From NCBI GenBank assembly GCA_021770095.1, contig JAETRQ010000012.1, forward strand, positions 1 through 64,000: a stretch of 64,000 nt of DNA, read 5' to 3'. Origin of the DNA: Eubacteriaceae bacterium. Lineage in GTDB: Bacteria > Bacillota > Clostridia > Oscillospirales > Acutalibacteraceae. Each line of letters starts with the position of its first letter. Within the stretch, counting starts at the first letter, position 1. A program made the translations under genes and the position numbers. This document shows, piece after piece, positions 1 to 64,000 of this stretch. The notes beneath the pieces are model-generated. The model was given only the letters and a program-made list of their open reading frames with translations. It ran no database searches and was not told the origin of the DNA.

Positions 1-67
1 TTTTTTCGCCAATACTCTCGCCTTGCATTAAGCTCGGCGAGTTTATTTTTACTAAAGCTTTTTATTT

Positions 68-86
68 CCCCCGGTTGAACCGGGGG
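68..86. other. GC-rich inverted repeat
   Basis: Nearly uninterrupted GC-rich palindrome (arms CCCCCGGTT and AACCGGGGG around a single G). It lies in a gene-free stretch (1-178) that otherwise shows only the terminator at 114-148. There is no clear T-run after the stem on either strand, so I call it only an inverted repeat. It may terminate a gene left of the window or be a mobile-element end. Confidence 0.5.
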
Positions 87-113
87 TTGAGTCTTTGCTG
101 AAGAGACAAAACA

Positions 114-148
114 AAAGAACCATTGTGAGTAATACACAATGGTTCTTT
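114..148 (-). terminator. Rho-independent terminator after ridA
   Basis: A perfect 14-bp stem (AAAGAACCATTGTG with CACAATGGTTCTTT) around a 7-nt loop, followed on the minus strand by TTTTGTTTTGT. It lies 30 bp beyond the ridA stop codon and so probably ends the ilvA-ridA transcript. Confidence 0.8.
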
Positions 149-178
149 ATTGTTTTGGATTGTTTGTATGCGGTTGTT

Positions 179-550
179 TTATAACTCTGCAATCAGTTCG
201 ATTTCGCACAGAACACCTTTTGGCAAGTCCTTAACTGCTACACAGGAGCGTGCAGGCTTTGATGTGAAGTAAGTTCCGTAAATTTCATTGAATTTTGCAA
301 AATCGTTAATATCTGCAAGGAAGCAAACTGTTTTAACAACTTTGTCCATAGATGTTCCTGCAGCTTCAACAACAGCCTTCAGGTTTTCGCAAACCTGTGT
401 TGTCTGCTCTTCAATTGTTTTTGCTTCAACTTCATTTGTTTTTGGGTTGATTGCAATTTGACCGGATGTAAATAAAAGTCCGTTAGCCTTAACTGCCTGT
501 GAGTATGGTCCGATTGCGTTCGGAGCATTGTTTGTTGCTACATATTCCAT
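179..550 (-). CDS. ridA: RidA family reactive intermediate deaminase
   Basis: A 123-residue protein of normal RidA/YjgF/UK114 length. RidA hydrolyses the enamine/imine intermediates (2-aminoacrylate, 2-aminocrotonate) released by PLP-dependent dehydratases and so protects other PLP enzymes. Visible family signatures are the N-terminal APNAIGPYSQAV segment, the FTSGQIAI strand, PARSCVAV with the substrate-carboxylate-binding arginine, and the C-terminal GVLCEIELIA strand with the conserved Glu. It starts 23 bp after threonine ammonia-lyase on the same strand, so the two are very probably one operon. This matches its role, because the dehydratase makes the toxic intermediate that RidA removes. 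Cytosolic; trimeric in characterised homologues. Confidence 0.95.
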   Translation of the reverse strand: MEYVATNNAPNAIGPYSQAVKANGLLFTSGQIAINPKTNEVEAKTIEEQTTQVCENLKAVVEAAGTSMDKVVKTVCFLADINDFAKFNEIYGTYFTSKPARSCVAVKDLPKGVLCEIELIAEL

Positions 551-573
551 AATTTTCTCCTTATTATTTGATA

Positions 574-1773
574 TTAGTCACAAACTTCAAATCCTGCATC
601 TTTAAGTGCGGTTTTGATTTGAATAATGTGATTATAATCTCTGGTTTCAACACCGATATTGAGGTAACAATCGGTAATGTTCATATCAAGGTCGGTGCTG
701 TCATAGTTGACAGAAACAACATTTGCACCGAGTTTTGCTATAATCTCGCTGACACCCATAAGCTGACCCGGTTTGTCTGAAAGTGCAATTGTTATGTTGG
801 CTGTTCTGCCGCCCATTTTCAGTCCGCGTTCTACCACTCTTGAAAGAATCGTTACGTCAATATTGCCGCCTGAAACGAGACAGCATACTTTCTTGCCCTC
901 AATATCAGGGATTTTTCCGTTCATTACCGCAGCAACACCAACTGCACCGGCACCCTCAGCAATGAGTTTTTCCTGTTCAAGCAAAGTCAGGATAGCAAGT
1001 GCAATTTCATCATCACTGACCGTGAAAATTCCGTCAACGTATTTTTTTACCATTTCAAAAGTCAGATCACCGGGTGTTTTAACTGCAATTCCGTCTGCTA
1101 TGGTCTGAACTTTTTTTAATGTAGAAATTTGGTTGTCATTAACCGATGTGTACATTGACGGTGCTCCTGCCGCCTGAACGCCGTAAACTTTACATTTTGG
1201 ATTGATTTGTTTAACAGCAAATGCAACACCTGCAATGAGACCGCCGCCGCCGATTGGAACAACTACTGCATCTGCATCGGGCAGCTGTTCAAGAATTTCA
1301 ATGCCAATTGTACCCTGCCCTGCAATTACATCAGGGTCATCAAAAGGGTGTATGAATGCGTATCCTTTTTCCTCTTTAAGTTCCAGTGCCTTTTTATATG
1401 CATCGTCATAAACACCTTTAACCATACAAACTTCTGCACCGTATCTTTTTGTTGCTTCAACTTTACTGATAGGTGCTCCGTCAGGAAGGCAGATGAGAGA
1501 TTTTATTCCCTTTTTGGTTGCAGCAAGGGCCACACCCTGTGCGTGGTTACCTGCTGAGCAGGCGATAACGCCATTTGCTTTTTCTTCATCCGAAAGCTGA
1601 CTGATTTTGAAATAGGAACCCCTTACTTTGAATGAACCTGTAATTTGAAGATTCTCTGTTTTCAGATATATGTCTGAATAGGGGCAGATATTTTTAGCCT
1701 GTATCATATCTGTTTTCCTGATGATTTCACCAAGTACTCTTTTTGCTTCATATATTCTGTCTAATGTAACCAT
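574..1773 (-). CDS. ilvA: Threonine ammonia-lyase with C-terminal ACT domain
   Basis: A 399-residue fold-type II PLP enzyme that deaminates threonine to 2-oxobutanoate. The Schiff-base lysine is Lys49 in TGSFKVRGS, the NHAQGVA motif follows near residue 78, and the phosphate-binding GGGGLIAG loop is near residue 176. Residues about 325-399 form a single ACT domain (begins near ITIALSDKPGQLMGV). This is the one-ACT form of about 400 residues, shorter than E. coli IlvA with its two ACT-like repeats. The domain layout suits either a biosynthetic or a catabolic enzyme, and the isoleucine genes are not nearby, so the physiological direction is open. The start ATG is preceded by GTGGTGAT. ridA follows at once. 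Confidence 0.93.
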   Translation of the reverse strand: MVTLDRIYEAKRVLGEIIRKTDMIQAKNICPYSDIYLKTENLQITGSFKVRGSYFKISQLSDEEKANGVIACSAGNHAQGVALAATKKGIKSLICLPDGAPISKVEATKRYGAEVCMVKGVYDDAYKKALELKEEKGYAFIHPFDDPDVIAGQGTIGIEILEQLPDADAVVVPIGGGGLIAGVAFAVKQINPKCKVYGVQAAGAPSMYTSVNDNQISTLKKVQTIADGIAVKTPGDLTFEMVKKYVDGIFTVSDDEIALAILTLLEQEKLIAEGAGAVGVAAVMNGKIPDIEGKKVCCLVSGGNIDVTILSRVVERGLKMGGRTANITIALSDKPGQLMGVSEIIAKLGANVVSVNYDSTDLDMNITDCYLNIGVETRDYNHIIQIKTALKDAGFEVCD

Positions 1774-1872
1774 TTTATCACCACTGTCTATTTTTGTTAA
1801 TTATAATACTCCCATGTATTTCATTTGTCAAATCACTTTGGCATAATTCTTATATTCAAATTTCTATAACTA

Positions 1873-1901
1873 TTGACTTTGAACAATCTTTATTATAAAA
1901 T
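1873..1901 (+). promoter_or_regulatory. Sigma-A-type promoter of the lipoprotein gene
   Basis: TTGACT and TAAAAT separated by 17 bp, about 35 bp upstream of the ATG at 1936. The rest of the 162-bp divergent intergenic region (1774-1935) shows no other clear signal. Confidence 0.5.
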
Positions 1902-1935
1902 TATATCATATAATTATCATAATGGAGAAATAGTT

Positions 1936-2823
1936 ATGCAGATATTAAAAAAAGGATTATCAATCTTGCTGGTATTGGCATTTGTTGTTCTTTGTTTTGC
2001 TGGTTGTTCAAGTTCCGAAAAAGCAGACGAGATTAACGATAAAACTATGCTGATTGCCTATACGCAGGAGAATTCACCGTTTTTGTATACAAATGATAAA
2101 GGCGAACTTGATGGATTTGATGTTAAGATTTTTGAAACTATATTTAAAAATATCAAGAACGATTATAAGAATTATAAATTTGTTCAGGTTGAAGAAGGCT
2201 ATAGAATCGGTGAAGATACTGCATATACAGATGACGACGGCAATGAGTATATTGCCTATGTTATGATTGGCGGTATTCAGAAGAATTCCGGCTCAATCAA
2301 CAGAGAGTTTACTTTCAGTGAAAATGTGATTGATAACAGAATCATAACCGTAACCCAAAGTGACAGTGATATAAAAACATATGCAGACCTCTCCGGAGCA
2401 AAAGTCGGAATTATTACAGAAACTGCAAAAACTGCGTTGGATAAAAATGCTGCTGTCAGGAACTCTTTAGGCAGTGTTGAAGAATATACCGATGCAGAAG
2501 TTGCACTGCGTGATTTGTATGAAAAAAAGATTGATGCATTGATTGGTGATGAATTCACTCTGCGTACTACGAAGGTTGATGTTGGTTCGGGTCTGTATCT
2601 AATTGTTTCTGCTGACAGTGAGCAATTTACGGAACTTGAAGGTGAACTGGATACAATCAGTTATGCATATGCGTTCAAGAAATATGATTGGTGGGCGGAT
2701 TCCATTAATGAGGCTATTTATGAACTGAAGAGTCTTGATTATAATGACAAGGATGAACTTACACCAATTGTTGAAGAATACTTTGGTTATAATGCATCGA
2801 ATTTCAATTATAATCCGGTATAA
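1936..2823 (+). CDS. Amino-acid-type ABC transporter substrate-binding lipoprotein
   Basis: A 295-residue lipoprotein of the family 3 solute-binding type. I chose the ATG at 1936 because GGAGAAA precedes it and because it gives a textbook signal peptide (MQILKKG, hydrophobic core, lipobox CFAGC). The mature part has the typical start LLIAYTQENSPFLY-like (here MLIAYTQENSPF), then GELDGFDVKIFETI, and a DLSGAKVGIITET hinge segment characteristic of glutamine/cystine-binding proteins. No permease or ATPase genes lie beside it, so it may serve a transporter encoded elsewhere or act as a sensor-like orphan binding protein. The ligand cannot be told from the sequence. Confidence 0.85.
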   Translation: MQILKKGLSILLVLAFVVLCFAGCSSSEKADEINDKTMLIAYTQENSPFLYTNDKGELDGFDVKIFETIFKNIKNDYKNYKFVQVEEGYRIGEDTAYTDDDGNEYIAYVMIGGIQKNSGSINREFTFSENVIDNRIITVTQSDSDIKTYADLSGAKVGIITETAKTALDKNAAVRNSLGSVEEYTDAEVALRDLYEKKIDALIGDEFTLRTTKVDVGSGLYLIVSADSEQFTELEGELDTISYAYAFKKYDWWADSINEAIYELKSLDYNDKDELTPIVEEYFGYNASNFNYNPV

Positions 2824-2913
2824 TATTTGTTAATAAGCAGGGTCTGTGTTGCCCTGCTTTTTTGGTTGAACGGTGGTTCTGATTTCTACTCATTGCCTAT
2901 GGGAGTGTGTTTT

Positions 2914-3567
2914 ATGTTTACAAATAAATACCCGAAAATTTATTTTGAAAAAGTCGGAAAAGGCAAACCGTTAATTCTTCTTCACGGAAACAAAGAAGAT
3001 CATCATATTTTTGATGAATTGGTTGAGGTGCTTAAAGAGGACTATACTTTATATTGTGTAGACGCAAGAGGACACGGACAAAGTGAAAAAGTGCAGGAGT
3101 ATCATTATGACGATATGGCAAATGATATTATTGGATTAATTGATGAGGAAAAGATTGAAAATCCTGCATTTTACGGCTTCAGTGACGGTGCAATAGTGGG
3201 TATTATTTGTGCTGTGAAAAAACCTGACTTGTTCAGCAAACTCGTATTATCCGGCGCCAATGTTACTGTAAAAGGACTTAAACCAAGTGTATTGCTGGGT
3301 ATGAAGTTGTCTTATTTTTTTACACGTGATAAACGAACTGCAATGATGCTCAAAGAGCCGAATATAACAGCAGAACAATTGCAGAGAATCCAGAGTGATA
3401 CGCTTGTTATAGCGGGAGAATTTGACATAATAAGACAAAAAGAGACAGAATTCATAGCCGATAATATTCCTGATTCCGTGTTGAGGATTATTGACGGAAA
3501 ATCCCATGGAGATTATATTGTTCATAAAACGTATATGGCAGATATAATAAGGGATTTTGTACAATAA
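2914..3567 (+). CDS. Alpha/beta hydrolase
   Basis: A 217-residue alpha/beta-hydrolase-fold protein. The oxyanion motif LLHGNKEDH is near residue 24, the nucleophile elbow is GFSDGA (Ser), a later acid is in AGEFDII, and the catalytic His is in GKSHGDYI. All members of the triad are therefore present. The ATG at 2914 is chosen because GGGAGTG sits 7 bp upstream; an open frame reaches back to 2827 but has no ribosome binding site. The substrate is unknown. A short cap region (VTVKGLKPS... to NITAEQ) separates the nucleophile from the acid. It lies alone between the lipoprotein gene and the Rnf operon. Confidence 0.88.
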   Translation: MFTNKYPKIYFEKVGKGKPLILLHGNKEDHHIFDELVEVLKEDYTLYCVDARGHGQSEKVQEYHYDDMANDIIGLIDEEKIENPAFYGFSDGAIVGIICAVKKPDLFSKLVLSGANVTVKGLKPSVLLGMKLSYFFTRDKRTAMMLKEPNITAEQLQRIQSDTLVIAGEFDIIRQKETEFIADNIPDSVLRIIDGKSHGDYIVHKTYMADIIRDFVQ

Positions 3568-3599
3568 TATTTTGTTGTTATGAAATTTATTTGGATTGA

Positions 3600-3629
3600 T
3601 TGTTTTATTAATATATGTTAAGATATAAT
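3600..3629 (+). promoter_or_regulatory. Probable promoter of the Rnf operon
   Basis: TTGTTT and TATAAT with an 18-bp spacer, about 33 bp upstream of the rnfC start. The -10 box is perfect and the -35 box is weak. Confidence 0.45.
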
Positions 3630-3661
3630 GTAGGTTATTAAATCGGAAAGGATGTAGGTTG

Positions 3662-4975
3662 ATGAAAAAAGCATTCAAAAACGGAATTCATCCCTTTGAA
3701 GGTAAGGAGTTTTCAAAGGATGTTCCAATTAAAAAAGTAAATGCTGATACCGAAATGGTATATCCGTTGTCACAGCATATCGGTGCTCCTGCAACTGCAA
3801 TTGTACAGGTCGGTGACAATGTTCTCAAGGGACAGAAAATAGCACAGGCAGATGGATTCGTTTCTGCACCTGTCTACAGTTCTGTTTCAGGTACGGTAAA
3901 GGCTATCGAAGAACGCCTTGTTACTAACGGAAACAAAGTTATGTCAATCGTTATCGCAAATGACGGTGAAGATAAAACGGTTGATTCTTTTGGAGCAGAC
4001 AGAAATGTGGATTCGCTTTCTGCTGATGAGATAATGAATATCATTAAGGAGTCCGGTATTGTAGGGCTTGGAGGTGCGGGATTCCCTACCGGTGTTAAAC
4101 TCTCACCTAAAAATCCAAAAAATATTGATACTATTATTATTAATGGCGCTGAATGTGAACCTTATCTTACCTCTGACTATCGCCTTATGATTGAAAAGGC
4201 AGATGAAATTGTTAAGGGTGTTATTGCCGTTTTAAAACTCTTTGATGCAGCAAAGGCTGTTATTGCAATAGAAAAGAATAAGCCTGATGCAATCAAATTG
4301 TTTGAAGAGAAAACTGCCGGCGCTGACAGAATTACAGTTGATGCTTTGCGTACAAGGTATCCGCAGGGCGGTGAAAGACAGTTGATATATGCTGTAACCG
4401 GCAGAAAAATCAATTCAAAAATGCTCCCTGCAGATGTTGGCTGTATTGTTGTTAATGCAGCAAGCTGTTATGCAATTTATGAAGCGGTATATAAAAATAT
4501 GCCTTTGATTCATAAAGTAATGACTGTTACAGGTGAAGGCGCAAATTCACCCTGCAACCTTGATGTTCCTTTGGGTATCAGTCACAGTGCTGTGCTTGAA
4601 GCAGCAGGCGGTGCAAAGGACGATGTTGTTAAATTTATCTCAGGCGGACCGATGATGGGTATAGCAATGGGTTCACTTGATGTCCCTGTTGTAAAAACTT
4701 CATCTTCCATTCTTGCTTTTACAAAAGATGATGTGGCAGCATTGCCTCAGTCAAATTGTATCCATTGCGGTAAATGTATAACTGCATGTCCGCAGATACT
4801 TGTACCGCAAATGATGGCTAAGTCTGTTAAATCCGATAATTTTGAAAGATTTGAAAAACTCGGCGGTATGGAATGTATTGAATGCGGATGCTGCACATAT
4901 GTCTGTCCTGCAAAAATTCCGTTGACACAATTATTCAAACTCGGCAAAGTAAAAGTCCGTGAACTTAATAAGTAA
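3662..4975 (+). CDS. rnfC: Rnf electron transport complex subunit C
   Basis: A 437-residue subunit, the membrane-associated NADH-side module of the ion-translocating ferredoxin:NAD+ oxidoreductase. The N-terminal part has the RnfC barrel-sandwich domain, followed by the flavin/NADH-binding region with GLGGAGFPTGVKL (near residue 137) and the NGAECEPYLTSDYRLM signature. The C-terminus carries two 4Fe-4S motifs, CIHCGKCITACP and CIECGCCTYVCP. I start at the ATG at 3662, after AAAGGATG; a TTG just before it is less likely. It is the first gene of the rnfCDGEAB operon, and rnfD starts 18 bp after its stop codon. Confidence 0.97.
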   Translation: MKKAFKNGIHPFEGKEFSKDVPIKKVNADTEMVYPLSQHIGAPATAIVQVGDNVLKGQKIAQADGFVSAPVYSSVSGTVKAIEERLVTNGNKVMSIVIANDGEDKTVDSFGADRNVDSLSADEIMNIIKESGIVGLGGAGFPTGVKLSPKNPKNIDTIIINGAECEPYLTSDYRLMIEKADEIVKGVIAVLKLFDAAKAVIAIEKNKPDAIKLFEEKTAGADRITVDALRTRYPQGGERQLIYAVTGRKINSKMLPADVGCIVVNAASCYAIYEAVYKNMPLIHKVMTVTGEGANSPCNLDVPLGISHSAVLEAAGGAKDDVVKFISGGPMMGIAMGSLDVPVVKTSSSILAFTKDDVAALPQSNCIHCGKCITACPQILVPQMMAKSVKSDNFERFEKLGGMECIECGCCTYVCPAKIPLTQLFKLGKVKVRELNK

Positions 4976-4993
4976 GAAAGAGAGGAATGTGTT

Positions 4994-5935
4994 ATGTATA
5001 ATATTTCGGTATCTCCTCATGTGAGATCACAAAATACTACCAAAGCAATTATGCGTGATGTCTGTATTGCACTTCTTCCGGTTCTTGCTTTCGGTGTATA
5101 TCATTTTGGTCTTGATGCATTAAAGGTAATTGTAATCAGTGTTGTTACCTGTGTGATCAGCGAACTTGTTTTTGAACTTATTGCAAAGAAGCCTATCACT
5201 GTATTTGATTACAGTGCTGTTGTAACCGGTCTTATTCTTGCAATCAATCTTCCGTCGACTGCAGCGTGGTGGATGGTTGTTATCGGCGGCGTTTTTGCCA
5301 TTGTTGTTGTAAAAATGCTGTTTGGCGGTTTGGGTCAGAACTTTATGAACCCGGCACTTGCTGCAAGGTGTTTCCTGCTGATTTCTTTCACCTCTCGGAT
5401 GAATGATTTTTCAATTGACGGTGTGTCAAGTGCAACTCCGCTTGCTGTGATGAGAGCAGGAGAAAGCGTAGACCTTTTAACTTTGTTCCTCGGTTTCCAC
5501 GGCGGTGTAATCGGTGAAGTTTCAGCACTTGCGATTTTAATCGGTGGATTGTATCTGATTATTAAAAAGGTAATTTCGATCAGAACTCCATTAACTTATA
5601 TTCTTTCAACAGTAGTATTTATTTTACTTGTCAACCTTGCAACAGGCGGTGACACCTCTCCTGTATATTTGCTGTCTCAGGTGCTTTCAGGAGGCTTGCT
5701 TGTCGGTGCATTCTTTATGGCGACCGATTATGCGACAAGCCCGATTACAGCAAGAGGTCAAATTATTTATGGTATAATCCTCGGTCTCCTTACTGCATTG
5801 TTCAGAACGCTCGGTTCGTCTGCAGAAGGTGTATCATATGCAATCATAATCGGAAACCTTCTTGTTCCGATTATTGAAAAAATTACTGTTCCGAAGCCTT
5901 TCGGCTGTGAAAAAGCGAAAGGAGATAAAAAATAA
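4994..5935 (+). CDS. rnfD: Rnf electron transport complex subunit D
   Basis: A 313-residue integral membrane subunit related to NqrB, with about nine to ten hydrophobic segments. It carries the covalent FMN attachment motif as SSATPLAV (near residue 144), where ApbE links FMN to the threonine through a phosphoester bond in characterised relatives. The strong ribosome binding site AGAGAGG precedes the ATG. The last base of its stop codon is the first base of the rnfG start codon, so the two are translationally coupled. Confidence 0.96.
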   Translation: MYNISVSPHVRSQNTTKAIMRDVCIALLPVLAFGVYHFGLDALKVIVISVVTCVISELVFELIAKKPITVFDYSAVVTGLILAINLPSTAAWWMVVIGGVFAIVVVKMLFGGLGQNFMNPALAARCFLLISFTSRMNDFSIDGVSSATPLAVMRAGESVDLLTLFLGFHGGVIGEVSALAILIGGLYLIIKKVISIRTPLTYILSTVVFILLVNLATGGDTSPVYLLSQVLSGGLLVGAFFMATDYATSPITARGQIIYGIILGLLTALFRTLGSSAEGVSYAIIIGNLLVPIIEKITVPKPFGCEKAKGDKK

Positions 5936-7020
5936 TGAGCAAGAAAAAGTCAAATATTTTTATAAATACACTTGTTTTGGTTCTTGTAACATTTGTTGCA
6001 ATAACTGCTCTTGCAGTTGTTAATCAGATTACGCGTGAGCCTATTGCTCAGGCAGAGATTAATGCCAGAGCAGAGGTGTATAAAGTCGTTTATCCCAATG
6101 CACCGAAGTTTGCAGAAATTGAAAACAGTGAATCCATAATTGAAGGCTCTTCCGAAATGCTCAAAAGTGCAGGTTATGACGGTTGTTTTATTAATGATGC
6201 TCTCAGTGTAACGGATGACGGCGGTACCGTTTTAGGTTATGTTATTGCTGCAACATCACCAAGCGGTTACGGCGGTGATTTACAGATTGCCGTCGGTATT
6301 TCCAAAGACGGTAAAATTACAGGCTTTGATGTTGTATCCAATAACGAAACCGCAGGATTGGGTTCAAAGTGTACTGAACCTGAATTCAAATCTCAGTTTG
6401 CAAATAAAGATGCAAAAGTTCTTGAATATACAAAAAGCGGCGCAACCGCAGATAATCAGATTGATGTTATCAGTGGTGCAACCATCACAACCAATGCTGT
6501 AACAGAAGCTGTTAATGCTGCAATTGTATTTTATCAGGAAAACTTCGGAGGCGGTGTTCAGGCTGTTGAAGAAGTTGACCCAATGCAAAAAGCACTCCCT
6601 GATGCGGATTTGGAATCCTTGACAGATAAGGAGTTTACGCCTGTATCAAATGATGACTATACAATTGAAAGCGTCAAAGAAGTTGCAGGTGTTGGCTATA
6701 TTGTCACCTGTACTGCACATAATGGTTATGACGGCGATTTGCAGATTGCTCTTGGTATAGGTACAGATTCAACGATTAAAGGTTATGCTGCAACCATCTG
6801 CAATGAAACCAAGGCTCTCGGCGGACAGTGTGCAAGTGATGAGTTTGCCGCTAAATTTGTTGGTATGAAAACAGATAAAGTCACTTTTGTTGCATCAGGT
6901 GCTAATCCTGATAATAATGAAATTGATATGATTACCGGTGCAACAATTACTACAAATGCAGTTGTAACAGCCGTAAACGGTGCAATTGATTTGTATAACG
7001 ACCAGTTGAAAGGAGAGTGA
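5935..7020 (+). CDS. rnfG: Rnf subunit G with two tandem FMN-binding domains
   Basis: A 361-residue protein, whereas RnfG is usually about 180-220 residues with one FMN-binding domain. Here an N-terminal transmembrane anchor (residues about 8-27) is followed by two homologous FMN-binding domains. The first covers residues about 50-205 and ends in DVISGATITTNAV; the second covers residues about 235-355 and ends in DMITGATITTNAV. Both keep the flavinylation threonine of the SGAT-type motif, so two covalent FMNs are likely. Both domains also share GYDGDLQIA/GYGGDLQIA and NNETAGLG/CNETKALG blocks, showing recent duplication. It overlaps rnfD by one base. Confidence 0.93.
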   Translation: MSKKKSNIFINTLVLVLVTFVAITALAVVNQITREPIAQAEINARAEVYKVVYPNAPKFAEIENSESIIEGSSEMLKSAGYDGCFINDALSVTDDGGTVLGYVIAATSPSGYGGDLQIAVGISKDGKITGFDVVSNNETAGLGSKCTEPEFKSQFANKDAKVLEYTKSGATADNQIDVISGATITTNAVTEAVNAAIVFYQENFGGGVQAVEEVDPMQKALPDADLESLTDKEFTPVSNDDYTIESVKEVAGVGYIVTCTAHNGYDGDLQIALGIGTDSTIKGYAATICNETKALGGQCASDEFAAKFVGMKTDKVTFVASGANPDNNEIDMITGATITTNAVVTAVNGAIDLYNDQLKGE

Positions 7021-7025
7021 GATAT

Positions 7026-7694
7026 ATGAAAAAAGTATTGGAAAGATTATATAATGGTATAATTAAAGAAAATCCTACTTTTGTTCTTATGCTTGGTATG
7101 TGTCCCACTCTTGCCGTAACAACCAATGCAAAAAACGGACTCGGTATGGGTATTGCTACCATGGCAGTTCTGATTATGTCAAATCTTCTTATCTCATTGT
7201 TGAGAAAGATTATTCCGAATGGTGTGCGTGTGCCTGTTTATATCATAATCATTGCATCATTTGTAACGATTGTTGAAATGCTTATGCATGCATATGCAAC
7301 TTCTCTTTACAGCAGCCTTGGAATTTTTATTCCGCTGATTGTTGTAAACTGCATTATTCTCGGCAGAGCAGAAACCTATGCTTCAAAGAATAATCCGATT
7401 CTTTCCATATTTGATGGTGTTGGAATTGGTCTTGGATTCTCAATCGGTCTTACGGTTATCGGTATGATAAGAGAACTCATCGGTGCAGGCACTTTGTTTG
7501 GCAAGCAAATCCTTCCTGAAACATATGAACCTGTTTCAATTTTTGTTATGGCGCCCGGTGCATTCTTTGTTCTTGCAATTCTTTGTGCAATTCAGAACAA
7601 ATTCAATTTAAAAGGTGCAAACAGGCATACAAAAGGTAAAGGCGGATGCAGCGGCAATTGTGCTGAATGTACAAAAAAGGAAGGTGAAGAATAA
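7026..7694 (+). CDS. rnfE: Rnf electron transport complex subunit E
   Basis: A 222-residue polytopic membrane subunit with the family block LGMCPTLAVTTNAKNGLGMG near the N-terminus and LGIFIPLIVVNCIILGRAE in the middle; RnfA has a matching half, since the two are paralogues inserted in opposite topology. The ATG at 7026 is chosen because AGGAGA lies 12 bp upstream. The C-terminus carries an unusual hydrophilic extension rich in Cys and Lys (GGCSGNCAECTKK), not expected in standard RnfE. Its stop overlaps the rnfA start. Confidence 0.95.
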   Translation: MKKVLERLYNGIIKENPTFVLMLGMCPTLAVTTNAKNGLGMGIATMAVLIMSNLLISLLRKIIPNGVRVPVYIIIIASFVTIVEMLMHAYATSLYSSLGIFIPLIVVNCIILGRAETYASKNNPILSIFDGVGIGLGFSIGLTVIGMIRELIGAGTLFGKQILPETYEPVSIFVMAPGAFFVLAILCAIQNKFNLKGANRHTKGKGGCSGNCAECTKKEGEE

Positions 7695-8272
7695 TGGTAA
7701 AAACTTTATTTTTAGTACTTCTTACTACTGCTCTTATTAACAATATTGTTCTCAGTCAGTTCCTTGGTATTTGTCCGTTCCTCGGTGTATCAAAGAATAT
7801 GAAAACCGCAGCAGGTATGGGCGGTGCAGTAATATTTGTAATTACAATTTCTTCAGCAGTTACAAGTCTGCTTTATAATTATGTGCTTGTAAAATTTGAT
7901 TTAACGTATCTTAAAACGATTGTATTTATTGTTGTTATTGCTTTTCTTGTTCAGCTTGTTGAACTTTTCCTCAAAAAGGCTTCACCGTCTCTTTATAAGA
8001 GTCTTGGTGTTTTCCTTCCGCTCATAACAACAAACTGTGCGGTACTTGGTACTGCTCTTACCAATGTGCAGAATTCAAACGATTTTGTGACAAGTGTAGT
8101 AACAGGTATCGGAACAGCAGTCGGTTTTTGTATCGCAATCATAATTATGGCAGGTGTGCGTGAAAAGACAGAAAATAACGATTTTCCAAAAACATTCCGC
8201 GGTACACCGGCAGTTCTTATGACTGCCTGCCTTATGTCAATTGCATTTAATGGTTTCACATTGTTTGCATAA
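7694..8272 (+). CDS. rnfA: Rnf electron transport complex subunit A
   Basis: A 192-residue, six-helix membrane subunit. Family signatures are VLSQFLGICPFLGVSK near the N-terminus and LGVFLPLITTNCAVLGTAL; the cysteines in these two segments match the pair proposed to bind an intramembrane Fe-S cluster between RnfA and RnfE. It starts on the last base of the rnfE stop codon. Length and hydrophobicity are normal. Confidence 0.96.
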   Translation: MVKTLFLVLLTTALINNIVLSQFLGICPFLGVSKNMKTAAGMGGAVIFVITISSAVTSLLYNYVLVKFDLTYLKTIVFIVVIAFLVQLVELFLKKASPSLYKSLGVFLPLITTNCAVLGTALTNVQNSNDFVTSVVTGIGTAVGFCIAIIIMAGVREKTENNDFPKTFRGTPAVLMTACLMSIAFNGFTLFA

Positions 8273-8299
8273 TTGACATAACTTAGGGGGAAAATTTAT

Positions 8300-9100
8300 A
8301 TGAACATTAATGAAATTATTATTGCTGTTGTTACAGTATGTGTTATCAGTCTTGTTGTTGGCATTATTCTCGGCATTGCTGAAAAAGTATTTCATGTTGA
8401 AGTAAATGAAAATGAGGAAAAAGTCAGAGGTGAACTTCCGGGAAGTAATTGCGGCGGTTGCGGATATGCAGGCTGTGATGCACTTGCAAAAGCAATAGCA
8501 AACGGAGAAGCACCTGTAAATGCCTGCCCTGTCGGCGGAGAAAAAGTTGCAAAGCAGATTGCGGCTATTATGGGACAGGAAGTCGGCGAGATGCAAAAAA
8601 AGGTTGCATATGTTAAATGTGACGGTGACTGTGAAAAGAAAAAGACCGATTATAACTATTTTGGTGTTGACAGTTGCGTGTATGCATCAAAGATGCCGGG
8701 TTCAAGCCAGTATGCCTGCAAGTTTGGTTGTCTTGGTTTTGGTTCTTGTGCAAAAGTCTGCCCGCAAAGAGCAATCAGAATTGTTGACCGAAAAGCCGTA
8801 GTTGATGAAAGTCTTTGTATTGCCTGCGGTAAATGTCTCAAAATCTGTCCGCATAATCTTATTGAACTGGTTCCTGCCAATCATAATGTAAGGGTTCAGT
8901 GTTCTTCACTTGCAAAAGGCAAAGAAGTTAAAGATGCGTGTACATCAGGCTGTATTGCTTGCGGTATCTGCAGTAAAATTTGCCCTGAAGGCGCTATCGT
9001 ATTTGAAAACAATATTGCAAAGATTGATTACAGTAAATGTACGCAGTGCGGTCTTTGTTATGAAAAGTGCCCAAGAAAGATAATAAAAAAGTTTGATTAA
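8300..9100 (+). CDS. rnfB: Rnf electron transport complex subunit B (polyferredoxin)
   Basis: A 266-residue ferredoxin-side subunit. An N-terminal membrane anchor (residues about 4-26) leads to a 4Fe-4S domain with SNCGGCGYAGCDALA and a later Cys in NACPVGG. C-terminal ferredoxin-type motifs follow: GSCAKVCPQ, CIACGKCLKICP, CIACGICSKICP and CTQCGLCYEKCP, with extra cysteines near residues 125-150. It is the entry point for electrons from reduced ferredoxin. The ribosome binding site is AGGGGG. It is the last gene of the operon; no strong terminator follows, but a new promoter appears 40 bp later. Confidence 0.96.
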   Translation: MNINEIIIAVVTVCVISLVVGIILGIAEKVFHVEVNENEEKVRGELPGSNCGGCGYAGCDALAKAIANGEAPVNACPVGGEKVAKQIAAIMGQEVGEMQKKVAYVKCDGDCEKKKTDYNYFGVDSCVYASKMPGSSQYACKFGCLGFGSCAKVCPQRAIRIVDRKAVVDESLCIACGKCLKICPHNLIELVPANHNVRVQCSSLAKGKEVKDACTSGCIACGICSKICPEGAIVFENNIAKIDYSKCTQCGLCYEKCPRKIIKKFD

Positions 9101-9140
9101 TGTTTAATTGATAAAAAATTGACAATTTATTGATAAATTA

Positions 9141-9169
9141 TTGACAATCCATTCCTTTTTGTATATTAT
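9141..9169 (+). promoter_or_regulatory. Strong sigma-A promoter after the Rnf operon
   Basis: A perfect TTGACA, a 17-bp spacer and TATTAT, 45 bp upstream of the ATG at 9214. A second TTGACA occurs about 20 bp earlier in a short AT-rich direct repeat (AATTGACAATTTATTGATAA then ATTATTGACAAT). Confidence 0.75.
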
Positions 9170-9213
9170 AAAAGGGCACTTATGTGTAAAAATTTATAGG
9201 AGAGAATTTTATT

Positions 9214-10194
9214 ATGACAAAGATGAAAAAAGTCCTTGCAGTAGGACTCGCGTCAGTACTCGCTGTTTCATTTGCTGCATGCAGCAAGGGTGCAGGTGAT
9301 GCTGATGCTGATAACAAAACAGATGCCGCTGCTGCAAAAACAGGCTATTCTGTAATCAGCCAGATTCAGGAAGTTAAGGACACAACACTCACAATTGATT
9401 CTGTTGCTGCTGCTGTTCTTGTTGACGCAGACGGAAAAATCATTGATTGTAAAATTGATGAAGCACAGACAAAGCCTGATCTTGCTACCAATAACGGTGA
9501 TGTAGCAGACCTCAGAACGAAGCTTGAGAAGAAAGAAGATTACGGCATGAAAGGCGTATCTCCAATCGGTAAAGAATGGTATGAGCAGGTTGCTGCATTT
9601 GAGGAATTTGCTAAGGGCAAGACTGCTGATGAAATCACAGCTGCTGTTGGTGACGATGGTTATCCTTCAAATGCTGACCTTAAAGCAGGATGCACAATTG
9701 CAGTTGTTGATATTGCAAAGGCAGTTTCTAATGCTGTAACAAATGCACAGGATCTTGGTGCATCAGCAAACGATACTCTCAAACTTGCTGTTACAACAGA
9801 AAAGTATTATGAGAGCAATGAAACAAATCTTCAGTATGATTCAAACTATGCAGTTGTAACTCTCAGTGCAGACGGAAAAATTACTTCTTGTATCATCGAT
9901 GCATCACAGGCAAAATGTACAATTGCTGACAGTAAGTTCACAGTTGCTGAAGGTACATTTGCTTCTAAGAAAGAACTTAAAGATGATTATGGTATGAAGG
10001 GCATTTCTCCAATCGGCAAAGAATGGTATGAACAAGCAGATGCATTTGAAAAATGGGCTGTTGGCAAAACTGCTGCTGAGATCACAGCAGGTGTTGGTGA
10101 TGATGGTTATGCTTCAGATGCTGACCTCAAAGCAGGTTGTACAATTATCGTAAGTTCAATTGCTAAGACTGTTGCAAATGCTGCAACTGTATAA
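9214..10194 (+). CDS. Lipoprotein with two FMN-binding-like repeats
   Basis: A 326-residue secreted lipoprotein (signal peptide with lipobox SFAAC, then an Ala/Asp-rich linker). The rest is two copies of one domain of about 135 residues; the blocks YGMKG(V/I)SPIGKEWYEQ, GKTA(D/A)EITA(A/G)VGDDGY and DLKAGCTI repeat almost word for word. Each repeat ends in AGCTI followed by an Ala/Val helix, the place where FMN-binding domains have SGAT-x-T. I infer a divergent FMN-binding domain in which only the threonine is retained; whether FMN is attached is uncertain. It sits between the Rnf operon and apbE, has its own strong promoter, and its composition (Ala, Gly, Asp) suggests high expression at the cell surface. 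Confidence 0.8.
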   Translation: MTKMKKVLAVGLASVLAVSFAACSKGAGDADADNKTDAAAAKTGYSVISQIQEVKDTTLTIDSVAAAVLVDADGKIIDCKIDEAQTKPDLATNNGDVADLRTKLEKKEDYGMKGVSPIGKEWYEQVAAFEEFAKGKTADEITAAVGDDGYPSNADLKAGCTIAVVDIAKAVSNAVTNAQDLGASANDTLKLAVTTEKYYESNETNLQYDSNYAVVTLSADGKITSCIIDASQAKCTIADSKFTVAEGTFASKKELKDDYGMKGISPIGKEWYEQADAFEKWAVGKTAAEITAGVGDDGYASDADLKAGCTIIVSSIAKTVANAATV

Positions 10195-10221
10195 TTGACT
10201 GACTGTTAATTATTAATCATT

Positions 10222-10424
10222 AAAAGAGAGTTCCTTAAAGCTGAGGTACGATAACGCAGTGTTGCTTAAAATCGTTATCTTTTCAGCTATAATTGCGTTA
10301 AAAAATACCATAAGGCGTCAGCCTTATGGTATTTTTATGCCTTATTCTAACTAAAAATCTAACAATTTTAAGTGCTTCGCAGTTTTGTAGGCGTTACCGT
10401 ACCTCAGCTAAAGAACTCTCTTTT
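10222..10424. repeat. 203-bp MITE-like imperfect palindrome
   Basis: The outer arms, about 35 bp each (10222-10257 and 10391-10424), are complementary except for a 2-nt gap and a few substitutions; both contain AGAGAGTTC and AGCTGAGGTACG. Complementarity continues inward (CTTAAAAT and GTTA blocks), and the centre is a terminator stem. It fills most of the gap between the lipoprotein gene and apbE. This looks like a miniature inverted-repeat element or a long structured RNA. I see no other copy in the window and no clear target-site duplication. Confidence 0.6.
10301..10336. terminator. Bidirectional terminator in the centre of the palindrome
   Basis: A perfect 16-bp stem (AAAAATACCATAAGGC with GCCTTATGGTATTTTT) with a GTCA loop. 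The flanking A and T runs let it act on both strands. It would end the lipoprotein transcript and isolate apbE. Confidence 0.8.
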
Positions 10425-10438
10425 TTGTATCGTTTATA

Positions 10439-10467
10439 TTGCAAGTGTATTTTATTTCTGTTATAAT
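10439..10467 (+). promoter_or_regulatory. Promoter placed next to the apbE start
   Basis: TTGCAA, a 17-bp spacer and a perfect TATAAT end only 9 bp before the apbE ATG at 10477. Transcription would begin at or within a few bases of the start codon, so the mRNA would be leaderless or nearly so. This agrees with the absence of a Shine-Dalgarno sequence there. Confidence 0.6.
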
Positions 10468-10476
10468 TTTATTGTT

Positions 10477-11535
10477 ATGAAAAAATATTTAAGTATTGTT
10501 TTGGCAATAATTATTGTGTTCATCTGTTGCTCGTGCAGTGCAGATTTCAATTTTGCCAAATATGACCGTTATCAGTCCGGTTTTCTCGATTTGTTTGATA
10601 CATATTCTACTGTTATTGCTTATGATAAAAATGAGCAGGTATTTGATGATCATTTTAAACAATTCCATGATAAACTTGAAGAATATGATAAACTTTACAG
10701 TATTTATAATTCCTATGATGATATGGAAAATCTTTGTTCTTTAAATCAAAAGGCAAAGGACGGACCGGTTAAAGTCGACAGCAGAATTATTGACTTGCTG
10801 GAATACTGTAAATATGTTTATGACCTTACAGACCAAAAAACAAATGTATGCTTCGGCTCGGTATTATCCATCTGGCATGACAGCAGAGAGCATGCAGCCG
10901 ATAATCCTGAAGATGCAAAACTCCCCGATATGGATATGCTCAAACAGGCAAGTCAGCATACCGATTTTAATGACCTTGTAATTGATAAAGAAAACAGCAC
11001 GGTTTATTATGCCGACCCAATGCTTAAACTTGATGTTGGTGCGGTCGCAAAGGGATATGCAGTCCGAGAGGTTTGCAAGTGGGCAAATGAAAATTTGTGG
11101 ACTTCAGCTGCAATCAGTATCGGCGGCAATGTCTGTACTTTCGGCTATAAAAATGATGACGGCAAGACATTGTGGAATATCGGTGTTGAAAATCCGGATA
11201 CTTCGTCTGAAGACTATCTGCTTAATGTTTCCATCACTGATTTATCAGTTGTAACAAGCGGTGACTATCAGCGGTATTTTGTGGTTGACGGCAAAAAGTA
11301 CTGTCATATTATTAATCCGGACACACTAATGCCAAGCGAATATTTTTCAAGTGTTTCGGTAATTTGCAAAGATTCCGCTTTAGGTGATGCGTTGTCAACT
11401 GCATTGTTTAATATGCCGATTGAAGACGGTCAGAAGTTAGTTGACAGTATGGATGATGTTGAAGCCGTGTGGGTTGATACAGAGTATAACAAAATATTCA
11501 GTTCAAATTTTGAACAATATATAGCTAAGGAGTAA
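10477..11535 (+). CDS. apbE: FAD:protein FMN transferase (ApbE), lipoprotein form
   Basis: A 352-residue enzyme that transfers FMN from FAD to the threonine of SGAT-type motifs in RnfG, RnfD and other FMN-binding domains. The start at 10477 gives a signal peptide with lipobox ICCSC; an open frame extends upstream into the palindrome but is not credible. Visible motifs are DTYSTV near the N-terminus, LDVGAVAKGYAV (the conserved GAIAKGYAVD-type block), AAISIGGNV, TSGDYQRYF, YCHIINPDT and LGDALSTALF near the C-terminus with the metal-binding Asp. It heads an operon with an FMN-binding protein and two membrane proteins, all potential clients or partners. Confidence 0.93.
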   Translation: MKKYLSIVLAIIIVFICCSCSADFNFAKYDRYQSGFLDLFDTYSTVIAYDKNEQVFDDHFKQFHDKLEEYDKLYSIYNSYDDMENLCSLNQKAKDGPVKVDSRIIDLLEYCKYVYDLTDQKTNVCFGSVLSIWHDSREHAADNPEDAKLPDMDMLKQASQHTDFNDLVIDKENSTVYYADPMLKLDVGAVAKGYAVREVCKWANENLWTSAAISIGGNVCTFGYKNDDGKTLWNIGVENPDTSSEDYLLNVSITDLSVVTSGDYQRYFVVDGKKYCHIINPDTLMPSEYFSSVSVICKDSALGDALSTALFNMPIEDGQKLVDSMDDVEAVWVDTEYNKIFSSNFEQYIAKE

Positions 11536-11539
11536 AATT

Positions 11540-12127
11540 ATGAAAGAGAAAGCACATTTTAATCCAAAATCATTGACATGGATAATTTCACTTGCAGTAA
11601 TGATTGCTGTCAGTATTGCCGTGATTTTTGGATCAATCGGTCTTGATAAACTTGCTAATCAAAAATATAATGAACCGATTTCTATGGATTTTACGATTGC
11701 TCAGACTAAGGATATAGATATATCTTCAACCAATGCTGCTGATTATAATGTCAAGTCTGTTAAAGAGGCATATGATTCCTCAAATAATCTTGTTGCATAT
11801 GTTGTTGAAGGTACAACAGTTGGATATAATCAGGAAGTTCCTATTGAGATGACTTCAATCATCTCCATTGACGGTACTGTCGTTTGGGGTATTGATATTC
11901 TCAAACAGGAGGAAACAGAGTATCTTGGTGTAAGAATTCAGACACCTGAATTCAAGGATCAGTTCACAGGCAGATATTTGCCTGTTGTTGCATCAGGTTC
12001 AACCTCAAAAGGTTCAACGATTGATACGCTTGCAAAGGCAACCATTTCTTCACAGGCAGTAATTGATGCTGTTAACAATGCACAGAAATTTGTATCTGAC
12101 AATTATGTTATTGCTGAGGCGGAATAA
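11540..12127 (+). CDS. Membrane-anchored FMN-binding domain protein
   Basis: A 195-residue protein with one N-terminal transmembrane segment (residues about 12-34) and one RnfG-like FMN-binding domain outside the membrane. The expected terminal motif appears as TLAKATISSQAV, where the usual SGAT is KAT-I-S. The threonine is present but the preceding Ser-Gly is not, so flavinylation is likely though not certain. It starts 4 bp after apbE and its stop shares a base with the next start codon, so it is coupled to both. It is related to the extracytosolic flavoproteins of flavin-based electron-transfer loci. Confidence 0.8.
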   Translation: MKEKAHFNPKSLTWIISLAVMIAVSIAVIFGSIGLDKLANQKYNEPISMDFTIAQTKDIDISSTNAADYNVKSVKEAYDSSNNLVAYVVEGTTVGYNQEVPIEMTSIISIDGTVVWGIDILKQEETEYLGVRIQTPEFKDQFTGRYLPVVASGSTSKGSTIDTLAKATISSQAVIDAVNNAQKFVSDNYVIAEAE

Positions 12128-12495
12128 TGAAAAAGGCTGATTTTATCGTTATTGCCGTTGTATTATCAATTGCAGTGGTTTTGATTGCAGTTCTTTATGG
12201 CTCTAAAACCAATACCGGTTCATATGTGCAGATTGAAGTGAACGGAAAAGTAGTTAACACTTTATCGCTTGATGAGGATGTGCAACTGGAAATTGAAGGG
12301 GCAGACGGTGGAACCAATACGCTTGTGATTGAAAATGGTTATGCTTCTGTCACCCATGCGAGTTGTCCTGATGGTATCTGTGTTAATCATAAAAAGATTA
12401 ATCGGTCAGGTGAATCCATTATCTGCCTTCCGAACAAGGTTGTAATATCTGTTGTGAATGATAAAAGCACAGACGAGATTGATGCGGTGGCATAA
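12127..12495 (+). CDS. NusG domain II-containing membrane protein (EetA-like)
   Basis: A 122-residue protein: one N-terminal transmembrane helix (residues about 5-24), then a NusG-II-type beta domain with ASCPDGICVNHKKI and IICLPNKVVISV. The CPDGIC cysteine pair is the family hallmark. Despite the domain name it is not a transcription factor. In flavin-based extracellular electron-transfer loci of Firmicutes such proteins (called EetA in Listeria, from memory) stand beside a Gx-transporter-like EetB, as here. The exact biochemical role is unknown to me. Confidence 0.75.
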   Translation: MKKADFIVIAVVLSIAVVLIAVLYGSKTNTGSYVQIEVNGKVVNTLSLDEDVQLEIEGADGGTNTLVIENGYASVTHASCPDGICVNHKKINRSGESIICLPNKVVISVVNDKSTDEIDAVA

Positions 12496-12516
12496 TTTTT
12501 AATTGAAAGGATTTTT

Positions 12517-13029
12517 ATGAAAAATGATAAGGCAAAGCGAATTGCTCTGTTTGGTATGATGGTGGCACTTGCCTTTACATTTAGCTACCTTGAGAGTTTA
12601 ATTCCTTTCAATTTCGGAATTCCGGGAGTAAAACTGGGACTTGCAAATCTGGTTGTTGTTGTGGCACTGTATATCATGAAACCGGGAGAAGCATTTGCAA
12701 TAGCAATTATACGCGTTTTTCTTGCCGGTCTGACTTTCGGTAATGTTTACAGCATTGCTTACAGTCTATGCGGCGGAATACTTAGTTTTGCTGTAATGTT
12801 TTTGATGAAAAAGACAAAGTTGTCTGTTATCGGTGTAAGTATGCTTGGTGGAATAAGCCATAACATCGGTCAGATTATTGTAGCGGCAATTGTTATGGAA
12901 ACGATAAGGATTGCGTATTATTTACCGGTTCTGCTTGTTGCCGGTTTAATCACCGGAATGCTTATGGGAATCATATCAAAACTGATTATTGATAGATTTA
13001 AGAAAATAAAAAATAATATTACTTATTAG
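12517..13029 (+). CDS. Gx transporter family membrane protein (EetB-like)
   Basis: A 170-residue, five- to six-helix membrane protein of the family annotated as Gx transporter or heptaprenyl diphosphate synthase component I. Typical features are the N-terminal RIALFGMMVALAFTFSYLE, IPGVKLGLANLVVV, and SYSLCGGI/GGISHNIGQI in the later helices. It shares the fold of ECF-transporter S components. It is last in the apbE operon, 21 bp after the NusG-II gene. By context I read it as the membrane partner of the electron-transfer proteins rather than a prenyl synthase subunit, because no catalytic subunit is present. Confidence 0.8.
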   Translation: MKNDKAKRIALFGMMVALAFTFSYLESLIPFNFGIPGVKLGLANLVVVVALYIMKPGEAFAIAIIRVFLAGLTFGNVYSIAYSLCGGILSFAVMFLMKKTKLSVIGVSMLGGISHNIGQIIVAAIVMETIRIAYYLPVLLVAGLITGMLMGIISKLIIDRFKKIKNNITY

Positions 13030-13035
13030 CAAATG

Positions 13036-13060
13036 ACCCACGGATTTTATACCCGTGGGT
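13036..13060 (+). terminator. Terminator after the apbE operon
   Basis: Stem ACCCACGG with CCGTGGGT around a 9-nt loop, followed by GTTGTGTTTT. It lies 7 bp after the last stop codon of the operon. The T-run is interrupted by G. Confidence 0.6.
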
Positions 13061-13169
13061 GTTGTGTTTTATGTAAAATTTTGTAAATTCTACTCAATAT
13101 ATTTAGCATAGTTGATAATTTTAGTATGTTATTTTTACTTATATATAGTTTGTATAAGGATGATAACAT

Positions 13170-13376
13170 ATGATTTTTTATAAACCTTTTTATGAAACAC
13201 TTGCAAAGAAAAACGTGACCGAATATGCTTTGATTTTTAAATACGGAATTCCTGCCAATACGCTGCATCGAATGAAGCACGGAGAAGCGATAACAACTAA
13301 AACGCTTGATGAACTTTGTTTTGTGCTTGATTGTGAAGTTGAAGAAATTTTAAAACATATAAAAGATGATGAGTAA
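13170..13376 (+). CDS. Small XRE-family transcriptional regulator
   Basis: A 68-residue protein that is almost only a Cro/CI-type helix-turn-helix: the recognition region reads YGIPANTLHRMKHGEAITTKTLDELCFVLDCEVEEIL. AAGGATGAT precedes the ATG. It has no dimerisation or ligand domain. It stands alone between the electron-transfer locus and tRNA-Pro; the target is unknown. Such one-domain regulators often act on their own promoter. Confidence 0.8.
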   Translation: MIFYKPFYETLAKKNVTEYALIFKYGIPANTLHRMKHGEAITTKTLDELCFVLDCEVEEILKHIKDDE

Positions 13377-13504
13377 CAGAATTATCAGAAAATATAAATA
13401 CATATAATAAAATTCATATATTGCAATAATCTAAAACTAAAAAATGATTTGCTCAGTCTTCATTAAAAATAAAATTACGCTGAGCAAATTGCCCAGCGTA
13501 ACTA

Positions 13505-13580
13505 TGGTCGGAGTGACAAGACTTGAACTTGCGGCCCCCAGACCCCCAGTCTGGTGCGCTACCACCTGCGCTACACCCCG
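13505..13580 (-). tRNA. tRNA-Pro (anticodon GGG)
   Basis: A complete cloverleaf on the minus strand: acceptor 5' strand CGGGGTG pairs with CACTCCG, discriminator A, and CCA is encoded. The D-arm holds GGTGGTAGCGC, the anticodon loop is CTGGGGG-type with GGG, and the T-loop is TTCAAGT. It lies in the 356-bp gap between the small XRE gene and the ABC transporter genes. Confidence 0.95.
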
Positions 13581-13732
13581 ATTTATATTGCCTGTTTATT
13601 ATACTTATACTTCGCTTTATTGTCAAGTATGGTCAAATTAATATTTTATTTAATAATTTTGAAAAAAGTTGAGACACTTTTGATTTTTACTCGTCTTTAT
13701 ATATGAGATTAAATGTGAAGGAGGATAAATAT

Positions 13733-15508
13733 ATGTGGAAAAATGCACGCTATATGCTCTCAAACTGGATAAAGTGGGACAGAAAAAGTCTTGTGTATTT
13801 TATAATCCGAGTGCCTGCAATGGTTTTGCAGCCGATTATAACAGCATATATACCCAAGGCAATGATAGACTGCATAAATGAAGGTGTCACAGTCGGCAGA
13901 TTAACATTTGTTGTTGCCATGCTCAGTGTACTTGTTGCACTTACTACTTGGCTTACACCCTTTATGCAGGAACTGCTCAACGGCAGTGCAAGAATAATCC
14001 GTATGCGGTATGCTGTTATGGCGTTTCGCAAAAATCTCTCAACAGATTATGTGAACATTGAGAGCCTTGAGGGAAGAGAGCAGAATAAAAGAGCAATGGA
14101 TTTTTACCGGAGTTATTATTCCTCGTCTGCCGATTTTATTGATACCTGCAATCAGCTGCTTGTTTGTGCTGTTGGTGTCATAACCTCTCTTGCGCTTATC
14201 TATAAAATCAATATTACCATGATATTGATTATTCTTGCAACCTGCGTTGCTGAATTCTTTTTGCTTAAATATTTGAATAAAAAAGAAAAAGGCGTTAAAG
14301 ATGCAAGAGGCAGTATTTTTGTTAAATTCGATTATTACTATTCACTCAGCAAGGATCTGACCGTTTCCAAAGATATAAAATTATATGGCTTTGCGGATTA
14401 TTTTATATTTTCTATCGCAAAACTGATTCAGGGATTAGAGGATATAACGTCAAAATATATGCATCAGAGTGTTTCGGTCGGCGGAACAAGGGCACTTTTA
14501 AATCTTGTTCGTGAACTTGTTGCATATGCTTATCTTACATATTTGGTGTGTTCCGGAAGATTGTCCGTATCGGATTTTATTTTCTATTTCGGAATCATAA
14601 CAGGATTTTCAAATTGGATTATGAATTTTGTATATTTATATTCCAATATGGAGCGTTGCTGCAATGACTGCGATGCTTTCCGCAAATTTATTGAAAGCAG
14701 TGAAGAAAGCCGCAGCAAGCCTGATATTGATTTTGAAAGTGTTGAGTCAGTCGAATTCAGGAATGTTTCGTTTGCTTATCCGTCTGCTGAAAAAGTCACG
14801 ATAAATAATATGTCATTTAAAATTAATAAGGGCGAAAATATCGCAATAGTCGGTGAAAACGGTGCCGGCAAAACAACTGCCATAAAACTGTTGTGCGGTC
14901 TTTATTATCCTACCGATGGCGATATTCTTATCAATGGGAAAAGCAGCCGTGAATTTTCATCCGACAGTTATTTTGATTTGTTCTCAGCAGTTTTTCAGGA
15001 TTATAACTTTTTGCCGATGACGGTTGCCGAAAATATCTGTACTACTGCAGACTATGATATGGAAAAACTCTATTCTGCATTTGATAAAGCAGGCATAATG
15101 GATAAAATAAACAGTCTTGATAAAAAAGAAAAGACGCTTATGGTCAAGGATGTCCACAAGGATGCAGTTGATTTTTCAGGCGGTGAAAAACAAAAATTAT
15201 TACTTGCAAAGGCTATTTACAAAAATGCTCCTGTGCTTATTCTTGATGAGCCAACTGCTGCTCTTGACCCGATTGCAGAGAATGAACTTTATTTAAAATA
15301 TAACGAAATGACAGATAATAAAATATCATTTTTTATTTCTCACAGACTTTCATCAACCAGATTCTGTGACAGAATTCTGTTTATAAAAGACGGCACTATT
15401 GCCGAAAGCGGAACACATGCACAACTGATGGCGTTAAAAGGATTGTATTACAGAATGTATCAGGTTCAGAGTTACTATTATAAAGAGATGGGAGGCGATG
15501 CAGTATGA
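13733..15508 (+). CDS. ABC exporter half-transporter 1
   Basis: A 591-residue permease-ATPase fusion: an N-terminal membrane domain with about six helices (residues 15-310) and a C-terminal nucleotide-binding domain. Walker A is GENGAGKTT (near residue 374), the signature is FSGGEKQKL (near 481), Walker B is VLILDEPTAALD, and the switch His is in ISHRLSS. The ATG at 13733 is chosen because AAGGAGG sits 8 bp upstream. It overlaps the next gene by 4 bp, and both lack an N-terminal peptidase domain, so the pair is a heterodimeric exporter of unknown substrate. Many gut Clostridia carry such pairs for peptide, lipid or drug export. Confidence 0.92.
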   Translation: MWKNARYMLSNWIKWDRKSLVYFIIRVPAMVLQPIITAYIPKAMIDCINEGVTVGRLTFVVAMLSVLVALTTWLTPFMQELLNGSARIIRMRYAVMAFRKNLSTDYVNIESLEGREQNKRAMDFYRSYYSSSADFIDTCNQLLVCAVGVITSLALIYKINITMILIILATCVAEFFLLKYLNKKEKGVKDARGSIFVKFDYYYSLSKDLTVSKDIKLYGFADYFIFSIAKLIQGLEDITSKYMHQSVSVGGTRALLNLVRELVAYAYLTYLVCSGRLSVSDFIFYFGIITGFSNWIMNFVYLYSNMERCCNDCDAFRKFIESSEESRSKPDIDFESVESVEFRNVSFAYPSAEKVTINNMSFKINKGENIAIVGENGAGKTTAIKLLCGLYYPTDGDILINGKSSREFSSDSYFDLFSAVFQDYNFLPMTVAENICTTADYDMEKLYSAFDKAGIMDKINSLDKKEKTLMVKDVHKDAVDFSGGEKQKLLLAKAIYKNAPVLILDEPTAALDPIAENELYLKYNEMTDNKISFFISHRLSSTRFCDRILFIKDGTIAESGTHAQLMALKGLYYRMYQVQSYYYKEMGGDAV

Positions 15509-17328
15509 ATAAGATAAAAACAATTTTTTCTGCATTTAAAGAGACGCACCGCCTTGAAAAACGTCTTATACCGACTTCAATTGTTGTTGCGGTAGTTATG
15601 GCTGTTATGCCTTTTGTGAACATCTGGTTTACATCCAAAATCATTGATTTGCTTGATACAGGTGCTCAGATGAAAGAGCTGATACTCTATATAACTTTAG
15701 CAGTCGGGATAAATCTTATACTGTTTTTCTGTAATAACTTTTTAGGTGATATGTATTTTATGTATCGTTCACTTATGTATAACAAAGAACTGCAAAGCAT
15801 ATCAAGAAAACTGTTTATGACAGAATACCAAAGGCTTGAAGACGGAGATTTCAAAGAACTTGTGCATAAACATTCAGAAGCACAGGATAGGGTGTTTTCA
15901 GCATTCGTTCAGTTCAGTTGGATGCTGCGTGATTTTATTTCAGGAATGATAACACTGATTATATCGGTTATTCTTGTTATTCCGTTATTTAAAATCGGAT
16001 TTAAGACCACGGGCAACACGTATTTTGAGAAACCCGTTTTTCTTCTTACCATATTCGGCGCAATCGCAGTAATGGTTGTTATCATTTTGATTGTTGCATC
16101 AAAGATGAATCGGGCATGGTTCAAGGCGTCTGACGAATATTCACGTCTTGACAGAATGTTCTACTATTTTCTTAACATGTTTTCGGATTACAACACCGGC
16201 AAGGAAATCAGGCTTTATAAAGAGCAGAATTTGATTGAACATACCGCAACAGATGTGTTATTGACAGACGGTGAGAAATTGCTGAAAAAAGTGTCTATGA
16301 ACAGTGCAAAGTCAAGTTCATTTGTCGCAATTCTCGGGGCTGTTGTGGGTTTCGGTGTTTATCTTTTTATTGGCGTTAAAGGTTTATACGGTTTATTCGG
16401 CATTGGTTCGCTGGTACTTTACTGCGGCAGTTTTATGCAGATTATAAACGGTATTATGAAAATGGCAACAACCTTTGGCAAAACGGAGGAAATGGTTCCG
16501 CTTGCCAATTATTATTTTGACATAATCAATACTCAGGATGAAATGACCTATGGAGATAAAGAACTTAATATTGATGAAAAATTTGAAATTGATTTTAAGA
16601 ATGTTTCATTCAAATATCCCGGTTCTGAAAACTATTCTCTGAAAAATATTAATATCAGAATTAATAACGGTGAACATCTTGCAGTTGTCGGCCGAAACGG
16701 AAGCGGAAAAACAACTTTTATTAAATTAATGTGCAGGCTTTATGATGTAACAGATGGTGAAATATGTATTAACGGAATTAATATCAAGGATTATACGGAA
16801 GAGAGTATCAACAGGCTTTATTCCGTTGTTTTTCAGGATTTCAAAATCTTTTCAACAACAGTTTCGGAGAACATTTCTGTCGGTAAAGAATATGATAAAG
16901 CAAAACTTCTTGATTCACTTGACAAAGCAAATATAAAAGAGCGTGTGCTAGCTATGGAAAATCAGGAGAACACTTATTTATATAAAGATTTGGATAAATC
17001 CGGTGTTGAAATTTCAGGCGGTGAAGCGCAAAAACTTGCTCTTGCAAGAGCATTATATAAGGATGCACCTGTTGTCATTCTTGATGAACCGACTGCGGCC
17101 CTTGATCCGATTGCAGAGAATGAAATTTACAGTCGTTTTAATTCTTTTGTACAGAACAAAACGGCGATATATATTTCTCACAGGTTATCAAGTTGTGCTT
17201 TTTGTGATAATATTGCAGTATTTGATAACAGCGAATTGGTTGAATACGGCACACATACCAATCTTATGAATATCGGCGGAAAATATTGTGAACTCTGGAA
17301 TGCTCAGGCGAAATATTATTCTGAATAA
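15505..17328 (+). CDS. ABC exporter half-transporter 2
   Basis: A 607-residue partner of the preceding gene (ATGA overlap). Membrane domain residues about 20-330; the nucleotide-binding domain has Walker A GRNGSGKTT (near 396), signature ISGGEAQKL (near 503), Walker B VVILDEPTAALD and ISHRLSS. The Glu after Walker B is present in both partners, so both ATP sites look catalytically competent, unlike exporters with one degenerate site. The first membrane loop is long and charged. A terminator follows at 17344. Confidence 0.92.
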   Translation: MNKIKTIFSAFKETHRLEKRLIPTSIVVAVVMAVMPFVNIWFTSKIIDLLDTGAQMKELILYITLAVGINLILFFCNNFLGDMYFMYRSLMYNKELQSISRKLFMTEYQRLEDGDFKELVHKHSEAQDRVFSAFVQFSWMLRDFISGMITLIISVILVIPLFKIGFKTTGNTYFEKPVFLLTIFGAIAVMVVIILIVASKMNRAWFKASDEYSRLDRMFYYFLNMFSDYNTGKEIRLYKEQNLIEHTATDVLLTDGEKLLKKVSMNSAKSSSFVAILGAVVGFGVYLFIGVKGLYGLFGIGSLVLYCGSFMQIINGIMKMATTFGKTEEMVPLANYYFDIINTQDEMTYGDKELNIDEKFEIDFKNVSFKYPGSENYSLKNINIRINNGEHLAVVGRNGSGKTTFIKLMCRLYDVTDGEICINGINIKDYTEESINRLYSVVFQDFKIFSTTVSENISVGKEYDKAKLLDSLDKANIKERVLAMENQENTYLYKDLDKSGVEISGGEAQKLALARALYKDAPVVILDEPTAALDPIAENEIYSRFNSFVQNKTAIYISHRLSSCAFCDNIAVFDNSELVEYGTHTNLMNIGGKYCELWNAQAKYYSE

Positions 17329-17343
17329 TTTTCATACATATAA

Positions 17344-17379
17344 AAACAGCCTTGAAATCATTTGATTTCAAGGCTGTTT
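17344..17379. terminator. Bidirectional terminator between convergent genes
   Basis: A perfect 17-bp palindrome (AAACAGCCTTGAAATCA with its complement) with a 2-nt loop, flanked by A and T runs. It serves the ABC operon on the plus strand and the membrane protein on the minus strand. Confidence 0.85.
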
Positions 17380-17413
17380 GACAAGGTTATAAATTATTAT
17401 GTGTCATTTAAGA

Positions 17414-18157
17414 TTACTTTTTGTTTTGGTATCTTTGCTTATCGTTAACAATAAATTTTATATGATTTTCATCAAAAATATTATTTATATCAAATTTCTC
17501 TTTTTCAGGTTCAACGGACAGCATTTTGTTAACGTGCTTTTTTAAAACTTTGTCATAGAATTGACGGCTTAATTCTGAAATGATAACAACAAAAACTAAA
17601 ATTACTGCCATAATTATAACCATTGTTGATTTCTGCACGTGATTGTGTGCAAAAATATATACAAAAAATATTATTGGCAGTGCTGAATAGAGTATATCTA
17701 GAATCACATTTATTATCATATTATTTTTCTTGCTATTCTTTTGTAATTTATTATTTCGTTCTTGTTTGGCATTGTAGTCGGTTAATACATCCTTTTTTAT
17801 AGTCATTATATCAGGAATACTGTATTTTTTTAGATTAATTATTGCATTGTTTGTGGTGGGTACAACTCTCAAGTAGTATTCGTAATGATCTCCGTCAATA
17901 CCAATTACTTGCAGTGTGATGGTTTCACTTTTGTTATTTGTTATAATATTGTATTCACTTTCAACATTGAAATGATAACCAATAACTTTATTAAGATTTT
18001 TTTGTATATAACTGTTTTTAGCAGTAATTAATTTAACGTCAACAGACTGTTCCAAATTGTCGATTGTTACAGTGCCTTCAGGCATAATTTTGTATGGAAT
18101 ACCCTTGATATTAATGAATATTTGCATTTTTGAGTTATTATAAAAAGTCAATTCCAT
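17414..18157 (-). CDS. Hypothetical two-helix membrane protein
   Basis: A 247-residue protein I do not recognise. Residues 1-115 are a beta-rich soluble part resembling a small sandwich domain (FINIKGIPYKI, GTVTIDNLEQ, ESEYNIITNN). Residues about 145-168 and 175-195 are two transmembrane helices separated by HNHVQKST. The tail is charged (EPEKEKFDINNIFDENH). It is transcribed towards the ABC exporter, converging on the terminator at 17344, and is the last chromosomal gene before the tRNA scar. Confidence 0.65.
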   Translation of the reverse strand: MELTFYNNSKMQIFINIKGIPYKIMPEGTVTIDNLEQSVDVKLITAKNSYIQKNLNKVIGYHFNVESEYNIITNNKSETITLQVIGIDGDHYEYYLRVVPTTNNAIINLKKYSIPDIMTIKKDVLTDYNAKQERNNKLQKNSKKNNMIINVILDILYSALPIIFFVYIFAHNHVQKSTMVIIMAVILVFVVIISELSRQFYDKVLKKHVNKMLSVEPEKEKFDINNIFDENHIKFIVNDKQRYQNKK

Positions 18158-18241
18158 AACAAAATCCTCTAAGCGATGATATTATAATTTTAACAGATGT
18201 TCAATTCTTTGTAAACAGCTTTCTTATATATTGAGACAAAA

Positions 18242-18277
18242 AAGAACGGCTTAACTGAAAAGTTAAACCGTTCTTTT
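18242..18277. terminator. Hairpin with T-run near the element boundary
   Basis: Stem AAGAACGG(C)TTAACT with AGTTAA(A)CCGTTCTT, loop GAAA, followed by TTTTT. It lies upstream of the minus-strand membrane protein and 80 bp before the tRNA fragment; it may terminate transcription coming out of the mobile element. The rest of the 18158-18541 gap shows only the tRNA fragment and, at 18409-18541, short imperfect repeats of GGTCC without a gene. Confidence 0.6.
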
Positions 18278-18358
18278 TCCGTATACATATTATACAAGAT
18301 TATATACTGTAACTGCAAAGCAGTTTTTGAAGTAAAATAAATTTGTATAATATGGTTT

Positions 18359-18405
18359 TGGTACGCTGGAAGGGATTCGAACCCCCGACCTTCTGGTTCG
18401 TAGCC
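18359..18405 (-). other. 3' half of tRNA-Arg(ACG): probable attachment site
   Basis: A 47-bp sequence identical in form to a tRNA 3' half: part of the anticodon stem and loop (CTACGAA, anticodon ACG), variable loop, T-arm (GGGGG, TTCGAAT, CCCTT) and acceptor strand CCAGCGT-A-CCA. The expected 5' half is absent; the sequence beyond position 18405 does not pair with the anticodon stem. This is the typical attachment scar of an integrative element that uses a tRNA 3' end. The chromosome lies on the low-coordinate side and the element on the high-coordinate side, so the intact tRNA should be at the far end, outside the window. Confidence 0.8.
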
Positions 18406-18541
18406 GTAGCGATAAATCTCTTTTACACCGTTTTAAGCCATATTTAACACTATTATCTCCATTAATTACACCCGATTATTCCATTATTTCCATGTATTAC
18501 TGAAAAAATGTGGTCCGATTATGGTCCTTGCATAGTAAAAA

Positions 18542-19600
18542 TTATTTTTCTTTATAGATCAATTTTTGTAAATCTGAATAACAGATATTGTTATTTTTAT
18601 TATTGTAGAATGTTAAATATTCTTTTATTTTACTTTTATTTCTATACCATAAGTTGTGAACACAGACTTTAAGATTATACAAATCAATCCAATCTGGTAT
18701 ATCAGCTTGGCTTATAAAATTATTTACTGCCGAATATAGTACATTATATCTTGGATATGGATAATTTGCAGTATTAACATCCCATTTTTTATTTAACATA
18801 ACATTATTAATATCATATAATAAGTCTGCTAATAGAAGGGAATAACCGACAGTGCTAATAGCGTTTTTTAGACTGTCACCATGATCAATCATAGTCTTTA
18901 TACATAAAACCGCACCAAGAAAGTCTGCTTCTAATTCATATTGAGATGGTGGTGTAGGTTTTGATAATAATTGATGTTCAAGAATTAAATGTGAGTATTC
19001 ATGAGCAACTATAAAAAAATAGTTAGAAATGGTTAAAGATGATGCAAAATCTAATGATTCCAATTGCTTACATTTTAAATATTTAGTAGTATCCATTAAA
19101 TCTTTGTTAATATAATAAGAACATGCTAAATCAATAAAATAATTATCTATTTTACCAACACTAAGATTATTCTTTTTATTATAGTAATATTGAGCTATAA
19201 TCGTAGAAAAAGCAATCGAAAAATGGATAATGGATCTACTAACTAAAATAATTCTATTATCATCTTTTAATAGAGAGGATGCATTATAAGAATTATATCT
19301 AATTGTACCAAGAATTGGCTTTTCGAAATTAAGATTTCGTCTAGGCATTGAAATGTGTTCATGTGATTCGTAGAGCAGATCCAAATGTTTCTTTAAGCAC
19401 TCATAGTAATATGGATTTTCATATTCTGTAGGAGTTTTAATTGTTTTTAGATGTTTTATGTATTTCGTATATTTTTCTTGTACTTCCTTTTCACTTACTA
19501 AGCCATCAAATGTTGTTTTAAAGCTTTCATAAGAATAATTGAAATCATTTTTTGTGTTTGTTTGTTTTTGTATTTCTCTTAATAAATCTATTGAATCCAT
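18542..19600 (-). CDS. HEXXH zinc metallopeptidase-like protein 1
   Basis: A 352-residue protein with a gluzincin-type active site: AHEYSHLILEH (His200, Glu201, His204) and, about 20 residues later, YELEADFLGA, which supplies the third ligand and the conserved Asp, as in M48-like or ImmA-like peptidases. The N-terminal 190 residues are helical and lack a signal peptide or clear membrane helix, so it is probably cytosolic. It is homologous over its length to the protein encoded at 24913-26027 (shared KP-L-GT block, a hydrophobic helix, HEYSH, E-x-D). It begins 4 bp after the small gene at 19605-19940 and must be cotranscribed with it. It is the first gene inside the element; substrate unknown. 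Confidence 0.75.
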   Translation of the reverse strand: MDSIDLLREIQKQTNTKNDFNYSYESFKTTFDGLVSEKEVQEKYTKYIKHLKTIKTPTEYENPYYYECLKKHLDLLYESHEHISMPRRNLNFEKPILGTIRYNSYNASSLLKDDNRIILVSRSIIHFSIAFSTIIAQYYYNKKNNLSVGKIDNYFIDLACSYYINKDLMDTTKYLKCKQLESLDFASSLTISNYFFIVAHEYSHLILEHQLLSKPTPPSQYELEADFLGAVLCIKTMIDHGDSLKNAISTVGYSLLLADLLYDINNVMLNKKWDVNTANYPYPRYNVLYSAVNNFISQADIPDWIDLYNLKVCVHNLWYRNKSKIKEYLTFYNNKNNNICYSDLQKLIYKEK

Positions 19601-19604
19601 GGTT

Positions 19605-19940
19605 TTATTTTTCTTTGTCTTTGCGTTTAAGTGTTATAGTTAATCCGGTTTGAGATGAAATATTTGAACCTAAAGATAATAAAGAAATCTGTCCTTCGAC
19701 TCCAATACTAACATTTAAGGAAATTTCATCTATTTCATAAGAGTTATTTTCACTACAACAATCTAAAGCACTACTGATTGATGATATAAAGTTATTTAAG
19801 TTTTCACCTAAAGTCTCAGCATCTATTGATTTGGTTTTAGGTACTATAATCTGTTTAATGTTTTTATCATCTAAGAAAGAATTTCCTAAATCAATTTTCT
19901 CGTAATCAAATGTTATATTAATGTTATTCAACAAAATCAC
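19605..19940 (-). CDS. Small CU044_2847/Trypco1-like protein
   Basis: A 111-residue protein. The C-terminal half (EISLNVSIGVEGQISLLSLG then TGLTITLKRK) has the pattern of the trypsin-co-occurring domain family (CU044_2847/Trypco1): a charged EIEI-type strand, a V-G-V-x-G segment, a small-residue turn and a final V-T-L-strand with basic residues. In other genomes such domains accompany peptidases in predicted conflict systems; here the partner is a metallopeptidase. This assignment is by pattern only. No strong ribosome binding site is seen upstream of the start. Confidence 0.55.
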   Translation of the reverse strand: MILLNNINITFDYEKIDLGNSFLDDKNIKQIIVPKTKSIDAETLGENLNNFISSISSALDCCSENNSYEIDEISLNVSIGVEGQISLLSLGSNISSQTGLTITLKRKDKEK

Positions 19941-20003
19941 TCAACTTTCTACTTTTAATAAAATAATTATAACATGTTTTATAAAAAAAGTAAATTTAAT
20001 GGA

Positions 20004-20038
20004 AAATAAGCAGATAGATGTTTTTATCTGCTTATTTT
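20004..20038. terminator. Terminator inside a divergent intergenic region
   Basis: Stem AAATAAGCAGATA with TATCTGCTTATTT, followed by TTTT. It lies between two divergently transcribed genes (starts at 19940 and 20420), where no transcript is expected to end, which hints at an old junction or lost gene. Confidence 0.65.
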
Positions 20039-20088
20039 TTTGCGATTTTTGAGGGTGTTATTAAAATGTGATGGTTTTAGGGCAATAA

Positions 20089-20131
20089 AAAATCCTTGAA
20101 ACACCGTAATATCAACGTTTTCAAGGATTTT
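20089..20131. repeat. Second hairpin beside an att-like remnant
   Basis: A 13-bp perfect stem (AAAATCCTTGAAA and complement) around a 17-nt loop. It is directly followed by the att-like sequence at 20137. Confidence 0.6.
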
Positions 20132-20136
20132 AATAT

Positions 20137-20151
20137 TGGTACACTGGATGG
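20137..20151 (-). other. Degenerate copy of the tRNA-Arg attachment end
   Basis: TGGTACACTGGATGG matches the tRNA 3' end at 18359-18373 (TGGTACGCTGGAAGG) at 13 of 15 positions, in the same orientation. It may be a decayed attachment site that once bounded the 1.8-kb peptidase module. It is short, so chance is possible. The 479-bp region 19941-20419 otherwise holds the two hairpins, the palindrome at 20306 and a promoter. Confidence 0.35.
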
Positions 20152-20305
20152 TCATAGATAATTGAAATGAGTTAAGAGTAATCTATCATTTCTATTAATT
20201 AAATTTGCATGTTTGAAATAGAATATGCTAAATAAAAATATTTTTGTTACATTTTACTGTTTTCGACACTATATTATAAAGGAAGTTATTAAAATATAGA
20301 ATATA

Positions 20306-20330
20306 TACATTTTTGTCATAAAAATGTGTA
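20306..20330 (+). promoter_or_regulatory. Palindromic operator shared with the 60.7-kb promoter
   Basis: A palindrome with arms ACATTTTT and AAAAATGT around GTCAT/GTCA, ending 15 bp upstream of TTGACA at 20346. Almost the same sequence occurs at 60718-60742, 14 bp upstream of another TTGACA. The spacing to the -35 box is that of an activator or repressor site. Confidence 0.6.
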
Positions 20331-20345
20331 TTTTTGTATTTTATA

Positions 20346-20374
20346 TTGACATACCTATAATAATTTGATAATTA
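20346..20374 (+). promoter_or_regulatory. Promoter of the four-gene island
   Basis: TTGACA followed after 17 bp by a weak TAATTA (15 bp to GATAAT). Position about 50-75 bp before the first gene and below the palindrome at 20306. Confidence 0.45.
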
Positions 20375-20419
20375 AAAATAAAATGACAGTGTATATTAGA
20401 AACAATTTTATTTATAAAA

Positions 20420-21202
20420 ATGCGAATAATCTGGGGCGCACCTATGGAAAATAAACGACCAATTCCAAATAATAAAAAATTAAACAATCGAAAAGAAATA
20501 TTTGACAAGTATCAAAAACTGACTCCTATTTCTCCTTTTAATAACCCTCAATATTCATTAGGATTGGATGAAGGGAATAAAAAGACAGGAAAGAGCGGAG
20601 AAAAGTTTTCATTAATATATGTGTGGAATTTGCCGATTAGGGTTACTTGTCCAGGGGCTTCTCTATGGTGTGAGTCGCACTGTTATAATGCTGATGATAG
20701 AAAAGACATATATGATATGGATAAATGGTGTATTAATTGGTGGTGGGCTTTAAATGATATTTCTTATTTAGAAAAAACTATATCATTACAATTATCACAA
20801 GTTAATCATGAAAAAGTGGCTGTGAGGTTGCATTCATGTGGAGATTTCTTCTCCGTAGATTATATAGAAATGTGGCTCAGAATATGCCAAACTTATAGGA
20901 ATATCCATTTTTGGGGGTATACACGTTCATGGGCTGTTCCTACTTTATATAAATCAATTTCAAAGCTTGCTTCATATGATAATGTCCAACTATTTGCATC
21001 GTGGGACAATTTTATGATTGATGTACCGCAAGGATGGAGTAAAAGTATTGTTGTAAATTCTAATGAACAAATAAAGTCATATAATTGTGATGTGAAAAGC
21101 TCATTTGTATGCCCAGAACAATATAATTTAGTGAAAAGCTGTGCGGATTGTGCATTGTGTATCAATAAAACAAATAGAGATGTTATTTTCATATTGCATT
21201 GA
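20420..21202 (+). CDS. Gp88-like cysteine-rich protein
   Basis: A 260-residue protein resembling the phage gene product 88 family. Recognisable blocks are KTGKSGEKFSLIYVWNLPI, TCPGASLWCESHCYN, VRLHSCGDFFSVDYIEMW, FWGYTRSW and a C-terminal cluster SFVCPEQ...SCADCALC. The many cysteines in CxxxC and CxxC spacing suggest a metal or Fe-S site, but the family's biochemistry is unknown to me. The frame starts at 20420; the ATG at 20444 has GGGG 10 bp upstream and is an equally good start (252 residues). It is the first gene of a tight four-gene operon; the next start is 19 bp downstream, after AAGGAGCG. Confidence 0.7.
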   Translation: MRIIWGAPMENKRPIPNNKKLNNRKEIFDKYQKLTPISPFNNPQYSLGLDEGNKKTGKSGEKFSLIYVWNLPIRVTCPGASLWCESHCYNADDRKDIYDMDKWCINWWWALNDISYLEKTISLQLSQVNHEKVAVRLHSCGDFFSVDYIEMWLRICQTYRNIHFWGYTRSWAVPTLYKSISKLASYDNVQLFASWDNFMIDVPQGWSKSIVVNSNEQIKSYNCDVKSSFVCPEQYNLVKSCADCALCINKTNRDVIFILH

Positions 21203-21220
21203 CAAAAAAGGAGCGTAAAC

Positions 21221-22489
21221 ATGATCAACAATAAATTAATTATGGTTGGCGGTAATAGTGGAACTGGTAAAACAACTTTAGTTGAGACACTTATAGATTT
21301 ATATCCTGATTTCTATGCTCGTCCCATATCTTTTACAACGAGAAAAAAACGCCGCAATGAAAATGGGCATGAATATATTTTTGTAAGCAAGGAAGAATTT
21401 GAATATCTAGATAAAAGTAACAAACTATTAAATAGTGATTATGTTTACAATAATTATTATGGAATAGATAAAGAATCTGTTAATGAAATTATGGGTAAAT
21501 GTAAAAAAAATCCTATAAAGGAAATACATCCTAAAAACCATCAAAAAATAAAAAATAGTATTAAAAAAAATGCAATTTCAGTTTTAATTACATCTAATTT
21601 TGAAAACAAATTTCAAAATACTCGTTATAATGAAGATAATGATTATTATTGCTCTATCTCAATGGATGATTTTGATATTGTATTTAATAATGATAAAAAC
21701 ACTTCGATTTTACAGAACGCAAAAGATTTACATATTAAAATTAAAGCAGTCCTTAATGCATATGATACATTCCCGTCATCAGGAAAGATTGATTTAATAA
21801 ACAGAGAAGGATACAATAAAATAGCTAGTTGTTTTACCGAAGATAAAAGAATTACTACAAGAAATTTTCATCAATTAACGCAAACATTTTTTTTGAAATT
21901 TTTCTCTGAATATATACATTCATACAGCAATGTACTAGAAATAGGACCAGGGAATGGGTGGCTAATTAATACTGTGAATCCTATATGTGGAAAATATACA
22001 TGTTTGGATATTTCAAATAAGATGTCAATAAATCATAGTATTGATATGGTAATATCGAGTGTTAGATATATGCCATTTTCTTCGAGGTCCTTTGATGTAG
22101 TTGTTGCTTCTTTGGCAGACCCGTATTTATATCCTGAGGCTATATGTGAAATCAACAGAATATTAAAACCGGGCGGATATTTTGCCTTTTCAACCCCTTC
22201 GAAAGAATGGGCTGTGGCCCTTAGAGGAGATTCAAAGGAGAACAATAAAACAAAATTTGTTTCAGACGACCATGAAGAAATCAGTGTTTACTCTTTTACA
22301 TATTCAAATGAGGAATTAAATAAAATTATGGAGATGACTAATTTTACTAAGGTTTCTTTATCTTCTATAAAAGGTAAATCATTGACTGGTAACATATCAC
22401 CTGCTATTATCAATGCCGCGCAGAATATTAAAATTGATTACAGGGACTTAAATATAATAACAATTGGGATTTTTCAAAGAAAGGACTAA
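21221..22489 (+). CDS. Guanylate kinase-like/SAM methyltransferase fusion
   Basis: A 422-residue two-domain protein. Residues 1-185 match guanylate kinase: P-loop GGNSGTGKTT (near residue 9), the GMP-binding segment RPISFTTRKKRRNENGHEY and the following FVSKEEFE. The lid and distal parts are less conserved. Residues about 215-420 are a class I methyltransferase of the Methyltransf_11 type: motif I VLEIGPGNGWLI, acidic strand CLDIS, MPFSSRSFDVVVAS and NRILKPGGYFAFSTP. Both domains look active by motif. I know of no characterised enzyme with this fusion; it suggests methylation and phosphorylation of the same guanine-type nucleotide. Two bases separate it from the next gene. Confidence 0.8.
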   Translation: MINNKLIMVGGNSGTGKTTLVETLIDLYPDFYARPISFTTRKKRRNENGHEYIFVSKEEFEYLDKSNKLLNSDYVYNNYYGIDKESVNEIMGKCKKNPIKEIHPKNHQKIKNSIKKNAISVLITSNFENKFQNTRYNEDNDYYCSISMDDFDIVFNNDKNTSILQNAKDLHIKIKAVLNAYDTFPSSGKIDLINREGYNKIASCFTEDKRITTRNFHQLTQTFFLKFFSEYIHSYSNVLEIGPGNGWLINTVNPICGKYTCLDISNKMSINHSIDMVISSVRYMPFSSRSFDVVVASLADPYLYPEAICEINRILKPGGYFAFSTPSKEWAVALRGDSKENNKTKFVSDDHEEISVYSFTYSNEELNKIMEMTNFTKVSLSSIKGKSLTGNISPAIINAAQNIKIDYRDLNIITIGIFQRKD

Positions 22490-22491
22490 AT

Positions 22492-23310
22492 ATGAATACA
22501 TACAAAATATTAAATGAAAGTGTTCGTAGTGATGTTTTTAAAAGTGCGGAAACGCTAATAGAACTATATAAAAAAGGGGTTTTGGGTGGAGATATTATGC
22601 CAGAAGACTCTAATCCTAATTTGAAAAAAGATTCTGAAGAGAATTTTTTATATTTCACATTGCCAATGGCGTTGAATTACCAAAGAAATTCATATAAGCT
22701 TTGGGAATCTGCAAATTTAACATATAATGATGTAAAAACTTGTGATGTATTTAACCCTCAAAAGGTGGTTAATATGAATCTAGAAAAACTTAGAGATAAT
22801 CTACTAATGTATAAAGTTGCACTCCAACCTAATAAACATCCACAAATTTGGATGACTTTATGTCAAACATTTTATGACGAGTTCGGAGGTAGTGTAAAAA
22901 AGTTTCTCTATGATAATCAGTTATCTGTTGCTAATATAAAAAGCTATATGAATTCTAATAAAAAGAAATTTCCATATCTTTCAGGAACAAAAATTATGAA
23001 CTATTGGTTATATGTTATTGAACAGTATACTGATGTTAAATTTAAAGATCGTGAAGAAATTAATGTAGCACCAGATACTCATGTAATACAGGCAAGTTTA
23101 TTACTTGGGCTTATTGAGAAAGAAGATTTAAACAAACCAGAAATTAGAAATATTGTAAGTTCACTTTGGTATCAAGTGTTTGAAAATACAAAATGGTGTC
23201 CTATAGATATACATACACCACTTTGGTTATGGAGTAGAAATGGTTTTGTAGTGGAGGTGAATGGACATGGCGGAAAACTATCTGAAAGTGGGTTACAACT
23301 TCACTTATGA
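22492..23310 (+). CDS. HhH-GPD DNA glycosylase-like protein
   Basis: A 272-residue helical protein. The segment LSGTKIMNYWLYVI followed 20-30 residues later by INVAPDTHVIQASLLLGLI has the layout of the helix-hairpin-helix/catalytic Lys and Pro-Asp-Thr-His segment of HhH-GPD glycosylases, closest by eye to archaeal 8-oxoguanine glycosylase-like (AGOG) proteins. Queuosine nucleosidases share this fold, so a free-nucleoside substrate is also possible. The C-terminus has a further Trp/Cys-rich stretch (ENTKWCPIDIHTPLWLWSRNG). It overlaps the next gene by 44 bp, so the two are translationally coupled. Confidence 0.55.
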   Translation: MNTYKILNESVRSDVFKSAETLIELYKKGVLGGDIMPEDSNPNLKKDSEENFLYFTLPMALNYQRNSYKLWESANLTYNDVKTCDVFNPQKVVNMNLEKLRDNLLMYKVALQPNKHPQIWMTLCQTFYDEFGGSVKKFLYDNQLSVANIKSYMNSNKKKFPYLSGTKIMNYWLYVIEQYTDVKFKDREEINVAPDTHVIQASLLLGLIEKEDLNKPEIRNIVSSLWYQVFENTKWCPIDIHTPLWLWSRNGFVVEVNGHGGKLSESGLQLHL

Positions 23311-24385
23311 ACTTCTTAACTTTTTAATAACAATAAATAATTCTTCATATTCTAATAAAGTTTATGAGGTGTACGGGTCTTGTGCGGAAAACTCTTTTTT
23401 ATCAGCAAGACCTATTTATAGATTACCCAATATAAATAGACAAGAACTCAAAGGGCATATTACAAAGTTAAAAAAATTTGGAATTAATTTTAATTTTACT
23501 TTAAATGCATATAGTTTAGGAAGTAAAAAGGAAATTATTGATAACGAAAATACTATTAAAAACTACATATACTTTCTCATTGATAGTGGTGTAGAGACTT
23601 TCACTATTTCAGTACCTTTAATTGCGGAATATATACGTTCAATAAGTAATGACATTGGTATCGAAGTTAGTACCATTGCACATATAGATACTATAACCCA
23701 AGTAAAACTATGGAAAGAATATTATAACATCAATAAAATATGTGGAAATTTGTATAAAAACCGAGATATTAAATTTCTAAAGAAACTATCGGATTATTGT
23801 GAAAAAAATGATATTATTATATCCTTGTTAGCAAATGAGTTTTGCGTTAATGGTGTAATGTCTTCAGAAAATTGTTTTACTTCCGCTACTAATTGTATAT
23901 TCAGAGATCATTGCTATCAATTACATTCTTTAGGTTATGGTGTTAATGAAAAACTAATTAATGATTATCCTATGGGGAAATGTATTGACAGTAGAAGTGT
24001 AGAATCAATTTGGTTGAAATCAAATTTCATCAGACCAGAAGATATGAAATTATATAATGAAATTGGTATTAATCATTTTAAGTTAACGGGTAGAACTGCA
24101 TCTACTGATTTCATAAAACACTTGGTTACTTCGTATATGGAAGAATCTTTTGAGGGAAACTTATTAGAATTGTGGAAACATCTTGAAACAATTAATCCAT
24201 CTAGTAAAAAAGAATTTTTTATTCCGTATTCAATACCCAATAAAATGTTGGATGGCTTTTTAAATTTTTGGTTCAACAACGAAAATCATCTATGTTCTAA
24301 TGAGGTGTGTGGAGAAACTTGCAAATTCTGTGATAATTATTATTTGAATTTAATTAAATTGAGCAAAGAAGATTTGAATTTATAG
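23267..24385 (+). CDS. Peptidase U32-like Fe-S protein
   Basis: A 372-residue protein related to the U32 family (YhbU/UbiU/RlhA type). Blocks typical of U32 are the TIM-barrel repeats, EVSTIAHIDTITQVKLW where relatives have the stqlnitN strand, LLANEFCVNGVMSSENC with following TNC and HC cysteines, and GINHFKLTGR. Characterised relatives bind a 4Fe-4S cluster with such cysteines and carry out O2-independent hydroxylation of quinones or RNA rather than proteolysis. A second cysteine group (CSNEVCGETCKFC) ends the protein. The ATG at 23267 is chosen because GGAGG is 9 bp upstream; the ATG at 23261 is only 3 bp from it. Confidence 0.6.
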   Translation: MAENYLKVGYNFTYELLNFLITINNSSYSNKVYEVYGSCAENSFLSARPIYRLPNINRQELKGHITKLKKFGINFNFTLNAYSLGSKKEIIDNENTIKNYIYFLIDSGVETFTISVPLIAEYIRSISNDIGIEVSTIAHIDTITQVKLWKEYYNINKICGNLYKNRDIKFLKKLSDYCEKNDIIISLLANEFCVNGVMSSENCFTSATNCIFRDHCYQLHSLGYGVNEKLINDYPMGKCIDSRSVESIWLKSNFIRPEDMKLYNEIGINHFKLTGRTASTDFIKHLVTSYMEESFEGNLLELWKHLETINPSSKKEFFIPYSIPNKMLDGFLNFWFNNENHLCSNEVCGETCKFCDNYYLNLIKLSKEDLNL

Positions 24386-24449
24386 TGTATGAATAGTAAA
24401 TTTTATATATTGATAGATATTATTATGAGTTAATTTTATTCAATTTGTG

Positions 24450-24479
24450 TTGTAAATAATAAAATTCTTCTTATATAAT
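24450..24479 (+). promoter_or_regulatory. Promoter of the second peptidase module
   Basis: TTGTAA, an 18-bp spacer and a perfect TATAAT, about 50 bp upstream of the small gene at 24529. Confidence 0.5.
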
Positions 24480-24528
24480 TAGTAACAATTATTAAGTAGT
24501 AAACAATTAAAAAAGTCTTAAGAAGGTG

Positions 24529-24897
24529 TTGATTATTAAAGTAAACATAAGATATACAAGTGATATTATTACGCAAGCAGATATAGATGAACTTAACAAA
24601 AAATCAAAAAATATCACCTAGTCACTTTTGAAATCACTAGGGTTTGTACAACTCCCTCCTGAATCAATACAAATTATATTCGAATTGACAAAAAATCTAG
24701 CCATTAGTGCTTTATATGATACTATAAAACTAGTAATATTATCAATAATTTCAAAATTTAGAGTAGGTGAAAAGAAAACTGTTCGCATATGTATCATAAA
24801 TAATAATAAAACATCGGAAATAATATTACCCTTTGAAGTTACAGAAGAACAGAAAGAACAACTTGTGAAAGCAGCTATAGAAAAATTACTTGAATAA
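24529..24897 (+). pseudogene. Small partner gene interrupted by an in-frame TAG
   Basis: One open frame of 123 codons except for a TAG at 24619-24621. The N-terminal 30 codons (KVNIRYTSDIITQADIDEL) start at TTG 24529 right behind GAAGGTG; the C-terminal 89 residues (ending EQKEQLVKAAIEKLLE) have no ribosome binding site of their own. It holds the same position, directly upstream of a HEYSH peptidase, as the small gene at 19605-19940. It is either a nonsense-mutated gene, a read-through gene, or a downstream protein starting at TTG 24628. I do not recognise the family. Confidence 0.5.
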
Positions 24898-24912
24898 GTG
24901 AGGTGATTAATA

Positions 24913-26027
24913 TTGACACCAAAAGAATTGTTAACAACTATTCAATTGTCATCAAACCATTTTGTTGAAAATAATTATGAACATTTAAAAATGATGAGAA
25001 AAAAATATTCTTCTGACGATAACTTTAAATTTACGGAGCGTTTATTTGATAGCTTGCCAACTGATTATCAAAATTCTCATTTTTACAAACTTATTGAGAA
25101 TTCTTTTCAAATTTTAGATGAAAATATACGTAATAAGAACATTGTTTATGGTAATCAAGTTATTCATTGCAAGCCGCTTCCTCTTTTTGGTACAGCAAAT
25201 TTTGAAGATTTTAATGCTTTTGTAACATCAGCTGATAAATCAACTGTTATAGTTTTCAATGAAGGTTTATTAATGTTTACTGAAAAGCTCATGGAAATAT
25301 ATACAAAAGAACGATGGTTAAGAAAAAAGATAAAATGACAGCGCATTTTCAAGAATTATTTACCAAAAACTTTATTGACATAATGTTGTGCTTTTATATT
25401 TATTTATTTCCTTATCATGCTAGAAGTTTAGAGTTTTGCGGAATTGAAGATTTGGGGGAATGGTTTTCAATAGAAAATGTAGAAAATTATGTCCCTCCTT
25501 TTGGAGATGAATTTCTTGAAGAAGATTATATATATTTTGCCAATCAAGTTAGAACATCCACATACCTTTGGTTTGCTGCTCACGAATATTCACATATTGC
25601 TTTAGGTCATTTAGAAATAAAAAACAGTACATTAAAGTCAAATTTTAGTAATACAGAATTAGAAAGAATATGTATAAGTCAGCAACATGAACTCGATGCA
25701 GATACATTAGCTACTATAATAACAATGGAAAGCAACAACTCTGAAGTTACATCGGAGGGCATTTGTTTAGCATTAAACACTTTGTTATTAGCTACTGTTG
25801 ATCAAAGGCCGTCAGTATATAGCAGTCATCCTCCAGTTGGAGTAAGAATTGATAACATTTTAAAAAATCCAATAATTAATAATAAATATATAATTAATAA
25901 TTATCACGAAGTCGAAGAGATATTCAGTGATAAATACAAAGCATTTCATAATATATTAAAGCAATTTAACGAGAATAATATTGAATTTTCGTCTATTATT
26001 GAAATGCAAAGATATATATATGATTAG
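24913..26027 (+). CDS. HEXXH metallopeptidase-like protein 2, split by a -1 frameshift
   Basis: Two overlapping frames together encode a protein of about 371 residues homologous to the 352-residue peptidase at 18542-19600. The first frame (24913-25338, TTG start after GAGGTGAT) carries the N-terminal part with KPLPLFGT and a helix like FNEGLLMFTEKLMEI. The second (from the A-run at 25323 to 26027) carries WFAAHEYSHIALGH and QHELDADTLAT, the zinc-binding motifs. The frames join at A AAA AAG, a canonical -1 slippery heptamer in the correct phase. It is either programmed frameshifting, a one-base deletion, or a sequencing error in an A6 run. It follows its small partner gene by 15 bp. Confidence 0.7.
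25323..25329 (+). promoter_or_regulatory. A AAA AAG slippery heptamer
   Basis: In the incoming frame the codons are AGA AAA AAG ATA AAA TGA. A -1 slip on AAA-AAG continues as GAT AAA ATG ACA into the zinc-binding half of the peptidase. The zero frame stops 7 bases later at TGA (25336-25338). I did not find an obvious strong stem-loop just downstream. Confidence 0.5.
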
Positions 26028-26091
26028 ATAAAAAATATAGATAGTTGGATTATATATACTTGTAGTTTTTTAAATAAAATGTAATATAGTG

Positions 26092-26126
26092 AAAAAAGCA
26101 CTTGGAAATACCAAGTGCTTTTTTTT
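26092..26126 (+). terminator. Terminator after the accessory island
   Basis: Stem AAGCACTTGG with CCAAGTGCTT, loop AAATA, followed by eight T. It closes the second peptidase module and separates it from the ICE genes that begin at 26152. Confidence 0.9.
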
Positions 26127-26151
26127 GCAATTTTTTAGAAAGGAGAACATC

Positions 26152-26886
26152 ATGAAAAAAGAAACTGATTTGGATTGTATCAAATCAACAGCAAGAACCT
26201 TTTTATATCTTGATATAGAGGAAACGAAATTTGGAGCAATTGTAGTTCAGCATCCGTTTACTAATTCAGGAACAGTGTGTTTGCCAAGTGGTGAAGGACA
26301 TGAATTTGTAAACCTATTGGAAGATGATAATGCATTGACTCATTGGCGAGAAGTAATGAAAGATAGAATTCAGGAATGCGAAAATGTATATCAATTATAT
26401 TTGCTTGTTAATAAACCATACCGAATTGCTTTTTTGAAATACACCGTTGATTTTATGTCAAGGGATGATATGTCACAGATACTTGCTGATATTTGGATAA
26501 GCACAGAATCACCAAATCTCGATCCCAATATGAGTAAATCAAAATTAGTGTCATTATTCAAGAAGGCAAATCCAAATGAATTAATGAATGAAGATGAACT
26601 CAAAGTGTTCAACGAATTTGAAGAAACGGTTACCATTTATCGTGGTGTTACTTCATATAACGCTGATAACATTAAAGCTCTATCTTGGACTTTGGATTTT
26701 GATAAGGCAGAATGGTTTGCGAATAGATTTGAAGAAGATGGAACAGTGTATGAAGCTGAAATAGAAAAGTCTCATATCCTTGCTTACTTCAGCAGAAGAA
26801 GTGAGTCAGAGGTAATTGTCGATCCAAAATATTTAATTGACATAGAAGAATCTCAATCGCAGGGTAGCGGTATAAGAATGATATAA
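26152..26886 (+). CDS. ADP-ribosyltransferase-like protein
   Basis: A 244-residue protein. The C-terminal third has an R-S-E type ART layout: YRGV (Arg), LSWTLD (the STS-equivalent strand as SWT), FANRF helix and finally RRSESEVIVD with a Glu-x-Glu pair, as in arginine-specific mono-ADP-ribosyltransferases. The N-terminal part (residues 1-130) is unlike known domains I can name. The ATG at 26152 follows GAAAGGAGAAC. The C-terminus SQGSGIRMI is close to the short Gly/Ser-Met tails of other proteins of this element. A role as a toxin, an effector delivered to recipients, or an anti-defence modifier is possible; no substrate is evident. Confidence 0.6.
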   Translation: MKKETDLDCIKSTARTFLYLDIEETKFGAIVVQHPFTNSGTVCLPSGEGHEFVNLLEDDNALTHWREVMKDRIQECENVYQLYLLVNKPYRIAFLKYTVDFMSRDDMSQILADIWISTESPNLDPNMSKSKLVSLFKKANPNELMNEDELKVFNEFEETVTIYRGVTSYNADNIKALSWTLDFDKAEWFANRFEEDGTVYEAEIEKSHILAYFSRRSESEVIVDPKYLIDIEESQSQGSGIRMI

Positions 26887-26902
26887 AATAAAGGAGTTAC
26901 AA

Positions 26903-27238
26903 ATGAACGATAAAACAGTTTATTCTATGGATGAAATGATGGTGATTGGATTTGATCCTTTACCATACAAAATGATGGAACAAGAAGGAGAATTCAAAGC
27001 AACACTTGATTTTAAGCGTTGGGGAAAAAAGCAGAACTTGGTTGCATATTTTTCTGTTGAAGAAATAGGAAAGATTGTTGCTTCAACCTTTTGGAACAGA
27101 GAGTATCTGAATTTAAAAGAAATACCGATAGGCAGCAAATTAATTATTACTTTCAGCAGAAAAGGAAAAACAGGCAATTATTTAAGAAAACTTCAAGTGC
27201 TTGATTTTGAAGGCAATATAAAAGAAACATATGAATAA
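26903..27238 (+). CDS. Hypothetical protein, 111 residues
   Basis: A small basic/acidic mixed protein (VAYFSVEEIGKIVASTFWNR, ELNLKEIPIGSKLIITFSRKGK) that I do not recognise. AAAGGAG is 9 bp upstream of the ATG, and the gene follows the ART-like gene by 16 bp, so they form one transcript ending at the terminator at 27248. Confidence 0.6.
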   Translation: MNDKTVYSMDEMMVIGFDPLPYKMMEQEGEFKATLDFKRWGKKQNLVAYFSVEEIGKIVASTFWNREYLNLKEIPIGSKLIITFSRKGKTGNYLRKLQVLDFEGNIKETYE

Positions 27239-27247
27239 TTTATATGG

Positions 27248-27279
27248 CTGATAACTGATTGTAGTTATCAGTCTTTTTT
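27248..27279 (+). terminator. Terminator
   Basis: Stem CTGATAACT with AGTTATCAG, loop GATTGT, followed by TCTTTTTT. It ends the two-gene ART-like operon. Confidence 0.8.
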
Positions 27280-27307
27280 ACATATCAGTAAGGGAGTGAT
27301 GATAAAT

Positions 27308-27316
27308 ATGATTTAG
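27308..27316 (+). other. Two-codon minigene ATG-ATT-TAG
   Basis: ATATCAGTAAGGGAGTGATGATAA-like ribosome binding region followed by ATG ATT TAG. The same ATATCAGTAAGGG upstream sequence precedes the real gene at 50245, so this may be the leftover start of a deleted gene. Confidence 0.35.
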
Positions 27317-27358
27317 TTAAATAACAATTCGCAAAAAATCTTTAGAAAGGAAAAAACA

Positions 27359-27682
27359 ATGAACGAATTTGAAAGATTGTCAAGAGTGGCAAATCGTATC
27401 AAAGAGCAGTATCCCGAAGGAACAAGAATATTGCTTATACAGATGGGCGATGACGATCCAAGACCGATTCCACCGAATACAAGAGGTACAGTTGACTTCG
27501 TTGACGATTTAGCAACTGTATTTTGTAAATTTGATAACGGCAGACGGCTCGGATTAGCCTATGGTGCTGATAGTTACCGTAAGTTGACTGAACAGGAACT
27601 TGCAGAGGAAAACAAGGCTATCTGCGTTGAAGAAACAACTGATGAACTGGTTGAAGAATCAGAACCAACAATGAGTATGTGA
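27359..27682 (+). CDS. DUF4314 family protein
   Basis: A 107-residue protein common in ICEs of Clostridia. The core reads RIKEQYPEGTRILLIQMGDD, then PNTRGTVDFVDDLATVFCKF and GRRLGLAYGADSYRKL, a small SH3-like beta barrel found in DUF4314. The C-terminus is an acidic linker ending EPTMSM, the Met-ended tail shared with other proteins here. Function unknown. GAAAGGAAAAAAC lies upstream of the ATG. Confidence 0.8.
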   Translation: MNEFERLSRVANRIKEQYPEGTRILLIQMGDDDPRPIPPNTRGTVDFVDDLATVFCKFDNGRRLGLAYGADSYRKLTEQELAEENKAICVEETTDELVEESEPTMSM

Positions 27683-27723
27683 GGTGAAACGGAAAAAGAA
27701 ATAACGATGGGCAGTAATGCCCT

Positions 27724-28992
27724 ATGTCAATTAAATATTTAGATATGTTTTCAGGTATCGGAGGTTTCCGTTCAGGACTTGAAGCTGTCGGAGGATTTGA
27801 ATGCATCGGCTATTGTGAAATCGACCAGTATGCTCGGCGAGCGTATGAGGCGATGTACGATACGAAAGGAGAGAAGTATTTTGAAGATGCAACAAGAATC
27901 AATCCCGATGACTTACCCGATATCGACCTTATTACAGGAGGTTTTCCCTGTCAGGCATTTTCAATCGCAGGCAGAAGAAACGGATTTAATGATACAAGAG
28001 GAACGCTCTTCTTCGAGATTGCCCGAATTGCTTCCGTTAAAAGACCCGCGCTTTTGTTTCTTGAAAATGTTCCCGGACTGCTTAACCATGACGAAGGCAG
28101 GACATTTGCGACCATCCTCAATGCGTTGGATGAAATCGGGTATGATGTCTCATGGACAGTGCTTAACAGCGCAAACTTTGGAGTACCCCAATCCCGAAAA
28201 AGAGTGTATATTACAGGATTTCTTAGAGGCAAATGTACCGGCGAAGTATTCACTTTCCCCAATACAAATCCAAAGACTATTGTCAACAGATTGCCGGGAA
28301 GTGAAGGTTGTAGAGTTTACGCAAGTGACGGACTTGGAGTCACTCTTACCGCTGGCGGCGGTGGATGCGGCGGAAAAACAGGACTCTATCTGATTCCTAT
28401 TCCTGTAAAATCTAAAACCAAAAGCGGATATCAGATGGCATTCCCAAATGACAGTATTGATATCTCATATTTAAATATGAATTCAAGGCGTGGCAGAGTT
28501 GGAAATGAAATTGCGCATACTTTGACCACAAACAGTACACAAGCATTATACTTTATCGATATGAATCCAAGTGCCAAGTTAACTAAACTTGCACGCTGTA
28601 TTACCGCAAGACAGGATTCGGGAATCAGTCATCGACAAGGCGAACATTCGGGAGTTATGGTTATTCTCAAGGAATTAACTGCTGATGAATTGCTCTCTAT
28701 CGGTGATACATTCAACGATTATTGGACTTTTGAAAATCCGAATAAAGATACTGTAACAGCAATGATTATTGTTAATGAACAGGGCAATTTCTTTGTCGGA
28801 TATATCAGAAGATTAACACCGAGAGAATGTTTCAGACTGCAAGGGTTTACAGATAAACAATTTGATAAAGCTAAGGCAATCGGTATGTCCGATGCACGCT
28901 TGTATAAAATGGCGGGTAATGCGGTTAGCGTTCCTGTCATTTCTGCTTTAGGTGAGCAGTTAAAACGAATATATTATGGGGGTGAATATTAA
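27724..28992 (+). CDS. dcm: C5-cytosine DNA methyltransferase (orphan)
   Basis: A 422-residue DNA (cytosine-5) methyltransferase. Motif I is MFSGIGGFRSGL, motif IV GGFPCQAFS with catalytic Cys76, motif VI LFLENVPG, motif VIII NFGVPQSRKRVY and motif X GNAVSVPV. The target-recognition region (residues about 200-350) carries an insertion rich in Gly (LTAGGGGCGGKTG) and an unusual YLNMNSRRGRVG block, as in mobile-element enzymes. No restriction endonuclease lies beside it, so it probably protects the incoming element against recipient restriction. The stop overlaps the next start by one base. Confidence 0.95.
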   Translation: MSIKYLDMFSGIGGFRSGLEAVGGFECIGYCEIDQYARRAYEAMYDTKGEKYFEDATRINPDDLPDIDLITGGFPCQAFSIAGRRNGFNDTRGTLFFEIARIASVKRPALLFLENVPGLLNHDEGRTFATILNALDEIGYDVSWTVLNSANFGVPQSRKRVYITGFLRGKCTGEVFTFPNTNPKTIVNRLPGSEGCRVYASDGLGVTLTAGGGGCGGKTGLYLIPIPVKSKTKSGYQMAFPNDSIDISYLNMNSRRGRVGNEIAHTLTTNSTQALYFIDMNPSAKLTKLARCITARQDSGISHRQGEHSGVMVILKELTADELLSIGDTFNDYWTFENPNKDTVTAMIIVNEQGNFFVGYIRRLTPRECFRLQGFTDKQFDKAKAIGMSDARLYKMAGNAVSVPVISALGEQLKRIYYGGEY

Positions 28993-30992
28993 TGGCAATG
29001 AAAAATGTTATGCTGATTGAAATGTCAGCAGAAAATGAAGATGATTTTTCTAAACAATATGCAGCGGATATATATCTTCCTGCAAGCATTTATGAAATCG
29101 ATGATGCAGTAGAAAAGTGCAGAGGTTATCTTGTAAAAACAGATATGATGCCGCTGAATATCTCTGAATGCGACAGTGTGCCTTTGTTAAGTCAATTACG
29201 ATTTGACACTGTAACAATATACGAATTAAACTACCTTGCTAAGCAAATCAGCGAGTTTGACAATACGCAGCTTGCAGCATACAATGCACTGCTCCCTCTT
29301 GTTGTAGGAGAGTATTATGAGAGTGAGCTCATAAGTATAAAGGACCTTATAAATCTGACCTACAGCGTGGATGATTATCCGGTCGCATCAAATATTTTCA
29401 ATGACACAGAGTTGGGTGAAATGCTCATTGACAACGGAATGTTTGAGGGAATTGAAAACCTGTCAGATGAAATGATTGAATTCCTTGACGCTGAAAAAAT
29501 AGGCGAAGCTCATCGCATAGAAGAAAACGGTGTATATGTAAACGGCTGTTATATTTCAAGGGAAGGTTTTGAGCCCAAAGAAGTATTCAACGGTGAAAGT
29601 TTGCCTGATAATGCGGTTGATAATTATCTGTTTAGGCTTGATATTGCAGATGATGGACTCCTACAGAACTGGATTACTGTTCCGTTAAATGAAAATTCAG
29701 AGCGATTTTTCAATTTGACAAATGTAACTGAATTCAAATTGATAGATTTTGAATCTGCAATACCGCAGATATCAAAATACGCAGTTGGGATGCATAACAA
29801 GATAACCCTTGATGAATTGCAGAGAATCAACGAGTTTGCTAAAGGTTTTCTGTTCCTTGATGAGATACAGTCAATCAAATTCAAGGCAGCGTTATTTTAT
29901 GAGGGTATCAACACGCTTGAAGATATGGACAAAATTGAATCCATTTTGAAAAATGTTGACTCATATAACCTTAAATATTTCAATGTGTACCCTTCTGATT
30001 TTGCAAAGGATTATCTTAAAGAATATCTTGACGAAGCCTTTCCGAAAGATTATTTGGAATTGATTGATACAAATGCACTCGGTGACATGCTTATGGGGGA
30101 CTTGCGGGGCGGTTATACACCTTACGGAATACTTCTGAAAAGCAGTAATGAACAGATACTCGGCAATGAAAGCAATCATGAATTTATGCTTGCTGATTTT
30201 TTATCTAAACACGTTCTTTTTACAGAGGACAGACTGAAAGCGGAAGAAATACCCGAAGGTCTGTATAAGTATGAATTCAGATCAGGTGCGGAATACACAT
30301 ACGCAACACTTGAAGAAAAGGTCGGTGTTGATTTCTCAGGTACGATACTGTCAAAAGTGCCTTTTGATTTAGGCAAGGATGAATATATCGACATTGAAAA
30401 AGAGGTTGACGGTATCCCCGATTTTTTGAATGTAAAAATGAGTGTAAGTGAATTTATTAACTCCGATATCGGCACAAAAGAAAATGAAAGTGTTAATGAA
30501 TCCGAGCTAATTAAAATGCGTTTTTATTTTCCTCTTTACCCTCAGATGCAGTTCGATGATGGAGAAGAACCATGTTCTGTTGATACAGATTATATTATTG
30601 ACAATATGGATGAAGTTGAATTCGAATTGCAGGGATATACCATGCTTGATGGTAAAAATATGGCTGATTATTATAACGATAATTCGGTTATAAAGGAAAA
30701 GCTTGTATCAATGGATTGGGGCATTTGTGAAATCAATGATATACCATATGGATATGTTGATGTTGTGTTAAATGCACCCCTTAATGATTCAGAAGTTGAT
30801 GAACTCAAGGATTGGATTTCAGGTCAGAATTCCGATGGGCTCGGCGAAGGCTTTGAGCAAAGAGAAATCGAAACTGATGACGGCAGTTTGTATGTTTCTT
30901 TCTGGGATAGCGGAAAAGATTATTTCATTTACACGCAGGAAGAAATGTATGAATATCTTGAGCAGTCAGGAGGTATGAATATATGTCAATAG
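28992..30992 (+). CDS. Large ArdA-like antirestriction protein
   Basis: A 666-residue, strongly acidic protein. Two internal regions (residues about 30-150 and 255-380) follow the ArdA pattern: IYLPASIYEIDDAVEKC then YELNYLAKQISEF, and later LDELQRINEFAKG with the ALxNaLxF-type helices. Both are followed by a YPVASN- or YPSDFAKDY-type segment and a D-N-GxLGxML helix, as in ArdA DNA mimics. The C-terminal 170 residues (starting near MRFYFPLYPQMQFDDGEEP) form a separate domain ending in YIYTQEEMYEYLEQ. DNA mimicry is inferred from acidity and pattern. It is coupled to dcm and overlaps the next gene by 10 bp. Confidence 0.6.
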   Translation: MAMKNVMLIEMSAENEDDFSKQYAADIYLPASIYEIDDAVEKCRGYLVKTDMMPLNISECDSVPLLSQLRFDTVTIYELNYLAKQISEFDNTQLAAYNALLPLVVGEYYESELISIKDLINLTYSVDDYPVASNIFNDTELGEMLIDNGMFEGIENLSDEMIEFLDAEKIGEAHRIEENGVYVNGCYISREGFEPKEVFNGESLPDNAVDNYLFRLDIADDGLLQNWITVPLNENSERFFNLTNVTEFKLIDFESAIPQISKYAVGMHNKITLDELQRINEFAKGFLFLDEIQSIKFKAALFYEGINTLEDMDKIESILKNVDSYNLKYFNVYPSDFAKDYLKEYLDEAFPKDYLELIDTNALGDMLMGDLRGGYTPYGILLKSSNEQILGNESNHEFMLADFLSKHVLFTEDRLKAEEIPEGLYKYEFRSGAEYTYATLEEKVGVDFSGTILSKVPFDLGKDEYIDIEKEVDGIPDFLNVKMSVSEFINSDIGTKENESVNESELIKMRFYFPLYPQMQFDDGEEPCSVDTDYIIDNMDEVEFELQGYTMLDGKNMADYYNDNSVIKEKLVSMDWGICEINDIPYGYVDVVLNAPLNDSEVDELKDWISGQNSDGLGEGFEQREIETDDGSLYVSFWDSGKDYFIYTQEEMYEYLEQSGGMNICQ

Positions 30993-31366
30993 AGATAATC
31001 ACTACAGAAGATTTGCGGAAGATGAGTGATAAGGAAGGACTTATCCTTCAGGGTTGCGGAGGCGAACTTCAGGATTGGATTGACGGTATCAATGAAATGC
31101 TGACAGAGAACGGAATTCTCATGAACGGCTCGAAGTTTGAAAAGGTGTATGCTTTTAAAAATGAAAACCTTACGAATCTGCTCTATCCTTTTGAGGATGT
31201 CGAACTGAGTATGGGCAAACTTGCAATGTGGAGAATCTCAACGCATACGCAATTTTACGGCACTTGGCTGTCTGATTATGTACCGAATTATCTTGGTGGA
31301 TTTGATAATTCAGCAGATGATATAGAGTGCAGTGACGATAATGAAGATTTTAGTCAGTCAATGTAA
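30983..31366 (+). CDS. Hypothetical ICE protein with Met-ended tail
   Basis: A 127-residue protein overlapping the ArdA-like gene; its ribosome binding site GGAGG lies within the end of that gene. It begins with a two-strand/helix part (EIITTEDLRKMSDKEGLILQ, GGELQDWIDGINEML) resembling plasmid DUFs of ICE modules, but I cannot name the family. The C-terminus is acidic and ends DFSQSM, one of the shared tails. Confidence 0.6.
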   Translation: MSIEIITTEDLRKMSDKEGLILQGCGGELQDWIDGINEMLTENGILMNGSKFEKVYAFKNENLTNLLYPFEDVELSMGKLAMWRISTHTQFYGTWLSDYVPNYLGGFDNSADDIECSDDNEDFSQSM

Positions 31367-31403
31367 TTTGACCAGAAATAGTTCTACGAAAAGGAGATAA
31401 AAA

Positions 31404-31520
31404 ATGGCAGCTTTATGGATTGCAGTCGGCTTTATAGTCGGCAGTATATTTACTACTTTTACTATGTGCCTTGCTTTTGCAGCGAAAACGGCTGACAGAG
31501 CAATGGGAATTGAAGATTAA
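31404..31520 (+). CDS. DUF3789-like small membrane protein
   Basis: A 38-residue protein with AAGGAGAT 7 bp upstream of the ATG: MAALWIAVGFIVGS, a single transmembrane helix, then MCLAFAAKTADRAMGIED. Single-helix proteins of this type (DUF3789) are typical companions of antirestriction and Dam genes in Clostridial ICEs. Function unknown. Confidence 0.75.
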   Translation: MAALWIAVGFIVGSIFTTFTMCLAFAAKTADRAMGIED

Positions 31521-31544
31521 ATAATGTATTAATTTGAATTCAGT

Positions 31545-31634
31545 GCGTGGTTGTTTTGCGTGTTTAACACGGGGAGCAGCCACGCTTTTTTGTTTTGCAC
31601 GCAAACAGCCCCTGCAATTAAAGGGGGGTGAGGA
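31545..31634 (+). promoter_or_regulatory. Leader RNA A, upstream of Dam methylase
   Basis: Contains TTGTTTTGCGTG, a GCGTGG/CCACGC stem, a second TTTTGC-AC-GCAAA stem, and CCCCT, which can pair with the GGGGG Shine-Dalgarno sequence at 31623-31628. It is the most diverged of four leaders of the same plan (others at 35612, 39999 and 44235). Confidence 0.5.
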
Positions 31635-31636
31635 TA

Positions 31637-32563
31637 ATGTCCGATAATGCCAGTCCGCTCCAGTGGACAGGCAACAAAGGGTGTATATACACCACAATTG
31701 ATGCATTTATGCCACCGCATAAAACCTATATTGAGCCTTGTATGGGAAGTGCGGAAATTTTCTTGAGAAAGAAACCGACAGAAAGAGAAATTCTCAACGA
31801 TTATAACGGCGATTTGGTTAAGTTTTTCAGAGTGCTGCAAAGCTCTCAAAAACTTGCTTTTTTACTTGGGCGTTTGTATTTTTCTTTCAATTCGGAACAG
31901 ATTTTCAAAGAAAACAAAATGCTCTTAAAAGGAGTGCCGAATATCCTTGATGATGTAACCGATACGGCACTGAAAATCGAAAATGCTTCGTGGGAAGATA
32001 TAAAACTCGCAGTTGCATTTTTTGAAAATCAGACTTTCAGTTTCAGTTCAACAGGCAAAACCTTTGCCATTGACCGAAGAGATATGACAAGGAAATTCGG
32101 CAGATTAGCGGCAGCTTGCACAAGACTGCGAGATGCTATTATTCTGCATAGGGATTATAAAGATGCAATACTTTATGCTGCAGGCCCAAACACCTTTATA
32201 CTGCTTGATCCTCCGTATAAGGATACGGAGAAGTATTATCAAAAGTCCAATTTTGATGGTGAACAGCACGAGATATTATTTCAATTCATGTATGACCTTC
32301 ATGTGAAATATGAGGGTAAATGCAAATTTATAATCACCTACAACAATAATCCGTTTATCGTTGAACTTGCCGAAAAATACGGCTTTTACACCTATGTGCA
32401 GAAAAGGCTCCATAATATGAGACAAGGAACAAATCCCGGCGAGATGTATGAGGAATTGCTCATTGCAAATTATGATTTGTTGGCACAGGCTAAAGAGAAC
32501 GGAAAAACATTGATGGAAGAAACAAGGCAGATTTCCTTGTTTGATTTCAAATACGATTATTAA
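31637..32563 (+). CDS. Adenine-N6 DNA methyltransferase (Dam/D12 class)
   Basis: A 308-residue D12-class enzyme. The SAM-binding segment PLQWTGNKGCIYTTIDAF with IEPCMGSAEIFL is at the N-terminus, followed by REILNDYNGDLVKFF, and the catalytic motif is ILLDPPYKDTEKYY (near residue 187). The C-terminus contains a short target-recognition region. No endonuclease gene is adjacent, so it is an orphan, likely used against recipient restriction. The ATG at 31637 is chosen behind GGGGGGTGAGG. Confidence 0.93.
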   Translation: MSDNASPLQWTGNKGCIYTTIDAFMPPHKTYIEPCMGSAEIFLRKKPTEREILNDYNGDLVKFFRVLQSSQKLAFLLGRLYFSFNSEQIFKENKMLLKGVPNILDDVTDTALKIENASWEDIKLAVAFFENQTFSFSSTGKTFAIDRRDMTRKFGRLAAACTRLRDAIILHRDYKDAILYAAGPNTFILLDPPYKDTEKYYQKSNFDGEQHEILFQFMYDLHVKYEGKCKFIITYNNNPFIVELAEKYGFYTYVQKRLHNMRQGTNPGEMYEELLIANYDLLAQAKENGKTLMEETRQISLFDFKYDY

Positions 32564-32574
32564 AGGAGAAAAGT

Positions 32575-32802
32575 ATGAAATTTGATGTAAGAATCAAAAT
32601 TGATGTGCCCGATGAAGTGGCAGATACACTCGGAATTGATGAAGATTCCGTGTTAGAGTCTTACTACGAAAACGGATATATTTATATCCGCAAGGTAGAC
32701 GATGATGAAATTGAAGAATTAACCCATGAGGATGATTGTGACGAATGCGAGGATTGCGCAATGCTGTGTCCGCATTGTCAGCATTGTATCCTTGACGATT
32801 AA
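32575..32802 (+). CDS. Small acidic cysteine-rich protein
   Basis: A 75-residue protein whose first 40 residues resemble an AbrB-type or antitoxin fold (FDVRIKIDVPDEVADTLGI, GYIYIRKVDDDEI), and whose tail has a CDECEDCAMLCPHCQHC cluster, probably binding zinc. It starts 11 bp after dam and precedes an AbrB protein. Confidence 0.6.
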   Translation: MKFDVRIKIDVPDEVADTLGIDEDSVLESYYENGYIYIRKVDDDEIEELTHEDDCDECEDCAMLCPHCQHCILDD

Positions 32803-32813
32803 GGAGGCGTAAA

Positions 32814-33122
32814 ATGAAGATTTTAAGAATTCTCGGAAAGAGAGGCAGAGTCACCATTCCTTTTGAAATCAGAGAAATTGTTGGTTTCGGATATAACGAT
32901 GTGCTGTCCTTCACAGTGAATGATGAAGATACAGTTACTATCAAAAAGGAAAGAATCTGTGACAATAACTGTCCGAAATATAATCTGTCCCCTGCTGATA
33001 TGAGAGATGAGGATACGCTGAAAGAGTTTATTGACCGGCTCCCATCATCCAAGCAGAGAGAAGTGCTTGTTCATTTGTCTTTGAAATGGGCGGCGAAGAA
33101 CGGCGGTGCTGTCAATGCCTGA
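32814..33122 (+). CDS. AbrB/MazE/SpoVT-type DNA-binding protein
   Basis: A 102-residue protein whose N-terminal 45 residues are a swapped-hairpin AbrB domain (LGKRGRVTIPFEIREIVGFGYNDVL then FTVNDEDTVTIKKE). The middle has two cysteines (CDNNCPKY) and the C-terminus is helical. It is likely a dimeric transcription regulator of the element. AAGGAGG precedes the ATG; the end overlaps the next gene by 8 bp. Confidence 0.8.
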   Translation: MKILRILGKRGRVTIPFEIREIVGFGYNDVLSFTVNDEDTVTIKKERICDNNCPKYNLSPADMRDEDTLKEFIDRLPSSKQREVLVHLSLKWAAKNGGAVNA

Positions 33123-33837
33123 TTATGTACCGTTTTACAGACATTCACTCAACAATGCAAGGCATTGCAATGAGGTTGAACTGTGGCGAAACAGCCATGA
33201 GGCAAACATTGATTGCAAAAATGCAATTGAGAATGCGATTGCTGAATATTATGAAGATAATCATTTTGATTCTGAATGTGCAGATGAAGTTATTAAAGAA
33301 TTCGGATTTGACCGTGTAAACTTTATTCTTCGGTATAATTTAAAAAAGTCACAGGATGATGCAAGATTTTCCGAAGAAAACAGAGAATGGGGTAAAAGGT
33401 TATGCGCTCCCGACAGTAATATGCGAACTGATTATTTAATCAATGATCATCCCGTATTAGTGAATGCTTTTATTGACAGAGTGAGAAGTAAATGGGCAAA
33501 ATTAAATCTGTTTGACAGTTCACACTGTGACGATAAAACAGGCGTTGATCTTGAAGGTAAGATACTTGTTATCAGTCCGTCAAGATTGAATGATAAATAT
33601 AAAACACCTGAGGATCAGCTCTTTATGGCTACAGATGGTTTTGGCTGTTCTCCTTCTGCAGGCGGCAGAGCCGTGTATGGATATTTTCTTAAAGACGATG
33701 AACACTGCCGTTGGAACAGGGATGCATTTATCGGCATTCTTAAAGATGAATATGTTCCCGATTGGGTGAAAGAAAAAATGAATATTTCAGAAAATGCCGC
33801 TGAGCCTGTAGAGGACAGCGGTATTTCCATGTCATAA
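33115..33837 (+). CDS. DUF3849-like ICE protein with Met-ended tail
   Basis: A 240-residue protein. The first 75 residues (PDYVPFYRHSLNNARHCNEVELWRNSHEAN..., CKNAIENAI) match the small helical DUF3849 domain found in Clostridial ICE proteins. The rest contains DFLEGKILVISPSRLND-like and GCSPSAGGRAVYGYFL strands; the latter block is common in phage and ICE proteins annotated as DUF3849/antirestriction associated. The C-terminus is EPVEDSGISMS. I start at ATG 33115 rather than GTG 33106; neither has a strong ribosome binding site. Confidence 0.65.
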   Translation: MPDYVPFYRHSLNNARHCNEVELWRNSHEANIDCKNAIENAIAEYYEDNHFDSECADEVIKEFGFDRVNFILRYNLKKSQDDARFSEENREWGKRLCAPDSNMRTDYLINDHPVLVNAFIDRVRSKWAKLNLFDSSHCDDKTGVDLEGKILVISPSRLNDKYKTPEDQLFMATDGFGCSPSAGGRAVYGYFLKDDEHCRWNRDAFIGILKDEYVPDWVKEKMNISENAAEPVEDSGISMS

Positions 33838-33850
33838 AGGGGTGGATGTT

Positions 33851-34531
33851 ATGAGAGTCAAGATTTATCAGATAAATTCTGACAGAGATAGCAATAGAGT
33901 TAGATTATTCGGCTATGACAGTTTGCAGAAATTTCAAGGTAGTTCGGATGTTGATTCAAGCATATATGATGAGGTGTTTAATGCGGAAATTGAAAATTCT
34001 CTGCCTGAAGATGTCTTTATCAAATTCAACACCGAAATGCATCCCCTTTTCAGAGGGCATTCTTTGAGTGTCAGTGATGTTGTAGTAACACCGCAGGGTG
34101 CATTTTTTTGCGATAACTTTGGTTTTAAGAAAATTGATTTTGATGAATCAAAAACGCAAAAGCCCGACAATCTCATGCGTGTTGTTTATGTAGAGCCGAA
34201 TAGACCAGCTTATGAAACGGAAATCAGAACTTCACTTGAAGCTTTGCAAAAAGCAGTCGGCGGATATATAGAGGTTGTTTATAACGATGATGATACAATT
34301 ATAATTTGTAATGAAGAAGGTAAACTTCAAGGATTGCCCGGCAACCGTCATCTCGATAACGGCACTTCAATTATAGCAGGCTCATTTTTCATTATAGGTG
34401 ATGATGGTGAAGAATTCAGATCACTGACTGATGAAGAAACAGAAAAATATGTAAATAAATATTCACAACCTGAAGAAATATCGGATGAAGAAGTACAGGG
34501 TGATATGGGATGTACTTTTATTACGATGTAG
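33851..34531 (+). CDS. YodL/DUF3846 domain protein
   Basis: A 226-residue protein. The N-terminal 115 residues fit the YodL-like domain (VKIYQINSDRDSNRVRLFGY, then GHSLSVSDVVV and FFCDNFGFKKIDF). The C-terminal part fits DUF3846 (RVVYVEPNRPAYETEI, AVGGYIEVVY, ICNEEGKLQGLPGNR, IAGSFFIIGDDGE). Both domains are common in ICE and phage cargo of Firmicutes with no proven function. GGGGTGG precedes the ATG at 33851. The tail is acidic and ends CTFITM. Confidence 0.75.
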   Translation: MRVKIYQINSDRDSNRVRLFGYDSLQKFQGSSDVDSSIYDEVFNAEIENSLPEDVFIKFNTEMHPLFRGHSLSVSDVVVTPQGAFFCDNFGFKKIDFDESKTQKPDNLMRVVYVEPNRPAYETEIRTSLEALQKAVGGYIEVVYNDDDTIIICNEEGKLQGLPGNRHLDNGTSIIAGSFFIIGDDGEEFRSLTDEETEKYVNKYSQPEEISDEEVQGDMGCTFITM

Positions 34532-34553
34532 AGTATAATGGAGGTAATAAACT

Positions 34554-34937
34554 ATGGCAAAAACTAATAACAAAGCCAAAACGAATAAGGTGAAAACACC
34601 ATATATCAAGGCATCAATTGACAATATCACAGATGGCAACACAAACCTTAAGGCTTATGCAACTGCAACCATCGGTGGTTCATTTGTCATTACAGGGATC
34701 AGAGTCTGTGACGGCAAAAACGGATTGTTTGCACAGATGCCTCAGCGTTCTTTTACTGATAAAAATGGTAAAACGCAGTATCGTGAAACTTTTTATCCTA
34801 TAACTGCCGAAGCTCGTGAGAATCTGAATGAGGCTGTTGTCAATGCTTATGAGAATGAAATTGCACAGGCACAGGATGACGGTGAAGATTTTGAAGAGAT
34901 TGATGACGAGGATGAGGGGCTTTCGCCTTCTATGTAA
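34554..34937 (+). CDS. SpoVG family protein with Met-ended tail
   Basis: A 127-residue SpoVG-like protein: NLKAYATATIGGSFVITGIR and GLFAQMPQRSFTDKNGKTQYR followed by FYPITAEARENLNEAV are diagnostic. SpoVG binds DNA and RNA and acts as a global regulator in Firmicutes; copies on mobile elements are common. This one has a basic N-terminal extension (KTNNKAKTNKVK) and an acidic tail ending GLSPSM. AGGTAATAAAC precedes the ATG. Confidence 0.88.
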   Translation: MAKTNNKAKTNKVKTPYIKASIDNITDGNTNLKAYATATIGGSFVITGIRVCDGKNGLFAQMPQRSFTDKNGKTQYRETFYPITAEARENLNEAVVNAYENEIAQAQDDGEDFEEIDDEDEGLSPSM

Positions 34938-34946
34938 ATAATTATC

Positions 34947-34974
34947 TGGACTTTTCTTAAGATTTGAATATACT
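34947..34974 (+). promoter_or_regulatory. Promoter TGGACT-16-TATACT
   Basis: TGGACT and TATACT with a 16-bp spacer, 24 bp upstream of the lipoprotein gene. The 15-bp stretch AATTATCTGGACTTT is identical in the promoter at 40418, so both may use one regulator. Confidence 0.5.
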
Positions 34975-34998
34975 GTGTGATTGAAAGGAGTAATCAAT

Positions 34999-35556
34999 AT
35001 GAAGAAATACAAAATAGCAAGAAGATTAATATTAGGAGTTTTGATGATTTCTGTTATATTGACTGCTTGCAGTCAAAACACAGTAGAAACAAATCAGGCA
35101 AAAACAGAATCCACAACGGTTACAACAACTGTTATGGCAGAATCAACAACAGAAGAAGAAGCAACGACCTCTGAATCTACCACAAATAAAAGTGATGATT
35201 CGGATACAACCGTAAGACCCAATGAGCAAAAATCAGCAGGTCAGACCACAACGAAAAAAGTAACAACTACGCAGAAACAAACCACTACTGAAAGGCAGAC
35301 AACCACTAAAAAAGTTACTACCACTCAGAAGCCGACCACTACCAAGAAAGTCACAACAACGGAAGCACCGTATTTTTGTGATGAAGGCGGTACACATCAT
35401 TCATGTGATGCAGGACCGATAGGTTGGGTAGATAGTTTTGATGAAGCCAAAGATAAAGCATTGAAATATGCAGGGGAAAATGGCGATTCGGGAAACTTTA
35501 GGGTAAAGCAATGTCTGTATTGCGGAAAATACACTGCGACAGTTACTTTTAAATAA
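34999..35556 (+). CDS. Thr-rich stalk lipoprotein
   Basis: A 185-residue lipoprotein (signal peptide, lipobox ILTAC). Residues 25-115 are a low-complexity Thr/Lys/Gln stalk with repeated TTKKVTTTQK units, which probably spans the cell wall. The C-terminal 60 residues form a small domain with CDEGGTHHSCDAG and a CLYCGKYTA pair, a probable metal or disulfide site. It starts at 34999 behind AAAGGAG. It precedes the surface adhesin, so it may be a surface factor for mating contact or exclusion. Confidence 0.75.
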   Translation: MKKYKIARRLILGVLMISVILTACSQNTVETNQAKTESTTVTTTVMAESTTEEEATTSESTTNKSDDSDTTVRPNEQKSAGQTTTKKVTTTQKQTTTERQTTTKKVTTTQKPTTTKKVTTTEAPYFCDEGGTHHSCDAGPIGWVDSFDEAKDKALKYAGENGDSGNFRVKQCLYCGKYTATVTFK

Positions 35557-35570
35557 TATTTCAATTATTG

Positions 35571-35599
35571 AAAGAGCCGGACTCTCCGGCTCTTTTTGT
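35571..35599 (+). terminator. Terminator after the lipoprotein
   Basis: Stem AAAGAGCCGGA with TCCGGCTCTTT and loop CTC, followed by TTG TTT. It is followed by leader B. Confidence 0.9.
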
Positions 35600-35611
35600 T
35601 TACAATTAAAG

Positions 35612-35685
35612 ATTGTTTTGCGTGACAGAATCGCAAAACAATACAATACAAGGTTATTGCCTTCTGCACGCAAAACTGCAGGAGG
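35612..35685 (+). promoter_or_regulatory. Leader RNA B, upstream of the adhesin
   Basis: First hairpin TTGTTTTGCG (35613) with CGCAAAACAA (35632). CCTTCTG (35660-35666) can pair with CAGGAGG (35679-35685), hiding the Shine-Dalgarno sequence. The loop of that hairpin, CACGCAAAAC, is a perfect complement of GTTTTGCGTG in the first hairpin, so the two stems are mutually exclusive with a third pairing. Confidence 0.65.
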
Positions 35686-35690
35686 TAAAT

Positions 35691-38600
35691 ATGAAGATTA
35701 AAAATTTTTCTAAAAAACTCATTTCAATGCTTATGGCATTGATGATTTGTTTATCGGCATTCCCGATAACTTCCTTTGCATCAACCTTTATTACCGATAT
35801 GAACAGTGATGCACAGTTTGGCGTTATCAGCGGAACACTCGATAAGTACGGACACGAAATGCACTACGCAAAATATGACGGAAAAACATATATCGTTTTT
35901 TGCGTGCAGTACGGAAAAACATCACCGAATGGCAGCACTTATGAATACGGAAAAGATTTTAAAAAGTATGTAAATCGTGAGGGTTCAACCTACGAGAAAA
36001 TTGCAGACTATATCGCATTCGGCTACACATTACAGCATGGTGACGGTTTACCAAACACAAAACAGGAATGGATTGATGCCTGTTGCACACAGCAGTTTGT
36101 ATGGGAAACACTTGGTGTAAATCCTACAAGGTCATCGTGGGACAGCACATATATGAGTGACAAATTGTATAAAGAGTGGTTGTCTGATACCGAAGATTTA
36201 ATTGACTTATACTATGATAAGCAAATTTCGTTTAACGGAACGACCAAGAATATTAATCTCGGTGGCTCTGCTACTCTTACAGATTCAAATGGTGTAATGA
36301 AATATTACCCATCGTTCAATAAAACGATTGACAAGGTAACATTTTCTCATACAAAGGGTGAAAATAAACTCACGATTACTGTTGCGGATAACTGTACAAC
36401 ACATTCTGTTAAATTTAATTCTGCATCACAGAAAATTTATAAAGGTTTACCAAATGGTGACAACTATGATGAAGATACCAATAACTATGTGTATTTTGAT
36501 TTTGAAAGCGGTAATATTCAGAATCTTATGTTTTCAAACCAAGCCGATCCGCAGTTTTTCTCGGTAAGTGTGAATGTTGAGTTTGGTAATCTCAAAATTA
36601 CAAAAACATCAGAAGATGAAATCATTAAGAATATTCCCTTTACAGTTAGAGGCAATGGCAAGACCTACAATCTCACAACAGACGATAAGGGTAATGCAGA
36701 ACTGAAAAATATTCCTGTCGGCACTTATCAGATTTATGAGGGCGAAATACTCAGATATGAGAAACAGGCAGTGAAATCCGTAACCGTTACAGACGGCAAT
36801 ACGGCTAATGTATCTTTTAAGAATGAGCTGAAAAAGGGCGATATTAAGATACAGAAAAATTCTGAAGATAAGATTGTAAAAGACTTCACTTTTAAGGTGA
36901 GTGGAAGTGACGGCAGTTCCTATTCCGCAAAAACAAACGGTGACGGTATTGCAACAATTACCGATGTTCCTGTTTATGACAGCAACAATAAAAAGATTGT
37001 ATATACAGTGGAAGAAACAAATATCCCTGTTCGCTATGTTACACCCGACGGTCAGACTGTAACGCTTGAAGCAGACAAAACCTCAACTTTGACATTCAAG
37101 AATGATTTGAAGAAATTCAGAGTTAAGGTTGTTAAGTCCGATATTGAAAAAGGACACGCTCAGGGTGATGCAAAGTTAAGCGGTGCAAAGTACGGCATTT
37201 ACAAAGGCGAACAGCTCATTGACACCTATTTCACTGACGATAACGCATCGTTTATAACAGATTATTATATCTGCGATACGGACTGGACTATCAGAGAACT
37301 TGAATCAAGCGAAGGTTATCTCGTTAATGATGAGGTTTACAAGGTCGGAGCTGATCCGAAGCTCTATACAGTTGAATACAACACCACAGCCAATGATGTT
37401 GTTGAACAGGTCTTAAAGGGCAAAATCGCAATCATTAAGCATACCAATGACGGTTCGACACAGATTGAAACACCTGAAAAGGGCGCAGAATTTCAGATGT
37501 ATTTGAAATCCGCAGGTTCATTTGTAAATGCAGATAAAGAGGAAAAAGATACCATTGTTTGTGATGAAGATGGATTCGCAAGTTCAAAGTTACTGCCTTA
37601 TGGTGTTTATACAGTGCATCAGACAAAAGGCTGGGAAGGCAGAGAAAAGATTAAGGACTTTGATGTCTATATTAACTCTGACGGCAAAACCTATAAATTT
37701 CTAATTAACAATGCTAACTTTGAAAGTTATATCAAAATCGTTAAGCTTGATGCCGAAACAGGCAAGCAGATAGCGTATGAGGGTGCAGGCTTTGAGATTT
37801 ACGATTCAGACGGACACCGTGTAAATATGCAGTTCACCTATCCCGAAGTAACAACAATCCACACATTTTATACCAATTCAGAGGGATATTTAATTACACC
37901 CGAAAAACTTCCGTATGGTGATTACACGCTAAAAGAGGTACAGGCTCCTTATGGGTATGTTTTGGATAAAACACCTATTCCGTTTACTGTAACACAGGAA
38001 AATCCATCAACAGACACAGGCGTAACCGTTGTAAAGGTTAAGGCGAGAGATATTGCACAGAAAGGCGTAATTGAAATCACTAAGACAGGCGAGATTTTCT
38101 CCTCTGTCGGTATGCTCGGCGGAGGATATATTGACGAGAACGGTAATGAGGTAACATTCCCAAACACTTATTTACCAATCTATGAAACAAGAAATCTTGC
38201 CAATGCAGTATTTCAGATTTATGCAGCCGAAGATATTATTACGCTTGATGGAACAGTAAGAGCAGTTAAGGGCGAACTTGTTGACGAAATTACAACAACA
38301 GAAAATGGTGCAAAGTCAAAGGAACTCTATCTCGGCAAATATACCGTGATTGAGAAAACGGCTCCCGACACATTCGTTAATGCCAATGAGCAGTACGATA
38401 TTGAACTGACTTATGCAGGTCAGGATGTTAAGGTAACATCAACTGCACTTTCCGCATTCAACGAAAGGCAGAAAGTATCTGTTTCTCTCTTAAAGGAATT
38501 ATCTCAGGATGAGAGATTCAAACTCGGAATGAATGATGAAATCTTATCTGTTCAGTTCGGTATTTTTGCAAATGAAGATATAACTACCGCTGATGGAACA

Positions 38601-39638
38601 ACTATTCCAAAAGATGCGTTAATCACTTATGGTAACTGTGATGAAAACGGCAAGCTCTCATTCAATTGTGATTTACCAATCGGATTTAAGTGGTATGCAA
38701 AAGAAATGGCAACAGATAATCACTATATCCTCTCTGATAAAAAGTATGAATTTACAAGCGAATATCAGGGACAAGATATTGAAACTATTAACATTGACTT
38801 AAACAATGGTGAGCCGATTATCAATGACTTTATCTACGGCATTATCAAGGGACTAAAAATTGACCGTGAAACTGAAAAGACCATTGAGGGTGCTTTATTT
38901 GGCTTATTCAATTCTGATGAAACTGAATTTACGGAAGATAAGGCTATCCTTACTGCATTATCTGACAAAGACGGCATATTCACTTTTGAAAATATCCCAT
39001 ACGGAAATTGGATTGTTAAAGAATTAAAGCCTGCTGAAAATTATCTCCCAAGTGATGATATTCACCATATTACTGTATCGGAAAACGAACAGATAATTGA
39101 AATCACAGCAGTTAATGACCGTATTCCTGAACTCAAGACTACTGCAACAGTAGATGGCAAAAAGGATGCAACAGCTAAAGGTGAAATCACCATTGAAGAT
39201 GTTGTTGAATACAAGCATCTTGTTCCCGGTAAAGAATACAAAATTATCGGTACGCTTATGGACAAATCTACAGGCAAGCCGTTTGAGATTGACGGAAAGC
39301 CTGTTACAAGTGAAGTAACATTCACACCCGAAAAATCTAACGGAACGGTTACTGTTTCATTTACCTTTGATTCAAGCGTAATCAAGAAAACAACTGATCT
39401 TGTTGTTTTTGAAACGCTCTACCGTGACGGCGTTGAAATCGCAGTACACGCTGATATTGATGATGAAGGTCAGACGGTTAAAATCAAAGTGCCTGTTCCC
39501 GAAAAGCCATCTACTCCGAAAACAGGAGATGACAGAAACTACAGCTTTTGGATCGGACTTGGTGCTATTGCTATCGGCGGTGCAATATCCGCAGTAATCC
39601 TCAAGATTAAGTCAAAGAAAGACGAGGGCGAGGATTAA
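35691..39638 (+). CDS. Thioester/Cna-B type LPXTG-like surface adhesin or pilin
   Basis: A 1315-residue secreted protein. After the signal peptide (to about residue 33, SFAST) comes a TQXA thioester domain: HYAKYDGKTYIVFCVQYGK with a Cys near 72 and ACCTQQFVWETLG with the Gln partner. Several SpaA/Cna-B-like beta domains follow (FGNLKITKTSEDEI, KGDIKIQKNSEDKI, IKIVKLDAETGKQ, GVIEITKTGEIF and others), then a VaFE-type ester-crosslink repeat (EDVVEYKHLVPGKEYKI to TDLVVFETLY). The C-terminus is PSTPKTGD near residue 1272, a membrane helix and a charged tail, a sortase motif of the x-P-x-T-G form. It probably anchors cell-cell contact during mating; the class B sortase at 43486 may process it. 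Confidence 0.9.
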   Translation: MKIKNFSKKLISMLMALMICLSAFPITSFASTFITDMNSDAQFGVISGTLDKYGHEMHYAKYDGKTYIVFCVQYGKTSPNGSTYEYGKDFKKYVNREGSTYEKIADYIAFGYTLQHGDGLPNTKQEWIDACCTQQFVWETLGVNPTRSSWDSTYMSDKLYKEWLSDTEDLIDLYYDKQISFNGTTKNINLGGSATLTDSNGVMKYYPSFNKTIDKVTFSHTKGENKLTITVADNCTTHSVKFNSASQKIYKGLPNGDNYDEDTNNYVYFDFESGNIQNLMFSNQADPQFFSVSVNVEFGNLKITKTSEDEIIKNIPFTVRGNGKTYNLTTDDKGNAELKNIPVGTYQIYEGEILRYEKQAVKSVTVTDGNTANVSFKNELKKGDIKIQKNSEDKIVKDFTFKVSGSDGSSYSAKTNGDGIATITDVPVYDSNNKKIVYTVEETNIPVRYVTPDGQTVTLEADKTSTLTFKNDLKKFRVKVVKSDIEKGHAQGDAKLSGAKYGIYKGEQLIDTYFTDDNASFITDYYICDTDWTIRELESSEGYLVNDEVYKVGADPKLYTVEYNTTANDVVEQVLKGKIAIIKHTNDGSTQIETPEKGAEFQMYLKSAGSFVNADKEEKDTIVCDEDGFASSKLLPYGVYTVHQTKGWEGREKIKDFDVYINSDGKTYKFLINNANFESYIKIVKLDAETGKQIAYEGAGFEIYDSDGHRVNMQFTYPEVTTIHTFYTNSEGYLITPEKLPYGDYTLKEVQAPYGYVLDKTPIPFTVTQENPSTDTGVTVVKVKARDIAQKGVIEITKTGEIFSSVGMLGGGYIDENGNEVTFPNTYLPIYETRNLANAVFQIYAAEDIITLDGTVRAVKGELVDEITTTENGAKSKELYLGKYTVIEKTAPDTFVNANEQYDIELTYAGQDVKVTSTALSAFNERQKVSVSLLKELSQDERFKLGMNDEILSVQFGIFANEDITTADGTTIPKDALITYGNCDENGKLSFNCDLPIGFKWYAKEMATDNHYILSDKKYEFTSEYQGQDIETINIDLNNGEPIINDFIYGIIKGLKIDRETEKTIEGALFGLFNSDETEFTEDKAILTALSDKDGIFTFENIPYGNWIVKELKPAENYLPSDDIHHITVSENEQIIEITAVNDRIPELKTTATVDGKKDATAKGEITIEDVVEYKHLVPGKEYKIIGTLMDKSTGKPFEIDGKPVTSEVTFTPEKSNGTVTVSFTFDSSVIKKTTDLVVFETLYRDGVEIAVHADIDDEGQTVKIKVPVPEKPSTPKTGDDRNYSFWIGLGAIAIGGAISAVILKIKSKKDEGED

Positions 39639-39976
39639 TGAAACGTGCATATATCTGCAGCCCTTTAAGCGGTGATATTGAGGGAAATATTAAAAAAGCA
39701 ATTGCTTATGCGAAATTTGTATATGACAGATGTGAAATGATTCCAATTGTTCCTCACCTTAAGGCATTGGTATTTGATGATACCGAACCGAAACAGAGGG
39801 AACTCGGTATTTCTATGTCATTAGATGAATTAATGACAACGAGTGATATTTGGATTTTCGGTGACGATTGGACTTCTGGCATGGAAGAAGAAATCAAGAC
39901 AGCCGATGGTTTTTCAAAAGACAGACACCCTGTCACAGATGAACAGTGTGAGGCAATACTGAGAATATACGGTTAA
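39638..39976 (+). CDS. DUF4406/DUF7768-like nucleoside 2-deoxyribosyltransferase-fold protein
   Basis: A 112-residue protein with a YICSPLSGDIEGNIKKAIAYA start, a MIPIVPHLKAL segment and SDIWIFGDDWTSGMEEEI. These match small nucleoside 2-deoxyribosyltransferase-fold (DUF4406-type) proteins common on phages and ICEs, where the Glu in the second block could be the nucleophile. Substrate unknown. It overlaps the adhesin stop by one base. Confidence 0.75.
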   Translation: MKRAYICSPLSGDIEGNIKKAIAYAKFVYDRCEMIPIVPHLKALVFDDTEPKQRELGISMSLDELMTTSDIWIFGDDWTSGMEEEIKTADGFSKDRHPVTDEQCEAILRIYG

Positions 39977-39998
39977 CCAAAATATAATAAAAATTTAA

Positions 39999-40060
39999 GG
40001 CTGTTTTGCGTGGGCAAAACGGCTTTATATATGCCTTCTGCTCACGCACAGTTTAGGAGG
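39999..40060 (+). promoter_or_regulatory. Leader RNA C, upstream of the VirB2-like gene
   Basis: GGCTGTTTTGC (39999) pairs with GCAAAACGGC (40014). CCTTCTG (40034-40040) can pair with the AGGAGG at 40055. The loop CTCACGCA complements TGCGTG of the first stem. Same plan as leaders B and D. Confidence 0.6.
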
Positions 40061-40066
40061 TATTTA

Positions 40067-40405
40067 ATGAAAATAACAAAAAAGCAATTTGCAATTTTTG
40101 CAGTTGCATTAGTATTAATTTGTGCATTTACCGCAACAACTGTGTTTGCTGCGGGAGATGTTGCAAGTGCAATTGAAGGAACTTGGAATGCAGCCAAATC
40201 ACAGATAAAAACTGTTGTAAATAATGTTGTATTCCCGGTCGTCGACATGGTGCTTGCTATTCTTTTCTTTGTTAAACTCGGTACAAGCTACTTCGATTAT
40301 AAGAAACATGGACAATTTGAAATGACAGCGCCGGCAATTTTATTTGCTTGTCTTATTTTTACTATGACAGCTCCAATGTATATCTGGGGCATTGTAGGTA
40401 TGTAA
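40067..40405 (+). CDS. VirB2-like/DUF3852 conjugal membrane protein
   Basis: A 112-residue protein with a signal-like N-terminus (cleavage probably after TTVFAA), a short soluble stretch, and two transmembrane helices (FPVVDMVLAILFFVKLG and PAILFACLIFTMTAPMYIW). It is of the size and type of VirB2/TrbC pilin-like subunits, and matches the DUF3852 proteins found at this position in Clostridial ICEs. It precedes the other T4SS genes. The ATG at 40067 is chosen after AGGAGG in leader C. Confidence 0.75.
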   Translation: MKITKKQFAIFAVALVLICAFTATTVFAAGDVASAIEGTWNAAKSQIKTVVNNVVFPVVDMVLAILFFVKLGTSYFDYKKHGQFEMTAPAILFACLIFTMTAPMYIWGIVGM

Positions 40406-40417
40406 ATAATAATTATC

Positions 40418-40445
40418 TGGACTTTCAGCCTTGATTTAATATAAT
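40418..40445 (+). promoter_or_regulatory. Promoter TGGACT-16-TATAAT
   Basis: TGGACT and a perfect TATAAT with a 16-bp spacer; the AATTATCTGGACTTT stretch is identical to that at 34941. In the transcript CTTTCAGCC (40422-40430) can pair with GGCTGAAA beside the AGGAGG at 40456, which would mask the ribosome binding site of the next gene. Confidence 0.5.
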
Positions 40446-40469
40446 AAAATTTGAAAGGAGGCTGAAAAC

Positions 40470-40736
40470 ATGTCAGTAGTAGGTAAATTATTTTGGAATG
40501 ACGATGTTATTTCTGCAATTAATGATGACGAAGAAAAAAAGGAATTAAAAAATAAAGTTGTCTGTTTATCTGACCAGTTAAGTGCTAATATGGATGAAAA
40601 CAATAACGAGCTTTTAGAAGAATTATTGTCAACAAAAAACGCTGTGAATTGTTTTGATGTAGAAGAAGCATTTTGTTTAGGATTTAAGACAGCTGTCAGA
40701 TTGTTCTGTGCAGGAAGGCATGGAGATTATCAATAA
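40470..40736 (+). CDS. DUF6809-like small protein
   Basis: An 88-residue acidic helical protein (KLFWNDDVISAINDDEEKKELKNKV, then VEEAFCLGFKTAVRLF). The EAFxxGFK-A-RL ending is typical of DUF6809 proteins in Clostridia. Function unknown. AAAGGAGG precedes the ATG. Confidence 0.65.
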   Translation: MSVVGKLFWNDDVISAINDDEEKKELKNKVVCLSDQLSANMDENNNELLEELLSTKNAVNCFDVEEAFCLGFKTAVRLFCAGRHGDYQ

Positions 40737-40745
40737 CATGTGAAA

Positions 40746-40773
40746 CAACCGCCGAGTGAAAACTTGGCGGTTA
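40746..40773 (+). terminator. Hairpin between the small gene and the TrbL-like gene
   Basis: ACCGCC pairs with GGCGGT around a 13-16-nt loop, followed by TATTTCTTATTT. It may act as an attenuator; it also argues that the TrbL-like gene starts after it. Confidence 0.45.
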
Positions 40774-40796
40774 TTTCTTATTTGGAGGTGGTTGAA

Positions 40797-41723
40797 ATTT
40801 TTGATTGGTTAGGCGATATTGTATCAGGACTCGGTGATGCAATAGGTAACGCCTTTGGAAGTATTTCGGACAAATTGATTGACGGAATATTAAATAGAAT
40901 TATTCAATGGATATTTACGGTTATCTATGACGGAATCGCTGAATTTTTTACAATGATAAGCGGACTCGGTGTTGAAATATTTGAACTTGATTGGGTAAAT
41001 GCAGTCATTAAGTTATTCTCTCTGTTTGGCTGGACTTTGTTTGTTGTCGGAATTGTAGTATCCGCATTTGATTTGGCTATTGAATATCAGAACGGCAGAG
41101 CAAGTATACACGGCACTGCGATAAACTGGATTAAGGGTTTTATGGCGGTATCACTATTTACCATAACACCGATAGAGTTATATAAATTCTGTGTGACCTT
41201 GCAGAATACTCTATCGAAGGATTTAACAAGAATTTTTGCATCACAGCAAGGAACAACGCTTGGAGAAGTTGCTCTAAAAACACTGCAATTGGCATTCAAT
41301 AAGGATGGTGCAATCATTCAAGCCGGACTGTTTGAACTTGTGTCTATAATTGCACTCGGTTACTGTGTTGTGAAAATATTTTTTGATAACATAAAACGAG
41401 GCGGAATACTGCTCGTTCAGATCGCAGTCGGCAGTCTGTATATGTTCTCAATTCCGAGAGGTTATGGTGACGGTTTTACACAGTGGATGAAACAAGTAAT
41501 AGCTTTATGTTTGACTGCATTTTTGCAGACAACTTTGCTGTTTCTCGGATTGCTTACTTGGACAGACAACATGCTCCTTGCAATCGGAATTATGATGGCA
41601 GCATCGGAAGTGCCGAGAATTGCAGAACGATTTGGTCTTGATACAAGCGTTAAGTTTAATATGATGAGTGCTGTTCACATGACTTCTACTGCTGTTAATC
41701 TTGCAAAGAATATTGCGAAATAA
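40797..41723 (+). CDS. TrbL/VirB6-like conjugal transfer membrane protein
   Basis: A protein of about 308 residues with six or seven transmembrane helices (among them NAVIKLFSLFGWTLFVVGIVVS, FELVSIIALGYCVVKIFF, CLTAFLQTTLLFLGLLTW, NMLLAIGIMMAASEVPR) and an amphipathic N-terminus (DWLGDIVSGLGDAIGNAF), as in TrbL/VirB6-like ICE proteins. The start is uncertain: GGAGG (40784-40788) points to ATT at 40797 (spacing 8), a rare start codon. Upstream GTG codons are at 40788 (too close) and 40740 (poor site, before the hairpin). It is part of the T4SS channel. Confidence 0.8.
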   Translation: MFDWLGDIVSGLGDAIGNAFGSISDKLIDGILNRIIQWIFTVIYDGIAEFFTMISGLGVEIFELDWVNAVIKLFSLFGWTLFVVGIVVSAFDLAIEYQNGRASIHGTAINWIKGFMAVSLFTITPIELYKFCVTLQNTLSKDLTRIFASQQGTTLGEVALKTLQLAFNKDGAIIQAGLFELVSIIALGYCVVKIFFDNIKRGGILLVQIAVGSLYMFSIPRGYGDGFTQWMKQVIALCLTAFLQTTLLFLGLLTWTDNMLLAIGIMMAASEVPRIAERFGLDTSVKFNMMSAVHMTSTAVNLAKNIAK

Positions 41724-41734
41724 GGAGTCGAAGT

Positions 41735-42109
41735 ATGAGAGAGCTTACAGAAAAAGATATTGATATTGAGGAAGAACTCATAATCAATGATGATGGTGTA
41801 TCCGTTAACGCATATCTCGAAACATACTTTGAGCCTAACGAGGTTCTCGGTACGGATATTGATGATAGTGGAGATGAGTTCGTTAATCTCTATGCAGATT
41901 ATAATTCCGAATCAGATGAACTATCCGTATCATTTTATGTTGTCAAACGAGATAAAGAATATACAGAAGATTATGATGCATCAGAATCAGAAAAAGAAAT
42001 GATACGAAATCTTATGGAAACGGCTTGTCAAAGGCAAGTCGGCTGTTCTCTTGATGAATTCGTACAAAATTGTAATGAATCAGAAGAAATAACACTTGGC
42101 GGAATGTAA
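41735..42109 (+). CDS. Hypothetical acidic ICE protein with Met-ended tail
   Basis: A 124-residue, very acidic protein starting 11 bp after the TrbL-like gene behind AAGGAG. It has alternating strands (ELIINDDGVSVNAYLETYF, ELSVSFYVVKRDKEY) and an amphipathic helix near MIRNLMETACQRQVG. The C-terminus SEEITLGGM is one of the shared tails. I do not recognise the family. Confidence 0.6.
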   Translation: MRELTEKDIDIEEELIINDDGVSVNAYLETYFEPNEVLGTDIDDSGDEFVNLYADYNSESDELSVSFYVVKRDKEYTEDYDASESEKEMIRNLMETACQRQVGCSLDEFVQNCNESEEITLGGM

Positions 42110-42138
42110 TTGAAAAGTTGCAGCATTTGTGGTATTAT
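42110..42138 (+). promoter_or_regulatory. Promoter of the HU gene
   Basis: TTGAAA, a 17-bp spacer and TATTAT, starting at the stop codon of the preceding gene. The HU gene follows at 42177. Confidence 0.6.
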
Positions 42139-42176
42139 GATTTTGTTAAATTCAAACACACGAAAGGAAGTTTATT

Positions 42177-42449
42177 ATGAACAAAAATGAACTCGTTGCA
42201 TCAGTTGCAGAGAAAGCTGAAATTTCAAAAAAGGATGCAGAAGCAGCAGTAAAGGCTGTTACAGAAGCAATTACCGAAGCACTCGCAGAAGGTGATAAGG
42301 TTTCTCTTGTTGGTTTTGGTACATTTTCTGTTAAGGAGCGTGCAGCTCGTACAGGAATCAATCCAAGAACAAAGGAAACAGTTGAAATCCCTGCCGCAAA
42401 GGTTCCTGCATTCAAGGCTGGTGCTGCACTCAAGGATGCAGTTAAATAA
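42177..42449 (+). CDS. HU family DNA-binding protein
   Basis: A 90-residue [26 protein letters not shown], then [26 protein letters not shown] (the DNA-intercalating arm with GINPRT) and [13 protein letters not shown]. Length and motifs are fully normal. It may support relaxosome assembly or replication of the element. AAAGGAAG precedes the ATG; a terminator follows. Confidence 0.96.
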
Positions 42450-42466
42450 TTAAGTATAATTACTTG

Positions 42467-42500
42467 AACACCTATCAAGTCCGATAGGTGTTATTTTTTT
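42467..42500 (+). terminator. Terminator after HU
   Basis: Stem AACACCTATC with GATAGGTGTT, loop AAGTCC, followed by ATTTTTTT. Confidence 0.9.
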
Positions 42501-42522
42501 ACCCTAAAACAAGGAGGAAAAA

Positions 42523-42912
42523 GTGAATAAACAATTTATATATCCGCAGAATATGAGAGCATCTGCTACGCTGTGGCTTTGGAGTCTGAAAGACTTTGCC
42601 ATCATTGTAGTCGGTGCTCTTTTTTCTGCCATGGTGCTTGCCACCACACGAATCTTAATCCCTGCGGTGCTTACTGCTGCCTTCGCATTTTTGAGTATCC
42701 GCACTGATGATACAACCATACTTGACTTCATTAAATATGCAGTCAAATACTTTATTTCAACCCAGCAATATTTTGAATGGGGATTGAAAAGTAAACCCTT
42801 AGTAAAGCAGAAAAAGGAGGTGCGGAATGATTCCGCTGTCAATTCGCACACAAGCACAAATAAAGAGGCAGCTTTATTGCCTGCGACCAACAACAAGAAA
42901 GTAGGTGAATAA
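42523..42912 (+). CDS. PrgI family T4SS protein (VirB3-like)
   Basis: A 129-residue protein: an N-terminal YPQNMRASATLWLWSLKD segment, two close transmembrane helices (FAIIVVGALFSAMVLATT and LIPAVLTAAFAFLSIRT), and a soluble helical stretch FIKYAVKYFISTQQYFEW. This is the PrgI pattern found just before VirB4 in Gram-positive conjugative systems. The start is GTG at 42523 with AAGGAGG 9 bp upstream. Confidence 0.85.
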   Translation: MNKQFIYPQNMRASATLWLWSLKDFAIIVVGALFSAMVLATTRILIPAVLTAAFAFLSIRTDDTTILDFIKYAVKYFISTQQYFEWGLKSKPLVKQKKEVRNDSAVNSHTSTNKEAALLPATNNKKVGE

Positions 42913-42917
42913 TATTT

Positions 42918-43517
42918 ATGTTCGGATTCAGCAAAAAGAAAAAGAATAAAAATACTGTTCAGGACCTTATTGGTATTTTGCCATTTTTCAACAAGGGCTT
43001 AAAAACGAAAAACGGAGAACTTGTATATTTTATTATCAGCCCTACAAATATATCTGTATTGTCAAACGAGAATATTCAGACAAAGATATGGCACTTAATG
43101 CAGGTTCTCTCTGCTCAGCCGAATATTGAAATCACTTGTATGGATTCTTGCGAAAGGTTTGATGATAATAAATCCTTTATGCTTGAAAGACTTAATGAGG
43201 AAACCAATTTGTCGGTAAAAGAATGTATAAAAAAAGATATTGATTATCTTGATAATATTCAGATTGAAATGTCAACAGCAAGGCAGTTTATGTTTTCCGC
43301 GCGTTTCAGAAAAGAAAAGGAAGAACAGATTTTTAATCAGGTAAACAAGGTTGAAAAGGCTATTGCAGAACAGGGTTTTGAGGTGAAAAGAGCAAAGAAA
43401 GATGATATAAAAAGATTTCTTGCAATATACTTTGGTGCATCTATGCAGGGCGAATTAATCCCGGATGTAGACGGAGGTGACTGCTTTGAAGAAGAAATCA
43501 AAAAGGCGGTGGCTTAA
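42918..43517 (+). CDS. VirB4-associated T4SS protein
   Basis: A 199-residue soluble protein. The N-terminus is basic (FGFSKKKKNKNTVQDLIGI), followed by YFIISPTNISVLSNENIQTK, SAQPNIEITCMDSCERF and long helices with MSTARQFMFSARF. It resembles the N-terminal domain of VirB4/TraC-type ATPases in a separate gene and occurs at this site in ICEs of the same type. Its exact role is unknown. It overlaps the sortase gene. Confidence 0.65.
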   Translation: MFGFSKKKKNKNTVQDLIGILPFFNKGLKTKNGELVYFIISPTNISVLSNENIQTKIWHLMQVLSAQPNIEITCMDSCERFDDNKSFMLERLNEETNLSVKECIKKDIDYLDNIQIEMSTARQFMFSARFRKEKEEQIFNQVNKVEKAIAEQGFEVKRAKKDDIKRFLAIYFGASMQGELIPDVDGGDCFEEEIKKAVA

Positions 43518-44220
43518 TTTTATGATTACCATTTGCTTTATAATCTTTGCAGTAGTCCTTTGCTATCTGATATATAACTTCAATGTTGATTCGCAGGATC
43601 AGAAACAGTTTGACGATATGGCACAGACGATTTCAATTGAGGACACCGATGACGATACAGAAAACAACAATAACGGCATAACCGATTTAATAAACAGGAA
43701 TTCCGATTGTATCGGCTGGATAAGAGTCAGCGGAACGAAGATTGATTATCCTGTTATGCAGACAAAGGATAATCCTCAATATTATCTGCGCCGTGATTTC
43801 AATAAGCAGTATTCCTATTTAGGTACACCGTTCATGGACTCAAGGTGTGATATCAACTATGATAACAACCTTATCGTTTACGGACACAATATGAAAGACG
43901 GAAAAATGTTTGCAGACCTTTTGAAATACAGAGAACATTCCTATTTTAAAGAGCATAACCTCATTCATTTTATTACGCCGAATGGTGTTCAGGAATATGA
44001 GGTTGTTACAGTCTGCAAGGTTAAGAATGATGATGATTGGTATGGATATATCAGTCAGACCGATAAGGAATCATTCAGCAATTTAATATCCCATATCAAA
44101 GATAAATCCCTATACCAAACCGAAGAATCGGCTGAGTATGGGGATCATTTTTTAACCCTTTCCACTTGTGAATATTCACAGACAAACGGAAGATTAATTG
44201 TTATAGCAAAAAGAAGATAA
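43486..44220 (+). CDS. srtB: Class B sortase
   Basis: A 244-residue membrane-anchored transpeptidase. After a basic N-terminus and one transmembrane helix (residues about 9-31) comes a class B sortase domain: RVSGTKIDYPVMQ, catalytic His in IVYGHNM (near residue 131), catalytic Cys in LSTCEYS (near 226) and Arg in NGRLIVIA. I start at TTG 43486 because the GGAGG (43473-43477) is 8 bp upstream; GTG 43477 overlaps it. It may link the adhesin at 35691, whose signal has the P-x-TG form, to the wall or to other pilus subunits. Confidence 0.9.
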   Translation: MKKKSKRRWLNFMITICFIIFAVVLCYLIYNFNVDSQDQKQFDDMAQTISIEDTDDDTENNNNGITDLINRNSDCIGWIRVSGTKIDYPVMQTKDNPQYYLRRDFNKQYSYLGTPFMDSRCDINYDNNLIVYGHNMKDGKMFADLLKYREHSYFKEHNLIHFITPNGVQEYEVVTVCKVKNDDDWYGYISQTDKESFSNLISHIKDKSLYQTEESAEYGDHFLTLSTCEYSQTNGRLIVIAKRR

Positions 44221-44234
44221 CCTATTAAAATGAG

Positions 44235-44303
44235 TTGTTTTGCGGCAGAACGCAAAACAATTACAGAGTAGGATTATTGCCTTCTGTCGCAAAAGACAGG
44301 AGG
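44235..44303 (+). promoter_or_regulatory. Leader RNA D, upstream of virB4
   Basis: TTGTTTTGCG (44235) pairs with CGCAAAACAA (44251). CCTTCTG (44280-44286) can pair with CAGGAGG (44297-44303). The loop CGCAAAA complements TTTTGCG of the first stem. Nearly identical to leader B. Confidence 0.65.
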
Positions 44304-44307
44304 TAAA

Positions 44308-46143
44308 ATGTTATTTAAAAAGAAACAAGTTGAATTAACAGAAGAACAAAAAGAAGAAATCCGAATTAAAGATTTCTTTGACCGTATTCTGCCGTCAACA
44401 ATAAAATTTTCAACAGACCATTATATCATCGGTGACAGTTACCGATGTGTTTGGGCAATCAAGGAATATCCACCCACTACGGAAGAACTTGCTTTATTCT
44501 CACAGCTTGCAGACAGAAACAATTTAACTGTCCGCTTGTATTCAAGGCTTGTTGATGCACTTGAACAGCGAAAGATTATACAGAATGCAACAAGACGAAA
44601 CAAGCTCAGCACAGGCAGCAACGATGCTGTTGAGAATATCACTGCCGAAGGCAACTTGCAGGATGTAGTTACCCTCATTGCAGAACTGCGAAAGAACAAA
44701 GAGCCTTTGCTCCACTGTGCTGTTTATCTTGAACTGAAAGCCGAGAGTATGCAGAAACTTCGTGAACTGCAATCAGATATCATTATGGAACTGACACGTT
44801 CAAAGATGTCAGTGGACAGATTAACACTCCGACAGAAAGAAGGTTTTTTGTCTGTTCTGCCGTGCGGAGCGAATATGTTCAAGGAACAGTTTGAACGAGT
44901 GCTCCCGGCAAGCTCGGTTGCGAATCTTTATCCTTTCAATTATTCTGGTAAAACCGATCCGAAAGGCTTTTTTATCGGCAGGGATAAGTACGGAACAAAT
45001 ATCCTTGTTGACTTTGACCGCAGAGCAGATGACAAGACAAATGCAAACTGCTTGATACTCGGTAACTCAGGACAGGGAAAGTCATTCCTTATGAAGCTGA
45101 TATTAACGAATTTAAGAGAGAGTGGAAAGCGAATAATCTCACTTGATCCCGAAGCCGAATATGAAGAATTAACTAAGGCACTCGGCGGTTGTTATATCGA
45201 CTTTATGAGCGGTGAATATATCATCAATCCACTTGAACCCAAGTCCTTTGGTGAAGCCGATAAGGAATATGACTCAACTACTCCCGAAGCCTTTCGCAGA
45301 GTAACAAGATTAAGTCAGCATATCGCATATTTAAAGGACTTTTTCAGAGCATACAAGGAATTCAACGATGAACAGCTTGATACTCTTGAGATTATCCTTA
45401 CGAAGTTATACAAGAACTTCGGCATTACCGACTACACAGATTATGATAAACTGAGCAAAACAGACTATCCGATTATGTCAGACCTTTATGAACTGCTTGA
45501 AAAGGAATACAAAGGCTACAAGCACGATCAGAAGAATATCTACAGAGAAAAGACCTTACAGGAATTATGTCTCGGTTTGCACTCCATGTGCATAGGCACA
45601 GAGTCAAAATATTTCAACGGACACACAAATATCGTTGACGATAAATTCCTCTGTTTTGGTGTTAAAGGACTTATGGACACCAACCGCAGACTCAAGGATG
45701 CAATGCTTTTCAATGTGTTATCGTATATGACAAATGAACTGCTCGGCAAGGGCAATACAGTTGCAGCCATTGATGAACTCTATCTCTTTCTTACAAATAT
45801 GACTGCGATTGAGTATATCCGAAATGCATCAAAGCGTGTTCGTAAAAAGGAAAGTTCTGTTATTCTTGCAAGTCAGAATATTGACGATTTCTTGATTGAT
45901 GGTGTAAAGGAATACACAAAGCCGTTATTCTCTATTCCGACACATCAGTTTTTATTCAATTCCGGAAATATTGAGCCAAAGGTATATATTGATACCATGC
46001 AGCTTGAACAATCGGAGTTTGATTTGATTAAGTATCCCGAACGAGGCACTTGTTTATATCGTTGCGGTAATGAAAGATATCTGCTCCAAGTTATCGCACC
46101 CGAATTTAAACAGAAAATGTTCGGAAAGGCAGGCGGAAGATAA
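44308..46143 (+). CDS. virB4: VirB4/TraE-type T4SS ATPase
   Basis: A 611-residue conjugation ATPase. Walker A is GNSGQGKSFLMK (near residue 252), followed by ISLDPEAEYEEL; Walker B is AAIDELYLF (near 485); a late ILASQNIDDFL strand and GNEPKVYI-type segment complete the hexameric ATPase core. The N-terminal 230 residues hold the VirB4 assembly region (DFFDRILPSTIKF, YRCVWAIKEYPP). It powers substrate transport and pilus-like assembly. Its ATG lies behind the leader D CAGGAGG; the stop overlaps the next gene by one base. Confidence 0.96.
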   Translation: MLFKKKQVELTEEQKEEIRIKDFFDRILPSTIKFSTDHYIIGDSYRCVWAIKEYPPTTEELALFSQLADRNNLTVRLYSRLVDALEQRKIIQNATRRNKLSTGSNDAVENITAEGNLQDVVTLIAELRKNKEPLLHCAVYLELKAESMQKLRELQSDIIMELTRSKMSVDRLTLRQKEGFLSVLPCGANMFKEQFERVLPASSVANLYPFNYSGKTDPKGFFIGRDKYGTNILVDFDRRADDKTNANCLILGNSGQGKSFLMKLILTNLRESGKRIISLDPEAEYEELTKALGGCYIDFMSGEYIINPLEPKSFGEADKEYDSTTPEAFRRVTRLSQHIAYLKDFFRAYKEFNDEQLDTLEIILTKLYKNFGITDYTDYDKLSKTDYPIMSDLYELLEKEYKGYKHDQKNIYREKTLQELCLGLHSMCIGTESKYFNGHTNIVDDKFLCFGVKGLMDTNRRLKDAMLFNVLSYMTNELLGKGNTVAAIDELYLFLTNMTAIEYIRNASKRVRKKESSVILASQNIDDFLIDGVKEYTKPLFSIPTHQFLFNSGNIEPKVYIDTMQLEQSEFDLIKYPERGTCLYRCGNERYLLQVIAPEFKQKMFGKAGGR

Positions 46144-46613
46144 TGTCAAGTGTAGGCAAAGAGATATCAGACTACAAAATGAATGCTTATTCCAAAATTC
46201 ACATTCCCTTAATTGATGAGGTTATAGAGGATATGATAGCAATAGGAAAAACAATATCAGATAGTAAGACAATGCCAAAGCCTAACGATGATGTTATGGC
46301 TGTATTTGTTGAAAACAACAATCGTGATTTGGAATTCTATGGTTTTGTAGGTGACGGTGCAGGAACTATTGATACCGAAGGGAATTTGCTCCATATAGGT
46401 GATACGATTGAAATGCATAGCAAAGACGGACACACTTCAAGGCAGTATGTTTTTAGAATTTTACCAAAACAAAAATCAATAGATTTTTTCAACGGAAAAT
46501 TAGTAATGCCGTATAAGAAATTATCGAAAAATGTTTGTTCACAGGATCACGGCATATTCCATTTTGTTTCTTGTCTGGATGAATATAATAAATCAATAGA
46601 CAATTTGTTGTGA
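46143..46613 (+). CDS. Hypothetical protein after VirB4
   Basis: A 156-residue protein translationally coupled to virB4. It contains EVIEDMIAIGKTISDS, a beta-rich middle (EFYGFVGDGAGTIDTEGN, GDTIEMHSKDGHTS) and a C-terminal helix. No known family is evident; no signal or membrane segment. By coupling it may be a T4SS accessory. Confidence 0.55.
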   Translation: MSSVGKEISDYKMNAYSKIHIPLIDEVIEDMIAIGKTISDSKTMPKPNDDVMAVFVENNNRDLEFYGFVGDGAGTIDTEGNLLHIGDTIEMHSKDGHTSRQYVFRILPKQKSIDFFNGKLVMPYKKLSKNVCSQDHGIFHFVSCLDEYNKSIDNLL

Positions 46614-46625
46614 TATTGATATAAT
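46597..46625 (+). promoter_or_regulatory. Promoter TAGACA-17-TATAAT
   Basis: TAGACA, a 17-bp spacer and a perfect TATAAT, overlapping the end of the preceding gene and about 50 bp upstream of the gene at 46676. Confidence 0.55.
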
Positions 46626-46675
46626 ACTTGTAGAATAATTAATCGACAAATTGCTATTTGGAAGGATGAAAATAT

Positions 46676-47122
46676 ATGAAAACCATTCATCAGCAGATTA
46701 TAAAAAAAATTGATAATTTTTTGAAACCATACAAAAAAGATTATGTTAAGCAGTGTTTTGATTATGAGATAACAGATTATTGGACGGATGATAGTCTTTA
46801 TCAAATCGAAGTGTATGGATATTATAAAGATGAGTATAATCCTGAAAAACAAGCTACTTGTATTTTACTGAGATTTTTAATAAATTATAAGTATGGGCAA
46901 ATTTTGATAAGTAATATATTCTTGCCAAATTTTATGAGATATAAGGGAATTGGGAAAAAACTTATTTTTAATTTATTTGTGATATCAGAAAAGGAAACTT
47001 ATGAACTTTTTCTTATTGATATGGTAGAAAGTTTTTACCAAAAAATGATAAAAAGAGCTGCTTTACCTTGTGAAAACTGTAATGATGCTGTTCAGATAGT
47101 TAGTGAAACAAAATTATTTTAA
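46676..47122 (+). CDS. Hypothetical protein, GNAT-like size
   Basis: A 148-residue protein of AT-richer composition than its neighbours. The middle (ATCILLRFLINYKYGQILIS, NIFLPNFMRYKGIGKKLIFN) has an R-Y-K-G-I-G-K-K-L segment reminiscent of the acetyl-CoA loop of GNAT acetyltransferases (Q/R-x-x-G-x-G/A), and ends in FYQKMIKRAALPCE. A GNAT-like fold is a guess. AAGGATG precedes the ATG. Its own promoter and base composition suggest later insertion. Confidence 0.5.
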   Translation: MKTIHQQIIKKIDNFLKPYKKDYVKQCFDYEITDYWTDDSLYQIEVYGYYKDEYNPEKQATCILLRFLINYKYGQILISNIFLPNFMRYKGIGKKLIFNLFVISEKETYELFLIDMVESFYQKMIKRAALPCENCNDAVQIVSETKLF

Positions 47123-47196
47123 TTTTTATTTACTTTGATTTGCAGAACTATAAATTGCAATTTTTCGAAGAACTAAAATTAAATAAAGCAATATAG

Positions 47197-47234
47197 TCCG
47201 ATTGGTTTTCTTAATGAATTTCAATCGGATTTTT
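47197..47234 (+). terminator. Terminator before the NlpC/P60 gene
   Basis: Stem TCCGATTG with CAATCGGA around a 17-nt loop, followed by TTTTT. It ends the preceding gene's transcript; the next ATG follows at 47256. Confidence 0.7.
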
Positions 47235-47255
47235 CATTTTATGGGGGTGATTTTT

Positions 47256-48296
47256 ATGAGTGCAGAGGTTGCTGCCGCTAAAGTTGCCGTTGCAGCTGCA
47301 TCGGATAAGCGTGGCAGAGTTGCAATAGCTACAATCCTATGTTCAATAATTATGCTGTTTTTTCTGCCTTTGATTGTGTATATGGGCGTAATGAGTAATC
47401 TCGGTGAAATGGAGATTGATACCGTTCAGGCACAGCAGATGATTGTGCAGAATATGTCAGCAGAAGAAAAGACAAAGCTCCAGCACCTTGAAGATGTTAT
47501 GGTGGGAATCGGCAAAGAATTTCAGAATAGAAAACTGAATAACTATACGATTAAAAAGGCACAGGCGTTGTACGCTTGTGCCCTTTATGATATAGAGAAA
47601 ACCGATTCCGACTTCATAACTAAATATGCAGACTGCTTTGAGCAATCGAAAACGGATGAAGATTTGAGAAATGCAGTTTTTTCTGTCTTTGGCATTGCCA
47701 TAGATAAGACTGAATTTGATAATCTTATGAGTGTTATCAAGAATACCGTTATTGATATTGATTTAACCGATACCGATAAAAATAACCTTGATTTAGTCAA
47801 GTGGGCTCAATTTGCCTATGACAATCACTGGGGATATGTGTGGGGCTCACACGGTCAGGTGCTGACAGAAAAAGAACTGAACAGACTGAAAGGCGTGTTC
47901 GGTTCTCATGTAACAGACAAGGAAGCATATATCCGTGAACATTGGCTCGGCAGAAGAACAGCGGACTGTGTTGGACTGATTAAAGGCTACGGCTGGTATA
48001 ACGAAGAATCAGGAACAATCAAATACGGAACGAACGGAATGAAGGATGTTACGGCAGACGGAATATTTGCTGCCGCAACAGAAAAAGGAACAATCGGTAC
48101 AATGCCCGATATTCCCGGTCTTGCAGTATGGCACAAAGGACATATCGGTGTGTATATCGGTAACGGATATGTTATCCATGCGGCCAACACTTATGACGGC
48201 GTTATCAAAACACCGATAACTTCAAGCGGATGGACACACTGGCTGAAAGTTCCGTATATTAACTATATTGAAGAAAGCGAGGATATCAAAGAATGA
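47256..48296 (+). CDS. NlpC/P60 cell-wall hydrolase (VirB1-like)
   Basis: A 346-residue protein: an N-terminal membrane anchor (residues about 27-46), a helical linker, and a C-terminal NlpC/P60 domain starting near WAQFAYDNHWGYVWGSHG. The catalytic Cys is in TADCVGLIKGYGW, the His in WHKGHIGVYIGNGYVIHAA. It likely opens the peptidoglycan for the mating channel, the role of VirB1 or Tn916 orf14. The ATG at 47256 is chosen behind GGGGGTG. The stop overlaps the next ATG. Confidence 0.92.
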   Translation: MSAEVAAAKVAVAAASDKRGRVAIATILCSIIMLFFLPLIVYMGVMSNLGEMEIDTVQAQQMIVQNMSAEEKTKLQHLEDVMVGIGKEFQNRKLNNYTIKKAQALYACALYDIEKTDSDFITKYADCFEQSKTDEDLRNAVFSVFGIAIDKTEFDNLMSVIKNTVIDIDLTDTDKNNLDLVKWAQFAYDNHWGYVWGSHGQVLTEKELNRLKGVFGSHVTDKEAYIREHWLGRRTADCVGLIKGYGWYNEESGTIKYGTNGMKDVTADGIFAAATEKGTIGTMPDIPGLAVWHKGHIGVYIGNGYVIHAANTYDGVIKTPITSSGWTHWLKVPYINYIEESEDIKE

Positions 48297-48928
48297 TAAA
48301 CGATATTTCAAAAGAACGGCAGACTGAAATCATTGAAAAAGCACTTGATTGGTTTTCGGAACATTTTGATTCTGAAGAACTATATAAAATACTGAAAGAT
48401 AAACTCACAATGACCGATGATGAAATAGATTTTTACGGCTTTGAATTATCAGACTTCAATCTAAAGGCAGGAGCATCAATGGTTCATCTTCACGAGGAAA
48501 ACGATGACTGTTATTTATATCTCAGCAAATCTGTTGATTTATTTAGAATGGCTATTGCGTATCAGTATGATATAAAAAATAAAATAACTGACTTAAAACT
48601 CGAAAGTCTTGCAAGTGTATTTGAAAACGCAAGTGTTACAAATCATATTGCTTATTCTGTTGTCAGCCGAAACCTTACAGAATATGATGATGTTTTAAAT
48701 TTGTACCAATTCGATTTTGAAAACGATACTTTAAGTGTTTGTAATAAAAACAACTGTAAATGGAGCAGTTTTCATCTATGCGATATTGGTGAAGCAATTG
48801 ATGAGGCAACATTTAATGATACACTGACTATTGAAGATAAACACAGTATTTTTATACAGCAACTTATCGGCAAGGAAATAATCGAAACCGATGAAGAAGA
48901 AAGTGAAAGTCCCTCAATGAGTATGTAA
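48293..48928 (+). CDS. Hypothetical acidic ICE protein with Met-ended tail
   Basis: A 211-residue protein coupled to the NlpC gene by a 4-bp overlap. Its start (EIIEKALDWFSEHFDSEELYKIL) is a pattern common to small ICE proteins, followed by mixed strands and a run TDEEESESPSMSM at the C-terminus, the clearest example of the acidic Met-ended tail. No family recognised; no membrane segment. Confidence 0.6.
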   Translation: MINDISKERQTEIIEKALDWFSEHFDSEELYKILKDKLTMTDDEIDFYGFELSDFNLKAGASMVHLHEENDDCYLYLSKSVDLFRMAIAYQYDIKNKITDLKLESLASVFENASVTNHIAYSVVSRNLTEYDDVLNLYQFDFENDTLSVCNKNNCKWSSFHLCDIGEAIDEATFNDTLTIEDKHSIFIQQLIGKEIIETDEEESESPSMSM

Positions 48929-48941
48929 TCATTGTAGGACT

Positions 48942-50156
48942 TCATTTCTTTTTAGGTCTTTTGGTATTCATGATACTGCCCGGCATTATAGTCGTAGAAC
49001 CGTATTTATTTCTGATTGCATCAACAACAGAATCTATCTTTTGTTTTTTATCATTCTGAGCATTGTTTTCTCCGAATAAAGATAACTGCTCGTTTTCGTC
49101 TTTTGTTATATCCGTAAGAGTAACACCGAGTAAACGAAGCGGAGTTTTGCCGTTCCACACTTCACCAAATAACTCTTTGACAGTGTTGTAAATATTGTAG
49201 GTAATATCTGTAGGTACGCTGAACTGCTTTTGATGTGATTTGTTGTTAAAATGATTATCACGGATATTAACACAGACACAATGTGCCTTAACTTTGTCTG
49301 CACGCATGCGTGAAGCGGATGCATCAGTCAGTGAAAGCAAAAGGTTATACGCTGCTTGTTTATCGGTTATATTTTCTTCAACAGTAATGGAATGGCCGTA
49401 GCTTTTAACCTCTCTCGGTAATTCGGCAACAGGTTCATCATCAATTCCGTTTGCGTGTTGATGCAGTTGTTCACTTGCCTTATTGCCGACAAGAGCTTTT
49501 AAAGTGGCTGTATCTGTTTTAGCAAGGTCCTCAATAGTTCTGATACCGATATTGTTTAACTTTTCAGCGGTAGCCTTGCCCAAGAACAGTAAATCTTTTA
49601 TTGGCAGCACCCACATTTTGTTTTTTACTTCATCCTCAAAGAGTGTATGAACCTTGTCAGGCTTTTCAAAATCACTTGCCATTTTAGCAAGCAGTTTGTT
49701 TGAGCCGACACCGACATTGACGGTGAAACCGAGCTCGGATTTTATTCTGTCTTTGATTTCATAGGCAGTTGCGAGTATATCACGATAGACGTTCTCCATA
49801 CCGCTCATATCAAGAAAGCATTCGTCAATGGAGAATTCCTCAACAACAGGTGTGTACTCTCTGCAAATATCCTTAAAGGCTTTTGAGAATTTAGTGTAAA
49901 GTTTAAAATCAGGCGGTGCAATAACTAAGTCCTTGCACTTGCGAAGTGACATGGAAATCGGTTCGCCTGTGTTGATTTTATACTGCTTGGCAGGGATAGA
50001 CTTTGCAAGAACCACACTTGTGCGTTTGTCAGGTTCATTGCTTATGACGGAAGGAACAAGACGGATATCGTCTTTACCCTCATTCACCATTTGCGTTGCA
50101 GTCCAGGACAGGAAGGCACTATTGACATCAACATGAAATACAATTCTTTTTGACAC
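48942..50156 (-). CDS. Y-family DNA polymerase (UvrX/DinB-like)
   Basis: A 404-residue translesion polymerase. Motifs are IVFHVDVNSAFLSW at the N-terminus, FSIDECFLDMSG with the catalytic Asp-Glu (near residue 107), GVGSNKLLAKMASDF, and the two HhH-like segments (LLFLGKATAEKLNNIGI). The little finger follows to LLGVTLTDI. The start is GTG at 50156 with GGAGG 9 bp upstream. It is the only gene on the opposite strand between 26 and 59 kb; UvrX-like genes on ICEs are commonly SOS-linked, but I did not find a clear LexA box here. Confidence 0.93.
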   Translation of the reverse strand: MSKRIVFHVDVNSAFLSWTATQMVNEGKDDIRLVPSVISNEPDKRTSVVLAKSIPAKQYKINTGEPISMSLRKCKDLVIAPPDFKLYTKFSKAFKDICREYTPVVEEFSIDECFLDMSGMENVYRDILATAYEIKDRIKSELGFTVNVGVGSNKLLAKMASDFEKPDKVHTLFEDEVKNKMWVLPIKDLLFLGKATAEKLNNIGIRTIEDLAKTDTATLKALVGNKASEQLHQHANGIDDEPVAELPREVKSYGHSITVEENITDKQAAYNLLLSLTDASASRMRADKVKAHCVCVNIRDNHFNNKSHQKQFSVPTDITYNIYNTVKELFGEVWNGKTPLRLLGVTLTDITKDENEQLSLFGENNAQNDKKQKIDSVVDAIRNKYGSTTIMPGSIMNTKRPKKK

Positions 50157-50244
50157 AGTACACCTCCGAATCTTGATAAATTCATTTTATCATAAAGCGG
50201 AGGTAAACACAATAATTCAAATATCAGTAAGGGGTGATTAAATT

Positions 50245-51249
50245 ATGAACAGCAATGAAAGAGATTCAATTTTAATGGATAGAAATAATCTTTACGATAA
50301 ATTAAGCAGAGTTTTAACTGACTATGAAGAAGATAATTGCGATGTCGAAGATTTATACGACATGTTAGCGGAAATACAAAATGCATGGGAAGGTACAATA
50401 ACCTGTCAAATTGACACTTCGGATGAGCAGAAACAGTCTTTTAAATTATTCAACAAATATCCGTCACTTAAAAATTTTGCAGAAAGAATGTCAGAGGTAA
50501 CCGAAGATATACTCTCAACAGCAGTTGCTCAGTCAAGTGAGAATAACCAAAATTATATTGCAGAACTTGACGAGTATAACAAACCGGGCGAACCGATTAT
50601 CAGTCCTGCCCTGCTTGATGCTATGCTGACGGACAGCGGAATGGTTGAGGATACAATCCTGCACGATGACTGCATTGAGTTATATCTGAGCGAACAGGCA
50701 CTCGGTAGTCAGTTTCGAGAACGCTATGATGCAAACTCGTCAACAGAACTTGAAATTATCTGTGCCAAGCACGCACTATGGATTTATGGTGTAACAGGCG
50801 GTGAGCGAGCAGACTTTTCTAACTGCCTTCTTGAAAATGTAAATTTGTCAAACTGCAATTTATGCGGTGCAGATTTCAGCGGTGCAACTTTTATTAACTG
50901 CAATCTGGATGATGCGTCTATGTGCGATGCAGATTTTGAAGATGCAAAATTCAAAAGATGCAGTTTAAGGCATTTTACAGCTGAGGAAGCTGACTTCAAA
51001 GATTCAGATTTTTATAACTGTGATTTAAGAGGTGCTTGCTTCACACACAGCAATTTTTCAAAATCCAAAATGGCTGACTGCAATTTTCATGAGGTGAGTT
51101 TTATGAATTGCTGCCTTGAATCCTGGACCAGTACGGACTGCAATCTTAAAATCGCTGACATGAGGAATGTCAGTTATGACGAATCGGAATGGTTTAGTGA
51201 ACAGGATAACAGCCATGAATATGAAGGAATTTCAATAGGAGGTATGTAA
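50245..51249 (+). CDS. Pentapeptide-repeat protein with Met-ended tail
   Basis: A 334-residue protein. Residues about 1-180 are helical with a DEYNKPGEPIISPALLDAMLTDSGM block similar to ArdA-associated ICE domains. Residues about 185-315 are at least twelve A(D/N)LxX-type pentapeptides (FSNCLLENVNLSNCNLCGADF, TFINCNLDDASMCDADF...), forming a right-handed quadrilateral helix that mimics DNA in gyrase-protecting homologues. The tail is EGISIGGM, which also carries the GGAGGT ribosome binding site of the next gene. Role in anti-restriction or gyrase protection is possible. Confidence 0.85.
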   Translation: MNSNERDSILMDRNNLYDKLSRVLTDYEEDNCDVEDLYDMLAEIQNAWEGTITCQIDTSDEQKQSFKLFNKYPSLKNFAERMSEVTEDILSTAVAQSSENNQNYIAELDEYNKPGEPIISPALLDAMLTDSGMVEDTILHDDCIELYLSEQALGSQFRERYDANSSTELEIICAKHALWIYGVTGGERADFSNCLLENVNLSNCNLCGADFSGATFINCNLDDASMCDADFEDAKFKRCSLRHFTAEEADFKDSDFYNCDLRGACFTHSNFSKSKMADCNFHEVSFMNCCLESWTSTDCNLKIADMRNVSYDESEWFSEQDNSHEYEGISIGGM

Positions 51250-51827
51250 TGGATAGTAAAACAGCAATCAATACTGTTGAAGAATTAAGAATACAGATGC
51301 ATCAGGATATTGATTTAAAATGTGACAGCATCATTGAAAGAATAAAAAGTGGTGAGTCTCTAAGTGAAAGTGATAATTGCATTGAGAAAACAATGCCGTT
51401 GAATTCACTGTCAACATTTTTCAAAGGGAAAAAGATAACAGCTGTAAACTTTTCAGACGGTAGAGAAATCGCGGTCAGCAAATGGAAAGAGGCAGTGCAA
51501 ATTATTTTACAGGATTGTAATTCCGATGAGGTAATGCATAATGCACTGATAGATATATGCGGAAAAGTATATGGTAAAAGCAGAGTGCTGTTTGCCGATA
51601 CTCCTGCCGATATGGTTGCTCCCATTCAAATTGACGGTGATATGTATTTGGAAACAAAGTTTGATGTTGAATCACTGCTTAATGTTTTGAAAAACAGAAT
51701 ACTTGATTTCGTAGGTTATGACTACAGCAGAATATCAATCAAGTTTACAGAACCCAATATCAGTATTAATGAGGTTATTGATAATGAGTCAGAAGAGCCG
51801 ATAGGATTTGCTCTGGGAGGTATGTAA
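51249..51827 (+). CDS. Hypothetical ICE protein with Met-ended tail
   Basis: A 192-residue protein coupled to the pentapeptide gene by one base. The N-terminus is helical (TAINTVEELRIQMHQDIDL), the middle has KGKKITAVNFSDGREIAV and EAVQIILQDCNSDEVMH, and residues 90-180 include DICGKVYGKSRVLFADTP. I cannot name the family. The tail is EEPIGFALGGM; its GGAGGT precedes the next ATG. Confidence 0.6.
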   Translation: MDSKTAINTVEELRIQMHQDIDLKCDSIIERIKSGESLSESDNCIEKTMPLNSLSTFFKGKKITAVNFSDGREIAVSKWKEAVQIILQDCNSDEVMHNALIDICGKVYGKSRVLFADTPADMVAPIQIDGDMYLETKFDVESLLNVLKNRILDFVGYDYSRISIKFTEPNISINEVIDNESEEPIGFALGGM

Positions 51828-52058
51828 ATGAAAAAAGTATCAGTAACGGTTCAGTACGATGAAGAGAAACTCTCCACCATAAAAATTTTTATGGAGAAAA
51901 AAGGACTGAATATCAATGATGAAATTATAAAATTTATCGACAGTCAATACACAAAGCAAGTCCCTGCTCAGGTCAGGGACTTTTTTGATATGAAAGCTGA
52001 ATCGGAAAGAAAGGCTATATCAAAACCAAATATACAATCAAAGGAGAATAAAAAATGA
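51828..52058 (+). CDS. DUF6103-like small protein
   Basis: A 76-residue protein: VSVTVQYDEEKLSTIKIFMEKKGLNINDEI then VPAQVRDFFD, matching DUF6103 of Clostridial ICEs, a probable RHH-like or helical factor near the mobilisation genes. It begins directly after the previous stop codon and overlaps the next gene by 4 bp. Confidence 0.75.
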   Translation: MKKVSVTVQYDEEKLSTIKIFMEKKGLNINDEIIKFIDSQYTKQVPAQVRDFFDMKAESERKAISKPNIQSKENKK

Positions 52059-52687
52059 GTGTTTCAAATAAAAGGGCAATGCTCCTTGATGACGGTTGGA
52101 ATTGGGTAGAATATGATGACGGATCCGGGCATCTTGAAAATCCCGAAGGTAAAAGTGTTATCAGTTTTGATTATGCCACTCAGGAATACAGAGATGTGCA
52201 TGGCGAGTGGAAATTCATGAATAACTATCCTGACTCTACTCCGTGGGATCAGTTCAAAACCAATATGGAAAATCTAATCGTTGTCGAAGGACTTGCATCA
52301 TACAATGACTTGGTGGATTCTGTTGCGGTCTTTGAAGAAGAACTTGAAATCCCAATGGAATATCGTTTATTTCAAAATGACAGATTTGTCGGTTGGAGTG
52401 CTTATCCAAATCTTGCTGAAGTCAACAAAAGTCTTTATGACTTGCTCTTGGCAGCGAATGAACCTGATGTGTTTGATTTAAGTATAGCTGATAGGCTCTG
52501 CGATAATTATTCCACTCATGGAGTTTGCTCTATGCTTACCGATAATCAAAAAGAACTGGTTGTTATCGGAGTTGAGTGCGAACAAGATTGGAGTAGCATT
52601 GTCCCTCCCAATCTCAAAATGCTGTACGATGAAATCATAAGCGAACAAAGTGAATCCGAATCGATAGGTGCAGGAATGCAAATGTAG
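52055..52687 (+). CDS. Hypothetical ICE protein with Met-ended tail
   Basis: A 210-residue acidic protein. The N-terminus AMLLDDGWNWVEYDDGSGHLE has a WN-W-EYxDGSGxLxxP pattern found in ICE hypothetical proteins. It contains one further region around RLCDNYSTHGVCSMLTDNQK. The tail is SESESIGAGMQM. It is the last gene before the candidate oriT and could be transcribed with the DUF6103 gene. Confidence 0.6.
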   Translation: MSVSNKRAMLLDDGWNWVEYDDGSGHLENPEGKSVISFDYATQEYRDVHGEWKFMNNYPDSTPWDQFKTNMENLIVVEGLASYNDLVDSVAVFEEELEIPMEYRLFQNDRFVGWSAYPNLAEVNKSLYDLLLAANEPDVFDLSIADRLCDNYSTHGVCSMLTDNQKELVVIGVECEQDWSSIVPPNLKMLYDEIISEQSESESIGAGMQM

Positions 52688-53041
52688 AGCCTGTCGCCCC
52701 ACGGTTCGCCCTGTGTCGAGAGATTGACTTGAAGTGGGGAAAGTAATCGGGCGAACTAAAAATCGACACAATAAAGGCACTTGTCGGAATGGTTTATATT
52801 CGGTAAAAGTCAAGGTCGATTTTTAAGCAGGAGAAAGAGTCGGGGTTGCAGAGCTCCCCGACTCGCTTAACATCGCACGGCAACGCCGAGCGTTAGGGCA
52901 TTTTCAGCCTTTTGATATTAGGGGTTGTAAAAGTGGCTTAGGGGTTGCACAGGGTGTTGCAAATTTAAAAAATGCCGAATTGTCGGACATATAACAGGGT
53001 GTCAGACAAGGGGTTGTAAAAAGAAATGAGGTAAATACAGT
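52688..53041 (+). other. Candidate origin of transfer (oriT)
   Basis: A 354-bp gene-free region with higher GC, directly upstream of the relaxosome and relaxase genes. It contains: GTTCGCCC/GGGCGAAC (52703, 52749) interleaved with TGTGTCGA/TCGACACA (52712, 52763), a pseudoknot-like arrangement; AAAAATCGAC/GTCGATTTTT (52759, 52815); a perfect 9-bp stem GAGTCGGGG/CCCCGACTC (52837-52864); GGGGTTGTAAAA twice (52921, 53010) with related GGGGTTGCAC; and GTCGGACA/GTCAGACA. I cannot identify the nick site. Confidence 0.6.
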
Positions 53042-53467
53042 ATGAGTAAAAAAACAGAAACAAAAGAAGAAAAACGCAAATTTGCTTTATGGGCAAGAGA
53101 TTCCACTTTGAAAATGGCAAGAGAATTATACAAGTCCGATAACTGCCAAAGCCAAAGTGAATTTATTGAAAAGGCAATTATTTTTTATGCTGGTTATCTT
53201 TCATCCAACAAAAACAGTGAATATCTGCCGAACATAATCACTTCTACTTTGAAAAGTATTGTCAAGGAAAGTGATAATCGTTTGACAGGTGCGATATTTA
53301 AAATCGCAGTTGAACTTGCAATTACGATGAATCTTATTGCATCATCACAGGATGTTGACAAGGTTACTCTTGAACGATTGCGAGGAGAATGTGTTAAGGA
53401 AGTCAAAAGACTTAACGGTCATTTTTCGATTGACGATGCATTCTATTGGCAGAAAGGTAATGATTAA
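53042..53467 (+). CDS. Relaxosome accessory protein (MobC/RHH-like)
   Basis: A 141-residue protein with a short basic N-terminus (KKTETKEEKRKFALWARDSTLKMAREL) followed by SQSEFIEKAIIFYAGYL, which fits a ribbon-helix-helix DNA-binding core, then a helical C-terminal part. It lies between the candidate oriT and the relaxase, the usual place of a MobC-like protein that bends or unwinds oriT. GAAATGAGGTAA precedes the ATG; 2 bp separate it from the relaxase. Confidence 0.8.
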   Translation: MSKKTETKEEKRKFALWARDSTLKMARELYKSDNCQSQSEFIEKAIIFYAGYLSSNKNSEYLPNIITSTLKSIVKESDNRLTGAIFKIAVELAITMNLIASSQDVDKVTLERLRGECVKEVKRLNGHFSIDDAFYWQKGND

Positions 53468-53469
53468 CA

Positions 53470-56415
53470 GTGGCAAAGCTTGTCACAAAGTTTAAATATC
53501 TTAAGCCCGGAAGTAATGCTGCAGGAAAATATGTAAAATATATTTCTACCCGTGAAGGCGTAGAAATGATTGATGATTCAAAAAAATATGCTCCAGCAAC
53601 GGTGAAACAAAAACAGTTTATTGAAAAAATGCTGCTTGACTTTCCCGATGCTGCTGAGTCATTGGAGTATGCAGATTATATTGAAAAACCAAATCGAATC
53701 AATGCATCCGAATTGATTTCTCGAACAATGGAAAACAATATTGATGTCATAGCTGACTCAAAAACCTATGCAGACTATATTGCTACCCGACCTCGTACAC
53801 AGAAGTTCGGTTCGCACGGATTGTTTACAGACGATGGTGTTGCAATAAATCTTTCAAAAGTTTCCGAAGAATTAAAAAACCACAACGGAAATGTTTGGAC
53901 GATGATAGTGTCCCTTCACCGTGAGGATGCGGAAAGACTTGGTTTCAACAGAGGTGAGAGATGGCGTGATATGCTCAGAACTCAGGTCGAGCAGCTCTCA
54001 GCAAATCTGAAAATACCGATGAAAAATCTGCGTTGGTATGCTGCCTTTCACAATGAATCATATCATCCGCATATACACTTGATTGCTTATTCTATTGTTG
54101 AAAACGAAGGTTATCTGACAAGGCAAGGGATAGAACGAATGAGATCTTCCCTTGCCTCTGATATTTTTCATCAGGATTTAATTTCCGTTTATGAAAAACA
54201 AACAGAGCATCGCAGAAAAATCAAAGAGAGCAGTAAAGATATTATGGATAAAATTGTTTCTCAAATCAATTCGGGAATATATGATAATCCTCTGCTTGAA
54301 GAAAAGCTGTTACTGCTTGCGGATAAGTTGGCGAGAACATCAGGCAAAAAGGTGTATGGCTATCTCAAAGCAGATGTAAAAAACTTAATCGATTCCATTG
54401 CAGATTTAATTGCAGAGGATGATAGAGTATCACAGCTTTATGACTTATGGTATGAAAATAAGTTCAGCATCATACGAACCTATACTGATGAACTTCCCGA
54501 TAAAATTCCTTTGTCACAGAACAAAGAATTCAAATCTGTTAAGAATATGATTATCACTCAGGCAATGAATATCTCTGCAAAAAAAGATATATCAGATGAG
54601 GATGATGAAATTATTGAAACAGAAATTGAAAAAACAGAAGATGATATTACTGAAAATATATCGGATGAACCGATAGAATGTGATGAAGAATCAGATCATT
54701 ATCCGCAGAATGACAAGTCATGGTGGACATCTGAATACAAAGAAGCCCGAAAGTATTTATATGGAACAAAAACTGAAACTCCTGATTTTGAAAAGGCTTT
54801 ATTATTCTTAAAAGCAGAAGCGGAACGAGGAAATGGCTTTGCAATGCATGACCTTGCAAAAATGTATCTGTCAGGACTCGGATGCAGTAAGGATGAAAGA
54901 CTCGCACAGGAATGGTTCGAGAGAACCTTTGAAGCCTTTATAGAGACAGAAAAGAATTCAGATAAACCCGATTATCTTCAATATCGAATCGGAAAATTGT
55001 ACTCTTTTGGATATGGCGTTGAGCAAGATTATTTAAAAACAGCTAAATGGTATGAAAAAGCTGTCGCACTCGGCAATCCCTTTGCCGCTTATTCTCTCGG
55101 CAGTTTATATCTTCGTGGACAGGGTGTAGATGAAGATGCAGAGAAAGCATACGAACTGTTTGTTATGGCAGCGGATCATGAAGAAAAGCCGAATGCTTAT
55201 GCAGCCTATGAACTTGGCAGAATGTGTGCTGAAGGTAACGGAACAGATAAAAATGAAAAAGCATCTGACAGGTGGTACAAGAAAGCATATCGTGGCTTTG
55301 AATCCATTGAAAGAAACATGGCAGATGATAAGTTATATTATCGTCTCGGACAGATGAATCTAAAAGGCTTGGGTACAAAAATTAATTTGGATAAAGCCTG
55401 TGACTATTTTGAAAAGGCAGCAGACCTGAAAAATGTTGATGCCTTATATGGTTTAGGTAAACTGTATCTTAACAAAGATTTTTCTAAATCCAATACGCAG
55501 AAAGCCGTAGATTATTTATATCAGGCGGCCAAGAAGAATCATCAGTATGCACAATACACACTCGGCAAAATGTATCTTAAAGGTGAAGGCGTAGAACAGG
55601 ATGCAGAATATGGTGTCCGGTGGTTACTCAAAGCCATAAAGCAGAATAACAGTTACGCTGAGTATCTGTTAGGCAAAGCCATACTGAAAGGTGAATATTT
55701 GCCTATGGATGATAATATGCCTTTGGGTGTATATGGCGCGATTGAATTATTGTTAAAATCATCGGATCAGGGAAATGAATATGCTTCCTATACATTAGGA
55801 AAGATTTTCATCGAAGGTGAATTACTGCCGCAGGATATCAGTGCAGGATTTGAGTTGTTACTGAAAGCAACGGAAAAGAACTGTATTCCTGCTTGGTATT
55901 TTCTCGGAAAGATGTTTTACAATGGACTTGGTGTAGAAAAGGATATTGATGCCGCAATTTATTATTTTGAAAAAGCAGTCAAAGGGAAAAATCTGTTTGC
56001 AGCTTATCAATTGGGAAAGATTTATTCAAGTGAAGAAGGTTATATTGATATGAGTAAAGCAATTGATTATTTTATGATTGCTGCCCAGGATCAAAATTCG
56101 TTCGCAGAATATCAGCTCGGCAAAATATATCTTTATGGTAACGGTGTGGAAAAGGAACATGATATTGCAATGCATTATCTGCATTTATCTGCCGAACACG
56201 GAAACCAATATGCCGAGCAGTTGCTATACAGTATACAAAAGCAAAAAAACATTATGGCTGCAATGAGCTCACTGCGATTGCTTCAACACATTTCTAATCT
56301 GATTCGAAGAAAGAATCAGGAGCAGAACAGAAGAAAAATCGGACAGATTGACCGTAAGATGCAACAGAAGATAAACGAAAAGAAACAAGCTCATGGTTTA
56401 AAACCGAGTATGTAA
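53470..56415 (+). CDS. MobP-type relaxase with twelve Sel1-like repeats
   Basis: A 981-residue protein. Residues 1-290 are the relaxase: KYVKYISTREGVE start, WTMIVSLHREDAERLGF, and the metal-binding histidine triad in FHNESYHPHIHLIAYS (near residue 195). After a linker with an acidic stretch come about twelve Sel1-like (TPR-related) repeats, residues about 450-915, recognisable by A-x-YxLGKxYxxGxGVEKD. The C-terminus is basic then HGLKPSM. Sel1 repeats bind proteins, so this part may recruit T4SS or host factors. GTG start. As the strand-transferred protein it is the best-supported T4SS substrate of the element. Confidence 0.93.
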   Translation: MAKLVTKFKYLKPGSNAAGKYVKYISTREGVEMIDDSKKYAPATVKQKQFIEKMLLDFPDAAESLEYADYIEKPNRINASELISRTMENNIDVIADSKTYADYIATRPRTQKFGSHGLFTDDGVAINLSKVSEELKNHNGNVWTMIVSLHREDAERLGFNRGERWRDMLRTQVEQLSANLKIPMKNLRWYAAFHNESYHPHIHLIAYSIVENEGYLTRQGIERMRSSLASDIFHQDLISVYEKQTEHRRKIKESSKDIMDKIVSQINSGIYDNPLLEEKLLLLADKLARTSGKKVYGYLKADVKNLIDSIADLIAEDDRVSQLYDLWYENKFSIIRTYTDELPDKIPLSQNKEFKSVKNMIITQAMNISAKKDISDEDDEIIETEIEKTEDDITENISDEPIECDEESDHYPQNDKSWWTSEYKEARKYLYGTKTETPDFEKALLFLKAEAERGNGFAMHDLAKMYLSGLGCSKDERLAQEWFERTFEAFIETEKNSDKPDYLQYRIGKLYSFGYGVEQDYLKTAKWYEKAVALGNPFAAYSLGSLYLRGQGVDEDAEKAYELFVMAADHEEKPNAYAAYELGRMCAEGNGTDKNEKASDRWYKKAYRGFESIERNMADDKLYYRLGQMNLKGLGTKINLDKACDYFEKAADLKNVDALYGLGKLYLNKDFSKSNTQKAVDYLYQAAKKNHQYAQYTLGKMYLKGEGVEQDAEYGVRWLLKAIKQNNSYAEYLLGKAILKGEYLPMDDNMPLGVYGAIELLLKSSDQGNEYASYTLGKIFIEGELLPQDISAGFELLLKATEKNCIPAWYFLGKMFYNGLGVEKDIDAAIYYFEKAVKGKNLFAAYQLGKIYSSEEGYIDMSKAIDYFMIAAQDQNSFAEYQLGKIYLYGNGVEKEHDIAMHYLHLSAEHGNQYAEQLLYSIQKQKNIMAAMSSLRLLQHISNLIRRKNQEQNRRKIGQIDRKMQQKINEKKQAHGLKPSM

Positions 56416-56437
56416 TTGTATTTGAGAAAGGAATCTA

Positions 56438-57358
56438 ATGTCATATATTTATTTTACAGAAGAAGAAAAAGAACGAGCGAGGACTGTTAATATTGCGGAA
56501 TTGCTCAAAAGTCAGGGGGAAACACTGAAAAGGTCAGGCAGTGAATATGAATGGCTTGACGGAACACAGAAGGTAACCATCAGGGGAAACCTTTGGTTTC
56601 ATCAATACGAAAGAGTTGGCGGTGATGCGGTAGGCTTTGTCAGAAAATTCTATAACAAAGAATATTCCGAAGCTGTGCAGTTTCTCTTGGATGGAAAATG
56701 CGGAACTATTATCAGGGCAAAACCGATTGAACGAGAGAAAAAGGAATTCAAAATGCCGCAAGCGTATTGGAATATGGATAAAGTGAAATACTATCTGCAC
56801 GAAGTCAGGGGTATTGACGAAGATGTTATTGAGGCATTTGTTGATAAAAATATGATTTTTGAGTCGTCAGATTATCACAATGCTGTGTTCGTTGGTTTCG
56901 ATAAAAACGGTGTTCCACGGCATGCCAATAAGCGAGGTATACTCAAAGGTAGCACTTTCAAAGGAAACGCAGAAGGCAGCTTGGATGAGTTTGCATTTCA
57001 TTGGATTGGAACAAATAATAAATTGTTTTTAGTAGAAGCTCCCATTGATGCACTCTCGCTTATTTGTTTAAACAAAGATACTTGGCAAGAAGATTGGAAA
57101 AATAATAGTTATGCAGCATCCTGCTCCATTTCGGACAGGGTGCTTTTTCAATGCCTGAAAGATTATCCGCATATCAACGAAGTATATATCGCCTACGATA
57201 GTGATATATACGGACAAAATGCGGCCAAGAGAACAAAAGCCAAATTGGATAATCTTGGTGGATACAAATCACATATCCTTGTTCCTGAAAACAAAGATTG
57301 GAATGAAGATTATTTGGAATTGGATGAAGAAGGGAGTGATATAGAATGGGTAATGTAA
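56438..57358 (+). CDS. DUF3991/Toprim domain protein
   Basis: A 306-residue protein of the CHC2-zinc-less primase-like type: N-terminal DUF3991 (VNIAELLKSQGETLKRSGSEYEW, WFHQYERVGGDAVGFVRKF, HANKRGILKGSTFKGNAEGS) and a C-terminal Toprim fold (KLFLVEAPIDALSLI, YIAYDSDIYGQNAAKRT, with the Glu and Asp-x-Asp). It probably acts on single-stranded DNA during transfer replication. It overlaps virD4 by 13 bp. Confidence 0.88.
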   Translation: MSYIYFTEEEKERARTVNIAELLKSQGETLKRSGSEYEWLDGTQKVTIRGNLWFHQYERVGGDAVGFVRKFYNKEYSEAVQFLLDGKCGTIIRAKPIEREKKEFKMPQAYWNMDKVKYYLHEVRGIDEDVIEAFVDKNMIFESSDYHNAVFVGFDKNGVPRHANKRGILKGSTFKGNAEGSLDEFAFHWIGTNNKLFLVEAPIDALSLICLNKDTWQEDWKNNSYAASCSISDRVLFQCLKDYPHINEVYIAYDSDIYGQNAAKRTKAKLDNLGGYKSHILVPENKDWNEDYLELDEEGSDIEWVM

Positions 57359-59223
57359 TGTCATTAGTTTTTGTAGCAGTAGTTATGGCATCTGTTCTTG
57401 GTGGGATAACATTGCTCACCCATGTCTACAGCCTAAATGGGATTAAAAATAAAACGGTTGGTAACGGACAGCATGGTACTGCCCGTTGGGCAACGAAAAA
57501 AGAAATTCATGACACTTATGTACAAGTTCCATTCAATCCGAAAGAATGGCGAAAAGGAAACTGTCTGCCTACAGAACAAGGTTTGGTAGTCGGCTGCAAA
57601 GGAACAAAACTCGATACCACTGCATTTGTAGATACAGGAGATGTTCATGCACTTATGATTGGTGCTGCCGGCGTTGGTAAAACAGCGTATTGGATGTATC
57701 CGTGTATTGAATATGCTCTTGCATCGGGTATGTCCTTTTTATCAACCGATACCAAAGGAGATATCATGCGTAACTATGGTACGATAGCTAAAAAGTATTA
57801 CGGCTACAATATATCTGTAATCGATTTGCGTAATCCTACCAAGAGTAACGGCAATAATCTCCTTCACCTGGTAAACAAGTATATGGATATGTATCAGGAA
57901 AATCCTGAGATGCTGGTATACAAGGCAAAGGCAGAAAAATATGCAAAGATTATTGCCAAAACAATTATTCTTTCAGGAATGGATGCAGCCTCATTCGGAC
58001 AGAACGCATACTTCTATGATGCAGCCGAAGGCTTGTTGTCTGCAACAATATTACTCGTTGCAGAATTCTGTGAGCCGCAGGAAAGGCACATTGTATCGGT
58101 GTTCAAAATCATTCAGGAATTGTTGGCTCCTGCAAAAGGTAAAGGTAACAAAGGTAAGAATCAATTTCAGACCTTAATGGAACTTCTTCCCGATGAACAC
58201 AAAGCCAAGTGGTTTGCAGGCGCAGCTCTGAACACGGCAGAACAGAGTATGGCATCTGTTATGTCCACTGCACTATCAAGACTTAATGCCTTTCTCGATT
58301 CAGAGTTGGAGCAGATACTCTGCTTTGATACAGAGATAGATGCAGAACGATTCTGCAATGAAAAGTCCGCAATCTTTCTTGTTATGCCCGAAGAAAATCC
58401 CAACACATTCTTTATGATTTCTTTAATCATTCAGCAGTTATACAGAGAGATACTCTCGGTTGCTGATGAGAACGGCGGCAAACTCAAGAACCGCTGTGTG
58501 TTTTTCTGCGATGAATTCGGCACGCTGCCCAAGATAGAATCAGCAGAAATGATGTTCAGTGCATCTCGTTCGAGACGACTTCAGATTGTACCGATTATTC
58601 AATCCTTTGCTCAGCTTGAAAAGAATTACGGTAAAGAAGGCAGTGAGATCATTATTGATAATACCCAGCTCACGATATTCGGTGGCTTTGCACCAAACAG
58701 TAGCTCGGCAGATATATTATCAAAGGCACTCGGTAACAGAACGGTCATGACAGGCTCCGTGAGCAGAAGCAAAAACGATCCTTCACAGTCTTTGCAGATG
58801 ATTGAAAGACCGTTAATGACACCCGATGAGTTGAAATCTCTTCCGAAAGGCAACTTCATTGTTATGAAAACAGGATGTTATCCAATGCGTGTAAAACTGA
58901 AATTGTTCTTTAAATGGGGCATTGATTTTGAAGAACCTTATGAGATGACTGAACAAGGCAACCGTGAGGTTAAATATGCTAATAAAAATGAATTGATAGA
59001 TGAAATCATACGCAAATATCATCCCGAATGGACAGACGCGGTTGAAGATGAAAACGGTTCATCATCAGGCGGACAAAGTCAGGCACAGACAAATGAACAG
59101 TCCTCAGATGATAAAGCCGAAAAGGAAATTAACAAAGACAATCCTTCACAGGAAAATGAATCGCCGAAGGTCAAAGTTGAACCGCCTCAAAGAAAAGAGG
59201 GTGAACACAATCGGCAGACTTAA
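57346..59223 (+). CDS. virD4: VirD4/TraG type IV coupling protein
   Basis: A 625-residue coupling ATPase. An N-terminal membrane helix (VMSLVFVAVVMASVLGGITLL), GTARWATKKEIHDTY, Walker A GAAGVGKTAYWM (near residue 105), SFLSTDTKGDIMRNY, Walker B VFFCDEFGTLPKI (near 384), and FGGFAPNSSSADILSKALG. The C-terminal 70 residues are acidic and low-complexity (SSGGQSQAQTNEQSSDD), a likely substrate-docking tail. It links the relaxosome to the T4SS channel. The ribosome binding site is GGGAG. Confidence 0.95.
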   Translation: MGNVMSLVFVAVVMASVLGGITLLTHVYSLNGIKNKTVGNGQHGTARWATKKEIHDTYVQVPFNPKEWRKGNCLPTEQGLVVGCKGTKLDTTAFVDTGDVHALMIGAAGVGKTAYWMYPCIEYALASGMSFLSTDTKGDIMRNYGTIAKKYYGYNISVIDLRNPTKSNGNNLLHLVNKYMDMYQENPEMLVYKAKAEKYAKIIAKTIILSGMDAASFGQNAYFYDAAEGLLSATILLVAEFCEPQERHIVSVFKIIQELLAPAKGKGNKGKNQFQTLMELLPDEHKAKWFAGAALNTAEQSMASVMSTALSRLNAFLDSELEQILCFDTEIDAERFCNEKSAIFLVMPEENPNTFFMISLIIQQLYREILSVADENGGKLKNRCVFFCDEFGTLPKIESAEMMFSASRSRRLQIVPIIQSFAQLEKNYGKEGSEIIIDNTQLTIFGGFAPNSSSADILSKALGNRTVMTGSVSRSKNDPSQSLQMIERPLMTPDELKSLPKGNFIVMKTGCYPMRVKLKLFFKWGIDFEEPYEMTEQGNREVKYANKNELIDEIIRKYHPEWTDAVEDENGSSSGGQSQAQTNEQSSDDKAEKEINKDNPSQENESPKVKVEPPQRKEGEHNRQT

Positions 59224-59470
59224 TCATATTTACAAAGCAGACTTATCTCACAGAGCCGTATCGGTATATATCTATCTTTATGACCGGGCAAACAAAGACG
59301 GTGAGTGCTGGCCCTCTATTCCGACCATTGCAAAAGAATTAAAGCTCTCTGAATCAACCGTTCGGAGAGCTTTAAAGGATCTAAGGAAAGAAGGATTTAT
59401 TGTTACTGAACAAAGGTACAGAAAGCATGGAGGCAAGAGCAGTCTGCTTTACAAACTGAAAATGCAGTGA
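59201..59470 (+). CDS. HTH_36-type winged-helix protein
   Basis: An 89-residue protein overlapping the end of virD4 in another frame. SHRAVSVYIYLYDRANKDGECWPSIPTIAKELKLSESTVRRALKDL is a DNA-binding domain of the HTH_36 type, also found in replication initiators. The GTG at 59201 is directly behind GAGG; ATC at 59210 has better spacing. An in-frame extension to 59000 lies inside virD4 and is not credible. Confidence 0.7.
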   Translation: MNTIGRLNHIYKADLSHRAVSVYIYLYDRANKDGECWPSIPTIAKELKLSESTVRRALKDLRKEGFIVTEQRYRKHGGKSSLLYKLKMQ

Positions 59471-59485
59471 GCAAAAAAAGAAAAA

Positions 59486-59527
59486 CCTTCTGCCAAGGGA
59501 GTATTATGCTCTCTCGGTGGAAGGTGG
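59486..59527 (+). ncRNA. Structured hairpin after the transfer operon
   Basis: CCTTCTGCC pairs with GGTGGAAGG (two G-U pairs), extended by a GGGAG/CTCTC stem around TATTATG. Its CCTTCTG resembles the anti-Shine-Dalgarno segment of the leader RNAs. No gene follows on this strand at once, so its role is unknown; it may be a leader whose gene has been lost or a transcript end. The region to 59593 has no open frame with a ribosome binding site. Confidence 0.4.
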
Positions 59528-59593
59528 CTCCTGTCATCAGGATAGGTGTAGTGAAGTACCCATTTTAAGATATACAGCAGAAAGAATAGTATA

Positions 59594-60031
59594 CTATATT
59601 TCGAGAATGTTACCGGAAATAGATTTTATAAATTGTATGGCATTATTTAGTGCATATTTTTTTGAAATGCTGGATAGAATTGTAACATCGGTATATTGAT
59701 TAAGAAGATTTGGATACGCAGATAATTCTATATTGAAAAAAGATAAAAAGTCTCTTTCGGGAATTATAATATGTAATTTTATTTTGCGATATTTCAGGTT
59801 GCTTTTTTTCTGCTGTGAAATATATTCCGCTGCAATCAAACTCGCTGGTGTTATCGTCAAAGTAAAATGTTGACAACCACTATTTAGCATAACATTAATG
59901 CGCTTAGTTAAATTGAGATACCAGTCTGATTTATAAATATTATTGCAAAGCCTATATTCAAAAAGTTCTCTGTTTGTTGGTATGATTTTATCAATAATTA
60001 TACACCTATCCATGTAATTTGCGTTTTTCAT
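59594..60031 (-). CDS. SLOG/DUF1273-like protein
   Basis: A 145-residue minus-strand gene with a perfect GGAGGTAATTAT before the ATG. The order of elements (CQHFTLTITPASLIAAEYISQ, KIKLHIIIPERDF, YTDVTILSS) resembles the SLOG-type YpsA/DUF1273 Rossmann fold, in which the first strand is followed by a Gly-rich loop and AE helix; here the loop is degenerate (TITPASLIAAEYI). YpsA-like proteins sense nucleotides. It is opposite to the transfer operon and is read away from the XRE gene. Confidence 0.5.
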   Translation of the reverse strand: MKNANYMDRCIIIDKIIPTNRELFEYRLCNNIYKSDWYLNLTKRINVMLNSGCQHFTLTITPASLIAAEYISQQKKSNLKYRKIKLHIIIPERDFLSFFNIELSAYPNLLNQYTDVTILSSISKKYALNNAIQFIKSISGNILEI

Positions 60032-60134
60032 ATAATTACCTCCGTGCAGGAAAGTAATAAATTATTACTATTCAAAAGTCAAGACAAAATACAAAATTGC
60101 ACAGATTTTTAACAAAAAATGCATTTGAAAAATA

Positions 60135-60192
60135 GATACAACATTGAAAATTGTGGATACAACATTGCTATAACAGTTTTGTATCTATTTAT
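60135..60192 (+). promoter_or_regulatory. Operator repeats for the XRE regulator
   Basis: GATACAACATTG occurs twice (from 60136 and 60158) and its inverted partner TTTTGTATC once (60178-60186). The sites lie between the divergent SLOG-like and XRE genes and overlap the likely promoter (TTTATATTACAATATT), as expected for an autoregulated Cro/CI-type repressor. Confidence 0.5.
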
Positions 60193-60220
60193 ATTACAAT
60201 ATTAAAAGAGGTGATGAGAT

Positions 60221-60496
60221 ATGGATGTCCTGAAAAAATTAAATGAGCTTAAGAAAAACAATAATTGGACTAATTATCGCATTGCCAAGGAAGCAGGACT
60301 ATCTCCTGCAACGGTAAAGAATGTATTTGAAAGAAAAACAATCCCAAGAGTTGATACTTTAGAGGCAATATGTAAGGCTTTCGGCATAACTTTAGCACAG
60401 TTTTTTCACGAAGATGAACGCTATGTATTTCTTAATGACTCACAATTTGAACTTTTTGAATTATGGGAATGTTTACCGGCTTATAAAGGCTTATAA
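60221..60496 (+). CDS. XRE family repressor
   Basis: A 91-residue Cro/CI-type regulator: KKNNNWTNYRIAKEAGLSPATVKNVFERKTIPRVDTLEAICKAFGITLAQFF is a complete HTH_3 domain, followed by a 35-residue tail (YVFLNDSQFELFELWECL). AGAGGTGATGAG precedes the ATG. It is probably the master repressor of this part of the element, bound to the repeats upstream. A terminator follows at 60555. Confidence 0.88.
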   Translation: MDVLKKLNELKKNNNWTNYRIAKEAGLSPATVKNVFERKTIPRVDTLEAICKAFGITLAQFFHEDERYVFLNDSQFELFELWECLPAYKGL

Positions 60497-60554
60497 AAAA
60501 GAAGCCCTAAAATATTTTTTGATATTAATGAAAAAAGAAAATGATAAATAAATT

Positions 60555-60587
60555 GAAAAAAAAGGCACTTAATGTGCCTTTTTTTTA
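60555..60587 (+). terminator. Terminator after the XRE gene
   Basis: AAAAAAAAGGCAC with GTGCCTTTTTTTT and loop TTAAT. The 667-bp stretch 60497-61163 holds this terminator, the palindrome and promoter at 60718-60785 and an attenuator-like hairpin at 60821; no convincing gene. Confidence 0.85.
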
Positions 60588-60717
60588 TGCCCAAAATGTA
60601 AAAAAATTATGAACAAAATGAATAATTATATCAAAATATGTTATAAAAGAGCCTAAAAATGATATAATATTGAAATAGTAATAAGTCGTTTTTCAATGTG
60701 TTTTTTTACTAAATTGA

Positions 60718-60742
60718 TACATTTTTGTCGAAAAAATGTGCA
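60718..60742 (+). promoter_or_regulatory. Palindromic operator shared with the 20.3-kb promoter
   Basis: Arms ACATTTTT and AAAAATGT around GTCGA, matching the site at 20306-20330 in sequence and in its distance to TTGACA (14 bp here, 15 bp there). Confidence 0.6.
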
Positions 60743-60756
60743 GTTTTGCAAAATGC

Positions 60757-60785
60757 TTGACAATGCAACATCAGGATTGTATAAA
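60757..60785 (+). promoter_or_regulatory. Promoter of the zinc-module operon
   Basis: A perfect TTGACA, a 17-bp spacer and TATAAA. It begins a leader of about 370 nt before the ATG at 61164. Confidence 0.7.
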
Positions 60786-60820
60786 TAGATGTACTATACA
60801 CATTGTTATAAATATACAGA

Positions 60821-60850
60821 AAGTGCATAGTTATACTATACGCTTTTTTT
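60821..60850 (+). terminator. Attenuator-like hairpin in the leader
   Basis: AAGTGCATAGT pairs with ACTATACGCTT (one wobble and one mismatch) around TAT, followed by TTTTTG. It lies 35 bp after the expected start of transcription, so it may stop most transcripts before the zinc-module genes. Confidence 0.5.
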
Positions 60851-61163
60851 GTTACCTTTTGACTTTTTTGATACTTATATATTTGAAAAAAGTTTTAAGA
60901 GGGTAATTCATGATGACAAGAAAATTATTGTTAAAATATCCATGTTTGTTTTTTATTCGGAAACAATGGCAATCATGGACAGAAAACTTGAACTGAGTGA
61001 AGGTATGGATGTAGCTTTGGTTAAGTGTTGCTTGGATGTTCTTGTAGACAGTGATAAAATCAAATCTTATCAAATTAATTATGGTGCAGTTATTTTTTCA
61101 AAGTTAATACAATTACTTATAATTTCAGTCATTAAAATTAAATACATAGAAAGAGGTTATATT

Positions 61164-62789
61164 ATGAAAAATTCAAACATGAGAGTCATACCGATGGATG
61201 ATTATGCTTATTTAACTAAAACAAAAGTTTCTCACAAGCAGTGTCCTATCTGCAAAAGAGAAGATATTGACGGTGCGATGGTTATTTATGGCGCTGACAA
61301 GAAACAAAGAACAATTATGTGCAATGCATGTTTAAATAAACTTGGAACAAAAGCGTTTATAACTGCTGTGAATGGTAAAAACGGATACAGAGGTAAAGCA
61401 ATTACTATTGAAAAATTGCAGAAAAAGCAAAAGTGCGCCTGTGAAATTGTATCACCGAGAAAAGACGGCTTTATGTTTCGTATTAAAGGTATGAGTTTTC
61501 CTGTATGTGCAGATTGTTTTGAGGATTTGCGTTTGGCAGTGCAGAATTATAATAATGGATACAATCCGATTTATATAAGCAACAAAATAAATGCAGCAGC
61601 CCATGAAAGAGAACAGCAAATTAACGATACTGAAAAGTATAAATCAAAATTAGACAAGGATTATATTTCCTTAAAAGAAAAATTGGAACGAGAAAAGATA
61701 CGAGAGATGCAAGCTCTTAAAGAATCAGTTCAGCAAGTTGAAGCTAAGGCAAAAAGTGATGGGCAGTTATTAGTAGAGAAATTACATAGTGCCGAAGAAA
61801 TAGAATTTTTCTATAGACTTGGAGAAACAGACAGAAATCGATTTATATCTCAACTTCAAGCCAAGGGATTTGGTAGAGCAGAATCGGAGATTAAACCTCT
61901 TGAATATAAGAATGATAAATTCATCAATTCACTGTTTTTAATAAGTGCGTTTCCGTTTATTCAATGTTCGTTGTCCCATCAAAACAATAAAAAGCCGCAA
62001 GCAGAATTTCATTTAAGATGCAAAAAGGATAATTATAATTCATTTAATTTTGTCGTTTGCAAAGAATGCTTATATAACCTTTACCAAGCCTTATTTGAAG
62101 TATTATCAGACAAAGCAATTAAGAATGTTACAAAGGATAATATTGCAATAGACAGAATGGTTGATGAACTGTCAAGATGCTATTCCTGCGGTAACTCTGA
62201 AGATTTGCTTAAAATACACTTTGGCGGTGCAGTTTTCTATTTTTGCTCTGATTGCGCAAAAAGATTTTATAACAAACTGGGCAAATTGATTTTCAAAATA
62301 GACAGATTCTTTCAGCCTCAAATTATAGTGGAAAAAGTTCATCCGAATTATAATGAACGAAAAATGGTTTGCAAGCAGGAACGCCAGTCTGTAAGATTAG
62401 TCGGCTATCCGGTTGAGAAATCAAGAAAAAAAACCGCTAAGTTTCAAATTGATAGATCCATATATCCTTCTGTGGAGTGTGAATGTATCGGTCATACAAC
62501 ATCGAGAAATTCTACAGCGGTAATAACAACGCAGAGAAACGATGATTTTTGCTTGGCTTTATGTAAAACTTGTGCTGAAAATTTACAGGATGCATTAAAG
62601 AAAAATAATTATGAGGAAAACATCGGAACATCAATATGGGTGCAAAAAAAGCCATGGGCGAATGGTGAACATTGCATATTTTGTGGTTTAAGCAGAGATG
62701 ATTGTAACAGAATCAGGGTCGGAAGTGTGGAATTTAACACTTGTAATTTCTGCAAAACCAAATTATTAAATGTATTAAAGCAAATATAG
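61164..62789 (+). CDS. Protein with six ClpX-like four-cysteine modules
   Basis: A 541-residue protein made of repeated units of the form CxxC, about 20-27 residues, then hydrophobic-C-x2-C-x-x-hydrophobic. Clear examples are CPICKREDIDG...MCNACLNKLG, CYSCGNSEDLLKIHFGG...FCSDCAKRFYNKL and CIFCGLSRDDCNRIRVGSV...TCNFCKTKLLNVL; the last is very like the ClpX zinc-binding domain. Others are partly degenerate. The middle (residues about 150-230) is a coiled coil (EREQQINDTEKYKSKLDKDY). AAAGAGG precedes the ATG. An in-frame extension to 60849 has no ribosome binding site. It forms an operon with its paralogue downstream. Confidence 0.7.
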   Translation: MKNSNMRVIPMDDYAYLTKTKVSHKQCPICKREDIDGAMVIYGADKKQRTIMCNACLNKLGTKAFITAVNGKNGYRGKAITIEKLQKKQKCACEIVSPRKDGFMFRIKGMSFPVCADCFEDLRLAVQNYNNGYNPIYISNKINAAAHEREQQINDTEKYKSKLDKDYISLKEKLEREKIREMQALKESVQQVEAKAKSDGQLLVEKLHSAEEIEFFYRLGETDRNRFISQLQAKGFGRAESEIKPLEYKNDKFINSLFLISAFPFIQCSLSHQNNKKPQAEFHLRCKKDNYNSFNFVVCKECLYNLYQALFEVLSDKAIKNVTKDNIAIDRMVDELSRCYSCGNSEDLLKIHFGGAVFYFCSDCAKRFYNKLGKLIFKIDRFFQPQIIVEKVHPNYNERKMVCKQERQSVRLVGYPVEKSRKKTAKFQIDRSIYPSVECECIGHTTSRNSTAVITTQRNDDFCLALCKTCAENLQDALKKNNYEENIGTSIWVQKKPWANGEHCIFCGLSRDDCNRIRVGSVEFNTCNFCKTKLLNVLKQI

Positions 62790-62809
62790 TGAATTTAAGG
62801 TATATGATT

Positions 62810-63925
62810 ATGGGAAAAGAAAATATCTGTAGTAATACAATAAGCCACTTGGAAGTAAGGAAGGAAGATATTAAAAAGTGGGCAGACAGAATAGAAAAGG
62901 AAATTGATAAGGAAACAAAGTATCCTTATGACAAAGAAGAACGGAAGATAAATAAAAAATTTGTCTACCTTATTAAAGAGGGAAAAAACAAAAACATTCG
63001 CATTACATATAAAAAGGAATTCAAATCCTTTTCGTATGTAACTTATTCATGCATTCGAGGGGTTAGTTGTTCAGTTGGAAATCATAATGGAACAATCGAT
63101 TCTCGTTTGATTATAAGCAGTAACCGATTTGATTATTTTGATTTTGCATTTTGTAAAAAGTGCTTAAATGATCTTATTAACATTATTTTGGACTTCTATC
63201 ACCATGACGATATACAGCTGTCAAGAGAAGGAAACATTAAGATAACTACGGAAGATGTTGATGGACAGTGTATTTCCTGTGGCAGTACAGCATGTAAATA
63301 TGATGTTACAATAGGCAACAGATCATTTGTGATGTGTAGAAAGTGTTTTGAAAAATTTTGTGAGAATGTTATGAATACTTCTGCCGTTCGGGAACTGTTT
63401 AGACCAAAGTATAAAGAATTCCGTAAAACGATTCAGGAAGAAATTACTCAATCGGAAAATGATAGAATACTTAATAATCTTTTTATCCCTGAAAACAGGG
63501 ATAGAGTGTATTCATTTATGTTAAACAAATTTGGTGCGCAAAATATAGATAAGTTTTCTTATATTCCTGTTCATGGAATTAAATGTAATTTCTGTGATGA
63601 AGAAAGTCAATCTGACGCTAAAGTAGTTTTAGGAACTAACCGGGAGCATAATATATTAGCGTTAGCATATTGCCCGGAATGTGCTAAAAAAATAAACGGA
63701 ATTTTGCAGCGTTCTATTGAAAATGCAAAAACGATTTATAATAAAGAAAAACAAATCAGGTGCATGGTGAAAAGCAAGTTTCCTCGTGCTAATTACTGCT
63801 ATATTTGTGGAAGCAAAGAAGGACCCGTGTTTCGTATAACACATGGAAATTGCTCATTTTCACTCTGTGAAAAATGTGTAAAAAAATATGTTAATCAATT
63901 AAAATCTATTTCAGAAATCGAATAA
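62810..63925 (+). CDS. Paralogue with four ClpX-like four-cysteine modules
   Basis: A 371-residue paralogue of the preceding protein. Modules are visible at CSVGNHNG...FCKKCLNDLI, CISCGSTACKYDVTIGN...MCRKCFEKFC, CNFCDEESQSDAKVVLG...YCPECAKKING and CYICGSKEGPVFRITHG...LCEKCVKKYV. The N-terminus (60 residues) is basic and helical. I start at ATG 62810, 9 bp behind TTAAGG. With ten modules over two adjacent genes this is a duplicated array of zinc domains; substrate or partner unknown. Confidence 0.7.
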   Translation: MGKENICSNTISHLEVRKEDIKKWADRIEKEIDKETKYPYDKEERKINKKFVYLIKEGKNKNIRITYKKEFKSFSYVTYSCIRGVSCSVGNHNGTIDSRLIISSNRFDYFDFAFCKKCLNDLINIILDFYHHDDIQLSREGNIKITTEDVDGQCISCGSTACKYDVTIGNRSFVMCRKCFEKFCENVMNTSAVRELFRPKYKEFRKTIQEEITQSENDRILNNLFIPENRDRVYSFMLNKFGAQNIDKFSYIPVHGIKCNFCDEESQSDAKVVLGTNREHNILALAYCPECAKKINGILQRSIENAKTIYNKEKQIRCMVKSKFPRANYCYICGSKEGPVFRITHGNCSFSLCEKCVKKYVNQLKSISEIE

Positions 63926-63954
63926 GTGATGTTTGTAATAAAGGTAAAGTTTAT

Positions 63955-64000
63955 ATGAGGAATAAAACAAAAGGGGAGATTATCAGAGAAACTCGAAAAG
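63955..64000 (+). CDS. Start of an XRE-type regulator (cut by the window end)
   Basis: AAAGGTAAAG precedes ATG; the first 15 codons read MRNKTKGEIIRETRK, typical of the first helix of a Cro/CI-type helix-turn-helix. The rest is outside the window. Confidence 0.5.
   Translation, partial: MRNKTKGEIIRETRK

Follow-up and report, generated by a model that had tools for sequence, protein, structure and literature searches.

What might four genes, packed closely together on a mobile element of a Eubacteriaceae bacterium, be doing as a set? The window (the whole stretch of 64,000 nucleotides that was analysed) has, in its list of ORFs, four + strand reading frames, P1–P4, that form one tightly packed operon at 20420-24385, with an operator in front of it:

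20307-20341, + strand: operator, 35 bp, with the 8-bp dyad ACATTTTT..AAAAATGT, 78 bases upstream of the P1 ORF
20346-20351, + strand: TTGACA, a -35-like box downstream of the operator
20420-21202, + strand: P1, 260 aa, GP88-family cysteine protein
21221-22489, + strand: P2, 422 aa, fusion of a guanylate-kinase-like P-loop kinase and a class I SAM methyltransferase
22492-23310, + strand: P3, 272 aa, HhH-GPD-type by model, nearest solved fold Qng1/DUF2419
23261-24385 (ORF; probable start 23267), + strand: P4, 374 aa from 23261, U32-family protein of the phage phrog_5757 lineage

P1 and P2 are separated by 18 bases and P2 and P3 by 2, and the P3 and P4 frames overlap, by 50 bases if P4 is read from 23261 and by 44 if it is read from 23267. 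(The second ATG, 23267, is more likely the true start, since GGAGGTG lies at 23253-23259 and the relatives of P4 start at about that point.) The operon genes have a GC content of 0.26-0.33; that of the window is 0.358. An earlier note on this DNA had described a four-gene operon with tight spacing, which the ORFs bear out, and had tied each family to nucleic acids or oxygen-free hydroxylation; the parts do belong among, or resemble in fold, enzymes that act on nucleotides or nucleobases or use Fe-S chemistry. The explanation favoured here, tentatively, is a one-off antiphage cassette that travels as cargo of a conjugative element and would make, process and limit a modified free nucleotide.

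The mobile setting proposed earlier is evident from a MobL relaxase, a conjugative coupling protein and a TraG/TrbE-like ATPase in the same window. The element also encodes C5-cytosine and D12 N6-adenine methyltransferases, and a pair of genes that look ABC-transporter-like by eye lies outside the operon at 13703-17328. Two flanking peptidase modules had been claimed as well: on the left, a Pepco protein (1.4e-13) adjoins one with only below-cut-off metallopeptidase matches, and on the right lies a protein that matches M48 below the cut-off and Lit of PADLOC at 3.3e-7.

Why suspect defence? Independent support comes from the operator, which at other sites in the genus often stands before defence-type genes. 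Its pattern has 0 chance occurrences expected in the window, and the region 20303-20345, computed as DNA, forms a hairpin with z -3.41; in a simple search for promoters, the operon region scored no higher than shuffles. Eleven of the 80 genus genomes, this one among them, have dyad and promoter together; the reversed-pattern control occurred in none of the 80. There are 18 sites, counting the first in the window; among the other 17, three (L170, L175 and L181) stop at contig ends, and at 9 of the 14 that are readable the operator precedes genes matching defence models, of the dCTP deaminase, dGTPase, OLD, TIR, Toprim-ATPase and viperin-like types. (L183 and L176 had no PADLOC scan and were counted as no match; L166, at 5e-4, L172 and L180 were scanned and their matches fall short.) The feature in the earlier note starts at 20306, which coincides with the start of the operator at 20307.

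P4 belongs by sequence to a phage lineage of U32 proteins: Peptidase_U32 matches at 1.2e-9 (38.3 bits against a cut-off of 22.4) and phrog_5757 at 8.6e-98, which upholds the U32-like assignment made before. Closest to it are the phrog_5757 proteins of Straboviridae, several of which have arabinosylated cytosine in their DNA, with up to 43% identity over nearly the whole length. P4 and the phage rows have cysteines 195, 212, 218, 241, 345, 350, 354 and 357 in common, and C195, C212, C218 and C241 are retained in 14 of 14 phage rows. Among other U32 proteins, TrhP and RlhA carry out prephenate-dependent C5-hydroxylation of RNA pyrimidines, prephenate being the product of chorismate mutase, and UbiU and UbiV have a role in ubiquinone synthesis. 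P4 shares with TrhP and RlhA the Pfam family and the expected chemistry. Of its U32-motif cysteines, C218 falls in the alignment on a Cys of both, and C195 lies one column off. It differs from them in an extra C-terminal CX4CX3CX2C, in its distant place in the tree (from which L002, L022 and L032 were excluded, four long proteins being trimmed to 330 residues) and in the absence of an essential Glu. Position 188 is Ser in P4, a difference from the phage proteins as well; of the 23 other rows, 21 carry Glu there and two carry Gln. According to an excerpt of PMC6599085, this Glu (E162 of TrhP) is essential in both TrhP and RlhA, and Ser188 in its place counts against P4 as a hydroxylase of the TrhP/RlhA type and against a pyrimidine target.

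What, then, would the substrate be? A modified guanine nucleotide had been suggested, which finds no support: P2 lacks three of four guanine contacts (see below), and TrhP and RlhA are U32 enzymes that act on pyrimidines (excerpt of PMC6599085), with the nearest relatives of P4 accompanying cytosine modification (excerpt of PMC13390438). The phage-lineage U32 genes adjoin a cytosine-hypermodification cluster, and chorismate mutase lies near the U32 gene in 11 of 18 such loci, many of them closely related. Because of these neighbours, and because chorismate mutase would supply prephenate to a U32 enzyme of the TrhP/RlhA type, the lineage points to a pyrimidine, not guanine, as the likely target. 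In contrast to the phage loci, the neighbourhood of P4 showed neither a chorismate mutase nor a TS-family enzyme or arabinosyltransferase, and a search for chorismate mutase in the window found none. That the phage U32 protein is the sole source of 5-hydroxy-dCMP was considered and is not asserted here, since a TS-family enzyme is named in an excerpt of PMC13390438. Phages with the putative arabinosyltransferase that lack U32 also exist (three examined). Among the open PMC papers listed, none was seen to connect DNA modification in phages with U32 or chorismate mutase, a connection that may be in print; plasmids yielded no P4.

The fusion of guanylate kinase and methyltransferase reported for P2 is confirmed by both profiles (Guanylate_kin 3.5e-18, 66.4 bits against a cut-off of 25.2; Methyltransf_11 1.2e-12). 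Like guanylate kinase, P2 retains in the alignment the P-loop and the phosphate-binding residues; unlike it, P2 carries the fused methyltransferase and has three altered guanine contacts, E69N, S80I and D100H (yeast numbering). Only S34 is kept among the four residues that we take to be these contacts (S34, E69, S80 and D100). Because a phage 'tRNA methyltransferase' family is among the matches of the methyltransferase part (1.2e-7), its target may be RNA. Matches to P2 were confined to its own genome among 98 relatives (E <= 1e-25) and among 398 genomes of the phylum (E <= 1e-22); the search of phage records gave 13 records, matching the kinase part only, and that of viral contigs none.

For P3, the predicted fold and motifs judged by eye suggest an HhH-GPD glycosylase-like protein, as claimed before; profiles do not, the only Pfam match up to E 1 being AGOG at 0.006, under its cut-off. 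The solved fold closest to the model is Qng1, a queuosine-5'-phosphate N-glycosylase (DUF2419), so that among glycosylases P3 would be nearer to those of free nucleotides than to those of DNA. The likeness is one of predicted fold; P3 differs from Qng1 in its sequence (12% identity, no sequence-profile match) and has no tie to queuosine here. A profile of P3 run against solved structures by sequence gave chance matches only. K167 and D195 are invariant in the 13 alignment rows (the window and 12 of 14 loci, the partial L014 and truncated L016 being dropped) and by position may be equivalent to K199 and D231, the catalytic Lys and Asp of Qng1 according to PDB mutant titles. P3 was not found in phage records or plasmids, nor confirmed in viral contigs. 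A 299-aa neighbour of the phage U32 gene, presumably arabinosyltransferase-like to judge by its place, was tested as a P3 relative and rejected.

P1 matches the GP88 profile at 4.8e-25, in keeping with its description as a Gp88-like cysteine protein. It has two Cys sites (C77/C84/C88 and C231/C241/C244/C247; alignment of 68 of the 80 GP88 loci, with cut or identical proteins and those outside 190-330 aa excluded) and, tentatively, a radical-SAM-like fold, the superfamily being judged by a CX3CX2C motif and by fold. Viperin was rejected as an identity for P1, as there is no match to PADLOC pVip (prokaryotic viperin) up to E 1, and so was DNA methyltransferase, with nothing in its favour. Viral contigs gave no match to P1 when it was scanned as a single sequence; the GP88 alignment scan kept 80 of 95 loci.

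Are the four genes found together elsewhere? No further member of the four was present at any of 14 P3 loci (<=8 kb each side, some contigs being shorter), 80 viral GP88 loci (<=3 kb) or 24 U32 and phage loci, and a DNA-level search of 80 genus genomes returned the operon body from its own genome only. Within the stretches searched, the set is not a conserved neighbourhood, an outcome that the earlier note had itself named as evidence against its proposal.

These absences are what a chance stack would give, in which P1–P4 are cargo genes sharing a promoter and serving no single pathway, P3 for example being a nucleotide glycosylase that works alone and was acquired by itself. The close gaps and the overlap argue otherwise, as does the fact that three of the four parts independently indicate nucleotides; chance is a real possibility, if on the whole an unlikely one. 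Alternatively, the element might hydroxylate and cap its own cytosine against host restriction, as in arabinosylating phages. The phage relatives of P4 do lie in a cytosine hypermodification cluster (excerpt of PMC13390438), and the element has its two methyltransferases, but a search of its own genome, run without a positive control, turned up nothing related to the putative phage arabinosyltransferase, the neighbouring ORFs scanned held no TS-family or sugar gene, and an element that spreads by conjugation would require modified nucleotides in the pool of a host that is alive. Such self-modification is distinctly unlikely.

Less likely again is that the operon detects the modified nucleotides of incoming phages and takes them apart, P3 cleaving hydroxylated or arabinosylated dCMP. 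The P3 model does resemble a modified-nucleotide glycosylase, P4 is of phage lineage, and the operator also stands ahead of dCTP-deaminase-type and dGTPase-type genes; yet a hydroxylase would create a modification rather than remove it, and the relatives of P3 have no partner genes in common. A small cluster for a nucleoside natural product, releasing a base or nucleoside, is very improbable. Distant P4 relatives do occur in apparent biosynthetic clusters (gene types by eye), in one case with radical SAM genes and an ORF rich in Trp, Tyr and Asn as neighbours (G499), in two others next to adenylation- and glycosyltransferase-like genes, and the ABC-transporter-like pair could be added to these; against this, the operon contains no exporter or resistance gene, and its operator is associated with defence-type genes. 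(An Aat-like neighbour in L033 was not counted, at only 29 residues and E 2e-4.)

How would the antiphage cassette work? The order of the steps and their target are what we infer. P4, with prephenate and an Fe-S cluster, would oxygenate a pyrimidine nucleotide at C5 (dCMP or CMP being the likeliest substrates), and P2 would methylate and/or phosphorylate what results, on the way to a triphosphate by which the nucleic acid of the phage is harmed or marked. P3 might cleave the modified nucleotide, as a safety valve or for salvage, P1 could contribute a further Fe-S (radical-SAM-like) step, and the dyad operator would hold the operon off until relieved, perhaps on infection. A bolder version, and a doubtful one, is that the principle of viperin is reached here through other enzymes: oxygen-free, prephenate-driven hydroxylation of a pyrimidine nucleotide on infection, perhaps with O-methylation, and then phosphorylation would yield an antiviral triphosphate, with Qng1-like protection of the host and a U32 enzyme of phage lineage.

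If true, this would be a new and oxygen-independent enzyme set for nucleotide-based antiphage systems, in which an enzyme of a phage hypermodification lineage has been turned against phages. Whatever the operon does, the pairing of U32 and chorismate mutase in phages makes the source of the 5-hydroxyl in arabinosylated phage DNA directly testable. The operator provides a handle on what looks like a defence regulon in this genus and a route to unknown defence genes. Compared with viperin and the antiviral dCTP deaminases and dGTPases, the operon employs other enzymes, and its P1 is not a PADLOC viperin; like them, it would act on free nucleotides, and its operator is the one found before viperin-like, dCTP-deaminase and dGTPase genes elsewhere in the genus.

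The cluster proposed in the earlier note is a real one: four forward-strand ORFs (20420-24385), packed head to tail, encode a GP88-family protein (P1), a guanylate-kinase/methyltransferase fusion (P2), a protein that by model is HhH-GPD-type with a Qng1-like fold (P3), and a U32-family protein (P4), and the domain reading of the four was mostly correct. The mobile setting also holds, the operon being low-GC cargo of a conjugative element with a MobL relaxase, a coupling protein and a TraG/TrbE-like ATPase in the same window. Two peptidase-type modules do flank the operon, Pepco beside a weak metallopeptidase match to the left and a Lit-like protein to the right, both of which we take to be conflict-system types:

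18542-19940, minus strand, Pepco/metallopeptidase-like module, left of the operon
24628-26027, plus strand, Lit-like module, right of the operon

In a DNA search of the genus, only about 45-70 bases before P1 matched outside the operon itself. The operator motif found here (20307-20341) is an 8-base dyad followed by a promoter-like stretch, and its 35-base pattern has 18 occurrences, distributed over 11 of the 80 genus genomes (reversed control, 0). Three of the 17 sites other than that of P1 end at contig ends, leaving 14 usable. At nine of these 14, a downstream gene matches a PADLOC defence model at E <= 1e-5, in a scan that covered all of them except L176 and L183:

L177, dGTPase, 3.3e-51
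L167, dCTPase-type, 2.2e-74
L162, OLD, 1.3e-26
L182, Toprim-ATPase, 5.8e-41
L179, TIR effector, 5.1e-11
L158, TIR-like, 8.7e-6, with PDC-S31, 4.2e-9
L178, PDC-S35, 1.25 kb away, 4.5e-8
L160, viperin-like radical SAM, second gene, 2.1e-11
L163, viperin-like radical SAM, 6.6e-10

(The two viperin-like matches may reflect generic radical SAM similarity.) The match at L166 is weak (5e-4), and none was found downstream of the L172 and L180 sites. Ten other window genes, a control unmatched for cargo genes, gave no match at 1e-5 and one at 0.008. The dyad operator and its promoter, often ahead of defence-like genes, apparently mark a defence regulon of the genus. A second, weaker site (60719-60753, 3 mismatches) lies in the window itself, and under it are two orphan genes (60849-63925; 646 and 378 aa) with no Pfam (0.001) or PADLOC (0.01) match, a candidate for an unknown defence pair. 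A 2250-aa orphan protein, likewise matchless at these thresholds, lies downstream of the same motif at L161:925-7677 (minus strand).

What, then, is the operon for? Its four genes were not found together elsewhere: no second member of the set appeared in 14 P3 loci, 80 GP88 loci, or 24 U32 and phage loci, nor beside two further P3 loci of the family (one on a 3.5-kb contig), and the DNA search found the operon body nowhere else in the 80 genus genomes. For these sets, this is the outcome that the earlier note named as counting against its proposal; the idea of a conserved four-gene system is not supported, and the operon is possibly a single young assembly. That P1-P4 are chance cargo is a somewhat doubtful reading, ranked just after the one that we tentatively place first, an antiphage cassette acting on free nucleotides. 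The defence role gains independent support from the recurrence of the operator ahead of defence-type genes. The finding is surprising and testable, but it is a single case, and P4 lacks the glutamate that most of the rows aligned with it have.

Two side observations concern the relatives. A strongly conserved, unnamed family with a Qng1-like predicted fold (L003-L015; Enterococcus, Vagococcus, Paenibacillus and MAGs) has no shared partner genes. At L056:6432-8289, a GP88-profile match of the three-Cys kind lies directly 3' of a gene that we take to resemble TcmP, possibly a conserved pair.

Aligned with yeast guanylate kinase (1ex6 numbering), P2 retains R38, R41, Y50, Y78 and S34, while E69 is Asn, S80 Ile, D98 Glu and D100 His. 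The guanine contacts are presumably S34, E69, S80 and D100; because the last three are changed, the nucleotide that P2 binds is probably not GMP, and the modified guanine nucleotide of the earlier note is not borne out. Fused to the kinase is a methyltransferase domain of generic class I type, with further matches to a phage tRNA-methyltransferase family (1.2e-7) and to PADLOC mad2 (1.7e-11). Searches of 98 relatives and of 398 genomes of the phylum turned up the fusion in its own genome only.

P4 matches Peptidase_U32 (Pfam) and phrog_5757 (PHROGs, 8.6e-98). Of 50,697 phage records, 218 hold relatives at >=80% coverage (38-43% identity among the rows listed), and no plasmid record does; bacterial matches at E <= 1e-15 number 2/295 genomes in the order and 3/398 in the phylum, its own genome counted in both. 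In the tree, P4 clusters with phage rows (15 rows, support 96/94), beside Straboviridae (92/79, under the tool's star level), although P4 is a long branch of unusual composition and long branches leave deep joins uncertain. Two further U32 proteins of the same genome fall with E. coli RlhA, TrhP, UbiU and UbiV. A C-terminal four-Cys site is present in P4, in every phage row and in three distant bacterial rows; it is absent from the E. coli enzymes. Residue 188 is Ser in P4, and Glu (21) or Gln (2) in the other 23 rows. Distant U32 relatives also lie in apparent biosynthetic clusters, read by eye: L039 (G499) has radical SAM genes together with an ORF rich in Trp, Tyr and Asn, and L038 (G316) and L040 (G292) have adenylation- and glycosyltransferase-like genes.

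In four annotated phage loci, a kinase and a 299-303-aa gene, which from its place we take to be the arabinosyltransferase, lie near the U32 gene; three have an annotated arabinose-5-phosphate or phosphosugar isomerase, and three a TS-family gene (checked by Pfam in two). A chorismate mutase gene lies within about 0.5 kb downstream of U32 in 11 of 18 loci (L018, L021-L023, L025-L030, L140), which are not independent, many of these phages being closely related; CM_2 was confirmed by Pfam in two (1.7e-11, 8.2e-8), and the rest were called with a profile grown from those. The stretches fetched for L002, L019 and L020 (Mosigvirus or its near relatives), L024 and L031-L033 (copies of a single virus) showed none, and neither did three controls with an arabinosyltransferase-like gene and no U32. 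Phages L138, L139 and L141, with arabinosyltransferase-like and TS-family genes and neither U32 nor chorismate mutase in the fetched stretch, may use a different linker on cytosine.

Chorismate mutase yields prephenate, on which the C5-hydroxylation of RNA pyrimidines by TrhP and RlhA depends. This dependence is described in PMC6599085. On virus fragment L033, a kinase/dCMP-deaminase fusion overlaps the U32 ORF by 4 bases and a dUTPase/MazG-like gene adjoins; no TS gene was found on L031-L033, a weak negative in fragments. Because of the chorismate mutase neighbour, the prephenate dependence of TrhP and RlhA, and this nucleotide-gene context, our preferred reading of phage U32 is a role in prephenate-linked hydroxylation at the nucleotide level. 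P4 takes over this reading with a caution, given Ser188 and a window in which no chorismate mutase was found. According to PMC13390438, the 5-hydroxy-deoxycytidine of RB69-type phages bears arabinose at its C5 oxygen, and a TS-family enzyme is credited with making the 5-hydroxy-dCMP. The chorismate mutase near phage U32 suggests that prephenate feeds 5-hydroxycytosine formation in such arabinosylating phages.
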